A DNA stretch of 64,000 nt. Source: Thermomonas sp. S9. Its GTDB lineage: Bacteria > Pseudomonadota > Gammaproteobacteria > Xanthomonadales > Xanthomonadaceae. The stretch spans positions 2,771,001-2,835,000 of the forward strand of contig NZ_JAJDFY010000001.1 of NCBI RefSeq assembly GCF_024704365.1, given 5' to 3'. How positions within the stretch are numbered: the first letter of the stretch is position 1; each line of letters starts with the position of its first letter. Positions 1-64,000 of the stretch are shown here, piece after piece. The notes beneath the pieces were generated by a model. The model saw nothing but the letters and a program-made list of their open reading frames with translations. It searched no databases and was not told where the DNA came from. The position numbers and the translations under genes are program-made.

Positions 1-683
1 ATGTTGAGGTTGGATTCCTCGGCGATCAGCTGCAGGACGGTGCGCACCGGCACGTCCTGGAAGTTGAAGGTCACCGGCTTGCCGCTGTAGCGCACGGACG
101 CGCTGGCGCTGGCATCGCCGCTGCTGGCGGCGCCCATGGCCTTGCCGCCAGTGCCGGCAGCGGCGGCGACCGGATTCGCGCGCGGCACGATCTCGACGAT
201 GTACTCGTTGCCGCTCTGGTAGGCCATCGACTCGAACATGCCCTTGGTGCCGAGCACCAGCTGCGCGCCGCTGCTGGTGGCATGCGCCTCGACGCGCTGC
301 ACCGGGGTGGCGAAATCGACGACGTTGATCGGACGCTGCAGCGAGGCCGGCAGCTGGGCGTTGCCGATGTCGATCACCACGTTGGAGCCCATGGTGCGCA
401 GGTCCGGGGCCGCGCCGCTGCCGGAGAAGCGCAGGATCAGCTTGCCGGAACCGCCGTCGCCGCGCTTGAAGTCGATCGCGGACACGGACACCGCATCGGG
501 CAGGCGCTTGGCGGGATCCGCCATGCCTCCGGTGGCGGACTGGCCGATGCCGGCCGCGCGCACCGGGGACGAGGCGGTGCCCGCGCCCACCGTGACCAGA
601 CCGAGCGCAAGGGCGACGGCAAGGGCCCGCGAGGGCAGGTGGCGCCGGACAGGCTGCATTTGCTTGGCGTTGGTGAAGGTCAT
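1..683 (-). CDS. pilQ: Type IV pilus secretin PilQ, N-terminal part (gene runs off the left edge)
   Basis: First 227 residues of the outer-membrane secretin that forms the gated channel for the type IV pilus. Visible: a basic N-terminus with a hydrophobic signal segment (about residues 18-45), an AMIN-type beta domain (about 60-165, containing VSAIDFKRGDGG) that in this family binds peptidoglycan, and the start of the N0/STN domain (FNFQDVPVRTVLQLIAEES near residue 215). The secretin core is outside the window. Start ATG at 683 lies 15 bases after the pilP stop; a second ATG eight codons downstream (MQPVRR) is also possible. Last gene of the pilMNOPQ operon. Confidence 0.93.
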   Translation of the reverse strand, partial: MTFTNAKQMQPVRRHLPSRALAVALALGLVTVGAGTASSPVRAAGIGQSATGGMADPAKRLPDAVSVSAIDFKRGDGGSGKLILRFSGSGAAPDLRTMGSNVVIDIGNAQLPASLQRPINVVDFATPVQRVEAHATSSGAQLVLGTKGMFESMAYQSGNEYIVEIVPRANPVAAAAGTGGKAMGAASSGDASASASVRYSGKPVTFNFQDVPVRTVLQLIAEESNLN

Positions 684-698
684 CTGTCTAGTCCCCAA

Positions 699-1217
699 TC
701 AATTGTCGAGCGCCATCTTGGCAGGGCGTTCCGGCCAGCCACCCGCGCCATCCGGTACCAGTTCGACCAGTTCAATCCGGTCTTCGAACACGCCGGTCAC
801 CCGGCCATCGCTTTGCCCCATATAGTCACCGGGCTTCACGCGGTAGGTGACCTTGTCGGGCGCCATCACCAGCGCGACCAGGTTCTTGCCGGTGCCGAGC
901 GAGCCCACCATCTTCAGGCTGTCCAGCGAGAACATCTCCAGCGTCTGCTTGCGCCGGCCCGGGTCCGGGCGCGGGCCGCCGGCGCCCTCGCCGGTGAACG
1001 TCTGGTCGAACGGGTCGCGCATGTTCTGCGCGGTGTACTCGAAGGTCTCGAACTGCTGCATGGTCGGCAGCGGCTCCAGCGCCGGCGCCGGCCGGGCCTT
1101 GACCTCGGCCACCCATTTTTCGAGATCCCCGCGGCTGCCGCCGCAGGCGGCCAGGGACAGGGTGACCAGCAGCAGGGCAAGCGCGCCGGCGACGCGACGA
1201 AGCATTGACGTGCGCAT
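699..1217 (-). CDS. pilP: Type IV pilus inner-membrane-anchored lipoprotein PilP
   Basis: 172-residue periplasmic lipoprotein that links the PilN/PilO inner-membrane platform to the secretin PilQ. It has a lipoprotein signal peptide with lipobox LAAC (Cys25), an extended linker, then the C-terminal HR beta domain (about residues 90-172; MVGSLGTGKNLVALV, then VKPGDYMGQSDGRV). The ATG at 1217 lies two bases after the restored pilO stop, so translation is probably coupled; an internal ATG at 1205 (MLRRVAG) is the alternative. Length and domain order are normal for the family. Confidence 0.93.
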   Translation of the reverse strand: MRTSMLRRVAGALALLLVTLSLAACGGSRGDLEKWVAEVKARPAPALEPLPTMQQFETFEYTAQNMRDPFDQTFTGEGAGGPRPDPGRRKQTLEMFSLDSLKMVGSLGTGKNLVALVMAPDKVTYRVKPGDYMGQSDGRVTGVFEDRIELVELVPDGAGGWPERPAKMALDN

Positions 1218-1219
1218 GC

Positions 1220-1902
1220 TCACTTGCCCCCTTCTTGTCGCCGGCCTTGCTGGCGTCGGCCTCGGCCTGGGCGGACTCGTCCTCGTCCAGGTAGCGGTAG
1301 GTCTTGACCGTGCCCGCCAGTTCCAGCGGGGTGTTCGGACCGATCCGGGCGTTCGGATTGTCCTTGCTCTTCTTCGGCTGCAGGGAGATGTCATGCATGG
1401 TCATGATCACCACCCGCGGCAGCGACGCCACGCCGCTGACGAAAGCCCCGAACTGGTGGTAGGTGCCCACCATCCGCAGCATGATGGGCTTCTCGGCATA
1501 GAAATCCTGCTTGGCCTCCGGGCCAGGCTGGAACAGGTCGTTCTGGATGCCGGTCGCCAGCGCGGTCTGCGAGATATCCACGATCAGGTCGGGCATCTCG
1601 GTCTTGCTGGGCAGCTGGCGCAGCATCTGCTGCAGCTGTTGTTCCATCTGCGCCAGCTGCTGCTTGAGCGGCTCGAGGTTGGCGGCACGGCCCTGCTTGG
1701 TCTCGAACTCGGTACGCAGGTCGGACTCCTGGGCCTGCAGGCGCTTGAGCTCGTCGCGCTGGCCGCTGATGGCCACGAACCAGGCGATCACCACGATCAC
1801 CAGCGCAAGCAGACCGCAGAACACCAGCTGCGCCTCGCGCGGCCAGCTGCCGATGTTGTTGATGTCGAGTTCGCGGAGATTGATTTTCTTCTTCGTGCTC
1901 AC
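1220..1902 (-). CDS. pilO: Type IV pilus assembly protein PilO (one-base frameshift at the 3' end)
   Basis: Bitopic inner-membrane protein that heterodimerises with PilN in the pilus alignment complex. Cytoplasmic start (MSTKKKINLRELD), one membrane segment (about residues 26-46), a coiled coil (about 50-100) and a ferredoxin-like periplasmic domain. GTG start overlaps the pilN stop by four bases. As written, the frame does not stop after ...GDKKG but runs about 130 residues out of frame across pilP. Adding one G to the G5 run near 1224-1228 gives an end ...DKKGGK-stop at 1220, about 227 residues, normal for PilO. I treat this as a sequence error. Confidence 0.9.
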
Positions 1903-2524
1903 GACGCATTCCCTCCGGCGGCGGGCGTGGCCGGCGCGGCGGCCGGCGCCTGCGGGCTGGCATCCTGCCCGTCCTTGGCCGCGCTGGGATTGGCCAGCTT
2001 GACCTTCAGGTTGAACTCGTACGGCAGGGCCGGGTTGCCTTCCTTCGCCTCGATCACGTTGAGATCGGGGTTGGTCATCCAGCCCGAGCTCTCCAGGTTG
2101 CGCATGTAGGTGGACACCCGCGCGTTCGACTGCGAACGCCCGTTGAGGGTCAGGATGTCGCCTTCCTGCTTGATCGAGGTCAGCGCCACCCCATCGGGGA
2201 TGGTGCGCACCAGCGAGTCGAACAGGTGCACCATCTGCGAGCGGTTGGCCTGCAGCTGCTCGATCACTTCCTTGCGCGCCAGCAGCTTTTGCTTCTTTTT
2301 GTCCAGCTCCTGGATTTCCTTGATCTGGCCGTCGACCTTGGCGATCTCGCCGCGCAGGTACTCATTGCGCGCGTTCTGGCCGGCGATCCAGCCGCCGTAG
2401 AGGCTGTAGATCAGGATCGACAGCAGGATGCCGGCCAGCACCGCCAGCCCGAGCATGCCGTAGAACTCCTTCTGCCGGGCCTTGCGGCGCTCTTCGCGCC
2501 AGGGGAGAAGATTGATGCGTGCCA

Positions 2525-2525
<1 letters not shown>
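1899..2525 (-). CDS. pilN: Type IV pilus assembly protein PilN
   Basis: 208-residue bitopic inner-membrane protein. The N-terminal MARINLLPWREERR is the conserved peptide that docks into cytoplasmic PilM. It is followed by a membrane helix (about residues 23-45), a periplasmic coiled coil rich in Lys/Glu/Gln (about 58-95) and a small ferredoxin-like domain containing the typical SIKQEGDILTLNGRSQSN stretch. Start ATG overlaps the pilM stop (TGATG), and its own stop overlaps the pilO start, so pilM, pilN and pilO are translationally coupled. Confidence 0.94.
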
Positions 2526-3607
<1,082 letters not shown>

Positions 3608-3633
3608 TTACACGCGCCTAGTGCAGTACTACA

Positions 3634-3662
3634 TGAATAACGGAGTTTTCACTTCAAGGCAA
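3634..3662 (-). promoter_or_regulatory. Candidate sigma-70 promoter of pilMNOPQ
   Basis: On the minus strand, TTGCCT (3657-3662) and TATTCA (3634-3639) are separated by 17 bases, about 50 bases upstream of the pilM start. Both hexamers are partial matches to consensus. No other convincing pair lies in the 242-bp gap to ponA. Confidence 0.4.
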
Positions 3663-3782
3663 GCCCCGACCGCCGGCGTTGCCCGCGCCACTGCCGTCTT
3701 CCGTCCCGCTCGACCGCACCAACGCTGTCGTCGATGCCGGCCGGCCACCCCCGTGGGCCGGTGGATACCGGCGTGACCATCA

Positions 3783-3788
3783 TATACT
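3783..3788 (+). promoter_or_regulatory. Candidate -10 element of ponA
   Basis: TATACT on the plus strand, 38 bases upstream of the ponA ATG. No good -35 hexamer is visible at 16-18 bases, so this is tentative. Confidence 0.3.
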
Positions 3789-3825
3789 CCGCGACCTCGC
3801 TTGCTGCAATCGGATTTCCGTGACC

Positions 3826-6342
3826 ATGCTCCGCTTTCCCCGCCTGCTGCGCTGGCTGCTGCTGGCTGGACTCGTCATTTGCCTTTTGGGTGCCGGGGTC
3901 GTCGGTGCGATGGTGTACGCCGTCAACGCGCGCCTGCCGGACGTGCAGGCGCTGCGCACCATCGAGCTGCAGGAGCCGATGTACGTGTACGCGCGCGACG
4001 GCGAGCTGATCGGCCTGTTCGGGGAGATGCGGCGCTATCCGGTGCGGCTCCAGCAGGTCCCGCTGCGGGTGCGGCAGGCCTTCCTGGCCGCCGAGGACGC
4101 CAATTTCTACGAACACGGCGGGGTGGACCCGAGCGGGATCGCGCGCGCAGTGTGGCTGCTGATCAAGACCGGCGGCCAGGAACGCGTCCCCGGCGGTTCC
4201 ACCATCACCCAGCAGGTGGCCAAGCAGTTCTTCCTCAGCTCCGAGTACAGCTTCCGGCGCAAGTTCGCGGAAATGCTGCTGGCGATGAAGATGGAGCGCG
4301 AGCTGAGCAAGGACGAGATCTTCGAGCTGTATCTGAACAAGAGTTTCTTCGGCAACCGCGCCTACGGCGTGGCCGCCGCGGCCGAGTACTACTACGGCAA
4401 GACCCTCGACCAGCTCACCCTGGACGAGGCCGCGACCCTGGCCGGCATCCCCAAGTTTCCGTCCAGCGGCAACCCGATCAGCAACCCCGAGCGCGCGCGC
4501 CTGCGCCGCGACAACTACATCCTGCCGCGCATGGCCGAGCTGGGCTTCGTGACGCGCGCGGAGATGGAGGCGGCGCGCCAGGTCCCGATGCACGCCGCGC
4601 CGCACGAGCCGAGGGTCGAGGTGCATGCCCCCTACGTGGCCGAGATGGTGCGCCAGCAGATGGTGGACCGCTTCGGCGGCGACGTGCTGAACAAGGGCTA
4701 CCGGGTCACCACCACCATCGACCCGGTGCTGCAGGCCGCCGCCGACCGCGCGGTGGTGGATGGCCTGCGCGTGTACGACCGCCGCCACGGCTGGCGCAGG
4801 CCGGAGCAGAGTGTGCAGATCCCGGCCGGCGCCGACCCGCGCGCGATCGGCCAGCTGATCCGCAACATCCCGCCACAAGGCGGGCTGGTGCCGGCGGTGG
4901 TGGTGGACAACGGCGGCGGCGCGCTGCACGTGGTGCTGGCCGATGGCCGCGAGTTGACGCTGGCCGGCCGCGCCCTGGCCTGGACCGGCAAGCCGGCGGC
5001 GGCCCTGGCCCAGCGCGGCGACGTGGTGCGGGTGCGCCCGCTGCCGACCGACAAGCCGGACGCGCCGCCGCAGTGGGAGCTGGACCAGATCCCGCGTGCG
5101 CAGGCCGCACTGGTGTCGCTGGAGGCCGACACCGGCGCGCTGCGCGCGCTGGTGGGTGGCTACAGCTTCGCCGGCAACAAGTTCAACCGCGCCACCCAGG
5201 CGCGCCGCCAGCCCGGTTCCAGCTTCAAGCCGTTCCTGTACGCGGCGGCGTTCGAGCGCGGCTTCAACCCCGCCTCGATCGTGCTGGACGCGCCGGTAGT
5301 GTTCAAGGACCGCAAGGGCCACGAGTGGCGGCCGCAGAACGACACCGGCAACTTCGCCGGCCCGATGCGCATCCGCGAGGCGCTGGTGCAGTCGCGCAAT
5401 CTGGTCTCGGTGCGCCTGCTGGATGCCATCGGGGTGGACTACGCGCGCCGCTACATCAGCCACTTCGGCTTCGACGAGGCCAGCCTGCCGCCGAACCTGT
5501 CGATGTCGCTGGGCACCGCCTCGCTGACCCCGCTGTCGGTGGCGCGCGGCTACACCGCGTTCGCCAATGGCGGCTTCCTGGTGACGCCGTGGGTGATCGA
5601 CAGCGTGCGCGACCGCGACGGCAAGATGGTGTTCCAGGAGCATCCGGCCATCGCCTGCCCCACCTGCCAGACCGCCGCGGTGCCGGGGCAGCCGGCCACC
5701 ACCACCAGCGCCGGTGGCAAGGTGGACGGCTTCGACCTCGGACCGGCCAGCCCCGCACCGGCAGCCGCCGGCCCAGGCGCGCCCGCCGCCCGCCCCGCGC
5801 CGGCACCTCCCGATGCGGAACAAGCCACGCAGCCGCTGGCGCCGCGCGCAATCGATCCGCGCGTCGCCTGGCAGCTGGCCTCGATGATGCGCGACGTGGT
5901 CAAACGCGGCACCGCCACCGCCGCGCGGGTGCTGGGGCGCGACGACGTAGGCGGCAAGACCGGCTCCACCAACGACCACCGCGACGCCTGGTTCTCCGGC
6001 TTCGGCGGCCCCTACGTCACCACCGTCTGGGTCGGCCGCGACGACTTCCAGTCGCTGGGCTACCGCGAGTACGGCGGCAAGGCCGCGCTGCCAATCTGGA
6101 TCAGCTACATGCAGGCGGCGCTGAAGGACCAGCCGCTGCGCCTGCCCGATCCACCGCCCGGCATGGTGAAGGTGGTGGTGGGCGCCAACGGCCGCCTGCT
6201 GCCCGGCGGCGACGGCGATGGCGGGATCGTGGAATGGATCAAGGCCGAGGACCTGCAGCGGATGCAGGAGGACGCGCTGACCGAGCCGGAGCCGCAGGAC
6301 AGTCAGCAGACGCCGGCCGAACAGGCGTTCGATATCTTCTGA
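3826..6342 (+). CDS. mrcA: Class A penicillin-binding protein 1A (bifunctional glycosyltransferase/transpeptidase)
   Basis: 838-residue peptidoglycan synthase (ponA/mrcA type). One N-terminal membrane helix (about residues 8-30), a GT51 glycosyltransferase domain with catalytic [10 protein letters not shown] (about residue 89) and [14 protein letters not shown] (about 123), a PCB_OB-type insert, and a transpeptidase domain with SSFK (catalytic Ser, about 464), SRN (about 528) and KTGST (about 710). A proline/alanine-rich loop (about 640-665) interrupts the transpeptidase domain. Start ATG at 3826 directly precedes [12 protein letters not shown]; longer upstream readings lack a recognisable N-terminus. 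Location beside pilM is typical of gammaproteobacteria. Confidence 0.96.
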
Positions 6343-6422
6343 CCGCGGGCCTGCCATCCGCCGCGGGTGACGGCCCGCCCCCGGCTCGGGTACAGTCGGA
6401 GCCGGCCACCGCGGAGGATCCG

Positions 6423-7106
6423 ATGATGCCTGGACCGCGCCCGCATGCCGCCGCGCATGCCCACACCCACGCCGTCACCCGGGTGCGCGAACGCCGCCAC
6501 CGACTCGCCACGGAAGCCGCCCGGCTGATGGTGGAAGGCGGCATCCGCGATTACCGCCTGGCCAAGCGCAAGGCCGCGCAGCGGCTGGGGATCTTCGACG
6601 ACGCCTCGCTGCCCGGCAACCGCGAGATCGAGGACGCCCTGCGCGAATACCAGCGCTTGTTCCAGCGCGCGCAGCGACCGGATGCCCTGCGCCAGCGCCG
6701 GGAAGCCGCGCTGCCGGCGCTGGAGTTCTTCGCGGCGTTCCAGCCGCGCGTGGTCGGCCCGGTCTGGGACGGCACCGCGGATGCCCACTCCGCGATCGCC
6801 CTGCACCTGCACAGCGACGATCCCGATGCGGTGCCGCGCTGGCTGGCCGAGCACGCGATCCCGGCGCGCCCGCGCCACCACCGCCTGCGGCTGGACCACG
6901 AACGCGAGGTGGACGTGCCAGCCTGGCTGTTCGCCGCCGACGGGCTGGAGTTCGACGCCACCGTGCTGCCGCTGGACTGCCTGCGCCAGGCCCCGCTGTC
7001 GGGCGTGGACGGGCGGCCGATGCGGCGCGGCAGCGCCCACCAGCTGCGCGCACTGCTGGCCGCGGACGAAATCGCCGGGCACGAGGCCGAGGCGCTGGCG
7101 CGCTGA
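6423..7106 (+). CDS. Conserved hypothetical protein with DRxLA-type N-terminus
   Basis: 227-residue soluble protein I cannot assign a function. The N-terminal third contains RHRLATEAARLMVEGG, then YRLAKRKAAQRLGI and REIEDALREYQRLFQ, a helical segment I associate from memory with an uncharacterised family found in Xanthomonadaceae and other proteobacteria. The remainder is a mixed alpha/beta region with several His (LHLHSDD, RPRHHRLRLDHERE) and no signal peptide or membrane segment. A Shine-Dalgarno (GGAGG) precedes two adjacent ATGs (6423, 6426). It lies 80 bases after mrcA and may be cotranscribed. Confidence 0.75.
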   Translation: MMPGPRPHAAAHAHTHAVTRVRERRHRLATEAARLMVEGGIRDYRLAKRKAAQRLGIFDDASLPGNREIEDALREYQRLFQRAQRPDALRQRREAALPALEFFAAFQPRVVGPVWDGTADAHSAIALHLHSDDPDAVPRWLAEHAIPARPRHHRLRLDHEREVDVPAWLFAADGLEFDATVLPLDCLRQAPLSGVDGRPMRRGSAHQLRALLAADEIAGHEAEALAR

Positions 7107-7143
7107 TCCGGGAAAGCCCCCTCCGTACCGGCCCGAAAGCGCG

Positions 7144-7168
7144 AACGCCCCGCGCGGGGCGGGGCGTT
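7144..7168. terminator. GC-rich hairpin between convergent genes
   Basis: AACGCCCCGC and GCGGGGCGTT form a perfect 10-bp stem with a 5-base loop. It lies between the hypothetical gene ending at 7106 and gltA ending at 7201, so it could serve both strands. No clear U-tract on either side. Confidence 0.5.
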
Positions 7169-7200
7169 GCGTGGACCTGCCAGGCGCTTGCGCGCCGGCC

Positions 7201-8491
7201 TCAGCGCCTGTCCACCGGGACGTAGTCGCGCACGCCGCTGCCGGTGTAGAGCTGGCGCGGGCGGCCGATGCGGGCGCCGGGGGTTTCGTGCTGCTCGATC
7301 CAGTGCGCGATCCAGCCGGCGGTGCGCGCGATCGCGAACATCACCGTGAACATCTCGGTCGGGATGCGCAGCGCCTTGTAGATGATGCCGGAGTAGAAAT
7401 CCACGTTCGGGTACAGCTTGCGCTCGACGAAGTACTCATCCTGCAGCGCGGCCTCCTCCAGCTTCATCGCCACTTCCAGCAGCGGGTCGTTGACGCCCAG
7501 CTCGGCCAGCACCTTATGGCACATCTCGCGGATGATCTTCGCGCGCGGATCGAAGTTCTTGTAGACGCGATGGCCGAAGCCCATCAGGCGGAAGCTGTCG
7601 TTCTTGTCCTTGGCGCGCCGTACCGCGGATTCCACATTGTCCGGGCTGCCGATCTCCTCCAGCATCTTCAGCACCGCTTCGTTGGCGCCGCCATGCGCTG
7701 GGCCCCACAGCGCGGTGATGCCGGCCGCAACCGAGGCGTACGGGTTGGCGCCGGTGGAGCCGACCAGGCGCACGGTGGAGGTGGAGGCGTTCTGCTCGTG
7801 GTCGGCGTGCAGGATGAACAGCAGATCCAGCGCCTTGGCCGCCACCGGGCTCAGCTGCAGCGGCTCGCTGGGCACCTCGAACATCATGTGCAGGAAGCGG
7901 CTGACATACTCCGAGATTGTTGCGCGGATAGCGGAACGGCCAGCCGATCGAATAGCGGTAGCAGGCCGCGGCGATGGTCGGCATCTTGGCGATCAGGCGG
8001 ATCGCGGCCATCTTGCGGTCGGCCGGATCCTCCACATCCAGCTTGTCGTGATAGAACGCCGACAGCGAGGCCACCGAGGCCGCCAGCATCGCCATCGGAT
8101 GCGCATCGTGATGGAAGCCCTGGAAGAAGTTCTTCAGGGACTCGTGCATCATCGTGTGGTGGGTGATCTGATGCTCGAACTCGACGAACTGCTGCTTGCC
8201 GGGCAACTCGCCATTGAGCAGCAGGTAGGCCACCTCCAAGAAGCTGGACTGCTCGGCCAGCTGCTCGATCGGATAGCCGCGATACAGCAGCACGCCGGCG
8301 TCGCCGTCGATGTAGGTGATCGCGCTCTTGGTGCTGGCGGTGGCGCCAAAGCCCGGATCGAAGGTGAAGCAGCCCGATTCCTTGGGCAGCGCGGCGATGT
8401 CGATGCAGGGCTGGCCCAGGACGGGCTGCAGCACGGGCAGGTCGAACGCTTTGCCGCCCGCGGCCAGGGTGATCTTGTCGAATTCGGACAT
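7201..8491 (-). CDS. gltA: Citrate synthase (one-base frameshift)
   Basis: Type II citrate synthase, about 429 residues, first enzyme of the TCA cycle. N-terminal [21 protein letters not shown] and catalytic-site peptides [18 protein letters not shown] and NVDFYSG are all present. The frame is broken near 7910: the upstream part reads RYPRNNLG and the downstream part [16 protein letters not shown], one base out of phase. Removing one G from the GG there gives [14 protein letters not shown], the expected family sequence. Loss of this enzyme is unlikely, so I treat it as an assembly error. Good Shine-Dalgarno (AAGGAG) before ATG 8491. Confidence 0.94.
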
Positions 8492-8686
8492 GGCGCAACT
8501 CCTTGTGGGGGTGCGGGGCGCCGGCGCAAGCGCGCCATGCGCCTGCGCATGGGAAGCGCGAATTATCGCACAGGCCATCCGGCGACGAACCCCGACCATC
8601 GTCCAGCCTTTTCCTTTCCGGACCGACGCCTCGGCGGCCGGCGGACGGTGCCCATTGCCCATCGCCACGCAAAGCCCTGAAAACGC

Positions 8687-8712
8687 GAAAGCCACCCGCA
8701 AGGGTGGCTTTC
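8687..8712 (-). terminator. Rho-independent terminator of rpmE2
   Basis: Perfect 11-bp stem GAAAGCCACCC/GGGTGGCTTTC with a 4-base loop. On the minus strand it is followed by GCGTTTTC. It lies 48 bases after the rpmE2 stop and before gltA. Confidence 0.8.
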
Positions 8713-8759
8713 GGAGTCGCTCCGGCGCGCGGCCGGGCGGACGGCAAGCCTGCGACGGC

Positions 8760-9002
8760 TTACTTCTGGTAGCGCTTGCGGAACTTGTCCACGCGACCGC
8801 TGGTGTCCACGATCTTGTTCTGGCCGGTGTAGAAGGGGTGCGAGGACGACGAGACTTCCACCTTGACCAGCGGGTACTCGTTGCCGTCTTCCCACTTGAT
8901 GGTCTCCTTGCTGGAGAGGGTCGAGCGGGTCAGGATCTTGAAGTCCGAGGTCACGTCCTGGAAGACGACGTCGCGGTATTCGGGATGGATGCCGGCTTTC
9001 AT
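8760..9002 (-). CDS. rpmE2: 50S ribosomal protein L31 type B
   Basis: 80-residue large-subunit ribosomal protein. [27 protein letters not shown] and [12 protein letters not shown] are diagnostic of L31. It contains no cysteine at all, so it is the zinc-independent type B paralogue; in many bacteria type B is a Zur-regulated substitute for the zinc form, but here it has a strong constitutive-looking promoter and I see no clear Zur palindrome. Start ATG at 9002 matches the family N-terminus; longer readings add no conserved residues. Confidence 0.95.
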
Positions 9003-9041
9003 GGGGCAGACTCTGGGAAATGGAGCAGGAAAGAGCCGCGC

Positions 9042-9071
9042 ATTATAGCGGTGCGCCGACGTCAGTTGCAA
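9042..9071 (-). promoter_or_regulatory. Sigma-70 promoter of rpmE2
   Basis: On the minus strand TTGCAA (9066-9071), an 18-base spacer, then a perfect TATAAT (9042-9047), about 40 bases upstream of the rpmE2 start. The best -10 element in the window. Confidence 0.7.
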
Positions 9072-9093
9072 GCCGCGCTCGCGGCGGGTCGGC

Positions 9094-10029
9094 TCAGGCC
9101 GCCAGCGCGGCGGCGATCATGCCCTCGAACCGGGCCTGGTCGTAGCGCAGCAGGATGTCCACGTTGTCGGCCTGGCCGGTCTGGCGGTTCCAGTCCACCA
9201 CCGTGGCGCCGCGGGTATGGATGCCTGCCACCTCCACCGCCAGCGGGCGCGGAACCGACTCCAGCACGCCTTCCGGCTGCAGCGCCAACGCCATCGCCAG
9301 CGCATCGGCGGCATGCCAGCGCTCGCCGCGGCCGGCGCGCGACCAGGCCCGTGTATGCGCGGAGATGCCGGCGTAGAAGCGCGCGCGCGCGGAATCCGCC
9401 GCCAGCCAGCGCTCCACGTCGGTATGCAGGAACCCGTGCGCCAGCACCGCCTCCCAGTCGGCCAGCTCGATTCTCGGGAACTGGCTGAACACCACGTGCG
9501 CCGCCTCCGGGTCGAAGGCGATGTTGAACTCGGCGGCCGGGGTGATGTTGCCGTGCGCGGTGACCGCCGCGCCCATCACCACGCAGCGCGCGACCCGCTG
9601 CGGCAGGCTGGGGTCGAGCTTGAGCGCCAGCGCCAGGTTGGTCAGCGGCCCCAGCGCCACCAGCACCAGGCGCCCGGCATGCGCGTGCGACAGGCGCAGG
9701 ATCGCCAGCGCCGCGTGCTCGGCCTCGGCGCGCCGCGCGGCCGGCGCATAACCGGTATCGCCGAAGCCGTCGCGGCCGTGCACGTAGGCGGCATCGCGCG
9801 CGGGGTGCACCAGCGGCGCGTCGGCGCCGGGAAACACCGGCACCTCGACGCCCGCCACCTCGCACAGCTTGAGCGCGTTGGCGATGGTATGGCGCAGGCC
9901 GACGTTGCCGGCGGCGATGGTCAGGCCGACCAGGTGGTGGCGTGGATCGGCGAAGGCCATCAGCAGGGCCAGCGCGTCGTCCACGCCGGGGTCGGTATCG
10001 ATGAGCAGCGGGATGCGGGCGTCGTGCAT
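9094..10029 (-). CDS. Inosine/uridine-preferring nucleoside hydrolase family protein
   Basis: 311-residue soluble enzyme of the nucleoside hydrolase superfamily, which splits ribonucleosides into base and ribose for salvage. The N-terminal calcium-binding motif [13 protein letters not shown] (residue 10 onward) is intact, as are [14 protein letters not shown] and the C-terminal NVDILLRYD (the Asp that completes the metal site). Substrate (purine, pyrimidine or both) cannot be decided from sequence. ATG at 10029 directly precedes [14 protein letters not shown]. Downstream of sucD on the same strand but separated by a terminator. Confidence 0.9.
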
Positions 10030-10080
10030 CGCCGGATTATGCGGCAGGCGCGCGCCTGCGCGCAGGCCCCACAAACGCCA

Positions 10081-10108
10081 ACGCCCTCCCCACATGCGGG
10101 AAGGGCGT
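10081..10108 (-). terminator. Terminator of sucCD
   Basis: On the minus strand ACGCCCTTCCC pairs with GGGGAGGGCGT (11 bp with one G-U) around a 6-base loop, followed by TGGCGTTTG. It lies 23 bases after the sucD stop. Confidence 0.65.
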
Positions 10109-10130
10109 CGGAAACGTGCGTCGCGGTGGA

Positions 10131-11006
10131 TTAGCCGGCCAGGCGCCGCGCCATCGCTGCACCGAGATCGCCCGGCGAACGCACGGTGGTGACGCCCGCC
10201 TTCTCCAGCGCCGCGAACTTGCCCTCGGCGGTGCCGGAACCGCCCGAGGCGATCGCCCCGGCATGGCCCATGCGCTTGCCCTTGGGTGCGGACGCGCCGG
10301 CGATGAAGCCGACCACCGGCTTGGTGACGTACTGGGCGATGAACCCGGCCGCCTCTTCCTCGGCGCTGCCGCCGATCTCGCCGACCATGATGATGCCCTC
10401 GGTCTGCGGATCGTCCTGGAACCAGCGCAGGGCGTCGATGAAGCTGGTGCCGTTGATCGGGTCGCCGCCGATGCCGATGCAGGTGCTCTGGCCGAGGCCG
10501 ACATCGGTGGTCTGCTTGACCGCCTCGTAGGTCAGGGTGCCCGAGCGCGATACGATGCCCACCTTGCCCGGCATGTGGATGTGGCCCGGCATGATGCCGA
10601 TCTTGCACTCGCCCGGGGTGATCACGCCGGGGCAGTTGGGGCCGATCAGCACGGTGTGCGGGTGGCTCTTGAGCACGTTCTTGACGCGCAGCATGTCCAG
10701 CACCGGGATGCCCTCGGTGATGGCCACGATCACGCGGATGCCGGCGGCAGCCGCTTCCAGGATGGCGTCGGCCGCGAACGGCGGCGGCACGTAGATCACC
10801 GAGGCATCGGCGCCGGTGGCGTCCACCGCCTGCTGGACGGTGTCGAACACCGGCAGGCCCAGGTGCTGCGTGCCGCCCTTGCCGGGAGTGACGCCACCCA
10901 CGACCTGGGTGCCGTAATCCAGCATCTGCTGGGCGTGGAAGGTGCCTTGCGCGCCGGTGAAGCCCTGCACGATCACCTTCGTGTTCTTGTTGATGAGGAC
11001 GGACAT
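10131..11006 (-). CDS. sucD: Succinyl-CoA synthetase alpha subunit
   Basis: 291-residue alpha subunit of succinate-CoA ligase, TCA cycle. CoA-binding Rossmann domain ([22 protein letters not shown]), [11 protein letters not shown], and the ligase domain with [16 protein letters not shown] and the phosphorylated histidine in MGHAGAI (about residue 243). Length is standard. ATG at 11006 follows the sucC stop by 22 bases, forming a sucCD operon on the minus strand. Confidence 0.97.
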
Positions 11007-11028
11007 GGAATGATTCCTTCGTGCGGGG

Positions 11029-12198
11029 TCAGGCGGCGTTCTTGACGGCGGCAACCGCCTTCTTCGCGCCATCGTTGATGTCGTCGGCCGGGATGATGGC
11101 CAGGCCGGAGTTCGCCAGCAGGGCCTTGCCGGCCTCCACGTTGGTGCCTTCCAGGCGCACGATCACCGGTACCTTGACGTCCACCTCCTTGACCGCGGCG
11201 ATGATGCCCTCGGCGATCATGTCGCAGCGCACGATGCCGCCGAAGATGTTGACGAAGATCGCCTTCACCTTGTCGCTGGACAGGATCAGCTTGAACGCCT
11301 CGGTGACCCGCTCCTTGTTGGCGCCGCCGCCGACATCCAGAAAATTGGCCGGCTCGCCGCCGTTGAGCTTGATCACGTCCATGGTCGCCATCGCCAGGCC
11401 GGCACCGTTGACCATGCAGCCGATGTCGCCGTCCATGGTGACGTAGTTGAGATCGTGCTGGCTGGCCTTGACCTCGGTCTCGTCCTCCTGGCGGATGTCG
11501 CGCATCGCGGTCAGCTCGGGATGGCGGAAACCGGCGTTGTCGTCGGAATTGATCTTGCCGTCGAGCACCGCCAGGCTGCCGTCGGTGAGGATCGCCAGCG
11601 GGTTCAGCTCGACCAGCGCCAGGTCCTTGTCGTTGAACAGCCTGAACAAGCCCAGCATGATCTTGGTCAGCTGGCCGACCTGCTTGGCGTTCAGGCCCAG
11701 CGCGAAGCCGAGGTTGCGGCACTCGTACGGCTGCAGACCCTGGACGTAGTTGACGTGCAGGGTCTTGATCGCCTCCGGCTTCTCGTGCGCGACCTGCTCG
11801 ATGTCCATGCCGCCTTCGGCCGAGGCGATGAAGGTGATCGCCTTGCTGCCGCGATCGACCAGCACCGACAGGTACAGCTCCTTGGCGATGTCGGTGGCCT
11901 GGGTCACCAGCACCGCATCGACCGGCAGGGCGACGCCCGCGGTCTGGTAGGTGGCCATGCGGGTGCCCAGCATCGCCTTGGCGTACTCGCGCACCTCGTC
12001 GAAGGTCTTGGCCAGCTTCACGCCGCCGGCCTTGCCACGGCCGCCGGCATGGATCTGGGCCTTGACCACCCAGAAGTCGCCGCCGATCGCCCTGGCCGCA
12101 TCCACGGCCTCCTCCGGCGTGCGCGCGACGCGCCCGGCCGGCACTGCAATGCCGTAATCGGCAAACAACTGTTTCGCCTGGTACTCGTGAAAATTCAT
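11029..12198 (-). CDS. sucC: Succinyl-CoA synthetase beta subunit
   Basis: 389-residue beta subunit of succinate-CoA ligase. N-terminal [20 protein letters not shown]-grasp domain ([19 protein letters not shown]), the metal/nucleotide region [20 protein letters not shown], and the C-terminal CoA-ligase domain with [18 protein letters not shown] and [17 protein letters not shown]. Intact over the full length. It is divergent from pilS, with about 130 bases between starts; a TAAAAT (minus strand, 12267-12272) is a possible -10 but no good -35 is seen. Confidence 0.97.
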
Positions 12199-12330
12199 GG
12201 ATCACCCGGGGAGAGGATGGGGACGCCGGGCCGCCGGCGTTCCCGGCCCGACCCGGGCAGACCGCCATTTTAGCGTGTTGCGCCGCATCATGCTTCGCCC
12301 CGGGACCGCTTGCCGCATACTCGGCCCACG

Positions 12331-13935
12331 ATGGCCCGCGATCGCACCCCGGACGACCCGCCCGCCCTGCACGCGGCCATGCGCCGCGAGCTGCATTTCT
12401 TCGCCCTGTACCGGGTGTTCGAGGCGGCGCTGCTGTGCCTGACCGTGTTCAGCCCGCTCGCCGGGCTGTTCGCCGCGCCGCGCCACCCGCAGCTGGCGAT
12501 GGCGGTGGCGGTGGGCTACCTGCTGCTGGCCTGCGGGCTGTTCGTGCTGCGCCGGCGCGGCGCGATCGCGGCCCAGGTGGCGGCGGGGGTGGCGATCGAC
12601 ATCGCGGTGACCGCGCTGGCCATGCACGCCCTGCCCGACCTGGCCTCCGGCATCGCGATGATGCTGCTGTTCAACGTGGGCGCGGCGGCGCTGCTGCTGC
12701 CGCTGCGCGGCGGGCTGGCGACGGCCGGGCTGGCCGGGCTGGCGCTGGCGCTGGAATACGTCTGGAGCGCGCTGGCCGACACCCCGCAGCGGCCGGCCGC
12801 GGAAGTGCCGATGTTCGTGGTCAGCTACCTGGCGATCGCCACCCTGACCAGCCTGCTCGGCCGCCAGCTGCGCGCCAGCGAAGAGCTGGCCGAGCAGCGC
12901 GGCAGCCAGGCCGCGAACCTGGCCGAGATCAACGAGCTCATCATCCGGCGCATGCGCACCGGCGTGCTGCTGGTGGACGGCGGCGACGAGATCCGGCTGG
13001 CCAACGAGGCGGCCATGCTGCAGCTGGGCGAGGCCGGCGAGGGCCGGCGCCTGCTGGCCACCGCCGCGCCCGCGCTGGAGGCCCGCCTGCGCCGCTGGCT
13101 GCGCGACGGCCAGCACGACCCCACCCCGTTGCAGCTGGCGCCCGACCTGCCGGACGTGCTGCCGCGCTTCGCCCGTCTGCTGGCCGGCGGGGAGCAGGTG
13201 CTGGTGTTCCTGGACGATGCCGAGCTGGCCTCGCGCCGCGCCGAGACCCTGACCCTGGCCACCCTCGGCCGCTTCTCGGCCAGCCTGGCCCACGAGATCC
13301 GCAACCCGCTGGCGGCGATCAGCTACGCCACCCAGCTGCTGGAGGAATCGCGCGAGATATCCGAGGCCGACCGCCGCCTGCTGGAGATCATCTATCAGCA
13401 GACCCGGCGCATGAACGGGATCATCGAGAACGTACTCGGCCTGGCCCGGCGCGAGCGCGCCCAGCCCGAACCGGTGGAGCTGGGCGAGTTCGCCCGCCAG
13501 TTCGTGGCCGATTACCGCCAGAGCCACCCGCTGGAGGACGACCAGCTGGATGCGCGCACCCCGACGCAGCCGGTGCACTGTCTGGTGGACCGTCGCCAGC
13601 TGCAGCAGGTGGTGACGGTGCTGGTGCACAACGCGCTGATCTACGGGCGGATGCCGGACGCACCGGCGCGGGTGGCCCTGCACGTCCACCGCGACGACCG
13701 CGGCGCCCCGCTGCTGGACGTGGTGGACCACGGCCCCGGCATCCCGGAAGGCGTGGCCAGCCAGCTGTTCCGCCCGTTCTTCACGACCTCCGCCCACGGC
13801 ACCGGGCTGGGCCTGTACATCGCCCGCGAAATCTGCACCGCCAACCAGGCCGAGCTGCGCCACGTCCCGCTGCCGGCCGGCGGCGCCTGCTTCCGCATCC
13901 GCCTGGCCGGGGCGCGCGCGATCGCCACCGCCTGA
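12331..13935 (+). CDS. pilS: Sensor histidine kinase PilS
   Basis: 534-residue membrane histidine kinase that controls pilin transcription through PilR. About six membrane helices in residues 30-175, a cytoplasmic linker with a PAS-like segment (about 190-300), HisKA with H-box SLAHEIRNPLAAISYA (phospho-His about residue 321), then HATPase with N-box VLVHNALIYG, G1 DHGPGIPEG and G2 GTGLGLYIA. The ATG at 12331 is preferred; a second in-frame ATG at 12310 would add MPHTRPT. pilR follows 76 bases downstream. Confidence 0.93.
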   Translation: MARDRTPDDPPALHAAMRRELHFFALYRVFEAALLCLTVFSPLAGLFAAPRHPQLAMAVAVGYLLLACGLFVLRRRGAIAAQVAAGVAIDIAVTALAMHALPDLASGIAMMLLFNVGAAALLLPLRGGLATAGLAGLALALEYVWSALADTPQRPAAEVPMFVVSYLAIATLTSLLGRQLRASEELAEQRGSQAANLAEINELIIRRMRTGVLLVDGGDEIRLANEAAMLQLGEAGEGRRLLATAAPALEARLRRWLRDGQHDPTPLQLAPDLPDVLPRFARLLAGGEQVLVFLDDAELASRRAETLTLATLGRFSASLAHEIRNPLAAISYATQLLEESREISEADRRLLEIIYQQTRRMNGIIENVLGLARRERAQPEPVELGEFARQFVADYRQSHPLEDDQLDARTPTQPVHCLVDRRQLQQVVTVLVHNALIYGRMPDAPARVALHVHRDDRGAPLLDVVDHGPGIPEGVASQLFRPFFTTSAHGTGLGLYIAREICTANQAELRHVPLPAGGACFRIRLAGARAIATA

Positions 13936-14011
13936 CGGCCCTCCCGGGGCCCACCTGCCGCTGTGCGTCGCACTTGGACGCAGCGCGGCAAGCGGGTATC
14001 GTGATTCCGCC

Positions 14012-15435
<1,424 letters not shown>

Positions 15436-15441
15436 TCGTTA

Positions 15442-15587
15442 GGGAACCTCTGATCAACTCAGAGGTTCCCGCCGGCCATGGAGGGCCGGCCACGCATCAA
15501 TCACGCAAGTGATGGATGCGTGTGAGCCGAGTCCGGGCCTGTACCGGACTCGGCGTGGGCTGACAACGCCTGGATGGCGTTGTTCAG
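15442..15587. repeat. Array of five consecutive hairpins in the pilR-pilA gap
   Basis: Five palindromes follow almost without gaps: 15442-15470 (12-bp perfect stem GGGAACCTCTGA), 15471-15490 (7 bp GCCGGCC), 15491-15522 (8 bp CACGCATC plus inner ATCAC/GTGAT closing a GCAA tetraloop), 15526-15554 (11 bp GCCGAGTCCGG), and 15560-15587 (11 pairs with one bulge, CTGACAACGCC). The first could terminate pilR. The organisation resembles a compact mobile intergenic element (REP/MITE-like) or a structured RNA; it has no coding potential and no CRISPR-like periodicity. Confidence 0.75.
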
Positions 15588-15706
15588 ACCTTCCTTAGCG
15601 GGGGTCCCAGCCGATCCCGGAATGCCGACATTCACGCACCCGGCGTCTCACGTTTCGTGACGCTTCCGGCCGCATCGGCAGGAACTGACGCATCACGTCA
15701 ACAACT
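15588..15706. other. Non-coding stretch upstream of the pilin regulatory region
   Basis: Part of the 473-bp gap between pilR and the first pilin. No credible reading frame. A short hairpin TCACG/CGTGA (about 15647-15659) is present; otherwise I see nothing. Confidence 0.5.
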
Positions 15707-15719
15707 GACACAGAGTGTC
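15707..15719. promoter_or_regulatory. Candidate PilR binding site (inverted repeat)
   Basis: Perfect inverted repeat GACAC-AGA-GTGTC centred about 110 bases upstream of the predicted sigma-54 transcription start. GTGTC half-sites are reported for PilR in Pseudomonas; that this is the site here is inference. Confidence 0.55.
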
Positions 15720-15797
15720 GTAAACTTCACCCGCGCCCGCCCTGCGATTGCGTGACGGAGGTCGCAAATGCAGGCGCGCCGCGGGATTGACCGCTTT

Positions 15798-15813
15798 TGG
15801 CACGATTCCTGCG
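15798..15813 (+). promoter_or_regulatory. Sigma-54 promoter of the first pilin gene
   Basis: TGGCACGATTCCTGCG has the invariant GG (15799-15800) and GC (15811-15812) exactly ten bases apart and TGGCAC at -24. The predicted start is about 85 bases before the pilin ATG. It sits about 80 bases downstream of the GTGTC inverted repeat. Confidence 0.8.
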
Positions 15814-15908
15814 TTATAAACACCGCACGTGTCGCCACCCGTGTCGGGACCGGTACCGGCGGGCAACGCAGCACGTGAACCACCCAACCACACCCTAGGG
15901 GATACACC

Positions 15909-16262
15909 ATGAACAAGCAGCAAGGCTTCACCCTGATCGAACTGATGATCGTGGTCGCGATCATCGCCATCCTGGCCGCCATCGCGCTGCCGGCCTACAA
16001 CAACTACCGCATCCGCAGCGCCGAAGGCGCCTGCCAGGCCGAGGCCAAGGCCTACATGAACTCGGCCGTGGCGGCGGTCGTGTCGCAGTTCTCCAGCATC
16101 CCGTTGCCGCAGGCCAAGGCCTGCACCAGCCCGACCACCGCCCTCACCTCGGCTCAAGTCACCAGCAGCGCCGCCATCACCTTCGCGCCCAAGAGCCCGG
16201 GCGTGGCGTCGACCATCTGCTACGCCGATTCGGCCACCTGCTCGATGACCCCGTCGGTCTGA
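15909..16262 (+). CDS. pilA: Type IV major pilin, copy 1
   Basis: 117-residue prepilin. Leader MNKQQG, cleavage before Phe ([13 protein letters not shown]), Glu5 and the N-terminal hydrophobic helix that forms the fibre core are all present. The short globular domain (about 80 residues) carries four cysteines ([25 protein letters not shown]), compatible with two disulfides. PilD (31617-32480) would process it. Followed by a strong terminator, so it is probably a monocistronic, highly expressed gene driven by sigma-54/PilR. Which of the two copies makes the main fibre is not decidable here. Confidence 0.95.
15933..16016 (+). repeat. 84-bp direct repeat, copy 1 (pilin N-helix)
   Basis: Base-for-base identical to 16428-16511. 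It encodes the conserved pilin helix from LIELMIV to NYRIR. Perfect identity including third positions suggests recent duplication or gene conversion. Confidence 0.95.
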
Positions 16263-16285
16263 GCGCAGCGCAACGCCGCAACGGG

Positions 16286-16313
16286 AACCCCGCCTTTCGG
16301 CGGGGTTTCTTTG
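16286..16313 (+). terminator. Rho-independent terminator after the first pilin
   Basis: AACCCCGCC/GGCGGGGTT, a 9-bp stem with TTTC loop, followed by TCTTTG. It lies 23 bases after the pilin stop. Confidence 0.85.
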
Positions 16314-16343
16314 CTTCCTCAGCTTGTTTGCTTCCTCAGCTTG
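16310..16343 (+). repeat. 17-bp perfect tandem duplication
   Basis: TTTGCTTCCTCAGCTTG occurs twice head to tail (16310-16326, 16327-16343), overlapping the terminator tail and ending 8 bases before the second sigma-54 promoter. Confidence 0.95.
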
Positions 16344-16351
16344 CCCAAGCA

Positions 16352-16367
16352 TGGCCCGATATTTGCT
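16352..16367 (+). promoter_or_regulatory. Sigma-54 promoter of the second pilin gene
   Basis: TGGCCCGATATTTGCT carries GG (16353-16354) and GC (16365-16366) ten bases apart and a consensus TTGC at -12. Predicted start is about 25 bases before the second pilin ATG. No GTGTC inverted repeat lies nearby, so it may share the upstream site at 15707-15719 or bind PilR differently. Confidence 0.8.
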
Positions 16368-16400
16368 TTGAAACCGTCGCCAGACCACCAGGGGTGACCT

Positions 16401-16757
16401 ATGCGCCGCGCAGCCGCCGGTTTCACGCTGATCGAACTGATGATCGTGGTCGCGATCATCGCCATCCTGGCCGCCATCGCGCTGCCGGCCTACAACAACT
16501 ACCGCATCCGCGCCGCCGAGGGTGCCTGCAATGCCGAAGCCAAGGCCTATATGAACCAGGCGGTGGCGGCGGTGATCGGGCAGTACTCCGGCTTCCCGGC
16601 GCCGGCCAACAAGGCCTGCGCCTCGATGACCGGCACCATCGACTCGGCTGCCGTCTCCAGTGGCGCCACCATCACCTTCGCGCCACGCGCGCCGGGCAGC
16701 GCCTCGACCTACTGCAAGGCCGACACCACCAACTGCTCGCTGACACCGTCGGTGTGA
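16401..16757 (+). CDS. pilA: Type IV major pilin, copy 2
   Basis: 118-residue prepilin with leader MRRAAAG, cleavage before FTLIEL, Glu5, and four cysteines at positions matching copy 1 ([25 protein letters not shown]). The C-terminus TPSV is shared. The helix region is identical to copy 1 at DNA level while the surface part differs (for example [11 protein letters not shown]-type versus [11 protein letters not shown]-type), as expected for antigenic or functional divergence. It has its own sigma-54 promoter. A glycan cluster starts 70 bases after its stop. Confidence 0.94.
16428..16511 (+). repeat. 84-bp direct repeat, copy 2 (pilin N-helix)
   Basis: Identical to 15933-16016; see that entry. 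Confidence 0.95.
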
Positions 16758-16827
16758 AGCCCGCGCGCTCCCGCACCCGCAGCCCCAGGCGCGCCTCGCC
16801 CGCCCTGATGGCTGGCATACTGCACCG

Positions 16828-17265
16828 ATGACTCTGTTCCGCCGCCTGCTGGCCTCCGATCTGCCGCGCTATTTCCTCGCCTCGCTGATCGCCCTGGCGG
16901 CGGATACCGCGATCTTCTCGGCAAGCCTTCGCCTGCTGCACCTGCCGCTGGCGCTGGCCGCGACCGCCGGCTTCACGCTGGGCGCATTCGTCGCCTATCT
17001 GCTGAGCATCCACTGGGTGTTCCGCCAGCGCACCCTTGCGCGCGCGCCGATGCTGGAGTTTCTGACCTTCGCCGCGATCGGTATCCTTGGCCTCGGCGTG
17101 ACCCAGCTGGTGCTGTGGATCGGCGTCACCCGGCTGCACCTGCTGCCGGAAGCGGTCAAGCTGGCCGCTGCCGGCATCACGTTCGCCTTCAACTACCTGG
17201 TGCGCAAGGCCCTGCTGTTTGCCACCGCACGCCGAATCCAGCCCGCCACGGAGAGCCCGGTTTGA
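16828..17265 (+). CDS. GtrA-like membrane protein (first copy)
   Basis: 145 residues with four predicted membrane helices (about 14-34, 40-60, 78-98, 108-128) and a basic C-terminus. The pattern, including [10 protein letters not shown] after the second helix and [13 protein letters not shown] at the end, matches the GtrA family, small proteins associated with flipping or handling of polyprenyl-linked sugars in surface glycan synthesis. It opens the glycan cluster and its stop overlaps the TTG start of the next gene, so they are coupled. Confidence 0.88.
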
Positions 17266-18836
17266 ACCTGCAAGGAAACGGAAACAGCGAGCACACCAGC
17301 GAGCACGCCATCGTCATCATCGGCGCCGGCCCCGCCGGCCTGACCGCCGCCCTGGAACTCCAGGCCGCTGGGATCCACGACATCACGGTACTGGAAGCGG
17401 ATGCGCAGGTCGGCGGCATCTCGCGCACCGTCGCCCACCACGGCAACCGCATCGACATCGGCGGCCACCGTTTCTTCTCCAAATCCGACTGGGTGATGGA
17501 CTGGTGGCGCCACCTGCTGCCGGTCGCCACGCCCGCCGACCCCAACCTGGGACGCGAGCTGCGCTATCAGGGCGCCAACGCCGCCGTGCCGGCCGCCGAG
17601 GCGCGCGAAAGCGACGAAAACGTGCTGCTGATCCGCAGCCGGCTCTCGCGCATCTACTTCAACAAACGCTTTTTCGACTACCCGCTCAAGCTCAATCCCG
17701 ACACCCTGCTCAAACTCGGCCCCTGGAAGACCTTCACCTTCGGCCTGAGCTATGTCTGGGCGCGCCTGCATCCGCGCAAGCCGGAAACCTCGCTGGAGGA
17801 TTTCCTGGTCAACCGCTTCGGCAACAGGCTGTACCGGCAGTTCTTCAAGGAGTACACCGAGAAAGTCTGGGGCGTTCCCTGCAATGAAATCAGCGCCGCC
17901 TGGGGTGCGCAGCGCATCAAGAGCCTGTCGGTCACCAAGGCCATCGCACACGCGCTGAAGAAGCTGCTGGGGCTGGGCGACAAGGCCGAACAGACGTCAC
18001 TGATCGAAAGCTTCCTGTATCCCAAATACGGCCCCGGCCAGATGTGGGAAACCGCCGCCCGCAAGTTCGTCGCCCAGGGCGGCCGCTTGTTGATGCAGTG
18101 CCGGGTGGACGGCCTGGACATCCGCGAAGGCCGCGTGCACGGCGTGCGCTATCGCGACGCGCAGGGACAGACGCATGCGCTGGCCTGCACGCACGTGCTG
18201 TCCACGATGCCGATCAAGGAACTGGTGCAGGCCGCCGGCGATGCCTTCCCGCCCTCCGCGCGCACGATTGCAAGCCAGCTGTCCTACCGCGACTTCATCA
18301 CGGTCGGCCTGCTGTACCCGCGCAGCGCCCTGCCACGCCAGCTCGACGACAACTGGATCTATATCCAGGAGCCCGGGGTCAACGTCGGCCGCGTGCAGAT
18401 CTTCAACAACTGGAGCCCGTACATGGTGGCCGATCCGTCCACCGTGTGGATGGGCCTGGAGTTCTTCTGCAAGGAATCCGATCCGCTCTGGCAGATGGAC
18501 GATGACGCCCTGAAGGCGCTGGCCCACCGGGAGATGGTGCAGATCGGCCTGATCCGGGCCGAAGCACCCAAGGATTCCCTGGTGCTGCGCGTGCCCAAGG
18601 CCTACCCTGGCTACTTCGGCGAAGCCTATGCCCGCTTCGGTGAACTGCAGGCCACGCTGGACGCCATCCCCAACCTGTTCCTGATCGGCCGCAACGGCAT
18701 GCACCGCTACAACAACCAGGACCACTCCATGCTGACCGCGCGCGAAACCGTCCGCCAGATCGTCAGCGGGACGCTGGACAAGGCGGCGATCTGGGCGATC
18801 AACGTGGACGACGAGTACCACGAAGAGAAGTCCTGA
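17262..18836 (+). CDS. FAD-dependent oxidoreductase (UDP-galactopyranose mutase/amine-oxidase-like fold)
   Basis: 524-residue flavoprotein. N-terminal dinucleotide-binding motif [18 protein letters not shown], then GGISRTV and [16 protein letters not shown], and C-terminal FAD-contact segment [19 protein letters not shown]. This type recurs in bacterial surface-polysaccharide clusters; its substrate is unknown to me. No ATG lies near the N-terminus: I chose TTG 17262, four bases into the overlap with the upstream gtrA stop, with a GGAG 8 bases upstream. A start further 3' would remove the FAD motif. Confidence 0.85.
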
Positions 18837-18837
18837 C

Positions 18838-20508
18838 ATGGCAGCCCCGGCCACACCCGCGATCCGGCAGTCGCGCGGCCTGCTGGCACTGACCGTCGCC
18901 CTGGCGGCGCTGGCGCCCGTCGCGCTGTGGCTGGGCCGCCTGCCCGGTCTCGGCACACACGACTACCTGATCTACTACCGGCTGCTGTTCTATAACGATG
19001 TCGCCAACGGCCTTGCGATGCTGGCGGCGCTGCTGGCCGCGCTGCTGATCCCGGGCCTGCGCCGTACGGCGACGCGACTCGCCGACGCGCTGTCACGCCA
19101 TCCGGTCGCGGGCAGCATGCTCGCATTCGTGGGATTGGCGCTGTTCGCGCGCATCGTCTACCAGGGCTTCCCGCTGGCCACGGACGAATACGCACCGGTG
19201 CTGCAGGCGCGGATCTTCGCCAACGGGGAATTGGCGATCCGCTACCCGCCGGCGCTACTCGACCGGATCGTGCCGAGGAGCTTCCAAGGCTGGTTCATCC
19301 TGGTCAACCCGACGACCGGACAGGCGGCGTCCGCCTATTGGCCGGGGTTGGCCCTGCTGATGACGCCTCTGGCGCTGTTCGGCGGCGAATGGCTGCTCAA
19401 CCCGCTGTTCGGGGCGCTCGGGCTATGGCTGCTCGGCGATCTGGCCGTGCAGGCCAGCCGCCAGCCGCAGGCCCGCGGCTGGGCGATGCTGGCAGCGCTC
19501 GCCAGCCCGCAGTACACGGTCAATGCGCTGTCCTACTATGCGATGCCGGGGCTGCTGACCCTCAACCTGCTGTTCCTATGAGCGGTGCTGCGGCCTAGCC
19601 ACAAGTCGGCGGCACTGGCCGGCGCCGTGGGCAGCCTGGCGCTGGTGCTGCACAACCCCTTGCCGCACGCGCTGTTCGCGCTTCCGGTCCTGCTGTGGCG
19701 ACATGGGACCCACAGCGCCGCCGACGTCTGCCCGCGCTCGTGCTCGGCTACCTGCCCCTGCTGCTCGTGTTACTGCTCGGCTGAGCTGCTGGCGACCGAC
19801 GCCATGGGGCTGCGCCAAGCCCCGACTGGCGCCCAGCACCTGACGCTGATCGGAGCATGGACACGCAAGCTGGCCGGCCTGTTCGTACTGCCGACTCCGG
19901 CGCTGCTGACGGTGCGCGCTTATGCACTCTGGAAGACCTTGATCTGGACCGCGCCCGGGCTGGTGCTCCTGGCCTGCGTGCAGCGGCCTGCCTCGGCGAT
20001 CGAACGGCTGCTGCTGGCGGCGTTCGTCCTGATGTTCGCGTTCTATTTCTTCATCCCGTTCGACCAGGGGCATGGCTGGGGCTACCGCTATCTGCATCCC
20101 GCTTGGGGGCTGATCCCAGTGGCGACCGCGGTCGCCGCCACCCGCGCCATGCCCGGCAAGATCGCGCTGCCTGCGCTTGCACTTGCCGCCGGCTTGCTGG
20201 CCACCCCCGTCTTCCTGTGGACGACGCGCGCCACGATTTCCGAGGCCATCGCGATGCAGCCACCAGTCTCTGGCGACGCCATGTCCTATGTCTTCGTCGC
20301 CGATCGCCCGAACCTGTATACCATGGACCTGGTTCGCAACTACCCCGCCGACCGTGGGTACGTGCTGCGCATGGTCGGCACCGACTTCGCCGCGGATCGC
20401 GCGCTGGTGCGCAAGCTGGCCCCGAACGCCAGACTGCTGCACGCAGACGAGCGCGGCGCGACCTGGTCTGCCCCCATCGTGCGCGATTCGCCCTCCCATG
20501 CGGACTGA
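18838..20508 (+). pseudogene. GT39-like integral membrane glycosyltransferase, interrupted
   Basis: About 556 codons of a polytopic membrane protein resembling ArnT/PMT-type (GT-C) glycosyltransferases: hydrophobic throughout, with the first-loop acidic motif ATDEYAPVLQARIF (about residue 118) where the family keeps its catalytic Asp/Glu. It carries an in-frame TGA at 19579-19581 (LLNLLFL-stop-AVLRPSHK), and a segment about 19717-19785 that makes sense only in another frame (RLPALVLGYLPLLLVLLLG), implying two compensating indels. Either a decayed gene or a cluster of assembly errors; the nonsense codon makes decay more plausible here than elsewhere. Begins two bases after the oxidoreductase stop. 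Confidence 0.75.
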
Positions 20509-21653
20509 CGACAGCCTCGAACTGACCATCCTGATGCCCTGCCTCAACGAGGCGGAGACGCTCGCCACCTGCATCCGCAAGGCACGCGCCTTCCTCGCCC
20601 GCGCCGGGGTGGACGGGGAGGTCCTGATCGCGGACAACGGCAGCAGCGACGGCTCGCAGGCGATCGCCGCGGCCGAGGGCGCGCGCGTCGTCGCGGTCGC
20701 CGAGCGTGGCTATGGCGCGGCACTGATCGGCGGGATCGCGGCGGCGCGCGGGCGCTACGTGATCATGGGCGATGCCGACGACAGCTACGACTTCTCCCGA
20801 CTCGACGAGATTTTGGGCAAGCTCCGCGAGGGGCATGAACTGGTGATGGGCAACCGCTTCCGCGGTGGGATCGCCAAAGGCGCGATGCCCTTGCTGCACA
20901 AATACCTCGGCAACCCGGTCCTGAGCTTCCTCGGCCGGCTGTTCTACCGCATCCCGGTCGGCGACTTCCACTGCGGGCTGCGCGGCTTCGACAAGGCTGC
21001 GATCAGGCGCCTGGACCTGCGTACGCCCGGGATGGAATTCGCCAGCGAGATGATCGTCAAAAGCGGCCTGCACGGCCTGCGGATCGCCGAGGTCCCGGTC
21101 ACCCTGTCGCCGGACGGGCGCTCGCGCCCGCCACACCTGCGCACCTGGCGCGATGAGCTGGCGGCACCTGAAATTCCTGCTGCTCTACAGCCCGCGCTGG
21201 CTGTACCTGCTGCCTGGCAGCATGCTGTTCGCGGCCGGCGGCATCGCCATGGCCCTGATCGCGGCACACCGGGTCGCGCTCGACATCCATACGATGGCCT
21301 ATGCCGGGGCCGGCATGATCTTGGGATTCCAGATGCTGCTACTGGCTGCCTTCACCAAATTCCTAGGCATGCGCGCCGGCTGGCTGCCCGCCGACGCGGT
21401 CCAGGAACGCTGGGCGGCGCGCTTCACCTTGGAGCACGCGCTGATCGCCGGCGGCCTGCTGTTCCTGGCCGGGCTGGGGATGGCGCTGCACGCGTTGCAG
21501 CTGTGGGCCGGCGTGGATTACGGTGCTCTCGACCCGCGGGCGACCATGCGCTGGGTCGTGCCCTCGGTCACTGCGATGGCCATGGGCGGGGAACTGGCGC
21601 TCGCCGGGTTCTTTTTCGAGGCCCTGCGGCTGATCCCGACCAAACCGCGCTGA
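20498..21653 (+). CDS. GT2 polyprenyl-phosphate sugar transferase (DPM1/GtrB-like) with C-terminal membrane domain, frameshifted
   Basis: N-terminal GT-A domain of family 2: LTILMPCLNEAETLATCI, nucleotide motif IADNGSSDGSQAI, and the metal-binding MGDADDSYDFS, then the FHCGLRGFDK acceptor loop. Such enzymes load a sugar on bactoprenyl phosphate for GtrA-type flipping. The C-terminal part (FLLLYSPRWLYLLPG onward) has four hydrophobic helices. The two halves are one base out of phase near 21152: RTWRDE-LAAP should read RTWRDGWRHLKF. Removing one base restores about 384 residues. ATG 20498 overlaps the end of the preceding gene. Confidence 0.85.
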
Positions 21654-22444
21654 TGGTACCCCGGCATGCCTTCGTCGTCGCCGCCTACGGGCATTCGCCC
21701 CACCTCGAGGACTGCCTGCGTTCGCTGGATGCCCAGACGCCGCGCTCACCGGTCATCATCAGCACCTCCACCCCGTTCGCAGGGCTGGACCAACTCGCCG
21801 GACGCCATGGCGCGCGGCTGCAGGTGCACGCCGATCGCGGCGGCATCGGCGCCGACTGGAATGCGGCGCTGACAGCGGCCAGTAGCACGCTCGTCACCAT
21901 TGTCCATCAGGACGACGTATATCTGCCTGGATTTGCAGCGACTGTCGTGACCGCGCATGCACAGCACCCGGATGCCGCGCTGTCCTTTTGCGGCGCGCGG
22001 GAAATCTTCGCCGACGGCCGCCCGCGCTGCGGGCGGCTGAACCAGTGGGTGAAGGCGGCACTGGTCGGGGCCGCGAGCTTGGGCAGCGATCGTATCGGCG
22101 GCTCCCTGCGCAAGCGCGTACTGCTCGGTTTCGGCAACCCCATCCTATGCGCCGGGGTCACCTTCAACCGCGGGGTCGCACCGGATTTCCGCTTCCGGTG
22201 CGATCTGCGCACCAACATGGACTGGCTGGCCTGGATCGAACTGGCGCGCCAACACCCGCTGCTGCGGATCCGGGAGGAGCTGCTGCTGCGGCGCGTGCAT
22301 GCCGCGAGCGAAACCCAGCACTGCATCCAGGATGGATCCCGCGAACGCGAGGACCGGTTGGTCTTCGAACAGCTGTGGCCGCGACCCGTCGCCCAGGCCC
22401 TGCTGGGGCTGTACCGTTTCAGCTACCCGGCCTACTCGAGATGA
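21653..22444 (+). CDS. GT2-like (GT-A fold) glycosyltransferase
   Basis: 263 residues, intact. N-terminal AFVVAAYGHSPHLEDCLRSL, followed by VHADRGGIGADWNAAL and VTIVHQDDVYLPGF, in which HQDD is the likely DxD-equivalent metal site. Soluble, no membrane helix; probably adds a sugar to the lipid-linked glycan on the cytoplasmic face. The start overlaps the preceding stop (TGATG), so it is translationally coupled to the polyprenyl sugar transferase gene. Acceptor and donor are not predictable. Confidence 0.82.
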   Translation: MVPRHAFVVAAYGHSPHLEDCLRSLDAQTPRSPVIISTSTPFAGLDQLAGRHGARLQVHADRGGIGADWNAALTAASSTLVTIVHQDDVYLPGFAATVVTAHAQHPDAALSFCGAREIFADGRPRCGRLNQWVKAALVGAASLGSDRIGGSLRKRVLLGFGNPILCAGVTFNRGVAPDFRFRCDLRTNMDWLAWIELARQHPLLRIREELLLRRVHAASETQHCIQDGSREREDRLVFEQLWPRPVAQALLGLYRFSYPAYSR

Positions 22445-22469
22445 CGCGGCAAACGCCAGGACCTGCCCG

Positions 22470-23181
22470 ATGGACAGCAATACGCTGCGCTACACCCACT
22501 TCGAACGCCTGCCGATCCCGGCGCCGGTGGATCGGCTCGCATACATCGCCGAGCGCTGCCGCGGACGACGTGTGCTCGACCTTGGGTGCCTGGACGAAAC
22601 CGCGCTGGTCAAGCGCGACACCGAGCACTGGCTGCACGGACGAATCGCCGCCGTGGCCAGCGAGGTGCTCGGGATCGACCTCTCGGAAAGCCTGCCCGGC
22701 GATGGCCTGCGCACCGCGAACAATGCGAGGATCATCCGTGCGGATGCGAGCGACCCTACCCCAGCCGCGACCGGTGGATTCTCGCCGGAAGTGATCGTCG
22801 CCGGGGAATTCATCGAGCATCTGCCCTGTCCGCTGGCCTTCCTGAGTGCGATCAAGCGCCACTATCCCGGCACATCCCTCATCCTTTCCACCCCGAACGG
22901 CTGCAGCCTATCCAACTGCCTGCTCGGTGCCCTACGCCGCGAAGTACAGCACCCAGACCACCTGCATGTCTTCACCTTCAAGACCCTCAACACGCTGTGC
23001 ATGCGTGCCGGCTTTGCTGACTGGACGATCCTGCCCTACCGATTCTTCGCCACCGAAATGATCCTGCGCAGCCGGGCCCCACTGAAATACGCCGCGATAA
23101 CCGCCGAAAGAACCCCCCCGCGGGCTGGAGCGGATCGTCCCGGCCCTCGGGTTCGGCTACATCGTCGACATCCACGTCTAG
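22470..23181 (+). CDS. SAM-dependent methyltransferase (class I), 3' frameshift
   Basis: About 236 residues. SAM-binding motif I RRVLDLGCLDETALVK, acidic motif VLGIDLSES, motif IV-like VIVAGEFIEHLPCPLAFLSA with the EFIEH signature of glycan/lipid methyltransferases, then LILSTPNG. The frame is lost at a C7 run (23116-23122); the restored end reads GLERIVPALGFGYIVDIHV and stops at 23181. Such genes in glycan clusters O-methylate sugars or cap chains, but the acceptor here is unknown. It starts 25 bases after the glycosyltransferase gene. Confidence 0.8.
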
Positions 23182-23191
23182 GAGCGTCTGC

Positions 23192-23845
23192 ATGGCACTG
23201 GGAGCGATCATCCGCAGGCTGGCCGGCCCCCTCGAGCGGCCGCTATGCGATGCCTATCGCGCCCTGTTCATGGACGTGCGCCGCTGCGCGCAGCAACTGC
23301 AGGCCGCAATCCCCGTCGACTGCCACCTGATCGACGTCGGCGGAGGAGACGGTGCCGTGCTCGATGCCATCCTGCGCATGCGGCCGGATGTGACCGCCAC
23401 CATGCTCGATCTCAAGGATGCGGTCGGCAAGTTTTTGACTCCCGAGATCGCCTCGCGAATCGAAATCCACACGCGCACCAGCATTGATGCCTACTTGACA
23501 CAGGGCGGGGCACCAGCCGCCTGCATCCTCGTCAGCGATGTTGTCCACCATGTCCCGTCCGAAGCAAGAATGGCATTCCTGCGCGACTGCATCAGGCTTA
23601 TGCAGCCCGGTGGAACCTTGATCATCAAGGATGTGGCCCCCGGCCACCTGGTCTCGGTGGCGAGCGTGTATGCCGACCGTTACATCACCGGCGATCGCCA
23701 CGTCCAGCTGATCGCCCCGGTCGATCTGGTCAGGCTGATGCGCGGACTTGGCCTGAACGCCTCAGAAGCGCTGCTCGCGCCGATGGAGCGCCCGAACTAT
23801 GCATTCGCGTTCCGCGTCGCCGACGCCACGCCGCCACGCGCATGA
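23192..23845 (+). CDS. SAM-dependent methyltransferase (class I)
   Basis: 217 residues, intact. Motif I CHLIDVGGGDGAVLDAIL, motif II TATMLDLKDAV, motif IV CILVSDVVHHVP, and a post-motif IIKDVAP. The layout resembles O-methyltransferases acting on small molecules or sugars. No membrane segment. It starts ten bases after the previous methyltransferase, so the two are probably cotranscribed and may modify the same glycan. Confidence 0.82.
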   Translation: MALGAIIRRLAGPLERPLCDAYRALFMDVRRCAQQLQAAIPVDCHLIDVGGGDGAVLDAILRMRPDVTATMLDLKDAVGKFLTPEIASRIEIHTRTSIDAYLTQGGAPAACILVSDVVHHVPSEARMAFLRDCIRLMQPGGTLIIKDVAPGHLVSVASVYADRYITGDRHVQLIAPVDLVRLMRGLGLNASEALLAPMERPNYAFAFRVADATPPRA

Positions 23846-23951
23846 CTCCGCCCACGCCTTTGCCAGAGACTGACCGGTCCTCCGCGGATGGCAACCTGCC
23901 GGACATGTCCTCCCGCCCTCACTTGTGCGTGCCAAGGCCCATCTGCAATGC

Positions 23952-24356
23952 ATGTCGCGCGGCAGTCTGATGCGTTTCATTGTGATCGGTGGTTCGTCTG
24001 CCGCTCTCTCCATCTCCCTGCTCTACATCGCCGTCGATCTACTCGGGATCCCCTACCTACTGGCCTTTGCCGCGATCTTCGTCGGCATCAACACGACGGC
24101 CTACCTCGCCTCGCGGCGGATGGTGTTCCCCTCCACCCGGGTCGGACTGCACAGCGGCCTGCTGCGTTATTTCGCAGTGACCAGCATAAGCCTGACAATC
24201 AATTCGCTTGCGCTGATCCTGTTGGTCGAAATCACCGGAATCGCTCCGGTGCCAGCAAACATGATCCTGAGCCTGGCCAATGCCCCGCTGAACTATTTTC
24301 TGCACAAGCGCGTGACATTCCGGATCCGTCATCCGGGGCAGACCGGGAAGATATGA
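23952..24356 (+). CDS. GtrA-like membrane protein (second copy)
   Basis: 134 residues from ATG 23952 (MSRGSLMRFIVIGGSS); a GTG at 23925 or the ATG at 23970 are alternatives. Four membrane helices (about 7-27, 32-52, 72-92, 98-118) and the family pattern NTTAYLASRRMVFPS after helix 2 and NAPLNYFLHKRVTFRI at the end. It is clearly distinct from the first GtrA protein at 16828, so two separate lipid-linked intermediates may be handled. Confidence 0.85.
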   Translation: MSRGSLMRFIVIGGSSAALSISLLYIAVDLLGIPYLLAFAAIFVGINTTAYLASRRMVFPSTRVGLHSGLLRYFAVTSISLTINSLALILLVEITGIAPVPANMILSLANAPLNYFLHKRVTFRIRHPGQTGKI

Positions 24357-24665
24357 GGGACCAATGACCGTTGGGATCACGCCGCTCCACGATGCGTGTC
24401 GCGTATTGCAAGGCATGCTGCAGGCGGCCCGGCGCCTGCAGCCGTGGAGTTCCACGCGCCTGCGGCATATCTGGATCACCCGTCTGACTGCGCCCTTGCT
24501 AGGCAGACGGGAGCAGGGCAGCTACGCGACAGGCGGGGGTGGCGACGGCACCAGGCCGTCCTCAACGTCCGGCCGAGGTGGCGCGCCCGCCCTCTGCTAC
24601 TCCTGGAGGCGCCTCCGTCGCAGCGCGAACCTCCCCACCTTGCTGCCGAAGCCAAGGATCGCTGC
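24357..24665 (+). other. Short stretch without a recognisable gene
   Basis: A 101-codon reading frame (ATG 24364 to 24669) begins eight bases after the second gtrA gene, but its product is rich in Arg/Ser/Gly in the second half and matches nothing I know. A second frame shows RHQAVLNVRPRWRARPLLLL, also uninformative. It may be a decayed or frameshifted small gene or a spacer; I do not call a CDS. Confidence 0.4.
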
Positions 24666-26602
24666 ATGACGCCACAGGCACCGCGTCAATGGGCTTCATC
24701 GGGCCCGTTGCAGACTGCCGCAGCCGCTGCGATCGGCATCGGCATGCTACTGCTGATCCACCGCTATCCCGGCGTGAATCACGACGGCTCGATCTATTTC
24801 GGGCTGACCCTGTTCCGGCTGCGCCCGGACATCTTCGGGCAGGATCTGTTCTTCGCCTTCGGCAGCCAGGGCAGCTACACCCTGCTGCCCTGGCTGCTGG
24901 CGCAGTTGACGCCCCATGCCGGACTGCCTGCGCTGTTCATGCTCGGCGCGCTGCTGGGGCTGCTCGCGTTCGCCGCGGCCGCATGGCTATTCCTGCGGCG
25001 CCTGCTGCCATTCCCGCAGCGCGCCTGGGCCTGGCTGGCGGTGATCACCCTGCACGGCATGTACGGGGTCATCGTGGTCTTTACCTACGGCGAGCCGTTC
25101 CTCACCGGACGTCCGCTGGCGGAAGCCCTCAGCCTGCTGGCACTGGCGCTGCTGGTGGATCGCCGCTGGGGATGGGCGGGGCTCGCGCTCGGCTTGGCCG
25201 GTGCACTGCACCCATTGCAGGCGCTCGGCGCCGGCCTGATCGCCTGGTCCTGGCTGGTGCTGCAGGACCGCCGCTGGTTGCACCTGGCCTGGCTGGGGCT
25301 GCCGGTGCTGCTGCTCGGCTTCACACCGATCAAACCGTTCGCCGATCTGTACCGGGTGCTGGATCCGGGCTGGTATCGGGATCTTGCCGATTTCACACGG
25401 CAGTTGTTCATCACCCACTGGTACCCCACCGACTGGGCGACGCTTGCATTCGACGTGCTGCTGCTGGGCTACGCCGCCTGGCAGTGCCGCGACGCGTTTG
25501 GGCGCTGGTGCCTGGCGGCGCTGATCGGGCTGCTGCTGGGCTGCGCGGCCAGCCTGGTGCTGGCGGATCTGTTGCACCTCGCCCTGCCCACCGCACTGCA
25601 ATTCTGGCGCGTGCAGTGGTTGGCACATCTGCTCGCCAATGCGGCCGTGGGCGTACTGCTATACCGCGACCTGACGCAGCGTGCGGGCAGCCGCGCCTCG
25701 GTGCTAGCACTGGCTGTCCTGATGGCCAACAGCGGCTTTCTGTGGACCTGGATTCCGATCCTGGCGATGCACGCCGCCTGGCCGTCGCTTGCACCGCGGA
25801 TGACGCCGGGGTTCCGCAGGATGCTCGTCGCGCTGGCCTGGCTGACCATGCTCGGCCTGCTGACCTATTACGTGGCCGAAGAGTGGCTGCCGTTCCGGCT
25901 GGCGCACTACCGCTTCGACCTGTACGCCATCGACCGCCGCATCCTGGCCTTCCCACTCGTCGGGATGGGGCTGGGCTTGAGCGGACTCTGGCTATGGCAG
26001 CACGCCCGGCGCCGTTGGCAGCAGATCGGTATGCTGCTGCTTGCGGTCACCGCCCTGCTGGTCGCCGCCCTGCGCTGGGATGCACGCTCCCCGTCGCCCG
26101 CGCGCTGGAGGCGCAGTCCTTCAATCCGGCCCTGTTCGGCACGCCGCTGCCGGAACGGGCGCAGGTGTTCTGGGATCTGCCGATGTATCCGGCCGTATGG
26201 GTCGTGCTGCAGCGCGCCGATTACTTCAGCCCCTGGCAGCTGGCAGGCTCGGTATTCAACCGCGGCACGCCCGAGGAGGGCCGCCGCCGCCTCGAACGCA
26301 TGCGCCCGGTGATCGAGGAAGACATGTACTGTCAGGACCGCTCGGTGCCGGCGCGGGAACGGGCACATTGCCGGATCAGCAATGCGACGCTGTATCAGGC
26401 CTGCCGCCCGGGCTCCACTCCTCCGCCCGATTACCTCGTCCTGCCGTATCGGCAGGATCCCCCGGCGCTGGGGCAGTGGCGCATTCCCGACCCAGTCAGT
26501 GGCGGCACGGCCGTCACGTTCTGGCTGTATGCCTGTCCGACCATCCTGCAATCGCTGTCTCACGCCACTTCTACCTCCAAGGAGCCGGAGCCGCCCCGAT
26601 GA
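24666..26602 (+). CDS. Large polytopic membrane protein A of a tandem paralogous pair (GT-C-like), frameshifted
   Basis: About 645 residues with roughly 11-12 hydrophobic helices in residues 15-475 and a soluble C-terminal domain of about 170 residues (ALEAQSFNPALFGTPLPERA to the end). The first extracytoplasmic loop holds NHDGSIYFG and DLFFAFGSQGSYTLLP, both repeated in the neighbour; an acidic residue at this place is typical of GT-C glycosyltransferases, so a role in glycan transfer is plausible but unproven. A one-base deletion in a C run near 26093 separates the two parts. Its stop overlaps the next start (ATGA). Confidence 0.75.
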
Positions 26603-28485
26603 ACGTGCATGCCGATCGCTCCGTCCTGACTCCCGTGGCGGGGGCCGCGCTCGGGCTGGGCCTGCTGTTCATGATCCAGGCCTACTTCGGGATCGATCAC
26701 GATTCCGTGCTGTACCTGGGCGAGGCGTTGCGCCTGCGCCTGCCGGACATCCTCGATCACGATCTGTTCTTCGCCCACGGCAGCCAGGGCCGCTATACCG
26801 TTTTCCCACACCTGATCGCCGCGTTGCTCGGCGGGGGATTCGACGCCTCGACGCTGTTCATGGCAGGCACCGCCCTCGGCCTGCTCGCCTTCGCGGGCGG
26901 CAGCTGGTATGCCCTGCGCGCCCTCCTGCCGGAGGGCCGGCGCTGGCTGCCCTGGCTGGCGCTGCTGTGCCTGCCGACCGCCTATGGTGCCTATCGCATC
27001 TTCGGCTACGGCGAGCCTTTCTTCACCCCGCGGGTGTATGCCGAATCGCTGTGCCTGCTGGCGCTGGCGCTGCTGACCCGGCAGCGTCTGTGGTCCGCGG
27101 CGGTGTGCCTGCTGGCAGCCGGGCTGCTGCACCGCTGCAGGCGCTCGGCGCAGTGCTCGTGTTCTGGCTGTGGCTGGTGCTGGCGGATCGCCGCTGGCTG
27201 CATGCGCTGTGGCTGGTGCCGGTTCCGTTCGCGCTGGGGCTGCTGGGGCTCGCGCCTTTCGATGGGCTGCTGCATGCGCTGGACGGGGCCACCTACAAAC
27301 TGGCCTATCAGTTCAGCCGGCACCTGTTCGTCGGCGGCTGGCGCGCCGAGGATTTCCAGACCCTGGCATTCGATCTTTTGATACTGCTGCATGTGGCGCG
27401 GACACAACCGCCTCCCGCTGCGCCGCTGGAGTCTGGCCGCTGCGATCGCCATGCCGCTGGCATTGGCGACCAGTCATGTCCTCGCGGATCTATTGCGGCT
27501 CGCGCTGCCGGCCGGCCTGCAGCTCTGGCGCGCCCACTGGCTGGCACACTGGCTGGCGATGGCCGCCGTCGGCGTGCTGATCCAGCGCGACCTGAGCGCA
27601 CGCGACACGCCGCGCCTGCTGCTTCTGGCACTGGTCGTGACCCTCGCCTACGGTCGCCCGGGCTGGGCGTGGATCCCGTTCGGGCTGCTCTACGTCTTCT
27701 GGCCACACGTCCAGTCCCGCCTGCGCCCCGCCCTCCAGCGGCTGGTCGCTGCCGGGTGCCTGCTGGCCGTGCTCCTGCTCTTCCTGGATTACATCGCAGA
27801 AGTCCATGCGGAATTCGTGAAAGCGCATTGGCAGCTGGCCCAGGTGCCTTTCGATCGCGCATTCTTCACGTTCCCAGCCCTGACATTGGGGCTGGCCCTG
27901 GCGGCGACGGCGCTATGGCAGCGCGCCGCGCGCGCGGGCCGGCTCATCCTGCTGGCCCTGCTGCTGCCCTTCTGCGCCTACGCCGGACTGCGCTGGGATG
28001 CCCGACCTGCCCTGTACAAGGCCCTGGAAGCCCACCCCTTCCAGCCGGATCTATTTGGAGTGCATCTGCCGGAACATGCCCAGGTCTATTGGGAGCGCGC
28101 CAGTTCGGTCGCCAACTGGCTGGTCATCAACCGGGCCGATTACCACAGCCCGCAGCAGCTCAGCGGGCTGGTGTTCAGCCCGGGTGCGGCGGCCGATGCG
28201 CGCGCCCGCATGGATCGCCTGCGCCCTCTCCGCCAGGACGTGCAGAAATGCCTGGATGCCCCCGCGCTGCCTGCCACACCGAAAGCAAAGGCGCCGTGCC
28301 GGATTTCCGATGCCGCCCTGCGCACAGTCTGTGCGCCGGGAACCGCCGCCGCGCCGGCGCCGGATTACCTGATCCTGCCCTATCGCCAGTCGCAGCCCGC
28401 GCTGGGGCAGTGGACGGTAACGCTCGGACTGGTGGAAGAGCCTGCCCGCACCTACTACCTGTACGACTGCCGCGACCTGCGCTGA
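26599..28485 (+). CDS. Large polytopic membrane protein B of the tandem pair (GT-C-like), two frameshifts
   Basis: Paralogue of the preceding gene with the same plan: first-loop motif DHDSVLYLG then DLFFAHGSQGRYTVFP, FGYGEPFFTPR, about 11 helices, and a C-terminal soluble domain beginning ALEAHPFQPDLFG and ending DYLILPYRQSQPALGQW, closely parallel to protein A (DYLVLPYRQDPPALGQW). The reading frame shifts near 27133 (GLLH-PLQALGAV restored by one C) and near 27400. About 628 residues when joined. Function inferred only from context and topology: candidate oligosaccharide or sugar transferase acting on lipid-linked glycan, possibly on pilin. Confidence 0.72.
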
Positions 28486-28593
28486 TGCCTGCGTGAGACA
28501 TTGCCCGCCTGGGGCCTGCCCTTTCCACGATTACATGCGGGATTCCTGGCGTTTACGCTAAAGTCTTGCCGTCCCCGGGGAGCCCGCCTACCG

Positions 28594-30318
<1,725 letters not shown>

Positions 30319-30329
30319 AGGGGAGCCCC

Positions 30330-31598
30330 ATGTCCGCACGCAGAGCCGCGATCAACAAGGCCCGGGAGAAAGCCGATACCCGCCGCCTGAACCCCCTGGA
30401 AGAGTTCGTCTGGCAGGGCCGCGACCAGCGCGGCAAGGTGATGAAGGGCGAGCAGCTGGCGCGCAATGCCAACCTGCTGCGCGCCGAACTGCGCAAGCAG
30501 GGCATCAACCCGATTGTGGTCAAGCCCAAGCCGAAACCGCTGTTCGGCGGCGCGACCAAGAAGATCAGCGCGCGCGATATCGCGGTGTTCAGCCGCCAGA
30601 TCGCCACCATGATGAAATCCGGCGTGCCGATCGTGCAGGCGCTGGAGATCATCGGCGGCGGCAACAAGAACCCGGCCATGAAGAAGATGGTCAACAGCCT
30701 GCGCAACGACATCGAGGGCGGCGCCTCGATCTACGAGGCGATGAGCCAGTTCCCGGTGCAGTTCGACGAGCTCTACCGCAACCTGGTGCGCGCCGGCGAG
30801 GCCTCGGGCGTGCTGGAAACCGTGCTGGAGACCATCGCCGACTACAAGGAAAACATCGAGAGCATCAAGGGCAAGATCAAGAAGGCGCTGTTCTATCCGG
30901 CGGCGGTGATCGCGGTCGCCATCATCGTCTGTGCGGTGCTGATGATCTACGTGGTGCCGATCTTCAAGGAAACCTTCGCCGACTTCGGCGCCGACCTGCC
31001 GGCCTTCACCAATCTGGTGTTCGGCATTTCCGACATCCTGGTCAAGTGGTTCTGGCTGATCGGCATCATCGTCGGCGCCGGGATCGGCTTCTTCATCTAC
31101 AGCTACAAACGCTCCGACCGCCTGCGCTACACCGTCGACCGGCTCATGCTCAAGCTCCCGGTGATCGGCAAGGTGCTGCACGAATCGGCCATCGCCCGCT
31201 TCGCCCGCACCCTGGCGGTCACCTTCAAGGCCGGCGTGCCGCTGGTAGAGGCGCTGGACAGCGTGGCCGGCGCCACCGGCAGCGTGGTGTACGAGCAGGC
31301 CGTGCTGAAGATGAAGGACGACGTGGCGGTGGGCTACCCGGTCAACGTGGCGATGAAGCAGATTGGCCTGTTTCCGCACATGGTGGTGCAGATGACCGCG
31401 ATCGGCGAGGAGGCCGGCGCGCTGGACTCGATGCTGTTCAAGGTCGCGGAGTTCTACGAGGAAGAGGTCAAGAACACGGTGGACGCCCTGTCCAGCCTGA
31501 TCGAGCCGATGGTGATGGTGGTGATCGGCGGCCTGGTCGGTTCGATCGTGGTCGCCATGTACCTGCCGATCTTCAAGATCGCGATGACCGTGATGTAA
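30330..31598 (+). CDS. pilC: Type IV pilus inner-membrane platform protein PilC
   Basis: 422-residue polytopic protein on which PilB acts. Two T2SSF repeats are visible, FSRQIATMMKSGVPIVQALEII (about residue 92) and FARTLAVTFKAGVPLVEALDSV (about 295), with three membrane helices (about 190-210, 235-258, 392-415). Shine-Dalgarno AGGGGAG precedes ATG 30330, 11 bases after pilB, so the two are cotranscribed. Intact and of normal length. Confidence 0.96.
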   Translation: MSARRAAINKAREKADTRRLNPLEEFVWQGRDQRGKVMKGEQLARNANLLRAELRKQGINPIVVKPKPKPLFGGATKKISARDIAVFSRQIATMMKSGVPIVQALEIIGGGNKNPAMKKMVNSLRNDIEGGASIYEAMSQFPVQFDELYRNLVRAGEASGVLETVLETIADYKENIESIKGKIKKALFYPAAVIAVAIIVCAVLMIYVVPIFKETFADFGADLPAFTNLVFGISDILVKWFWLIGIIVGAGIGFFIYSYKRSDRLRYTVDRLMLKLPVIGKVLHESAIARFARTLAVTFKAGVPLVEALDSVAGATGSVVYEQAVLKMKDDVAVGYPVNVAMKQIGLFPHMVVQMTAIGEEAGALDSMLFKVAEFYEEEVKNTVDALSSLIEPMVMVVIGGLVGSIVVAMYLPIFKIAMTVM

Positions 31599-31616
31599 GC
31601 GGGGCACACGCGGCAG

Positions 31617-32480
31617 ATGGCATTCCTCGACGCGCATCCCGGCCTCGGCTATCCCGCCGCGGCCGGGCTCGGACTGCTGGTGGGCAGCTTCCTCAACGTG
31701 GTGATCCTGCGCCTGCCGCGCCGGTTGGACTGGCAGTGGAAGCGCGAGGCGCGCGAGATCCTGGAGATTCCCGAGCTGTACGAGCCGCCACCGCCCGGAG
31801 TGGTGGTGGAGCGCTCGCACTGCCCGCGCTGCGGCCACCAGCTGGCGTGGTACGAGAACATCCCGCTGCTGAGCTGGTTGGCGCTGCGCGGGCGCTGCCG
31901 CAGCTGCAAGACCCCGATCTCGCTGCAATATCCGCTGGTCGAACTGCTGACCGGGCTGCTGTTCCTGGCCTGCGTCTGGCGCTTCGGGTTCGGCTGGAAG
32001 GGCTTCGGCGCGCTGCTGTTCACCGGCTATCTGGTCGCGCTGGCCGGGATCGACCTGCGCACCCGCCTGCTGCCCGACCAGCTCACCCTGCCGCTGCTGT
32101 GGCTGGGGCTGGTGGCGGCGATGGAGCATCTATATGTGCCGCCCAAGCCGGCCGTGCTGGGCGTAATGGCCGGCTACCTCAGCCTGTGGTCGGTGTACTG
32201 GCTATTCAAGCAGCTGACCGGCAAGGAAGGCATGGGCCACGGCGACTTCAAGCTGCTGGCCGCGATCGGGGCCTGGACCGGGCTTTCCGGGGTGCTGCCG
32301 ACGATCCTGCTGTCCTCGCTGGTGGGTGCGGTGGTCGGCTCGCTGTGGCTGCTCGCCCAGGGCCGCGACAAGGCCACTCCGATCCCGTTCGGCCCGTACC
32401 TGGCCATCGCCGGCTGGATCAGCTTCATGTGGGGCAACGACCTGGTGCGGCTGTACCTGCACTGGGCCGGGCTGGCGTAA
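31617..32480 (+). CDS. pilD: Prepilin peptidase/N-methyltransferase PilD
   Basis: 287-residue bifunctional membrane aspartyl protease that cleaves and N-methylates prepilins. N-terminal DiS_P_DiS domain with two CxxC pairs (HCPRCGHQL, GRCRSCKTP) and active-site aspartates in GIDLRTRLLPDQLT and GMGHGDFKLLAAIG. About seven or eight membrane helices. Substrates in the window are the two PilA copies. ATG 31617 lies 18 bases after pilC. Confidence 0.96.
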   Translation: MAFLDAHPGLGYPAAAGLGLLVGSFLNVVILRLPRRLDWQWKREAREILEIPELYEPPPPGVVVERSHCPRCGHQLAWYENIPLLSWLALRGRCRSCKTPISLQYPLVELLTGLLFLACVWRFGFGWKGFGALLFTGYLVALAGIDLRTRLLPDQLTLPLLWLGLVAAMEHLYVPPKPAVLGVMAGYLSLWSVYWLFKQLTGKEGMGHGDFKLLAAIGAWTGLSGVLPTILLSSLVGAVVGSLWLLAQGRDKATPIPFGPYLAIAGWISFMWGNDLVRLYLHWAGLA

Positions 32481-32511
32481 GCGCGCCGGCGCGGCACTCC
32501 ATAATGCCGGC

Positions 32512-33123
32512 ATGAGCGACTACCTCATCGGCCTGACCGGCGGCGTGGCCTCGGGCAAGAGCCTGGCCGAATCCGCATTCCGCGAGCTGGGCATCGGCGT
32601 GGCGGATGCCGATGCCGCCGCGCGCGCGGCGCTGGCGCCAGGCAGCTCAGGGGCTGCGCGAGGTGGTCGCGGCCTTCGGTCCGAATGTGCTCGGCGCAGA
32701 CGGAAGCCTCGACCGTGCGGCAATGCGGCGGCGGATCTTCGAGGATGCGGAGGCCCGACACGTGCTGGAGGGCATCGTGCACCCGCGCGTGCGTGCTGCC
32801 TTGCACGCCGCATGCCAGACTGCCGCCAGCCCGTATGCCATCGCCTCGATCCCGCTGCTGGCCGAGGTCGGCGGGCGCCGCGCCTATCCAGGCTGCGCCG
32901 CATCCTGGTGATCGACGCCGACGAGGCGGCGCGCCTGGCGCGCCTGCAGGCGCGCGACGGCATCGAGGCCGGGCTGGCCCGCCGCATGCTGGCGGCACAA
33001 ACCAGCCGCACGCAGCGGCTGGCGATCGCCGACGACGTGATCCGCAACGACGGCACGCCGGAGGCCTTGGCCGCGCAGGTCGCGGCGCTGGACCGGCTGT
33101 ACCGGCGGCTGGCCGCGACCTGA
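32512..33123 (+). CDS. coaE: Dephospho-CoA kinase (two frameshifts)
   Basis: Last enzyme of CoA synthesis, phosphorylating dephospho-CoA at the 3' ribose hydroxyl. P-loop GLTGGVASGKS at residue 7, followed by VADADAAARAALAPG. The middle (GLREVVAAFGPNVLGADGSLDRAAMRRRIF, quoted in parts, to IPLLAEVGGRRAYP) lies in a second frame between about 32640 and 32890; the end (ILVIDADEAARLARL, ADDVIRNDGTPEAL) returns to the first. Joined length is about 203 residues, normal. Because the gene is generally essential, assembly error is likely. Position after pilD is conserved in this group. Confidence 0.9.
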   Translation: MSDYLIGLTGGVASGKSLAESAFRELGIGVADADAAARAALAPGSSGAARGGRGLRSECARRRRKPRPCGNAAADLRGCGGPTRAGGHRAPARACCLARRMPDCRQPVCHRLDPAAGRGRRAPRLSRLRRILVIDADEAARLARLQARDGIEAGLARRMLAAQTSRTQRLAIADDVIRNDGTPEALAAQVAALDRLYRRLAAT

Positions 33124-33146
33124 GCGCGCCTGCCGCGAACGCCGCG

Positions 33147-33548
33147 TCAGCCCGCTGCCCCCTTGAGCAGAAGCTCGACCACCGGCAGATCCGCCGGCGG
33201 CATCGGGTAGTCCGGCAGCTTGCGCAGCGGCACCCAGGCCAGCGCCTGGCCCTCGACACCGCGCGGCTTGCCGCGGAAGCGCACCTCGCGCACGTCCAGC
33301 CGCACCCGCTTGCCGGGACTGTCGGCCTCCACGCAGGCGACCGGCGCGCCGATCTCGGCCTCGATCTCCAGCTCCTCGCGCAGCTCGCGCACGAGGGCGG
33401 CCTCCGGCGCCTCGCCCGGCTCCACCTTGCCACCGGGGAATTCCCACAGGCCGGCGAGGTCGCGCCCCTCGGTGCGCCGGGTCAGCAGGATGCGCCCGCG
33501 CGCATCCCGCAGCACCGCGGCCACCACGTGTACCGAGGGCGCGCTCAT
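33147..33548 (-). CDS. mutT: 8-oxo-dGTP diphosphatase MutT (Nudix)
   Basis: 133-residue Nudix hydrolase that removes oxidised nucleotides. The Nudix box GGKVEPGEAPEAALVREL followed by REELEI is complete (about residues 37-59). VHVVAAVLRDARGRILLTRR and LAGLWEFPGGK match MutT more than other Nudix subfamilies. ATG 33548 gives MSAPSVHVVAA; an upstream ATG would add eight Ala/Arg-rich residues. It lies 54 bases downstream of nothing coding on its strand and is convergent with coaE. Confidence 0.9.
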   Translation of the reverse strand: MSAPSVHVVAAVLRDARGRILLTRRTEGRDLAGLWEFPGGKVEPGEAPEAALVRELREELEIEAEIGAPVACVEADSPGKRVRLDVREVRFRGKPRGVEGQALAWVPLRKLPDYPMPPADLPVVELLLKGAAG

Positions 33549-33602
33549 CGCGGCCGCCCGCGCCCCCGGCATGGCGCCGGGCGCATCCGCATGGCCCGTG
33601 GC

Positions 33603-36314
<2,712 letters not shown>

Positions 36315-36461
36315 CGGTTGGGCAATCCCTGCGGGATGGGCGCCTGCGGCGCGGCATCGTAGATGTGGACGGCAACGCGCCCGACCGCGGGAGGCCCGGC
36401 GATCGGGAATCGTCAAGTTTAGCTGGTGGCGGCCCGCCGTGTTGGCAAGCCCCGGCCGTTG

Positions 36462-37403
36462 TCAGCCGCGGGCGGGCCCGTGCCGGGCCAGAGCATCGTT
36501 GTGGCCCAGGAACTTGCGCGGATTGCGCACCACCCCGTCCTGCCACAGCTCGAAATGGACGTGGGCACCGGTGGAGCGGCCGCTGGAGCCGGCGCGGGCG
36601 ATCTCCTGCCCGGCGCGCACCAGATCGCCCACCTGCTGGGTCAGGCGCGAATTATGGGCATACCGGGTGACGTACCCGTTGCCATGGTCCACCTCGATGG
36701 TGTTGCCGTAGCCGTTGCGGACCCCGGCGAAGCTGACCATGCCGTCGGCGACCGCCAGCACCGGATCGCCGACGTTGGCCTGGAAGTCGATGCCTTTGTG
36801 GAACTGGCCGCCACCACCGAACGGATCGGCGCGGTCGCCGAAGCCGGAGGTGACGTAGCTGCCGGCGATCGGCAGGCGCGAGGGCAGCGCGTTGCGGTCC
36901 AGCTGACGGTTGAACAGCAGGGCCTCGAGCACGCCCAGCTGGGTGTCGGCGCGGCGGTAGTCGGCCTCCAGCGCGGACAGCCGCGCCTGCAGCTCGGCCG
37001 GCGGCATGTCGTGCGCGGCCTCGCCGCCGCCCTGGCCCGGTTCCTGGTCGAAATCGAACTCGCCGTCGTCCAGCTGGCCGGCGCGCGCCAGCCGGCTGCC
37101 CAGTGCGTTCAGGCGGTTGGCCTGCGCCTGCAGCTCGGCCAGGCGTGCCGCCAGTGCGTTGACCTCGCGCTGGGCATCGCGGCGCAGCTTGTCCAGTTCG
37201 GCCTGGCGCGCGGAATCCGCGGCCTGCAGGGCCTCGACCTCGGCCAGCCCGATCGCGCTGCGGACCGCGGCGCCGCACAGCATGCCGGCGCCCAGCAGCA
37301 GGGCCAGGGTGGCCCACGGCCTGCGCCGCATCCATGCGCGCAGGCGGTACGCCTGCGCGATCGCGCGCCGCGGAGTATCGTGTGGGTGGTCCGTTCCTGC
37401 CAT
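36462..37403 (-). CDS. M23 family metallopeptidase, membrane-anchored
   Basis: 313 residues: one N-terminal membrane helix (about 30-50), a coiled coil (about 53-105), then a LytM/M23 domain (about 195-300) with zinc ligands in HKGIDF and HVHFELW, plus GSYVTSGFGDRADPF. All M23 metal ligands appear present, so it should be an active cell-wall endopeptidase acting in the periplasm. The coiled coil plus LytM layout resembles wall-hydrolase regulators and NlpD/MepM-type enzymes. ATG 37403 is only six bases from the divergent DUF721 start. Confidence 0.9.
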   Translation of the reverse strand: MAGTDHPHDTPRRAIAQAYRLRAWMRRRPWATLALLLGAGMLCGAAVRSAIGLAEVEALQAADSARQAELDKLRRDAQREVNALAARLAELQAQANRLNALGSRLARAGQLDDGEFDFDQEPGQGGGEAAHDMPPAELQARLSALEADYRRADTQLGVLEALLFNRQLDRNALPSRLPIAGSYVTSGFGDRADPFGGGGQFHKGIDFQANVGDPVLAVADGMVSFAGVRNGYGNTIEVDHGNGYVTRYAHNSRLTQQVGDLVRAGQEIARAGSSGRSTGAHVHFELWQDGVVRNPRKFLGHNDALARHGPARG

Positions 37404-37409
37404 GCCTCG

Positions 37410-37841
37410 ATGCCTGATTCCCGCTCCGCCCCCCGGCGCCGGCCCGCGCGTCGCGCTGGACGCGCTGCTCGCCGGCCCCTCCGGGGGGGACGTTGCGCCG
37501 TGCCCAATGGCTCGCCGCGGTCGATCAACTGCTGCGTCCCCACCTGCCGGCGGGGCTGGCGGCGCATGCGCGCCTGGCCAACGTCCGCGGACGCCGGCTG
37601 GTGTTCCTCGTCGATGCCCCGGCCTGGCATGCCCGGCTGCGGCTGGCCTCGCCCGGCCTGATCGACGCCGCCCGTTCCCTCGGGCTGGAGGTGGAGGCGG
37701 TGGGCATCAAGGTGGCCGCCCAGCCGCTGGACCCGCCCGCCGCGCCGCGCCCCGCCGCCGGCCGCTGGCCCTTCGCCGGGCCTGCAGGCGGCATTGGCGC
37801 TGCTGCGCTCCGGTGCGGACGACGCGCCGGAGCCGCGCTGA
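37410..37841 (+). CDS. DUF721 (DciA-like) protein, frameshifted
   Basis: Small basic protein of the DUF721 family, which includes DciA, a replicative helicase-loading factor; the family often sits beside secA. Recognisable segments lie in successive frames: MPDSRSAPRRRPA, then VALDALLAGPSGG, then LRRAQWLAAVDQLLRPHLPAGL with LVFLVDAPAWHARLRL, and finally LQAALALLRSGADDAPEPR ending at 37841. Shifts are needed near 37447, at the G7 run near 37483, and near 37774. Joined length about 143 residues. Last host gene before the prophage. Confidence 0.78.
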
Positions 37842-37919
37842 GCAGGGCCCGCCGCAGGGACCCCCGGTCCGCCGCGGCGAGGGGGCATCCTAGCGGCACA
37901 AGCCGGTGATTGTAATTGC

Positions 37920-37959
37920 GCACCTGATTTGAGACAGTTTTGCACCTGATTTGAGACAG
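37920..37959. repeat. Tandem 18-bp sites at the prophage right end (putative transposase-binding sites)
   Basis: GCACCTGATTTGAGACAG occurs at 37920-37937 and 37942-37959, period 22 bp. A weak third version (CACCCGCATTTTGGTCAG) follows at about 65-82 of the same block (37965-37982). Mu ends carry several 22-bp MuA sites; period and position immediately inside a TG dinucleotide (37907 or 37911) fit that model. Direct evidence of binding is lacking. Confidence 0.7.
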
Positions 37960-37978
37960 GGGTACACCCGCATTTTGG

Positions 37979-38329
37979 TCAGATTGCGGCCCCTATGCTC
38001 CATCCGGTCGCCTTACAGACCGAGAGCACAGCCTCGTCCTCGATGTAGGCGAGCCACCCGACCTTGGGCGCGTGGTACTCCCAGGCGCCGTCGATCCACA
38101 GCGCGATCTGGTCGGCCTTGCCGCTCCAGGCGCCGGTCGCGCCGGCAGGGATGATGTAGCGGTCGCCATCGGCCGGACTGGCGGGCGGCGCGGTCAGGTC
38201 GCGGTCTTTGACGGACAGGCCGACGATGGCCCCCAGGCGCTTGAGGTTGGCGTCCATCCCGGTGTGCCAGCCGGATTCGCCCAGGGTCCATCCGTAGGCG
38301 AGGCCAAGATTCGGATCGGTCAATGCCAT
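37979..38329 (-). CDS. DUF2793 phage protein
   Basis: 116 residues, last gene before the prophage right end. The core PADGDRYIIPAGATGAW, then QIALWIDGAWEYHAPKVGW, is typical of DUF2793, a small domain found in tail or tail-fibre proteins of phages and gene transfer agents. No signal peptide. It ends inside the degenerate third end repeat, showing how tightly the end is packed. Likely a virion tip or fibre component; exact role unknown. Confidence 0.82.
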   Translation of the reverse strand: MALTDPNLGLAYGWTLGESGWHTGMDANLKRLGAIVGLSVKDRDLTAPPASPADGDRYIIPAGATGAWSGKADQIALWIDGAWEYHAPKVGWLAYIEDEAVLSVCKATGWSIGAAI

Positions 38330-38373
38330 GACATGTCTCCTTGCGGTGCGTTCAAACCGGATTCGCGGTGGGG

Positions 38374-40647
38374 TTATCCACCGCCCCAGTACTGGCCCCA
38401 GCGCAGGCCGTAGCCGGCGCGCTCGACGCTGCGCACCTGCGCCTGCCAGCTCACAAGCCCCTCGCGCTCGGCTTCGATCTCGATGGTGATGAGGTCTCCT
38501 TCGGCACCCGCGTCCACGGCGGCGCTGGCCACGTCCCAGGTCCAGGTGTTGCCGGTGAGGCCGCTCTGCGTGCGCACCAGAGTGCCGTTGCGGTCACGCA
38601 GGCGCACGGTGTAGGAGGTGCCGGGCTCGGGGCCGATGTCACCCTCGTCCTGCCGCACGAGGTAGGCGGTCTGCTGGGTGCGGTCGCGGTGCGCCCAGGT
38701 CAGGATCAGGTCGCCGGCGATCACGGCGGGTTCCTGCTGACCGTTGAGCCGGACGCGCCCCGGCGGGTACGGCCGCGCCTGGCGGCCGGCGAGCACGAGG
38801 GGCGCACCGTTGGCAGCCAGCACCGCATCCCCTTCGGCGCCGGTCGTGCGCGGGATGGCGGCCACGAACACCGACTCGCCCGGCGCGCGCTCGGCGGTCT
38901 CGGCGGCCAGCCACTCGCCCACGCCCACCAGCCGCGTGCCGGCCGGATGCATCTGCGGCGTGGTGTCGAGCACCCCGCGGGCGAGATCCACTGTGCCCGC
39001 GGTGGCATCGAAGGCGAGGATCGCCACGGCTTCGCGGATCTGGCCTGCGGCATCGACCAGGTAGGCGTAGTCGCCGATGCTCAGGCGCTCGGGGCTTGCC
39101 AGGGCCGTCACCGGCACGGTGAGCGCATCGGCCTCGCTCGCCGGCAAGGCGGCCTCCAGCCGCAGCAGCGGCGCGTAATCCTCGGTGGCCACCGCCTCCA
39201 GGCTTGCGCTGCCGGGGCCGGTGGCCAGCCGCCAGTTGAGTTGCCCTTGGCCGCCCGCAGCGGCCAGCGCGCCGACATAGGTGTCGGTGTCGGTGATCTG
39301 GGCCAGGTCAGCCCGGCTCAGGTTGCGCGCCAGTTCCCAGTACGGCACCTCGACCGCCAGCACCAGGGCGGGCGGCAGCGGCGCGAGCGGCGGCTCCTCG
39401 ATCGGCGGCGGCGGGGGCGACAGAACGGTGTCGGTCATGCCGAAGACGTCCTCCACCGCCTCGATGCGCCACTCGATGGCGCCCAGCGCGCCGGTGTCGA
39501 TGCCGGTCACGCGCACCACCATGCGCTCGATGCCAAGACGCGGCCAATGCAGCAGGAACACGTCCCCCGGCAGGGGCGGGCGCTCCAGGGCGGAAGGGGC
39601 GATGGTGAACGTCATGCGCGCCAAAGGCGAGCCGAGGGTGCGCAGATCGCGCAGCGCCAACCGCGCGGCCAGCGGACCAAAGTTGACGCCCGGATAGTCA
39701 CGGCGCTGGTTGATCACCCCGCCTTGCAGCTGGATGGCCGCGAGGTTCTGCACCGAGACGGTGGCCTCGCCGCCGGTGGCCCAGTCGGTGTAGACCACGG
39801 TGATCTCGTTGGGCAACTCCCCCCACTGCGCGCGCTCGAAGCGCTCCATGCGCACGATCTCGTCGGGGCCCAGCAGCGGCAGGTCATCGATCCAGTAATC
39901 GTCGCGCAGCAGCTTCAGTTCGAACGTGCCCCGCTCCGGATCGACGTAGAGGATGCCGCCGATGTGGTCGAGCACCTGGGCGATGAAGCTCTCGATGGGC
40001 TGCTGGCGCGTCCAGATCAGGTTCAGCCCGAACTGCTCACTGGCCAGCACCGATGCGGCCTGGCCAAAGCCATTGCCGATGGCACTCAGCGGATAGCCCA
40101 TGCCCCAGTGCGGGTCGGTCAGGCACTGTACCAGGATGTGCGCCGGGTTCATGCCGACGGTGACAAAGGCCCCGGTGTCGGCATCCCAGGCTCTCACCTC
40201 GGCCTCGGTGAGCCCCCATCCCGTATCGTGCCAGCCCGCCGTGAAGCGCCGCACCCGCACCGCCCAGGGCTTCAGATACGGGTTGTTGGTGGCCAGCAGG
40301 ATCTTGCGCGCCACCAGCGACAGCACGCCGCGGAAGGCCGGGATGGCCGCGCCGAGGCGGCCCATCAGGTAGTCGTTGCGGCCCTGGGTGGGCGCGCCGC
40401 CCATCACGTCCACATCACCCACCACCCCGCCTTCGCGTTCGTCGCCGCCGAAGAGCCTGGGCGCATCGATCCGGATGCGCCCGAGCCCGTGGCCGGACGG
40501 CAGCGGTGCGCGGCTGGCATCGCCCCAGGCGGTGCGGTCGCCCACCTGGATCTCCTGCACCGCGTCCACCGGCCCCTGGCACAGCACCAGGTGCAGGCCC
40601 ATCCGGTAGCGGTAGCCGACGGTCTGCTTTTTGCTCTTGCCGCCCAT
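38374..40647 (-). CDS. Phage tail tip (central fibre-like) protein
   Basis: 757 residues, intact. N-terminal MGGKSKKQTVGYRYRMGLHL, then a large middle domain with VARKILLATNNPYLKPWAVRVRR (in parts), LNLIWTRQQPIESFI, and IEWRIEAVEDVFGM, which match the putative phage tail protein (Phage-tail_3) family, functional equivalents of lambda gpJ baseplate hubs. A C-terminal fibronectin-like domain (GTSYTVRLRDRNGTLV) follows a proline-rich hinge (PPPPPIEEPPLAPLPP, about residue 355). Probably forms the tail tip and helps receptor contact. Confidence 0.82.
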   Translation of the reverse strand: MGGKSKKQTVGYRYRMGLHLVLCQGPVDAVQEIQVGDRTAWGDASRAPLPSGHGLGRIRIDAPRLFGGDEREGGVVGDVDVMGGAPTQGRNDYLMGRLGAAIPAFRGVLSLVARKILLATNNPYLKPWAVRVRRFTAGWHDTGWGLTEAEVRAWDADTGAFVTVGMNPAHILVQCLTDPHWGMGYPLSAIGNGFGQAASVLASEQFGLNLIWTRQQPIESFIAQVLDHIGGILYVDPERGTFELKLLRDDYWIDDLPLLGPDEIVRMERFERAQWGELPNEITVVYTDWATGGEATVSVQNLAAIQLQGGVINQRRDYPGVNFGPLAARLALRDLRTLGSPLARMTFTIAPSALERPPLPGDVFLLHWPRLGIERMVVRVTGIDTGALGAIEWRIEAVEDVFGMTDTVLSPPPPPIEEPPLAPLPPALVLAVEVPYWELARNLSRADLAQITDTDTYVGALAAAGGQGQLNWRLATGPGSASLEAVATEDYAPLLRLEAALPASEADALTVPVTALASPERLSIGDYAYLVDAAGQIREAVAILAFDATAGTVDLARGVLDTTPQMHPAGTRLVGVGEWLAAETAERAPGESVFVAAIPRTTGAEGDAVLAANGAPLVLAGRQARPYPPGRVRLNGQQEPAVIAGDLILTWAHRDRTQQTAYLVRQDEGDIGPEPGTSYTVRLRDRNGTLVRTQSGLTGNTWTWDVASAAVDAGAEGDLITIEIEAEREGLVSWQAQVRSVERAGYGLRWGQYWGGG

Positions 40648-40856
40648 CAGTGCGGCTCCTCATGCCCCTGCCGGGCGACTTCGACCACGCGCAGTGCCAT
40701 CGCATCGCCGGTGGCCAGCATGACCTGTGCCGGGATGCCCTCGCGCAGGAAGGCGCGGAAGTCCAGGCCGTGACGCGCGAACCAGGTGCGCGCGCCGTGC
40801 ACGCACATCCCGGCGGCGCGCACGTGGGCGATGGTGACGGTCACGTCCTGGCTCAC
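40647..40856 (-). CDS. Small phage tail-module protein (unknown)
   Basis: 69 residues from a GTG start that overlaps the previous stop (GTGA). Contains VTVTIAHVRAAGMCVHGARTWF and LDFRAFLREGIPAQVML. Similar small genes occupy this slot between the tip-attachment and tip proteins in Mu-like siphophages; I cannot assign a function. Overlaps the next start (ATGA). Confidence 0.65.
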   Translation of the reverse strand: MSQDVTVTIAHVRAAGMCVHGARTWFARHGLDFRAFLREGIPAQVMLATGDAMALRVVEVARQGHEEPH

Positions 40857-41080
40857 TTCTTGCCGCTCTTCTTCTTGATCGGTTCGGCCGCAAGGTCCCC
40901 GTACCAGACGACGTTGGCACCACGGATGAGCACCGCGCCGAAGACGACCGGGATCGGCCGGCCCTCCTCGGCCGTGGGCGCCTCGAAATCCTCCAGGGCG
41001 GCCGGCTTCGGGGCCGGCGGCTTGGGCATCAGGGCCACCGACAGCAGTGCGGTGACGACGATCGCGACGACGTACCACAT
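40853..41080 (-). CDS. Small phage tail-tip protein with N-terminal membrane-like helix
   Basis: 75 residues: a hydrophobic N-terminus (MWYVVAIVVTALLSVALM), a proline-rich linker and a short domain RPIPVVFGAVLIRGANVVWYGD, with a basic end KKKSGKK. The second part resembles the N-terminus of many lambda-J-like tip proteins, so the pair with 38374-40647 may be a split tip protein. Function not established. Confidence 0.65.
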   Translation of the reverse strand: MWYVVAIVVTALLSVALMPKPPAPKPAALEDFEAPTAEEGRPIPVVFGAVLIRGANVVWYGDLAAEPIKKKSGKK

Positions 41081-41082
41081 GG

Positions 41083-41847
41083 TTAAAACACTCCGGTCGC
41101 AAACGGGTTCTTGGTCGGGATGAAGGGGAAGCCGCCGTAGTTGTCGAGGTTGGAAAAGCGCGCGGCGCAGGTGGCCGTGCTGTGGTCGCAACCGGCCGTC
41201 AGCGTGATGCCGTCGCCGGGCGCCAGCGGTGCCGGATACAGCAGTTCCACGCCCGCGGTCGATTCGCTCACGATCATGTGGCGCACGCCGCTGGCCGTCT
41301 CCAGCCAGCCGCCGGAGAGCATGCCGGCCACCGCCGCGGGGACACCGCCGGCGAGATCGACGGTGCGGCCTGCGCTGTTGCTCACCACGGCGCTGGCCAC
41401 GATCGGCGTCGCCCCGCACGCGGCCGAGTACAGCACGTGCGCGCAGGCGCGGCTGTACAGGCGCCGCAAGCCGATGCGCTTCAGGCTCACCTGCGCCGAC
41501 TCGCCGCGGATGCGCGCAGAGTCGTCGGCCACCTCCACCCCGAGCACGCGGCCCATCCAGCGCGTCAGGAATGTCCAGCCACCATAGGCATCCGGCTGTG
41601 CGGTCCGCAGCCGGAGCATGGAGGTCTCGCCGGTCACGGCGGCGGCCAGCAGCTGGCGCACCAGCTCGCAGTCCGGCGGCACGTCCAGCTCCAGCGCCGC
41701 CTTGGCCGCCTCGGCCCCGAGCGCCAGCGCATTGCGCCGGATCGGCAGCGGCAGGTAGCGCGGGCCGTCCAGCTGCACCACCGTCTCGTGCGGCGTCAGG
41801 TGCAACACGCGCGTGCCGAGGGTGACGTCGTACAGGTCGATCTCCAT
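41083..41847 (-). CDS. Phage BR0599/DUF2163-like tail protein
   Basis: 254 residues. EIDLYDVTLGTRVLHLTPH at the start; GVEVADDSARIRGESAQVSL and an ending SNLDNYGGFPFIPTKNPF typical of the DUF2163/BR0599 group that sits between tape measure and tip proteins in siphophages and gene transfer agents. Two cysteine pairs in the C-terminal half (YSRACAHVLYSAACGATP, AGCDHSTATCAARF) may bind metal or an iron-sulfur centre as proposed for related tip proteins. Intact; overlaps both neighbours. Confidence 0.75.
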   Translation of the reverse strand: MEIDLYDVTLGTRVLHLTPHETVVQLDGPRYLPLPIRRNALALGAEAAKAALELDVPPDCELVRQLLAAAVTGETSMLRLRTAQPDAYGGWTFLTRWMGRVLGVEVADDSARIRGESAQVSLKRIGLRRLYSRACAHVLYSAACGATPIVASAVVSNSAGRTVDLAGGVPAAVAGMLSGGWLETASGVRHMIVSESTAGVELLYPAPLAPGDGITLTAGCDHSTATCAARFSNLDNYGGFPFIPTKNPFATGVF

Positions 41848-43358
41848 CAGTATTCCTCGCGGGGGGGCCGCTGCTGGCCGCGCGGCTCGGGCAGCTGGCG
41901 CAGGGTCAGGGGGATCTCGACCAGCGCGGGGGTGTGCCAGTACAGATCGACGGCGTCGTGGTCGAGCCGGCAGCGCGCCAGGCGCACCACGCGGCTGCCG
42001 GCAGGCACCGCGGCATCGAGGCCCGAGCGCAATACCAGCACGCCGCCCTGGTCGCGGTGGCAGGTCGCGGTCAGCACATGCTGCCGGCTGCCGTCCGGGT
42101 GCAGGATCAGCGCGCCCGCCGGGCGGTGCCAGAACGCAGAAATGTCCTCGCCCGTCACCCGCAGGAAGCCGTCGCCGGGATCGGCCTCCGCCGTCACCCG
42201 CAGCACCGGCGCCAGCCCATCGGGCAGCCAGCAGGCACCGAGCCGCCCCTGGGCGCGGTACAGCCGCGCCCGCCAGCGCTCGATGTTCTGCGGGCCTGTG
42301 GCCAAATAGCGGCGCTGGAAGGTCGTCGTCGGCCACGGGTCGTCACGCCGCACCCAGGGGTCGGCGGGTGAGAGGTCCTGCCGGGTGACCATGCCCTGCG
42401 CCGTGACGGAAGGGTCGTCGCGCCAGTTGCCTTCGGGCCACACCGGCAGTCCGTCGAGCAGCGGGTCGCCCGGCAGGTCCATGTCCGGCAGGGGCGCGGG
42501 CGTGAGGGAGGCGGTCACGCGGCCGCCGGCCACGCCGGGCACCCATTGCGCCAGATCGGCCGCCTCGCTGGCCATGCCCCACACCAGCGGCATGACGGCC
42601 GCGCCTACCGGCACCGCGCGTGCCAGCGGGGCGGCGAGCCAGAGCGTGCCAGCCTCGACCGAGTCGAGCGGAGCCAGCTGCCAGCCGTCAGGCGCGAGCA
42701 CGAGCGCCCGCCATGCATCGTCTCCCCAATCCTCCACGCCGGCATAGGTCAGGTGCAGATCGGCCGCCGGGCGCTCCCAGGCGACGATGGAGACGGATGC
42801 GACTGCGAGTGCATCATCGCCCTGCGCTGCAGGGCGGCTGAGCGTCAGCGCCCGATGCGGCAGCGGCCACAGCGCCATGTGCCCGAGGTGGTCGGCGAGC
42901 CAGTCGGCGACCAGCGCATCGCTGGCGCGTCCGTGGCCGACGTGGTAGGTCAGCAGTCGCCGCGGCACCAGGCGCAGCGCCTGCCGCGCCTCGTTGCCGC
43001 TGGCCAGCCGGGTGACGGCCGTCTGCCACTCCAGCCGTTCCACCAGGGGTTCGGCCCAGTCGTGGCGGAAGGCGAAGACCCCGCGCGGAGCCTGCGGCCA
43101 CGGCGCTTCGCCGAAGGCCTCCAGCGCACCGGCGACCATCGCCGCGGCGGCGGTGTCGCGGCGCAGCACCTCGATCACGGCCCGGGCCAGCCCCACCCCG
43201 GGCGCCGGCCGGGCGAGCGTCTCCGGCGCCAGATGGGTCACGCCGCTCCCGGAATCCGGCCGCGCCAGCGCCTCGGCGCGCAGCAGGGCCAGCGCCGCGC
43301 CCGGCTGCGGGCCGGCGGCGGTCTCGGTCAGTCCGGTGGCGAGACGCCGATCCGTCAT
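41847..43358 (-). CDS. Phage tail protein (baseplate/tip region), 503 residues
   Basis: Soluble protein with no recognised enzyme motif. Contains LTYHVGHGRASDALVADWLA, a proline-rich middle and a beta-rich C-terminal part (DPWPTTTFQRRYLATGPQN, RQHVLTATCHRDQGGVLVL). Position between the LamG-like gene and the BR0599 protein, and overlap with both, place it in the tail tip module. In B3-like phages the equivalent slot encodes an uncharacterised structural protein. Intact. Confidence 0.68.
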   Translation of the reverse strand: MTDRRLATGLTETAAGPQPGAALALLRAEALARPDSGSGVTHLAPETLARPAPGVGLARAVIEVLRRDTAAAAMVAGALEAFGEAPWPQAPRGVFAFRHDWAEPLVERLEWQTAVTRLASGNEARQALRLVPRRLLTYHVGHGRASDALVADWLADHLGHMALWPLPHRALTLSRPAAQGDDALAVASVSIVAWERPAADLHLTYAGVEDWGDDAWRALVLAPDGWQLAPLDSVEAGTLWLAAPLARAVPVGAAVMPLVWGMASEAADLAQWVPGVAGGRVTASLTPAPLPDMDLPGDPLLDGLPVWPEGNWRDDPSVTAQGMVTRQDLSPADPWVRRDDPWPTTTFQRRYLATGPQNIERWRARLYRAQGRLGACWLPDGLAPVLRVTAEADPGDGFLRVTGEDISAFWHRPAGALILHPDGSRQHVLTATCHRDQGGVLVLRSGLDAAVPAGSRVVRLARCRLDHDAVDLYWHTPALVEIPLTLRQLPEPRGQQRPPREEY

Positions 43359-44412
43359 ACCGACTCCACGCCGAACTCGGCCGCGTTGAAGGCGGCTTCG
43401 GTCCAGGGGACATCGCCGTTCGGATCGCGTTCGAACAGCGCCGTGTGCCAGGCCAGCTGCTCTTGCAGGACGACATCGGTGCTCACGGCGGTCTGCCCAG
43501 CGCTGTCCACCAGCCCCTTGACCGCCCCCGCGCCGGCATCGGTCTTGCGCGCCAGCATCGTCACCTGCACGCCGTGGAGGGCGGGCGTGGCCATCACCGG
43601 CAGCGCTTCGACGTCGAAGGTCTGGCGCAGGCCGGCGGTGTTCGCGCGGATGCCGCTGGCCTCATCGCCGTCGCTGACCGCCTGCCAGGCGCTGGCCGCC
43701 CCTTCGACGGTCCACTGGTTCAGTACCCCATCGGCCTGCGCCTCGAGCCGCATCGACCCGCACATCGCCCAGGAAGGTGGTGTTGAGCGTGCCAGAGGTG
43801 TCGGCCAGGTACAGGTCGTCCACATCGACCGTGATCGGACAGGGTTGCCCCGGCACGGCACCCACGAAGGCGGTGAGCAGCTGGCCGCCGCCTTGCAGCG
43901 TGTTCTGCGCGGTGAGCTGGATGGCAAGTATCCCGTTGAGGTGCACCGACAGCACGCCGTCGCTGGTGCCCTGCACGACCTGCAGCTCGACGTAGTGCCA
44001 GCCGCGCGCGGGGGCGGTCGCGACCGAGGTCGCGATCCACTGGTCATAGCCGGATTGCCGACGGTAGAGCTTCAGCCGCCCGTCCTCGCCGATTTTGACG
44101 AGGTGGGCGACCTGCGCGGAGGCGTCGCGCACGCCGAGCAGCACCGGCTCCTCACCGGTGTTCTCGAACGGCGCCACGCGCAGCGCCGCACCCACGATGA
44201 GGCTGGTGCGCCCGGTCTCCAGGTTCTTCACATACCCGCCGCCGCCACCGGCCGGCAGGCGCAAGGCATAGGACGAGGGTCGCCGGCCTGGGATGCGCGT
44301 GGCCTGCGGCGACAGATACGCCGCCTTGCCGCGCGCCAGCTCACGGCTGGCCGAAGGGGTCCAGCGTCTGCGGGTCGTAGTGGTCGAAACCGTCGATGAA
44401 GAGCAAGGCCAT
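43355..44412 (-). CDS. Phage tail protein with concanavalin/LamG-like domain, two frameshifts
   Basis: First gene after the tape measure, about 352 residues when joined. Starts MALLFIDGFDHYDPQTLDPFG; then in the next frame SRELARGKAAYLSPQATRIP and a jelly-roll segment (LIVGAALRVAPFENTGEEPV, WHYVELQVVQGTSDGVLSVH); then MRLEAQADGVLNQWTVEG to the end GVESV. Breaks near 44345 and 43755. The GFD start and strand pattern resemble LamG-type virion proteins that bind glycans. Probably at the tail tip. Confidence 0.68.
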
Positions 44413-44415
44413 GGC

Positions 44416-47400
44416 TTATCCCTGGAGGGCGGCGCGCACCGCGCGTGCGTTGCGCCCGATGATGTTGAGGATCACCCGCTCGCCGGCGGGCGTTTGCAGG
44501 TGGTCGTGGGTGACGCCCGGGTCGATGGCGTTGACGATGCGCACGGCGGTGTTGACCTGCGGTGCGGCCGGCGGCGGCTGCACGGATGGCACCAGTCCAC
44601 CGGCAGCGAAGGCCAAACGCTGGCCGTCCCAGGCGGGCGGAGCCTGCATGCCATTGATGGCGTCCAGAAACGCCACGCCCACGCGCTGCACGGCCGCGGC
44701 CCGCACCACGTACTCGCCGGCCGACAGCCGCGCGGGGATGGAATCGGAGGTGCCGGTCCCCGGGCCGGTGACATAGCCGCCGGCGGCGAACTTCTTGATG
44801 TTGCCCAGCAGCGCCATGACGGCCGCGACCATCGCCGCCATCGCGGCAATCGCCAGCCCCGGGCCCACGACCGGAATCGACGCCTGCGAGGCGGCCGCCC
44901 CGGCGCCGGCTTCGGCGGCGCTGGCGCTGACCTTGGCCGCCGTCTCGGCCTGCTTGGTGGCCACCGACTGCGCGGCCGCGGCGGTCTCGGCGGCCTGCTC
45001 CTGCTGGAGCAAGCCAAGCTTGACCGCCAGCATCCGCGCCTGCCCCGCCACCCACGCCTGGAACGGCTTGATGACCATCTCCTGCAAGAACGCATCGGAA
45101 ATGGCGCGGAAGATGTTGGAGAGCGCCTCGCGCATGCTTTGCGCGCCGCTGACGATCCCCTGCACCGCCTGCCCGAACGCCTCGCCGATGCGGTTCCACA
45201 CCGGCGCGAGTTCATCGGTGACCAGCCGCGTGCGTTCCAGCTCGTTGCGGAAGGCCGCCACGCGGATCACCGCCTCCGGGCCGATCGCCTGCGCGGCCTG
45301 CTGCATCGCGGGCAGCAGGCGCTGCATCTCGGCCGCCGATTGCTGCTGCAGGGCCACGATCTGCTTCCGGGCCTGGGCTTCGGTGAGCAAGCCGGCCTGG
45401 GTCTGGATCTGGATCGCCTCCTGGGCGTTGCGCAGCCGCTCCGTGACCTGCCGCCACTGGGCTTCGATCGCCTCGAGGTTGGCCTGTGCGGCCTTGACGT
45501 CGATGAGCCGGTCGATCAGCGCCACGCCCGCGGCGTCGTTCTCGGCCGCCAGGCGTGCGCGAAGATCCCGGTAGCTGCGCTCGATCGCGGCGCGCAGGTC
45601 TTCCGCCGTGTCGGTGCCGGTGAGCTGGGCGAGTTCCTCGCGTGCCTGTGCCAGCGCATCGGCCAATTCGCGCTCGGCCTGGGCGGCGGCTCTAGCGTTG
45701 GCCTGCTCGATGTCGGCGCGCTTGTTGTTGAGGACGATCAGCTCGGCCTCGATCCGCGCGACCTCGCCGCGTGCGCGCAGGCGCTCGTTCTCGTTGCCGG
45801 CGCCTGCGGCGACCTGCCGGCTGCGGGCGAGTTCCTGCTGCTTGCGGGCGATCTCGGCATCGACTTCCTGCTGCTCCAGCGCCGTCTTGCGCGCATAGTA
45901 GTCGCGCAGCGAGATCAGGCGGTCTTGCAGCGCCGCGTCGAGCGCGCGTTGCTGGCGCTGCAATGCGTCTTTGAGCAGCGTCAGTTCGGCATCGAACTGC
46001 TCGCGCGCGGCCATAGGCGAGGCACCATCGGCCGCGCTTTTCCTGGCAAACGCCTTCCGGACCAGCGCTTCGGCGTCCTTGAACTTCGGAGAGTCGAGCG
46101 CGACCCCGGCGCGCTGCGCCTGCTCGCGCAGGTCCTTGAGCGCGGCGGCCAGCGGGTCGATCTTGGCGCGGTACTGCTCGAGGAATGCGTCGAATTGCTT
46201 GCCCATCACCTCCCGGCCCAGCGCCGTCATACCCCCAGATTCCCCACTGGCGGGTAGTCTGGCCAGCGCCTGGATGTTGGCCTCGCGGTCGCGCTGCAGG
46301 CCCGCGATCTCCGCGCGTAGCGCCTTGATCTTGTCGATCTGGCGCTGATACGCCGCCACGGCGGCCAGCCCGTCCCGCTCTTGCGCGTAGAGGATTCTCT
46401 GTCGTGCGCTCTCGGCGTCGCGTTGGGCGGCGATCAGCGCCTGGGTCTTGGCGGCGATCTCCGCGCCAGCGGCCGCGATCCCCTCGCGCAGCGCGCCTGC
46501 ATCGCCACTGCCGAAGCGCTGCTCGCGCGCCAGGCGGTCGCGCGCCGCATTGGCCTGCTCGATGGCATCGCGGGCCTTGTCGGCGGCCGCCTTGGCCTTG
46601 TCGCCAGCCTCGGCCGCCTTGTCGCCCCAGATTACCCAGGCGGTGGCGCCGGCGGTCAGCAGCGTCAGGATCAACCCGATAGGGCCGCCGATCGCCGCCA
46701 TCGCCGCCGAGAGCGCGCGGGCGGTCACGGTTCCGGCCGCCTGCGCCGCGTTCAAGGCATTCTGCGCGGCCGCCAGCTTCTGCTGGGCCGGCACCAACTG
46801 CGTCTGCACGACCGTCAGACGCGCCATGCCGCTGGATGAGGCCACCGCCGCCTGCGCCGCGGCCAGCATGGCCTGCGCCTTGGCGACTTCATTCGCGGCC
46901 ACCGCCTGTGCCGCAATCGCCGCCTGCCGGTCTGCGGCAATTTTGGCCAGCTGCTTCTGCACATACGCCACGGCCTCCTGCCCGCCGCGAAACGTCGCCA
47001 CGGTCAGTGCACCCACCGCCGCAACGGCGACACCCCCGATCACGTCCTTCATGTGGCGGGCCAGCGCCGTAAACGCGCTGGACACAGCCGACGTCGCGCC
47101 CACCGACTGGTTGATCCTGTCGATCGTCCGCCCGAACTCATCGCGCACCTGCGAGAGCGCCTGGCCGATGGTCACAGGCATCGTGGCAGCCTCTGCCTTG
47201 AGCCTGCCGGACTGAGACTCCAGAGCGCGCACGACCACATCCGTGGTCAGCAAGCCAGCTTCGGCGAGTTCACGCATCCGGCCCACCGGCAGGCCTAGAC
47301 CGTCGGCCAGCGCTTGCGCCAGGCGCCCGCCGTTCTCCATGATGGAGTTGAACTCATCGCCGCGCAGCACGCCGGAGCCCAAGGCCTGCGACAGCTGCGT

Positions 47401-47846
47401 GATGACCGCGGCGGACTCCCCGGCCGACGCCCCGGACACCTTGAGCGCCAGCGCCGTGGCTTCCGTGGTCCTGGCCACCTGCGCCTGGGTGATGCCCAGG
47501 CCGCCGGCGGCCTGCGCCAGACGGGTATAGAGCGTCGATACCGCCTCATAGCCTGCGCCCGTCTGGGCCGCCACGCGATAGGCCAGCGCCTGCGCGGCGG
47601 CAAACTCCTGCACGGAACTGGTCGCAAGTCTGAGCCGCGCATTGGCCTGTTGCACTTGGTCGGCCAGCGCCGCCAGGCCGGCAATGCCGGCCCTGAGCTG
47701 CAGTGCACCCTGGAATGCCACGAACGCATTACGCGCCACCTCCAGCTGGCGCGAGATCGACTCCAGACCGGCGCGCGTCTTGCCGAGCACCCCTGGGTGC
47801 TATCCTTGGCCGTGATCCGCAGCGCGACTTTGAGGTCTCTGGTCAT
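44416..47846 (-). CDS. Tail length tape measure protein (one frameshift near the start)
   Basis: About 1143 residues, the largest phage gene. N-terminus MTRDLKVALRITAKDSTQG then VLGKTRAGLESISRQLEVA, joined by restoring one G near 47794. The tape-measure domain (GVLRGDEFNSIMENGGRLAQAL, in parts) is followed by a hydrophobic stretch (IGGPIGLILTLLTAGATAWV), long Ala/Gln/Glu-rich coiled coils (about 400-880) and a Gly-rich C-terminus (KKFAAGGYVTGPGTGTSDSI) typical of this class. Its length would set a tail of roughly 170 nm at 1.5 angstrom per residue. Confidence 0.9.
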
Positions 47847-48057
47847 GGCGGACGTCCTGGCGCTCTTCGTGCGGTACTTCTTTTATCTCGGCCTGGCGTT
47901 CACTGCCGTGCTGGCAGTGTTCCTCATGCCGCGGTGGTGGCTGGTGCTGATGGCGGCCTTTCTGGTGCTGTGCGTGGTGCTGGGCGTGGCCGAAGGGCTT
48001 GGTGCGCGATGGGCCAAGCGCGTTCGCACCGTGCTGTTCTGGCCGAACTCGCGCTGA
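47845..48057 (+). CDS. Plus-strand small membrane protein inside the tail module
   Basis: 70 residues on the strand opposite to all neighbouring phage genes. Two hydrophobic helices (about 9-28, FYLGLAFTAVLAVFL; 32-53, WWLVLMAAFLVLCVVLGVAEG) and a basic tail (ARWAKRVRTVLFWPNSR). Its ATG shares a CATG with the tape-measure ATG on the other strand. The same DNA read on the minus strand gives only a Ser/Thr/Arg-rich peptide, so the plus reading looks real. Candidate lysogeny-expressed moron, for example an exclusion or toxin-like factor; function unknown, no clear promoter. Confidence 0.5.
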   Translation: MADVLALFVRYFFYLGLAFTAVLAVFLMPRWWLVLMAAFLVLCVVLGVAEGLGARWAKRVRTVLFWPNSR

Positions 48058-48063
48058 AGGCGC

Positions 48064-48219
48064 TCACTCGCCACGGCACATCTCCTTCACCCACGCCTTC
48101 CACCCCTTCTCGTCGGCCTGCGCCGCGCGGGCGGCCACCGCCGACTGCATCAGCCGTTCGCGCTCCAGCCGGGCCGCCGCGTCGAGAAAGTCCCGCGCCT
48201 GCGGCCACGGCATGGCCAT
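48064..48219 (-). CDS. Small tail assembly chaperone-like protein (second of pair)
   Basis: 51 residues: MAMPWPQARDFLDAAARLERERL, a helical protein ending EKGWKAWVKEMCRGE. Start ATG overlaps the upstream TAA (TAATG). Position directly before the tape measure gene is where siphophages encode the second tail assembly chaperone; sequence alone does not prove it. Confidence 0.55.
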   Translation of the reverse strand: MAMPWPQARDFLDAAARLERERLMQSAVAARAAQADEKGWKAWVKEMCRGE

Positions 48220-48574
48220 TACGTCGCGGTAGCCGAAGCCTGCTCCGACGAGCCGGGCGATCCATACGTGCCACCAGAGGCGATCAGCGCCAGGCGATCG
48301 GCGGCCTGATGGAGCGCCGGCAGCACGCGGTGCGCGAAAAATCCGCGTTCACCTCCAGCACCTTCGCCGCGAGTTCCACCAGCACATCGGTCTGCTGCGC
48401 CTCCAGCCAGGCACGATCGACGCCCGCGCCGATGGCGGTGGCCTCGATCACCGCATCGGCATGGCGCAGCAGCGCGCCAGCGATATCGCCGCTGGCAAGC
48501 TCGCGCGCGATCGGCTCGATGGCCGCCAGGAACGCGGGCAGGTCACGGACGGTGACGGGGGCGATGTCAGTCAT
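48219..48574 (-). CDS. Tail assembly chaperone-like protein, frameshifted
   Basis: About 118 residues if one base is added to the A5 run at 48335-48339. Readable part MTDIAPVTVRDLPAFLAAIE, then ELAAKVLEVNADF, continuing FAHRVLPALHQAADRLALIA and stopping at TAA 48219-48221. Without the correction it ends at 48284. All-helical, acidic, and upstream of the tape measure, matching lambda gpG-type chaperones by position. Starts inside the end of the preceding gene. Confidence 0.6.
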
Positions 48575-48851
48575 GCAATGTGCTCTCCGTGTCGTAGATG
48601 TGTGGTAGCTGGCTGCGCCGGCACTCGGCCTCGAAGCTGGCGCGGCAATGGTCACGCTCGATCGGCCGGAAGATCATGTCGATCAGCGGGCGCAGGATGC
48701 GGCCGGCGAGCTTCCTTTGGCGCTCCATCCGCCAGGCAGCCGCGCTGACTGTTTCGTCCGGCAGACCATCGCCCAGCGTGAGCGCCACCCACAGCAGCTG
48801 ATCCATCGCGATGAGCAGGTGCTGGACGCGCGTTGCAAAGGGTGTGCTCAT
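48567..48851 (-). CDS. Conserved phage protein of Mu-like siphophages (unknown)
   Basis: 94 residues: TRVQHLLIAMDQLLWVALTL, PDETVSAAAWRMERQRKL, then FRPIERDHCRASFEAECRRSQ. The DET-S-x-A-x-R and HC-x-A-x-E signatures recur in a family I know from Mu-like and other phages, usually encoded close to lysis or tail genes, without an established role. Amphipathic first helix but no clear membrane anchor. Overlaps neighbours at both ends. Confidence 0.65.
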   Translation of the reverse strand: MSTPFATRVQHLLIAMDQLLWVALTLGDGLPDETVSAAAWRMERQRKLAGRILRPLIDMIFRPIERDHCRASFEAECRRSQLPHIYDTESTLHD

Positions 48852-49246
48852 AGCGTCCCCGCAAGCCTGAAGATGTCATCCGCCTGCGCCGGCGTCAGCC
48901 CGAGCGCTGGCAGCATAGCCTCCACCATGGGGTGCGCGCGCTCGATGGTCAGTGCGAACTCCCACCAGTCCTGCACGTCGCGGCCTGCCGCGGCGACCGC
49001 CGCCTCCACCGCATCCCGCAGCCCAGCACGGTTCAGCGCCTGCCGGATCTGGCGCGGCGTGACGGCATCCGGCACCGGGACGGGCGCTGGCGGCGGCGGG
49101 TAGGCGAGCATGGTCCATTCCACGCCGGTCCAATTGGGGCGCTGTCCGTCCGGCCACGGGGCCGGTGGTGGGGCGATGGGCGTCTGGCGGCCCGCGATCG
49201 GCTGGTCGGACAGGAATCCATAATCATCGTAGCTGTACACAGCCAT
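48848..49246 (-). CDS. Tail fibre assembly-like phage protein
   Basis: 132 residues. N-terminal YDDYGFLSDQPIAGRQTPIA, proline-rich centre around NWTGVEWTMLAYPPPPAPVP, and C-terminal helical domain PRQIRQALNRAGLRDAVEAA to GLTPAQADDIFRLAG, a module common at the ends of tail-fibre and fibre-assembly proteins. The gene follows the Asp-box protein, overlapping its stop, so it may be that protein's chaperone. Confidence 0.65.
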   Translation of the reverse strand: MAVYSYDDYGFLSDQPIAGRQTPIAPPPAPWPDGQRPNWTGVEWTMLAYPPPPAPVPVPDAVTPRQIRQALNRAGLRDAVEAAVAAAGRDVQDWWEFALTIERAHPMVEAMLPALGLTPAQADDIFRLAGTL

Positions 49247-50328
49247 CACGCCACCCGCATGTAATACGTGGTGCCTGGCGCTGCAGACAGCGCCGGCAGA
49301 TACCTGTAGCCCGGCCGCGAGCGCGGCAGTCCAATCAGCGATGTGCCTGACGGCAGCCAGACCATCGCCTCCTCCACGAGAGGCTGGTAGGCGACGGTGC
49401 CGCCCACCGACATCGGCAGTGACCATGTGATACCGCTGTCGCTGCTGGCGGTGTACGCCATGCTGACGCCAGCCACCCAGCGCCCGTCCGCATAGGTCAG
49501 CAGGGTCATGTACCCCAGCGTATGACTGCGCGCCGTCCAGGTGATGCCGTCGGGGCTGACACACGCCACGTTTTGCCCCACCGCCATCAGCTCGCTCCCC
49601 GACCAGGCGATGGCCTGCAGCGTCTGCGTCGTGCCGCTGCTACGCGCCGTCCAGGTGATGCCATCGGGGCTGGTGATGAGCGTTCCTGCGCTGCCCACGG
49701 CCACGAACAGCCCCAGGCCCGCCACCCACACCACGCTGTTGAGCGTCTGCGTCGTGCCGCTGCTGCGCGCCGTCCAGGTGATGCCATCGGGGCTGGTGAT
49801 GAGCGTTCCTGCGCTGCCCACGGCCACGAACAGCCCACGCGCCGACGACCACGTCACGCTGTAGAGCGTCTGTGTCGTGCCGCTGCTGCGCGCCGTCCAG
49901 GTGATGCCGTCGGCGCTGGTGACGAGCGTTCCATTGTTGCCCACCGCCACCAGCAGCGCACCCGACCATGCCGTGGCGTAGAGGTTATAGCTGGTCCCCG
50001 ATGTGCGGGTCGTCCAGGTCACGACGTCCGCGCTGGTGCGCACGACGCCGGCACCCCCGGTCGCCACATATAGCGCCCCTGCCTTGATCACGGAATAAAT
50101 CGACGCGCCCACGCTGCGGGTAGTGAACACCGCGCCAAGGGGCGGATCGTTCACCCCGGTCAGCGCCGGATACTGCGCAAGGTCCAGATACTGGCCGGCC
50201 ATCGGCGCATACCCCGATGGCTGTGGACCAGGATGGGCGATCACGCCGCCCACGGGCACGCCGACTCCGGTGGCGCCGCCTGCGCTGCCGGGGCCGTACA
50301 GGCTGCCTGCCAGATCGTAGAGGGCCAT
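49246..50328 (-). CDS. Asp-box repeat (beta-propeller-like) phage structural protein
   Basis: 360 residues. After an N-terminal segment with tail-fibre character (GGVIAHPGPQPSGYAPMAGQ, YLDLAQYPAL), residues about 70-310 are repeats of about 41 residues of the form ITSPDGITWTARSSGTTQTL plus VAVGSAGTL. Each has an S-x-D-G-x-T-W Asp-box like those of sialidases and other propellers. No catalytic sialidase residues are apparent. A receptor-binding or decoration role is plausible. The N-terminus resembles phage collar domains. Confidence 0.75.
   Translation of the reverse strand: MALYDLAGSLYGPGSAGGATGVGVPVGGVIAHPGPQPSGYAPMAGQYLDLAQYPALTGVNDPPLGAVFTTRSVGASIYSVIKAGALYVATGGAGVVRTSADVVTWTTRTSGTSYNLYATAWSGALLVAVGNNGTLVTSADGITWTARSSGTTQTLYSVTWSSARGLFVAVGSAGTLITSPDGITWTARSSGTTQTLNSVVWVAGLGLFVAVGSAGTLITSPDGITWTARSSGTTQTLQAIAWSGSELMAVGQNVACVSPDGITWTARSHTLGYMTLLTYADGRWVAGVSMAYTASSDSGITWSLPMSVGGTVAYQPLVEEAMVWLPSGTSLIGLPRSRPGYRYLPALSAAPGTTYYMRVA
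49621..49966 (-). repeat. 123-bp tandem repeats within the Asp-box gene
   Basis: Copies begin at about 49621, 49744 and 49867 (period 123 bp, 41 codons). The first two are nearly identical at DNA level over about 95 bases; the third has diverged more. Unit number could change by slippage or recombination. Confidence 0.9.
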
Positions 50329-50331
50329 GGG

Positions 50332-50596
50332 TCACCTCGATACCGTCAGGGTCACCGCATAGCCGGTGTCGGTGGGGTACTGCCGCACCCAGACATACCC
50401 AGGCCCCAGCAGCCCACGGCCGACCAGCTGCGCGGCGGGCAGCACGAACCCGCGCACGGACGGCGGCGTCGGCGCATCGGTGGTGGCCCACTCGAGCCGC
50501 ATACGATCCGCCGCCCTGCGCCAGGAACCCCGCATCGGTATCCGCCGCCACCTGCACCCAGCCGCTATCCGGCAGCGGGACGTTGAGCGTCGCCAT
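50332..50596 (-). CDS. Small phage protein upstream of the Asp-box gene, frameshifted
   Basis: About 87 residues when joined: MATLNVPLPDSGWVQVAADT then, after a shift near 50507, MRLEWATTDAPTPPSVRGFV, ending GYAVTLTVSR. Beta-rich and reminiscent of small tail-decoration proteins (the start SGWVQVAADTDAGFLAQ is common in phage structural gene clusters). No firm assignment. Confidence 0.55.
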
Positions 50597-50599
50597 CGC

Positions 50600-51350
50600 T
50601 TATCCCTGCATGATCAACCGGCCAAACTGGCCGAGCGGGCCTGCGGCATCCTTGCTCACATCCGCCAGCACCCGGCCGGAGAGCTCGAAGCGCTGAAGTT
50701 CATCCGAGATCAGCGACAGGTCCTTGGTCGGGTTGAGCGCCACGCGGTAGAGATCGAGGACGACAGGCTTGTTGCCGTCCGCCGTGTTGATGCCGTCGAA
50801 GCGCAGCTCACACCTCCGGCTGCGGCGACTTGAACATCGCCGTGCGCTTGGCCGCACCAAAGCTGTAATCGACCTTGAACGGCTGGGTGAAGCCGGTGAC
50901 GTTGAGGAACTCGATCGCGCCCTGCGCGGCATGCACCTTGTAGTCGGTGCCGGCCGCGAGGGTCGCCGGCGTACTCGCCGAATCCGTGACCAGTACCGCC
51001 GACACGAACTGATTGGCCAGCAGCCGCACCTCGCCCGCCACGATGCCGGTCGGCAGCGTCTCGTCGGTCACCGTGCCGGCGGTCACGCTGGAGGTCTGGC
51101 CGAAGAGCGAGAGCTCCAGGTTCTCGGTGGAAATCTCCTCGAGCGTGCAGGAAAACTCCCCGTCCTTGCTCTTGATCAGCTGCAAGTCGGTGAGCCGCTG
51201 GCCGGAGTGGGACTCCTTGTGCTCGATGGTCTCCACGTTGAGCGAGACCTTCAGATCCGGCACGTTGCCCACCCAGCGCAAGGCGAGCGGGTTGCCGTTG
51301 GTATCGCGGGCGGCGAGATAGACGCGCCCCTGTCCGGAAAAGTAGCTCAT
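50600..51350 (-). CDS. Phage tail tube protein (frameshift)
   Basis: About 249 residues. MSYFSGQGRVYLAARDTNGN, WVGNVPDLKVSLNVETIEHK and the ending LISDELQRFELSGRVLADVS match siphovirus major tail tube proteins of the TIGR-type found in Mu-like siphophages. The frame breaks near 50813: the first part stops after QPEV, and removing one G gives PECELRFDGINTADG. The presence of a tube without any sheath gene indicates a non-contractile tail. Confidence 0.78.
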
Positions 51351-51353
51351 GAC

Positions 51354-51776
51354 TTACTCCTTGCGGTTGATGATGTGGATGGCCTCGAATGCCAGCGGGT
51401 AGAGCAGCACGCCGGTGGCGTAGTCCGGCTTCGGTGGAGCGGCTGCCATCAGCGGCTTGTGGCCTGGCGGCTGCCAGCGGTACAGGCGCGCCATGACCTC
51501 GGTCGCCAGATCGGAGGCCGCATCGCGCGCGGCCGAGCCGCCCCTGGCGTCGCCCACATGGCGCACGGCCACGATGACCAGCCAGCGGCTGGCCACGGCG
51601 ATGGCGCCGGGCGATTTGTCGTCCTCGACGCGGTAGCCGTCGGCACCGACGAACAGGGCCGGGAAGCGCCGCCCTGCCACGGCCTCCATGGACAGCTCGG
51701 CGACCGATGACACGCCGCCCGGCACGTCCGGGATGGCGGCCAGGCGGTCGCGGATCAGGCGCTCGATGGCCAGCAT
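51354..51776 (-). CDS. Head-tail completion protein, Mu gp37/DUF1834-like
   Basis: 140 residues. MLAIERLIRDRLAAIPDVPG, RFPALFVGADGYRVED, WLVIVAVRHVG, and a terminal YPLAFEAIHIINRKE. Order after the DUF1320 gene is that of the Mu gp37 homologues (DUF1834), which complete the head-tail connector. Start overlaps the DUF1320 stop. Confidence 0.72.
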   Translation of the reverse strand: MLAIERLIRDRLAAIPDVPGGVSSVAELSMEAVAGRRFPALFVGADGYRVEDDKSPGAIAVASRWLVIVAVRHVGDARGGSAARDAASDLATEVMARLYRWQPPGHKPLMAAAPPKPDYATGVLLYPLAFEAIHIINRKE

Positions 51777-52204
51777 CACCAGCCCTCCATGCCGTCGCGT
51801 CCGAACACCGGCGCCGGCCCGCTCTTGGCGGCGGCGAGCGACAGCGCCGGCTGGCTCGCGGGCGGAAGAACGGCCGGCAGGCCCAGACTCACGATGCCCT
51901 TGGCGATCGCCTCCAGCAGCTTGCGCGCATCCTCGTAGCGGCGGCGCACCTCGTCGGAGGCGACGTCCTCCCACAGCCGGTAGCGCGCGATGTCGCAGGC
52001 AATGCGCGCGAGCGCTGCCGGCACGGTCGGCAGCGGCAGCTTGTAGCGGCTGGCGATATAGCCGTCGATCTCGGCCTGCGCGTCGTCGAGCGCACGCTGG
52101 GCCACGGCGGCATCGACCACGCCCGAGCCGGTGCGGTCGGTGCGCTGGGCGATCTCATCCTCACCGTAGCGGGTGATGAGGTCGGCGAGCGTGGCGTAGG
52201 CCAT
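51776..52204 (-). CDS. DUF1320 head-tail connector protein (Mu gp36-like)
   Basis: 142 residues. AYATLADLITRYGEDEIAQR, then AQAEIDGYIASRYKLPLP and ARIACDIARYRLWE define DUF1320, a helical adaptor binding the portal vertex. The C-terminal 35 residues are Pro/Ala-rich and variable. Intact. Confidence 0.88.
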   Translation of the reverse strand: MAYATLADLITRYGEDEIAQRTDRTGSGVVDAAVAQRALDDAQAEIDGYIASRYKLPLPTVPAALARIACDIARYRLWEDVASDEVRRRYEDARKLLEAIAKGIVSLGLPAVLPPASQPALSLAAAKSGPAPVFGRDGMEGW

Positions 52205-52207
52205 GCC

Positions 52208-52417
52208 TTAATCCTTGACCTCGGCCACGGCCAGCATCGGATCTGCGCGCAGCGCCTCGGCCTGCCAGGGCTCGGCCTCGATGAGCTTCGGCTCGCGGCC
52301 GAAGGGGCCGAGATTGGCGCGGTAGCGCGGCATATCGCCCAGCGCCGCCACGGTGCGCACCATCAGGCGCACGGTGGAGGCGGCGGGCTGGGCGGCGGTT
52401 TTATCGGCGCGGGCCAT
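52208..52417 (-). CDS. HI1506-like phage protein (Mu gp35-like)
   Basis: 69 residues between the major head and DUF1320 genes, the slot of Mu gp35. The C-terminal FGREPKLIEAEPWQAEALRA resembles the HI1506-related family, thought to be a minor head component. Small, basic at the start, no membrane helix. Confidence 0.65.
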   Translation of the reverse strand: MARADKTAAQPAASTVRLMVRTVAALGDMPRYRANLGPFGREPKLIEAEPWQAEALRADPMLAVAEVKD

Positions 52418-52427
52418 GCGTCACCCC

Positions 52428-53333
52428 TTAGCTCAGCCACGGCGAGACGATGACCTCGACCGCGCGGTAATTCGGGTTGCTCTCGCCGCCGGTGATCTGC
52501 TGCGCCTCGATGAGCGAGAGCGCCTGCGCGCGCAGGGTGGACGGCACCACTAGATGCGTGGGCTTGACGCCCATCGGCCGGCCGCCGTCGGCCTTGATGC
52601 CCATCATCGCGGCCATCGCGGCGTTGAAGTTGGCGGCATCGAGCGCGGCCTTGCTCTTGTAGGCCAGCTGCCAGAAGCCAAAGCCGGCGTTGCAGCGATA
52701 GCGGATGCCGTAGCGGTACTCGTCGCGCATGAACACGCCCTCGTCCTGGGAGCTGGTCATGGCCTCGAGCTCCGGCGTGGTGCGCTCCTGGAAGATCAGC
52801 GGCTTCAGCGCCCGGCTGGCGTCGAGCAGATACCAGGCAGGATCGGTGCCGGCTTGCAGGTTGGCAACCAGCGCCGCCGTGCCGGTGCCGTCCACGTTCG
52901 GATAGACCGGGTGGTCGGTGTCGAAGAAGTTCTGGCCATCGAAGCACAGCGTCGTCTCGCCGGCGGCCAGCAGGGCGAAGACCAGTTCATCGGCGTGCGC
53001 CTTCGCCGCGCGCCCCATCTCGGCGAACAGTGGCGTATAGACGCCGACGTTGTCATCCTCGATGTCGGTGCGCTTGACCGCGACGGTGCCCTCGTAGAGC
53101 TTGTTCTGCACCTGGTAGGCGCTGGAGGCCATGTCCTTGGCCACCCGGTCGCCCACCCATTCGCGCAGCTTCGGGAACTGGTTGAGCCAGCCGTAGGTGT
53201 TCGAGGTGTTTGAAGACGGAACGCGGGTTGCGATCTTCTCCCAATCGGTGGGGGTCGCGGCCAGCGCGTCCTGGAAGGCTTTCGAGAAGCCGGTGCGCAG
53301 ACTGGTGATCAGCGCGGGGGTGATGATGGCCAT
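52428..53333 (-). CDS. Major head (capsid) protein, Mu gpT family
   Basis: 301 residues, intact. N-terminal TPALITSLRTGFSKAFQDAL, YGWLNQFPKLREWVGDR, then ELVFALLAAGETTLCFDGQNFF-type and FDTDHPVYPN segments and LVVPSTLRAQALSLIEAQ are characteristic of Mu-like gpT capsid proteins. It is not preceded by a long prodomain; the scaffold is supplied by the I protease gene upstream. Confidence 0.92.
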   Translation of the reverse strand: MAIITPALITSLRTGFSKAFQDALAATPTDWEKIATRVPSSNTSNTYGWLNQFPKLREWVGDRVAKDMASSAYQVQNKLYEGTVAVKRTDIEDDNVGVYTPLFAEMGRAAKAHADELVFALLAAGETTLCFDGQNFFDTDHPVYPNVDGTGTAALVANLQAGTDPAWYLLDASRALKPLIFQERTTPELEAMTSSQDEGVFMRDEYRYGIRYRCNAGFGFWQLAYKSKAALDAANFNAAMAAMMGIKADGGRPMGVKPTHLVVPSTLRAQALSLIEAQQITGGESNPNYRAVEVIVSPWLS

Positions 53334-53339
53334 GCCTGT

Positions 53340-53591
53340 TTACTCCTTTGCGGTGGATTCGAGATGGGCGCAGCCTGCGCCGGTGATGCGGTAGCGGTCG
53401 CCGTCGCGGCGCACGAGCCCCTGCTCGGCCAGGGTGGCGAGCAGGAAGTCCACATGCGCGGCCAGATCGGCCAGCGCGCGGCGCGGGATGAAGCCGCCCA
53501 CCTCCTGCTGGCTGGCGGCCATGCGCTCGACGTAGAGCCGCTCTAGAATCAGGCGGCGGCCTGCGTCGTTGTCGCGCAGAATTTCACGCAC
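53340..53591 (-). CDS. Small winged-helix-like phage protein
   Basis: 83 residues: LILERLYVERMAASQQEVGG, FIPRRALADLAAHVDFLLATL, LVRRDGDRYRITGAGCAHLE. The pattern of three helices and a GDRYRIT hairpin is that of a winged helix, like the protein at 61318-61644. Located between protease and capsid genes, where Mu has the Z/scaffold end and small ORFs. Role unknown. Confidence 0.6.
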   Translation of the reverse strand: MREILRDNDAGRRLILERLYVERMAASQQEVGGFIPRRALADLAAHVDFLLATLAEQGLVRRDGDRYRITGAGCAHLESTAKE

Positions 53592-54620
53592 GGGCGATCT
53601 CCTGCTTGTGCGCGGCGAACTCGGCCTCGCTCATGCCGAGCAGCTGGCAGGCGATGCGATCCTCCTCGGTGAGCCCGGCATCCGTGCTCGCAGCCGAGGC
53701 GACGGAATGCGCATCCTTGTCGGCGGCGACGATCACCGGCGCGGCCTTGGCCCAGGCGGCGAAGCCCTGCGGGTCGCGGCTGGCGTAGGCGATGGCCCAG
53801 TCTTTCAGTGCCGGGGCGAGCTTGCCCGCGCTCATGGCGGCGCTCACTGCGGCCTCGGCCTTCTCCGCGGCGACATCCATCTGGAGCTTCGAAAGCTCCT
53901 CGGCCACCCTTTGTGCTGGCTCATGGGCACCCACTGCGCCGGGTCCGGCGCGGCCGGCTGCGCGGACTGCGCCGCCTGCGCGGCGGCCTCGGCGGCAGTG
54001 AGGCGGTCGATCAGCTTCTGCAGCTCGGCGGCCACCTCGTCGGCGGTCGCCGTGACCGGCAGGTTGAGCATGTAGATCAGGCGTTCCAGCAGTTCATCCA
54101 CGGCATGAGCCTCCAGTTGGCGCGCGGCGGCCGCGCGCAGGTGCAGGTTGGGGGTATGGGTCAGGCCGGCGCCGACCAGCTCGACGATGGCGCCGTCCTG
54201 GCGATGCATGAACACCGGCGAGAGGTAGCGGTACTCGCGCGCGGCCAGCAGGGCGGCCGCCTGCGGCGTCCAGGTGACGCGCGCCCACAGGCCGTCCTCG
54301 CGCATGTCCAGCGCCGTGATCCAGCCCGCGGCCGGCACCGGGCCGGCCTTGTCGGTGGCCGTCAGGCTCTGGTGCTCGTAGTCGATCGGCAGGTCGGCGC
54401 CGTGGCGGGCGAAGGCCTCCAGCACGGCGGCGGCGTCGAGGGTGTAGGGGCCGCGGCCGTCGCGCCCGGAAAACACCCCCGCCGGGATGAGATGCACCCA
54501 CTCCGGCGGGGATACCGCCCCACCCTGGGGATCAGGGTCTGCATGCAGCGACATGGCCAGCACGTCCCGCGCCAGCAGACGGGCAGGGGATCGGGGACGG
54601 ACGTGGGACGGCGTGGCCAT
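53584..54620 (-). CDS. Phage protease/scaffold, Mu gene I family (frameshift)
   Basis: About 345 residues. Protease domain: VHLIPAGVFSGRDGRGPY, LPIDYEHQSLTATDKAGP with the likely catalytic His, AGWITALDMREDGLWARVTW and REYRYLSPVFMH with the active Ser. The C-terminal scaffold half (AEELSKLQMDVAAEKAEAAV, EDRIACQLLGMSEAEF) continues after a one-base shift near 53915. The gene begins the second late operon, 30 bases after the palindromic element. ATG 54620 chosen from that spacing and from family length. Confidence 0.88.
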
Positions 54621-54649
54621 GCGCCCAGAATCCGGTGCCGCCGCGACCT

Positions 54650-54671
54650 GCAACAGGCCGACCCGGGTCGG
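54650..54671 (-). promoter_or_regulatory. 22-bp palindromic late-promoter element before the protease gene (PI position)
   Basis: Contains the perfect 18-bp palindrome GGCCGACCCGGGTCGGCC (54656-54673). The 22-bp block is identical to 63009-63030 and ends 30 bases before the protease ATG, the same distance as at the lysozyme gene. It follows a terminator. In Mu the late activator C drives promoters at exactly these two genes. Confidence 0.7.
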
Positions 54672-54682
54672 CCCGCAAAGAC

Positions 54683-54704
54683 AAAGGCCGCAGGCGCGGC
54701 CTTT
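54683..54704 (-). terminator. Terminator after gpG
   Basis: AAAGGCCGC/GCGGCCTTT, 9-bp stem, 4-base loop, followed on the minus strand by GTCTTT. Separates the first late operon from the protease operon. Confidence 0.75.
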
Positions 54705-55004
54705 GAAGGGGCGCCAACGGGGGGTTGCGGTCAGGCCACGTGCGCCATGGGCAACGGCCGGCCATGGCGCCACCCCGTGACCGCGTTTGAAGTGCGTTTA
54801 AACGGGCGCTGGCGCGTTTTAGTCGATCCGGGTGGTACGTTGGTAGCGGCGGCGCATGAAATGCGCGCACAGCGCGTTCTACGCGGTTGGCGGTCAGGCG
54901 TCGGCCAGGAATGCCCGGACGGCCTCCAGCACCAGCGCGCGCGCCTGCTCGTCCATCCGGCCAGCCTCGGTGATAGGCAGATAGCGCCGCGCCGGGTTTG
55001 CGTC

Positions 55005-55442
55005 TCAGCCGCCGGAAAGGTGCTCGCCGATGATCTCCAGGATGGCGCGCTTGTCATCCTCGCCCAGGGTGCGCGCCTCGGGGTCGGCCATGAGCAGGCC
55101 ACGCCTTGGCATCTTCTTCGTACCGTACTCGTGGAAGACGGCATAGCGCAGGCCGAAGCCTACCTCGGCGACGTCGCGCCCGGCGCGGCTCGTTGCGCTG
55201 TCCAGCAGGTCGCCGGTCTGGTAGAGGATGCCGCCGCGCCCTTTTTTCCTGGCCAGCGTCACGGGCGACAGGGGCTGCCACGGGCGGCCCGCCGGGTCGC
55301 GCTCGGTCTCGAAGCGGTTGAGCGCCCGTGCCTCGAGCTCCATGGCGATCTCCCGCATCGCGGGCGTCAGGTCGGAGACGCGCTGCTGGAGGCGCTCGAG
55401 CGCCTGGCGCACCTCGCGGTCGTCGATGTCGATCCTGATCAT
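55005..55442 (-). CDS. Phage virion morphogenesis protein gpG (Mu gp31 family)
   Basis: 145 residues. MIRIDIDDREVRQALERLQQ, MREIAMELEARALNRFETER, then PWQPLSPVTLARKKGRGGIL and FGLRYAVFHEYGT are hallmarks of the gpG/virion morphogenesis family (tail completion/attachment). It stops at TGA 55005, but the frame continues open for 36 more codons (NPARRYLPITEAGRMDEQAR...) to 54894, an extension that itself looks like a gpG C-terminus. Located after the head protein gene and before the terminator. Confidence 0.86.
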   Translation of the reverse strand: MIRIDIDDREVRQALERLQQRVSDLTPAMREIAMELEARALNRFETERDPAGRPWQPLSPVTLARKKGRGGILYQTGDLLDSATSRAGRDVAEVGFGLRYAVFHEYGTKKMPRRGLLMADPEARTLGEDDKRAILEIIGEHLSGG

Positions 55443-55474
55443 GGCGCCTCCATCATGCCAGCCAGACGGCGCGC

Positions 55475-55502
55475 TTTGACGCGCGGGCGGGTAGGCTATA
55501 CT
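55475..55502 (+). promoter_or_regulatory. Sigma-70-like promoter of the tRNA-like gene
   Basis: On the plus strand TTTGAC (55475-55480; TTGACG one base further) and TATACT (55497-55502) are 15-16 bases apart. The predicted start is about 55509, seven bases before the tRNA-like RNA. It is the only good promoter pair on the plus strand of the prophage that I noticed. Confidence 0.55.
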
Positions 55503-55515
55503 GAGCCGTGGTGGT

Positions 55516-55592
55516 GGTGCGTTGCGCCCTGACAGGTAACGGGACCGCGCCAGCGGAGAATGTGTGGGTTCGAGTCCCACCGCGCATCACCA
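55516..55592 (+). ncRNA. tRNA-like RNA gene within the prophage
   Basis: 77 nt on the strand opposite to the head genes. A 7-bp acceptor helix GGTGCGT/GCGCATC (two G-U) extends to a discriminator A and encoded CCA (55590-55592). The T-arm is canonical: GTGGG-TTCGAGT-CCCAC (55564-55580). A D-like arm CCC/GGG has the loop TGACAGGTAAC with GG. The central hairpin CCGC-GCCA-GCGG has only a 4-base loop, so there is no normal anticodon. Either a degenerate tRNA, a tRNA damaged by a sequence error, or a tRNA mimic. Confidence 0.5.
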
Positions 55593-56917
55593 GCCCCCCA
55601 CAACACGCGCAGCTCCCCGGCCTTCAGGCGCCGGTTGAGCACATCCACCGATTGCAGGTAGGCCGACTTGGCCGCATTGGTCACGCGCTTGGGGCGGCCT
55701 GTCACGAAATCCACCTCCACCGCTAACTGCGGCGTGCGTGCATCCGCGCCGGGCAGCAGCCACAATGGCTTGCCGCTCTTGAGATCGAGCACGAGCGCCA
55801 CGGCCTGCCGCCACAGGCTGGGCAGTTCGCGCCATTGCGCATCGGCGAGCGCGTTGCCGTCGTCGCGATGACGGCCGGCCTTCGGTCCGTAGAGCAGGCC
55901 GGGGCGCACCATGACCTCGGCGCTTTGCGGTGCGATTCCGGCGGCCGCCAGATGCGCCAGATCGCGCGCGGAGATCACCCCGAGCCACCCCAGACGGTTG
56001 CGCTCCGTGCCGGCCAGCGCCGCATCCACCCAGGCTTGCCAGTCGCGCTCGATGAGCGGCGCAAGGTCCTCGGCCATATGCGCCCCGATGGCGGCGGCGT
56101 AGCCTGCCACCTTATCGCGCGCGGCATCGATCAGTCCCCGCCAGCGCAGGCTGGCGTCGCCCACGTTGTAGCCGAAGCCTGGGTCGATGGCCCAGGGAAC
56201 GCGCCGGACTTCGCCGGTGCGCGGGTTGGTCCATTGCACATCCGGCTCCTGCGGCGCGGACTTCTTCAGATCGTCGCGCGCCTCATACTCCTCGCGCCGC
56301 ATCGGCACCGCCACGCAGCGGCAGCGCCAGCCGCAGGGCGGGTAGTGCGTCCGCCACCACGGATCGTCCACCGGCAGCGTCACGCCGTGCCACGGGCGGT
56401 GGGACTGGCGCACGCGCTCGTCGGCGCGCGTGACATAGCGCAGATATGGGTGGCTCGCCTTGGCCGCCTGGATGCGCTCCCAGCGCCCGGCGGCGTGCGC
56501 CATGCGGGTGTTGACGTCGTAGATGAGTTGCAGGCGGCGGGGATTGAAGCGCGTCTTGCGCGCCTCGCCTTCTGGCCCGACGACGGTCTTCTCACCCCAC
56601 CATCCCGCCTGCTCGAGCAGCGCGCGCGCGTCGCGCATCCAGTCGCGGCGGGTCAGGTCGCCCGCCACCGAGCGGGCGAGCTGCTCATGGAGCGACTGCA
56701 ACAGGTCGGCGCGCGCCAGGCGGCTCACCGTGAAGGCGCGCGCATGCTCGTCATGCCACAGCTCGTGCCAGTCGTAGGTGATGCGCACCGCGTCGCGCCC
56801 TTGCATGTAGCGCACCGCCTCCTCTGGCGGCAGCAGGAATGCGCGCGCGAACTCGTCCGGCGCAGCAGGCGCCATGATGGGCGCGTCAATCGGATCAGCG
56901 GCGATGCGCACGGGCAT
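55587..56917 (-). CDS. Phage head morphogenesis protein (Mu gp30/gpF family)
   Basis: About 443 residues. FARAFLLPPEEAVRYMQGRD and HEARAFTVSRL-like start, MuF domain with ANTRMAHAAGRWERIQ-type segment (VNTRMAHAAGRWERIQAAKA), HPYLRYVTRADERVRQSH and HYPPCGWRCRCVAVP, the hallmark of minor head protein F. As written, the frame runs on to 55496 across the tRNA-like gene (ARWDSNPHILR, a typical antisense-of-tRNA peptide). Adding one G to the G6 run near 55593-55598 gives ELRVLWGGW-stop at 55587, which I prefer. Confidence 0.88.
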
Positions 56918-57095
56918 GCTTGCGCTCCCAGTCGTCGCGGCATTCGGCGCTGCACCATCTCAGGCTGGGCGCGAGCGGCTCGCCGCACCACAGGCATGCG
57001 CCGGTAGGCGCAGGGCCGGTGTGGCGACGCAGAGCGAGCAGGCTCGCCATCTCGCGTTCGATGCGCTCGGCGGCGATGTCGGCCTCGTCCATCAC
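56895..57095 (-). CDS. Small zinc-ribbon phage protein
   Basis: 66 residues: helical N-terminus (DEADIAAERIEREMASLLAL) and a four-cysteine ribbon CLWCGEPL...RWCSAEC followed by a basic end. The CxxC-x10-CxxxC spacing is like the DksA/TraR or MYM-type small zinc ribbons found in phages. Lies between portal and head protein genes, overlapping both. Role unknown; could be a transcription or packaging accessory. Confidence 0.65.
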   Translation of the reverse strand: MMDEADIAAERIEREMASLLALRRHTGPAPTGACLWCGEPLAPSLRWCSAECRDDWERKHARAHRR

Positions 57096-58694
57096 TCACT
57101 CTCCCGCGCGGCTTGCAGGCCATGCACACCGGCCAGCCGCGCCGCGAACTGCGCGCGCGTCAGCCGCTCGGCCAGTGCGTCGATATTCATCTCGGGCAGA
57201 TGCTGCGCCAGGATGTCGATGAGCTCGGCGGCGCTTGCTCCGCGCGCAGCCGCCTCATCGAGCAGCGCTTGCAGGCTGTCGGCGGCCGGCGCAAGTTGCG
57301 CCTCCCAGTCCGCGAGCGCTTCGCCCGCCAGCTCGTCCAGCGCGTCCGGCGCGCCGTCGGCACTGTGTTTCGTCGCCTCGAATGCGGACACGGCCATTGG
57401 CGAGCCCGAAGTTGCGGCGCGGTTCGCCATTCGGTTCGCCAATGGTTCGCCAGTCGGGTTTAACCCGGTTTGACCGGATTGAGCCGGAACGAGCACCGCC
57501 TCGCCCGCCGCCGCCGCCGGGATGCCGAACTTCTCCCGCACCCACCACTGCGGCACCGGCAGCCCGGCCTGGGTGAGCTTGACGACCTGATCGGCCAGCG
57601 CCGCCATGTCCTCCGGCTCGTCCACGCGCAGGGTGAGGATGGGCAGCGGCGCGTCCTCGCCAACGTTAAGCCGCACGATGGGCGCGATCAGGTCGCGGGT
57701 GAGCGTGGCGGCCATGGCCCGCGCATCCGCCCGCAGGATGTCGGCGCGCACCTCGGCGTGCACCCTGGCCTGGGCCAGGCTCGATCCATCGTCGGTGGTC
57801 ATGGTCTGGCCGAGCACGGCCTTGCTGACCTGACGGTCGAGGTAGTCGATCAGCGTGTGGTAGAGGTCGGCGCTGGCGGACTTGCTGCCGCTCTCGATGA
57901 GTTCCAGCGCCATCTCCTGCGGGATCACGGCGGCGGCATCACTGCCGAGGCTGAAGGCCGCCTGTTTGAGCACGGCCACGTCGTCGGGGCTGGCGCCCTG
58001 GTGGTATTTGCCCACCCGGATGGGCTGGCCGAACAGCTCGCAGAACCGGGCCCAATCGCGCATTGCATACGATTTGAACACCCAGGCCCACAGCGCGCTG
58101 CGCGCCACCCCGCCCAGCAGCGGAATGCCGGCGGAAAGCGGCGGGGCATGGACGATCATGCGGTAGGGCGGGATCCCGGCCCCTTCCGCGCTGCCATCCA
58201 CCAGGCGCAACAGCCGCCCGGTATCGCGGTCGAAGGCGAACCAGTGCGCCTCGCGCGGCACGATCTCGCGCGGGTACCACACGCCGCCAGCGGTCTCCCC
58301 AGATGATCTCGGCCACGGCATAGCCCTTGGCCACCGCGTCCATGAGGTGCGCGATGATCCGGCTGTAGTCGCCATCTCGCAGCACATCCTGCACCAGATC
58401 TGCGGCGCGCTTGGCCTTGGCCGAGTCGTCCCAGGGCTGGATGTCCACCGGCAGGCCCGCCACCGCCAGCGCGCGGGTCTGCAGCACGGCGCGGTAGTGC
58501 AAGTCTTTTTCGCGGATGTCGTCGGCGGCGATCAGGAAGTCATGCGCATCGCCCATCGCCGCCCGGCGCAGCACGTCTGCCACCATGGCCGGGGTCATGC
58601 TGGCCAGCGGCCGCCATTGCCAGACAGAGCGCAGCCCCGTCTGCGACGGGCGGGCGATTTCGCCGGTCAAATCCTGTTTTCTCACGGTCACCAT
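57092..58694 (-). CDS. Portal protein, Mu gp29/DUF935 family (frameshift)
   Basis: About 533 residues. VRKQDLTGEIARPSQTGLRS, DHDFLIAADDIREKDLHYRA-like start and LMDAVAKGYAVAEIIWG, then after a shift near 58292 TAGGVWYPREIVPREAHWFA, VFKSYAMRDWARFCELFGQP and LDRQVSKAVLGQTMTTDDG, all DUF935 signatures. The portal ring is the DNA gate of the head. ATG 58694 overlaps the large terminase stop (ATGGTGA). Confidence 0.9.
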
Positions 58695-60037
58695 CCGGCC
58701 CACTCCTGGGCGCGTCCGCGCCCGTCAAGATCATCGAATCGCGGCGCGAAGCTCCTGCGCGCCACGCTCTCATACCGATACACCGGCACGCCTTCGCCGG
58801 CGGCGGCCACGGCCAGCGCCAGCGCCCAGAAGCGGTCGGCATGGCCCCGTCCGTCGCGCTCGGCCATGAGCTTGGGCACCCCGCCCGCGCCCGGCTCCAT
58901 GCGCACGGCGCGCAGGTCGTCGATCAATGCATCACGTGCATTGCCATGCACATCAGGCATGAGCAGCCGCCTGGCCTGCATCCGGTCTTTGAGCGCCACG
59001 GCCATGTCCAGCTTGGAAGCCTGCGTGAAGATCACACCGGAAACGCGGTATTGCCCATGCCGCCGCTGCGCCTCCTGCACCGGCATCTCGCCCATGCCGG
59101 TCTGGTCGATGGCCACCCGCGCCACGCGGTATTGCCGCATCACGGCGTCCAGGCGCGCCAGCTGCGCGGCGAAGCTCTCCCCGCGCATGACCTGCATCTC
59201 GCGCAGGGCGAGCACCCCGCCGCCCACGTCCTCGAGCACGGCGATCACGGAGAGGTCGCCCCGCGCGGCGATGTCCATGCCCACATACACCGGCCGCCCG
59301 TCGTAGGGCGGCAGGGGCGGCGCTTCCAGGGTGGCAAGGATCTCCTCGTAGGTGAGCCACTCGCGCCCGGCGGTATCCAGGAAGGTGCACTCGTATTCCT
59401 GCGCCCAGGTGTCCGGGTCGCGGGCGGCCTTTTTCAGCTCGTCGATGTTGCGCGGCAGGCCGTCGGCCACCGCGTCATGGATGGTCACGATGTGGCGGGA
59501 AAACAGCCCGTCGTCTGCCGTCATGATCTCGTGGAACATGTCGCCCACGCCGTTGGGTGTGGAAATCACCCGCAGCTTGAGGTCGGGTCGGCTCACCACC
59601 GGCACCAGCGCGCGCCACAGCGCGCGGTTGTCCTTGTGGTGGGCGAATTCGTCGAGGATCAGGTTGTCGCTCATGCCGCGCGCCGTCTCGGGCCGGGCGG
59701 CAATCGCCCGGATGTAGCTGCCGCCCGGCAGGCGCACGCTGGCGGCCTGTTCCTCGGCGCCCATGTCCTCAGCCTCGATCATCTTGTAGGCCGCACCAAT
59801 CGCCCGCATGTGCAGCGCCGCGCCGTTGCGGATGGCATCCAGCGCCCGATCGCGCGAGATGGACAGGATCGTCCAGCGGGCAATACGGCCCTCGGCCTCG
59901 GCCTCGAGCACGTCCAGCACCGCCTCCAGGGTGGTGGTGAAGGTCTTGCCGGTCTGGCGGCTCCAGCACGCCGCCTTCCAGCGGCTTTTGTCCGCGAGAT
60001 AGCGGCGCTGGTAGGGGTAGAGGATGGGGGCGGTCAT
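58688..60037 (-). CDS. Large terminase subunit (Mu gp28-like)
   Basis: 449 residues, intact. ATPase: KSRWKAACWSRQTGKTFTTT (Walker A-like, about residue 24), Walker B LILDEFAHHKDN; nuclease domain: YVGMDIAARGDLSVIAVLED, VAIDQTGMGEMPVQEAQ and HADRFWALALAV, containing the expected acidic triad. Packages phage DNA by headful cutting. Starts within the stop of the methylase gene (ATGA). Confidence 0.93.
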   Translation of the reverse strand: MTAPILYPYQRRYLADKSRWKAACWSRQTGKTFTTTLEAVLDVLEAEAEGRIARWTILSISRDRALDAIRNGAALHMRAIGAAYKMIEAEDMGAEEQAASVRLPGGSYIRAIAARPETARGMSDNLILDEFAHHKDNRALWRALVPVVSRPDLKLRVISTPNGVGDMFHEIMTADDGLFSRHIVTIHDAVADGLPRNIDELKKAARDPDTWAQEYECTFLDTAGREWLTYEEILATLEAPPLPPYDGRPVYVGMDIAARGDLSVIAVLEDVGGGVLALREMQVMRGESFAAQLARLDAVMRQYRVARVAIDQTGMGEMPVQEAQRRHGQYRVSGVIFTQASKLDMAVALKDRMQARRLLMPDVHGNARDALIDDLRAVRMEPGAGGVPKLMAERDGRGHADRFWALALAVAAAGEGVPVYRYESVARRSFAPRFDDLDGRGRAQEWAGW

Positions 60038-60796
60038 GGCGTGATGATCAGCTCCACGTATTCGCGCCGCGCCGCCTGGTTGATGGCGCGCACACGGCGC
60101 ACCTCCTCGATGCGGCAGTCGGCATACAGATCGCGGATCAGCGGGTGATCGCCATAAGTTGCGATCCATCCCCCCTTGACGGCGCGCAGCCGCTCGCGCA
60201 GGGCGCGGTGGTCGACCTCCGCAAACGCATGGTCGTAGATCGACTGGTCGCCATCGGCATAGGGCGGGTCGCAGAAAAACGTCGTCTCCGGGACGTCGTA
60301 GAGGTCGAACACGCGCTGCCACGGCAGATGCTCGATGGTCACACCAGACAGACGGCGGGCCACCGCCCGCATCTGCTCGATGAGCGTGCCGACCGGTTTA
60401 ATGCCAGTCGCGCGGCCGACAAAGAACCCTTTGCCAGCCCCCCTGAAACCCGGAATGTCGCACCATGATCCAGCGCGCGGCGCGCTGGATGTCCGTCTCG
60501 CCCGGATGTTCGTGCAACCACCGCAGCCTCTCTGTGCGGTGCACGAGCATCATCCCCAGCTCATCGGCCAGCGCGTCCGGGTGGTATTTAACGCAGCGCA
60601 TGACGTTGGCCAGGCCGCCGTCGATGTCGTTCCACACCTCGACCTTGCTCTTGGGCTTTGCCAGCAGCACCGCGCCCATGCCGCCAAAGGGCTCCACGTA
60701 ACACACGTGCGGCGGCAGACGCTCGATGATCCGCCGCGCCAGCCAGCGCTTGCCGCCTGCGTATTTCAAAAACGGCACGACGCGATCACCCCCCAT
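60034..60796 (-). CDS. Dam-type DNA adenine methyltransferase (frameshift)
   Basis: About 254 residues. Motif I FLKYAGGKRWLARRI, YVEPFGGMGAVLL, DIDGGLANVMRCVKYHP, catalytic motif IV FFCDPPYADGDQ (DPPY, N6-adenine class), and C-terminal LRERLRAVKGGWIATYGDHP. A one-base shift near 60443 splits the two parts (RHSGFRGAGKGFF restored). Inserted between the small and large terminase genes with overlaps at both ends, so it is expressed late with packaging genes. Probably modifies phage DNA against restriction; target site unknown. Confidence 0.87.
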
Positions 60797-61316
60797 ACAA
60801 CCACTCCCGGATCGTCTTGAACGTCTCGGCATCGAGCCGCTTGCCCGATTTCTGCGCGACGCGCTCCACCTCGTCGAGCCTCAACCGCACCTCGTCGGCC
60901 CATTTCTTCTGGCCGATGGATGCGCGGCTCGCCTCGGCGATCGCCCGCGCCGCGAGCGAGAGCACCTTGACCTGCTCGGCAGGGTCGGATTCCTCCGACG
61001 CCTCGGCCACCCGGCTCATGGCGTCGAACAGCGCCGACTGCACCATGCGCAGCACGGCGGCCGAGTGCTCGTCGGCCTCGTCCGGGCTGGACTGGGCGAT
61101 CAGCCGCGCCGCCTCGGTGCTGGCCTTGATGCGCAGCATCACGGCCTGCACGCGCCGGTCGTAGCGGTGCAGGCTGCTCTTGCCGATCTCGTAGCCCTGT
61201 TCCTTGAGCCAGGCGGCCAGCGCCTCGTAGCCGCCGTGGCTACGGTCGGCCAGCAGCCGTTCCAGCTGCGCCTTGAGGCCTTGCGGGAGCCTGTCCACCT
61301 TGCTGCGCCGGGCCAT
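60786..61316 (-). CDS. Small terminase subunit, Mu gp27/DUF3486 family
   Basis: 176 residues. RRSKVDRLPQGLKAQLERLL, YEALAAWLKEQGYEIGKSSL and HRYDRRVQ form the N-terminal DNA-binding domain typical of DUF3486; the C-terminal part is helical (SIGQKKWADEVRLRLDEVER). Recognises phage DNA for packaging. Two bases after the winged-helix gene. Confidence 0.9.
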   Translation of the reverse strand: MARRSKVDRLPQGLKAQLERLLADRSHGGYEALAAWLKEQGYEIGKSSLHRYDRRVQAVMLRIKASTEAARLIAQSSPDEADEHSAAVLRMVQSALFDAMSRVAEASEESDPAEQVKVLSLAARAIAEASRASIGQKKWADEVRLRLDEVERVAQKSGKRLDAETFKTIREWLYGG

Positions 61317-61317
61317 C

Positions 61318-61644
61318 TCACCACCTCGGCGGGCGCGCCAGCCCCGCCGGGGCGTCGGCGCGGTAGTCGTACACGTCTTCGCCGTGGGCGGTCAGCCGCG
61401 CCGCCCACACCGGCGATTTGTCGCGCTCGATTTCTGCGAGGCTGTGGCTTGCAAGCCACCCCAGCTCCCTGCGTACAAGGTCGGAAGTGGCGTAGATGGG
61501 GATCTCATGCGCGCAGGACAGCAGCACCGTCTCCGTGGTGCCGTAGGGCCGCGCGTGCCACAGCGCGGTGAGCATGATCCAGCGCAGCGCCTCGCGCTCG
61601 GCGCGGGCGATGTCGATGGCGGCGTCGATGCGGCGTTCGGTCAT
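61318..61644 (-). CDS. Winged-helix phage protein (VpaChn25_0724-like)
   Basis: 108 residues with ALRWIMLTALWHARPYGTTE, YATSDLVRRELGWLASHSLA and VWAARLTAHGEDVYDYRADA. The layout matches the VpaChn25_0724 family of Mu-like phages, small winged-helix proteins located before the small terminase. DNA-binding likely, target unknown. Start overlaps the previous stop (ATGA). Confidence 0.75.
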   Translation of the reverse strand: MTERRIDAAIDIARAEREALRWIMLTALWHARPYGTTETVLLSCAHEIPIYATSDLVRRELGWLASHSLAEIERDKSPVWAARLTAHGEDVYDYRADAPAGLARPPRW

Positions 61645-61930
61645 TTGTTCCCCCTCGGGCGAGCAGCTCGTACAGGCGGTCGAGCTTGGTGTTGATGGCG
61701 GTGAATTCGCGGATGGCGTCTTCGCGGCGCTGGTAGTGCAGCGGCAGTTCGGCCATCAGCCGCTCGAAGCGGTTTTCGAGGTCGTCGATGCGGGTCAGCC
61801 GCGCCTCGATGTCGGCAAGCAGCCGCCCGGCGAACCACTTGAGCAGCGCGAAGATGCCGCCCAGCAGCGCGCCGCCGATGGCCAGCATGGCCGGCCAGTT
61901 GATCGCGCCGATCAGCACATCACCTTCCAT
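61641..61930 (-). CDS. DUF2730-like membrane protein (frameshift at 3' end)
   Basis: About 96 residues: MEGDVLIGAINWPAMLAIGG, one membrane helix (about 13-33) and a coiled-coil tail (IEARLTRIDDLENRFERLM). Matches the Mu gp25/DUF2730 pattern. One G is missing in the run near 61658; restoring it gives ...LARGGNK-stop at 61641 overlapping the next ATG. The N-terminus is in frame with the upstream spanin reading without an intervening stop. Confidence 0.7.
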
Positions 61931-62482
61931 GCGCTCCCCGTTCACTTGCTCGTCCCACTGGCGGATGGCGTCGATGCGGGCGCGGCACTGCTCGTAGAGC
62001 GCGGCGGCATCGAGCGCCCAGCCGGCGATGTCGGCATCGGTGCTGGCGCGCTCGCCGGGATCGGCGGCAGTGGCGGGGCCGGTTGCAGCAGGGCCGGCGG
62101 CAGGCGCGGGCACGGCGGCGAAGGCGGGCGCACGGTGGAGCACGCGGCGAGCATCGGCAGACAGGCACACGCGGCCAGTCGTAGCAGTGGCAAGGGCATG
62201 GCGCAGGTCCTCGGTGGTGGCAGCGGCACGGGTGAGCCGCTGCTGCAGGTCAGTGATGGCGGCGGCATCGGCCGCGCGGGCGCGGGCGATGGCCTCGGCG
62301 CGGACGCGCTCGGCGCCTGCCTGGGTGCGGGCCAGCTCCGTGCGCAGGCCGGCGAGCTGCCCGGCATCGCGCCAGCCGCGCACGGTCCAGCCGAGCAGGC
62401 CGCCGCCGATCCCGGCGGCGAGAACGGCGATCTCGGCATAGGTGGCCAGCGGCCAGGCGGGGAGCAGGCGCGGCAGGCTCAC
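61931..62482 (-). CDS. Rz-like inner-membrane spanin
   Basis: About 184 residues from a GTG start that overlaps the lysozyme stop (GTGA). N-terminal signal anchor (AEIAVLAAGIGGGLLGWTV), then a periplasmic coiled coil (ARTQAGAERVRAEAIARARA, ITDLQQRLTRAAATTEDLRH) and RVCLSADARRVLHRAP. i-spanins bridge to the Rz1 lipoprotein to disrupt the outer membrane. I see no stop in this frame before the next gene; the true end near 61931 is uncertain. Confidence 0.72.
61942..62199 (-). CDS. Rz1-like outer-membrane spanin lipoprotein, nested in Rz
   Basis: 85 residues in a different frame within the Rz gene. Signal MPLPLLRLAACACLPMLAAC with lipobox LAAC (Cys20), then a proline-rich body (VRPPSPPCPRLPPALLQPAP) typical of Rz1 o-spanins. 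Nested overlap is the classic lambda arrangement. Start ATG 62199. Confidence 0.72.
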   Translation of the reverse strand: MPLPLLRLAACACLPMLAACSTVRPPSPPCPRLPPALLQPAPPLPPIPASAPAPMPTSPAGRSMPPRSTSSAAPASTPSASGTSK

Positions 62483-62979
62483 GGTGCGGCCTCCTCGCCC
62501 AGGCACAGGCGCATCTCGGCGGCGCGGCGCGCCTCCAGCCCCGGCAGCCGGCGCCCGCCGGCATAGACCCAGCGCCCGATCTGGCGGCAGGCGCCGGCGT
62601 AGTCGGGCGGCGTCTGGTGCAGCAAACGCACGATGTTGCTGCTGCAAATGCGGTTTGCGCCCACGTTGTAGGCCAGGCTCACGTAGGCATCCCACTCGTG
62701 CTGGGCGAGCGGTACCGGGCCGATGCACTGCCGCAGCGCCGCCTCGGTGCGCCCGACATGCGCGCCCAGGGTGATCAGGGCGCGCACCGGCGGCAGGCGG
62801 TCGCCCAGCTGCACCGGAGTGGCGCCATCCGCATGCACGGTGGAGCCGAATCCAGCGGTGGGGATGCCCACCGGATCGCGATAGGCGGCCTCACGATAGC
62901 CCTCGTGTACCGCCACGCCGATCAGCGCGGCGGCGGACAGTGTGAGGAACGCCGGCAGCAGGCGTGGGCGGAGCGACAT
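62479..62979 (-). CDS. Phage lysozyme (GH24-type SAR endolysin)
   Basis: 166 residues. N-terminal signal-anchor-release segment (LLPAFLTLSAAALIGVAVHE) directly followed by the catalytic region HEGYREAAYRDPVGIPTAGFG with the Glu and the downstream Asp/Thr of the E-D-T triad, then QHEWDAYVSLAYNVGANRIC. Degrades murein at lysis. First gene of the late operon, 30 bases after the palindromic element. Confidence 0.9.
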   Translation of the reverse strand: MSLRPRLLPAFLTLSAAALIGVAVHEGYREAAYRDPVGIPTAGFGSTVHADGATPVQLGDRLPPVRALITLGAHVGRTEAALRQCIGPVPLAQHEWDAYVSLAYNVGANRICSSNIVRLLHQTPPDYAGACRQIGRWVYAGGRRLPGLEARRAAEMRLCLGEEAAP

Positions 62980-63008
62980 GCCGCAAGCGTGGTGCGCTGC
63001 GGCGCGCG

Positions 63009-63030
63009 GCAACAGGCCGACCCGGGTCGG
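63009..63030 (-). promoter_or_regulatory. 22-bp palindromic late-promoter element before the lysozyme gene (Plys position)
   Basis: Identical in all 22 bases to 54650-54671, directly after a terminator and 30 bases before the lysozyme ATG. Candidate binding site of the Mor/C-type activator encoded immediately upstream at 63100-63465. Confidence 0.7.
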
Positions 63031-63039
63031 GCACGCACG

Positions 63040-63063
63040 AAAAACCCCGGCGCATGGCCGGGG
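63040..63063 (-). terminator. Rho-independent terminator after mor
   Basis: CCCCGGC/GCCGGGG, 7-bp stem with 5-base loop, followed on the minus strand by TTTTT. It isolates the early/middle transcript from the lysis operon. Confidence 0.85.
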
Positions 63064-63099
63064 TGTCATCGTCTCATCCAGGCGCCCTGGGCGTCCTGG

Positions 63100-63465
63100 T
63101 CATGGCGCGTCTGGCGCGCCGCCGCTCAGCAGGCGCTGCACCTGGCGCACGTGCACATGCAGCGCCCGCGCGATCTGCGGCACCGACTGCCCGGCGGCGC
63201 GCAGGGCGTGGATGCGGGCGGCCAGCCGCTGGCGCATGAACTGCCGCCCCATCGGGATCACGATTCGGCAGCCGGCGTACAGCTGCACCAGGGTGCGTGC
63301 GGCCAGATCGCCAGCGGTCTCGGCCAGCTCGCGGCAGACCGCGCTGCGGTCGGGGTCGTACTGGCGCGGCAGATAGACGGACAGCCCGCCCATCTGCCGC
63401 ACCAGCCGCTCCACCTGGTCGGCGCTGACCCCGGCGGCGAGCAGGTCCTCGATGACCTGGCTCAT
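63100..63465 (-). CDS. Mor/C-family transcription activator
   Basis: 121 residues. Dimerisation domain (SQVIEDLLAAGVSADQVERL, LSVYLPRQYDPDRSAVCREL) and C-terminal helix-turn-helix (LRAAGQSVPQIARALHVHVR). The family (Mu Mor and C) binds palindromes and turns on middle and late promoters. As the only such gene in view it is the best candidate regulator of the two 22-bp elements. Start overlaps the gemA stop (ATGA). Confidence 0.9.
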   Translation of the reverse strand: MSQVIEDLLAAGVSADQVERLVRQMGGLSVYLPRQYDPDRSAVCRELAETAGDLAARTLVQLYAGCRIVIPMGRQFMRQRLAARIHALRAAGQSVPQIARALHVHVRQVQRLLSGGAPDAP

Positions 63466-63887
63466 GCGGCACCGCCTGCCGGGCGCGGCCTGCGCTTGGC
63501 ATCGTAGGCGAGCGCGGCGATCAGCGCCCGCAGCTGGCGCGGGGCGTGCCACTCCAGGCGCGCCGGGCTGAGCGCGCCGAACATCTTGCGGCTGATCCCC
63601 AGCGGATAGGCCGGATGCGGATAGCCGGCGGCGGCGCAGTCGCGCTCGATCCGCCACAGCAGGCGCGCGCGGTCGTCGGCGTGGCGCGGCGGCTGCGCCG
63701 GCTTGCCGGCCAGCCGGCGCAGCTCGGCCAGCACGTCGCGCAGCTGGCGGTCGGACATCGCCGCGCAGCTGGCATGCCCGCCGACCCGCTGCTGCAGGGC
63801 GCGGCGGGTGTCCTCGTCCAGGCCCAGCGCCTTGGCCTCGGCGTGGATGGCGGCCAGCAGGCGGCGGCGGTCAGGGCGCACTGGCAT
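63462..63887 (-). CDS. gemA: GemA-family regulatory protein (Mu gp16, DUF1018)
   Basis: 141 residues. RRRLLAAIHAEAKALGLDED, LRDVLAELRRLAGKPAQPP and the C-terminal IERDCAAAGYPHPAYPLGIS are characteristic of GemA, which in Mu modulates host gene expression and DNA topology. Strong Shine-Dalgarno (AGGAGGGGG) before ATG 63887. Next gene is mor, as in Mu. Confidence 0.88.
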   Translation of the reverse strand: MPVRPDRRRLLAAIHAEAKALGLDEDTRRALQQRVGGHASCAAMSDRQLRDVLAELRRLAGKPAQPPRHADDRARLLWRIERDCAAAGYPHPAYPLGISRKMFGALSPARLEWHAPRQLRALIAALAYDAKRRPRPAGGAA

Positions 63888-63999
63888 CGTCCCCCTCCTG
63901 CGCATCCGCGCGCCAGGTGTCCTTCCAGCACGCGCGCGAGCGCGCGCGCCAGGCGGATGCGGCACGATGGACCGCCCGGCGACTGCTCCCAGCACTCAT
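63871..63999 (-). CDS. Small phage open reading frame before gemA
   Basis: 42 residues (MSAGSSRRAVHRAASAWRA then RSRACWKDTWRADAQEGDD), basic, overlapping the gemA start by 17 bases and reaching the window edge. Small genes commonly precede gemA in Mu-like phages; this one may continue upstream in a longer frame. Function unknown. Confidence 0.35.
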   Translation of the reverse strand: MSAGSSRRAVHRAASAWRARSRACWKDTWRADAQEGDDASAP

Positions 64000-64000
64000 C

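Follow-up and report, generated by a model that had tools for sequence, protein, structure and literature searches.

The five hairpins between pilR and pilA of Thermomonas sp. S9 belong, at what we judge somewhat better than an even chance, to a transposase-dependent MITE that carries a candidate CsrA/RsmA-binding RNA module. Sequence comparison established that the element was inserted in many copies at YTAR sites with target duplication, that it shared an end with an IS5-family element, that its fold covaried, and that its ANGGAN loops were strand-specific. The window, i.e., the whole stretch of DNA that was analyzed, was 64,000 nucleotides long.

The element (15443-15594, 152 bp, + strand) was located between pilR (14107-15435) and pilA (15909-16262), where five perfect or near-perfect hairpins with spacers of 0-3 bases lay between the pilR stop codon at 15435 and pilA at 15909. 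The features were the following:

15439-15442, no strand: left target duplication TTAG (YTAR type), from the flanked alignment of copies
15442-15470, + strand: hairpin 1 (H1), 12 bp, the left end and then an inverted copy of the left end
15443-15458, + strand: left terminal inverted repeat GGAACCTCTGATCAAC, from the flanked alignment and end-pattern matches
15471-15490, + strand: hairpin 2 (H2), 7 bp, hexaloop ATGGAG at 15478-15483, family consensus C-ANGGAN-G
15491-15522, + strand: hairpin 3 (H3), 8+5 bp, GCAA tetraloop at 15505-15508, GNRA-like in many relatives
15526-15554, + strand: hairpin 4 (H4), 11 bp, loop GCCTGTA at 15537-15543
15557-15590, + strand: hairpin 5 (H5), about 12 pairs with one bulge and one mismatch, loop TGGAT at 15571-15575, family loop A(N)GGAN
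15579-15594, - strand: right terminal inverted repeat GGAAGGTCTGAACAAC, the same 16 bp as in the ends of this genome's IS5-family element
15595-15598, no strand: right target duplication TTAG, from the flanked alignment of copies

All five adjacent hairpins reported in the initial annotation were found where it had placed them, with successive spacers of 0, 0, 3 and 2 bases (at most five had been claimed) and the one GCAA tetraloop closing H3. The span it had given, 15442-15587, stopped before the right end, as the unit is 15443-15594 with TTAG on each side. The RNA folding energy of 15442-15590 was −108.4 kcal/mol, compared with −61.2 ± 4.2 kcal/mol in 200 shuffles (z −11.3); the real strand was thus 47 kcal/mol below the shuffle mean, and none of the 200 shuffles folded as low. 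With DNA folding parameters, the same stretch gave a z of −12.3. As a separate observation made by eye, the first and last bases of the H4 loop (15537-15543) were mostly G...A or A...G in relatives from the order, resembling a loop closed by a purine-purine pair.

Copies in the own genome were searched with a 171-bp query, which yielded 12 near-full copies (93-100% identity) and two with internal deletions. In the flanked alignment, most of them had the ends GGAACCTCTGATCAAC and GGAAGGTCTGAACAAC (the latter in inverted orientation) and were flanked by a 4-bp duplication that was perfect in 11 of 13 own copies and of the YTAR type in 10 of these. Perfect duplications were found in 22 of 83 Thermomonas copies against 4.8 expected with shuffled partners, and few survived in genomes with more diverged copies (4/21 in G006 and 1/23 in G021). 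The own copy at C1:2170914 was matched in the relative G008 by an exact empty site, where CTAG stands once; this was the one exact case among eight aligned empty-site comparisons, the rest being diverged at the 4-bp site. Another own copy, L010, had an orthologous copy in G008 (L194).

The end pattern was also carried by a 1160-bp insertion sequence in the own genome (C1:2327285-2328444), which has TTAG on both sides. Its 326-aa transposase belongs to the IS5 family (NF033581, 357 bits, cut-off 140) and was 99.4% identical to three copies in G007. Both ends of this insertion sequence were located, and the element matched them at 16/16 positions on the right and 13/16 on the left. Bacterial MITEs are usually viewed as deletion remains of insertion sequences. 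The element resembles IS5-family insertion sequences and the MITEs derived from them in its ends, YTAR duplication and partner transposase; it differs in that its interior did not arise simply by deletion from the 1160-bp insertion sequence. Origin by deletion from the 1160-bp element was ruled out, the match being limited to 16-21 bp at the ends. The 152-bp element is short, dispersed in many copies and without a transposase gene, which it is too short to encode; terminal repeats shared with an insertion sequence and the YTAR duplication complete the features expected of an IS5-type MITE. Mobility is thus well supported by the sequences, and mobilization in trans by an IS5-family transposase would account for it. 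No match was obtained in plasmids (three query copies) or phages (one query copy). Two further sequences were noted in the own genome (G000): a second IS5-like element at G000:C1:632276-633502 with the ends GGAAGGTCTGCAAAA and GGAACCTCTGCACTA, and a lone terminal repeat with no partner at G000:C1:1941409-1941427.

The initial annotation had offered a REPIN/MITE-like repeat as one reading, with many copies as its check. The element was multi-copy in its own genome and in relatives, and not a single-copy, non-conserved sequence; the MITE part was borne out by the copies, terminal repeats, YTAR duplications, empty site and IS5-family element with a matching end. The REPIN part found no support: both the ends and the target duplications are of the kind seen with a DDE-type insertion sequence. 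REP/REPIN sequences (RAYT) are likewise short, palindromic and multi-copy, but they have a GTAG/CGTC tag at the stem foot and no target duplication, and this tag was absent from the element.

Relatives were searched with a model built from 23 copies (R1) and a core model of H2-H5 built from 44 sequences (R2). Among the matches listed (some candidates per genome were scored), R1 at E ≤ 1e-3 detected the element in 16 of 25 Thermomonas genomes and, at E ≤ 1e-6, in 68 of the 299 sampled from the order (34/85 genera), and R2 at E ≤ 1e-5 in 43 of 369 genomes of the class (35/272 genera) and 44 of 398 of the phylum (21/213 genera), with 32 of these 44 in family f217, outside the class; the E-values of these home-made models are rough, and the three samples (order, class and phylum) share some genomes, with the own genome being part of them. 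Plain BLAST gave matches in 16 of 60 relatives. Several copies per genome were common, and tandem copies occurred. In two loci (L306 and L331, in genomes G344 and G481), the core was seen in head-to-tail arrays. The R1 matches listed numbered 45 in G006 and 28 in G008, which are not exact copy numbers, since palindromic copies can score on the reverse strand too. A profile search gave no DDE_Tnp_1 match in either genome, so copies persist where the partner transposase was not found.

The ends of the element changed across this range. In family f12, within the order, ten of the 34 copies shown ended, with decay, in CTSAGAGSTTGTGAA and not in GGAASSTCTGAWCAA. Three copies (two from f12, one from f11) likewise had CTAGCASGYTGTTGARAA in place of GGAASSTCTGAWCAA, and ends of the CTAGCASGYTGTTGARAA kind were also met outside the order, in at least L290, L300 and L301. 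Types other than the own one, which were identified by eye and in many copies were decayed, include CTSAGAG... and CTAGCAGG... ends, so that, judged by eye, the same core lies between at least three kinds of ends. With new ends, H1 and the foot of H5 changed and H2, H3 and the H5 loop stayed; H4 kept its position, its loop being altered in many copies outside the order. A core that recurs with three or more end types does not owe its conservation to a single transposase, and on this comparison the conserved unit is best taken as a module and not as the substrate of one transposase.

The fold of the core is maintained, its stems undergoing compensatory change with strong covariation. In the 23 copies, two-sided changes were seen in 25 of 56 pairs (12.6 when shuffled). 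Across 44 order-wide cores, compensated changes affected 34 of 42 pairs (23.3 when shuffled), and the covariation score was 0.379, compared with 0.155 when shuffled and at most 0.117 for slid structures; the rows are mutually related, and kinship is removed by the slid control, not by the shuffle control. For alignment A4, seven decayed copies were removed by hand (L152, L177, L180, L181, L182, L184, and L187), representatives below 86% identity numbered 47, and 44 were aligned, leaving out L042, L183 and L257. Five weak or antisense rows were removed from alignment A2, four rows from A3 and two from A5. For the structured RNA proposed in the initial annotation, the covariation is strong evidence of a maintained fold, but it fits RNA and folded or single-stranded DNA alike.

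Among 100 copies (37 effective), the most constant unpaired bases included the A, G, G and A of the H2 loop (0.91, 0.95, 0.95 and 0.98), next to freer positions (T 0.49 and T 0.62), and the GGA of the H5 loop (0.93, 0.96 and 0.94). They also included the C of the H4 loop (0.93), a T adjoining the H3 stem (0.92) and, in the H3 loop, the G (0.91). The H2 loop read ANGGAN in 40 of 44 selected cores; the A4 selection favors intact loops (the omitted L257 lacks ANGGAN), and adding the omitted rows gave 42/47. When 88 loci were chosen by BLAST or model score and not by loop, ANGGA was present in H2 of 80 and GGA in H5 of 81. Among 50 copies from the class and phylum searches, 42 had ANGGAN in H2 (40/46 counting one per locus), 19 had ACARGGANGU in H2, and 39 had GGA in H5 (35/46 counting one per locus). 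An automatic longest-stem search, which fails where the stem has mismatches, gave H5 GGA in 31 of 44. Some relatives had the full C-ANGGAN-G in H5; the loop of the window's own H5, TGGAT, lacks the leading A. In 94 cores, ANGGA was counted 165 times on the element strand and 16 times on the opposite one, and 135 of the 165 fell in the H2 and H5 deciles.

GGA in hairpin loops, the ANGGAN consensus and more than one site are features of CsrA/RsmA-sequestering RNAs, and all were present in the element family; the H2 and H5 loops are therefore treated here as candidate CsrA/RsmA sites. In the parts of the source consulted, the CsrA SELEX consensus is RUACARGGAUGU, mostly in six-base loops, and RsmE targets have an ANGGAN hexaloop (PMC7652899). 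The H2 loop is close to both the SELEX core and the RsmE hexaloop. The same source, as far as consulted, describes the SELEX hairpins as having mostly ≤4 contiguous pairs and states that very stable structure may hinder CsrA; the H2 of the element differs, with seven GC-rich pairs, and is more stable than most of the ligands (PMC7652899). The own genome has csrA. In genomes picked by hand from the class and phylum search lists, csrA was found in 46 of 47 that bear the element, the one exception being a 75% complete genome, and also in 25 of 29 that are element-free; because csrA is nearly universal, this co-occurrence, which might have counted against the CsrA reading, is weak evidence for it.

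Strand-specific constraint was less clear in the decay of inserted copies. A structure-fitted alignment gave 213 G-U and 98 A-C events (124:64 weighted), an excess that sequence-only alignments within four genomes did not clearly reproduce: distinct events numbered 66 G-U and 59 A-C, and counting repeated copies gave 121 and 84, with the excess mainly from G006 and G008. Wobble pairs were thus rejected as strand evidence, and since G-U was not clearly above A-C, post-insertion decay shows no clear RNA-strand constraint. Loops were intact about equally often in antisense copies (23 and 23 of 26) and in sense copies (19 and 20 of 20). The orthologous pair L010/L194 evolved like its flanks (142/154 identical), with no extra conservation. 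The identity of the pairs L187/L182 and L017/L190 is uninformative on constraint because their flanks are identical too (97-100%). These pairs lay in stretches of about 2 kb that were 97-100% identical in genomes differing by 9-12% at pilR; the stretches reflect recent exchange between species. There was no sign in these comparisons of hosts preserving individual inserted copies, and constraint seems to be exerted on the elements as a spreading lineage. This would be expected of a module that benefits the element, or renders it harmless, more than of a fixed host regulator.

These data bear on the strongest rival explanation, an ordinary MITE with a palindromic interior in which CsrA is uninvolved, the loops survive as a relic or serve as a DNA site, and the stems are kept by DNA-level processes. 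The processes meant are palindrome-perfecting template switching, cruciforms, or folded DNA taking part in transposition; we consider the rival, with these processes, unlikely but a serious contender. It agrees with the mobility evidence, with unbiased orientation and decay that is not clearly strand-specific, and with terminal hairpins H1 and H5 that consist of ends paired with their own inverted copies. It is weakened by the loops: ANGGAN stays while stems, and even ends, are replaced, also outside the order, ANGGA is confined largely to one strand, and the two N positions vary, and DNA-level upkeep of palindromes predicts neither loop constancy nor a strand-specific motif.

Placement was analyzed for 89 copies, 83 from Thermomonas and six from other genera, with neighboring genes taken from a home-made codon-usage caller that left at least one neighbor uncalled in 14 of the 89. 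The gene pairs around the element were ++ in 20, -- in 26, +- in 22 and -+ in seven copies, with the remaining 14 having an uncalled neighbor, i.e., the element was mainly intergenic and seldom in divergent gaps. Twenty of the 89 copies shared over 40 bp with a predicted ORF, three of them lying wholly inside one. No orientation bias to neighbor genes was found in tandem gaps (20 sense, 26 antisense). The stop codon of a neighbor formed part of the target site in 20 of 88 loci. A terminator, an insulator or a 3'-end mRNA stabilizer tolerated behind stop codons would suit this last count, the 22 convergent against seven divergent gaps, and the very stable hairpins, but we regard it as improbable. 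Target choice may account for the preference for stop codons, because YTAR contains TAA/TAG and is itself rare in this GC-rich DNA (30 YTAR sites in the 64-kb window); in addition, no U-run follows H5 in the window sequence, and the function would not need loop conservation.

A cis-regulatory RNA of the pilR-pilA locus has position alone in its favor and is very improbable, being largely refuted on comparative grounds by the lack of the element at the pilR loci of all 22 readable relatives and by copies beside other genes. Of 23 Thermomonas relatives, 22 had a readable pilR end; in all 22 the element was absent from the 330 bases following it, and a model search of pilR loci (about 2.2-3.6 kb) in such relatives found none; the pilR-pilA gap among relatives was too diverged for base-by-base alignment. 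The element is thus not specific to pilin genes, the effect on pilin expression suggested in the initial annotation found no support, and the pilR-pilA copy is, on this evidence, a lineage-specific insertion. Several other features of these loci were observed. Two tandem pilin genes (15909-16262 and 16401-16757) have nearly the same first part, and between them is a GC-rich hairpin with T residues after it (ACCCCGCCTTTCGGCGGGGTTTCTTT). Upstream of pilA, 15680-15722 contains repeated TGACGCA/GTCA half-sites, also present in several other Thermomonas genomes, which precede a sigma-54-like TTGGCACG...TGCG and which we take to be candidate PilR sites. Downstream of pilR in L234 and L241 (G019 and G006), another, REP-resembling repeat family was found (GTAGGAGCGCACC...GGGGTGCGA-like).

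Under the preferred reading of a MITE with a candidate CsrA/RsmA-binding module, an IS5-family transposase would recognize the element ends and insert the non-autonomous MITE at YTAR, at times on a stop codon. The interior would be an old, separately evolving structured module, whose GGA-loop strand would present two CsrA/RsmA-type hairpins (H2 and H5) flanking H3 and H4. Read-through from a neighbor gene could place the element in a 3' UTR or release it as a small RNA, which may bind a CsrA/RsmA dimer, the many copies acting as a dispersed sink. Mobilization in trans, transcription from neighbors, binding and the sink effect are the parts of this scheme that we infer from sequence. A broader form of it is put forward tentatively, at well below even chance: the element may be a phylum-wide, transposase-agnostic, mobile two-site CsrA/RsmA RNA, packaged in several insertion-sequence ends and sown near gene ends, whose copy load would tune free CsrA and wire new 3' UTRs into Csr/Rsm.

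Known systems share parts of this picture. QMITE1 and QMITE2 of Coxiella burnetii are also gammaproteobacterial MITEs with strongly folding transcripts, some of them sources of sRNAs (PMC5896051, PMC10969869). QMITE2 measures about 190 bp, its predicted energy lies near −113 kcal/mol, and it differs in its 7-9 bp duplications and 23-29 bp ends; CsrA loops or a wider family are absent from the portions of these descriptions consulted, the comparison being by description only (PMC5896051, PMC10969869). RsmU and other RsmA/CsrA-sequestering sRNAs have GGA hairpin loops like the element, and RsmU, an RsmA-binding RNA from a Xanthomonas 3' UTR, shows that such 3'-UTR RNAs exist in this group of bacteria; this origin resembles the landing places of some element copies (PMC7694677, in part). 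RsmU is reported there, in the portion consulted, as Xanthomonas-restricted and not as mobile, whereas the element is mobile and multi-copy and has two sites (PMC7694677).

No Rfam 15 family exceeded its threshold on the element copies scanned. The gyrA RNA (RF01740) matched 15520-15603 of the window (H4-H5) weakly, at 30.5 bits against a gathering threshold of 45, and recurred over H4-H5 in four of 14 further loci at ≤37.1 bits; it gave no match in 16 loci from outside the order, and its consensus, unlike the H5 of the element, has no GGA in the corresponding loop. Rfam membership was ruled out on these scores and on those of naRNA4 (23 against 59.5 bits) and Ms1 (13.2 against 162 bits). In the open-access literature, no paper was recognized as describing the element family or linking a MITE to CsrA.

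In the interior of the element, structure and loop code are conserved in their own right, and genomes whose ends differ have them in common. Even with CsrA set aside, this is a broad, covarying five-hairpin mobile family, with no over-threshold Rfam 15 family on the copies scanned. If CsrA/RsmA does bind, a global regulator would be receiving binding sites directly from mobile elements, and it would become testable how RsmU-like 3'-UTR sponges arose.
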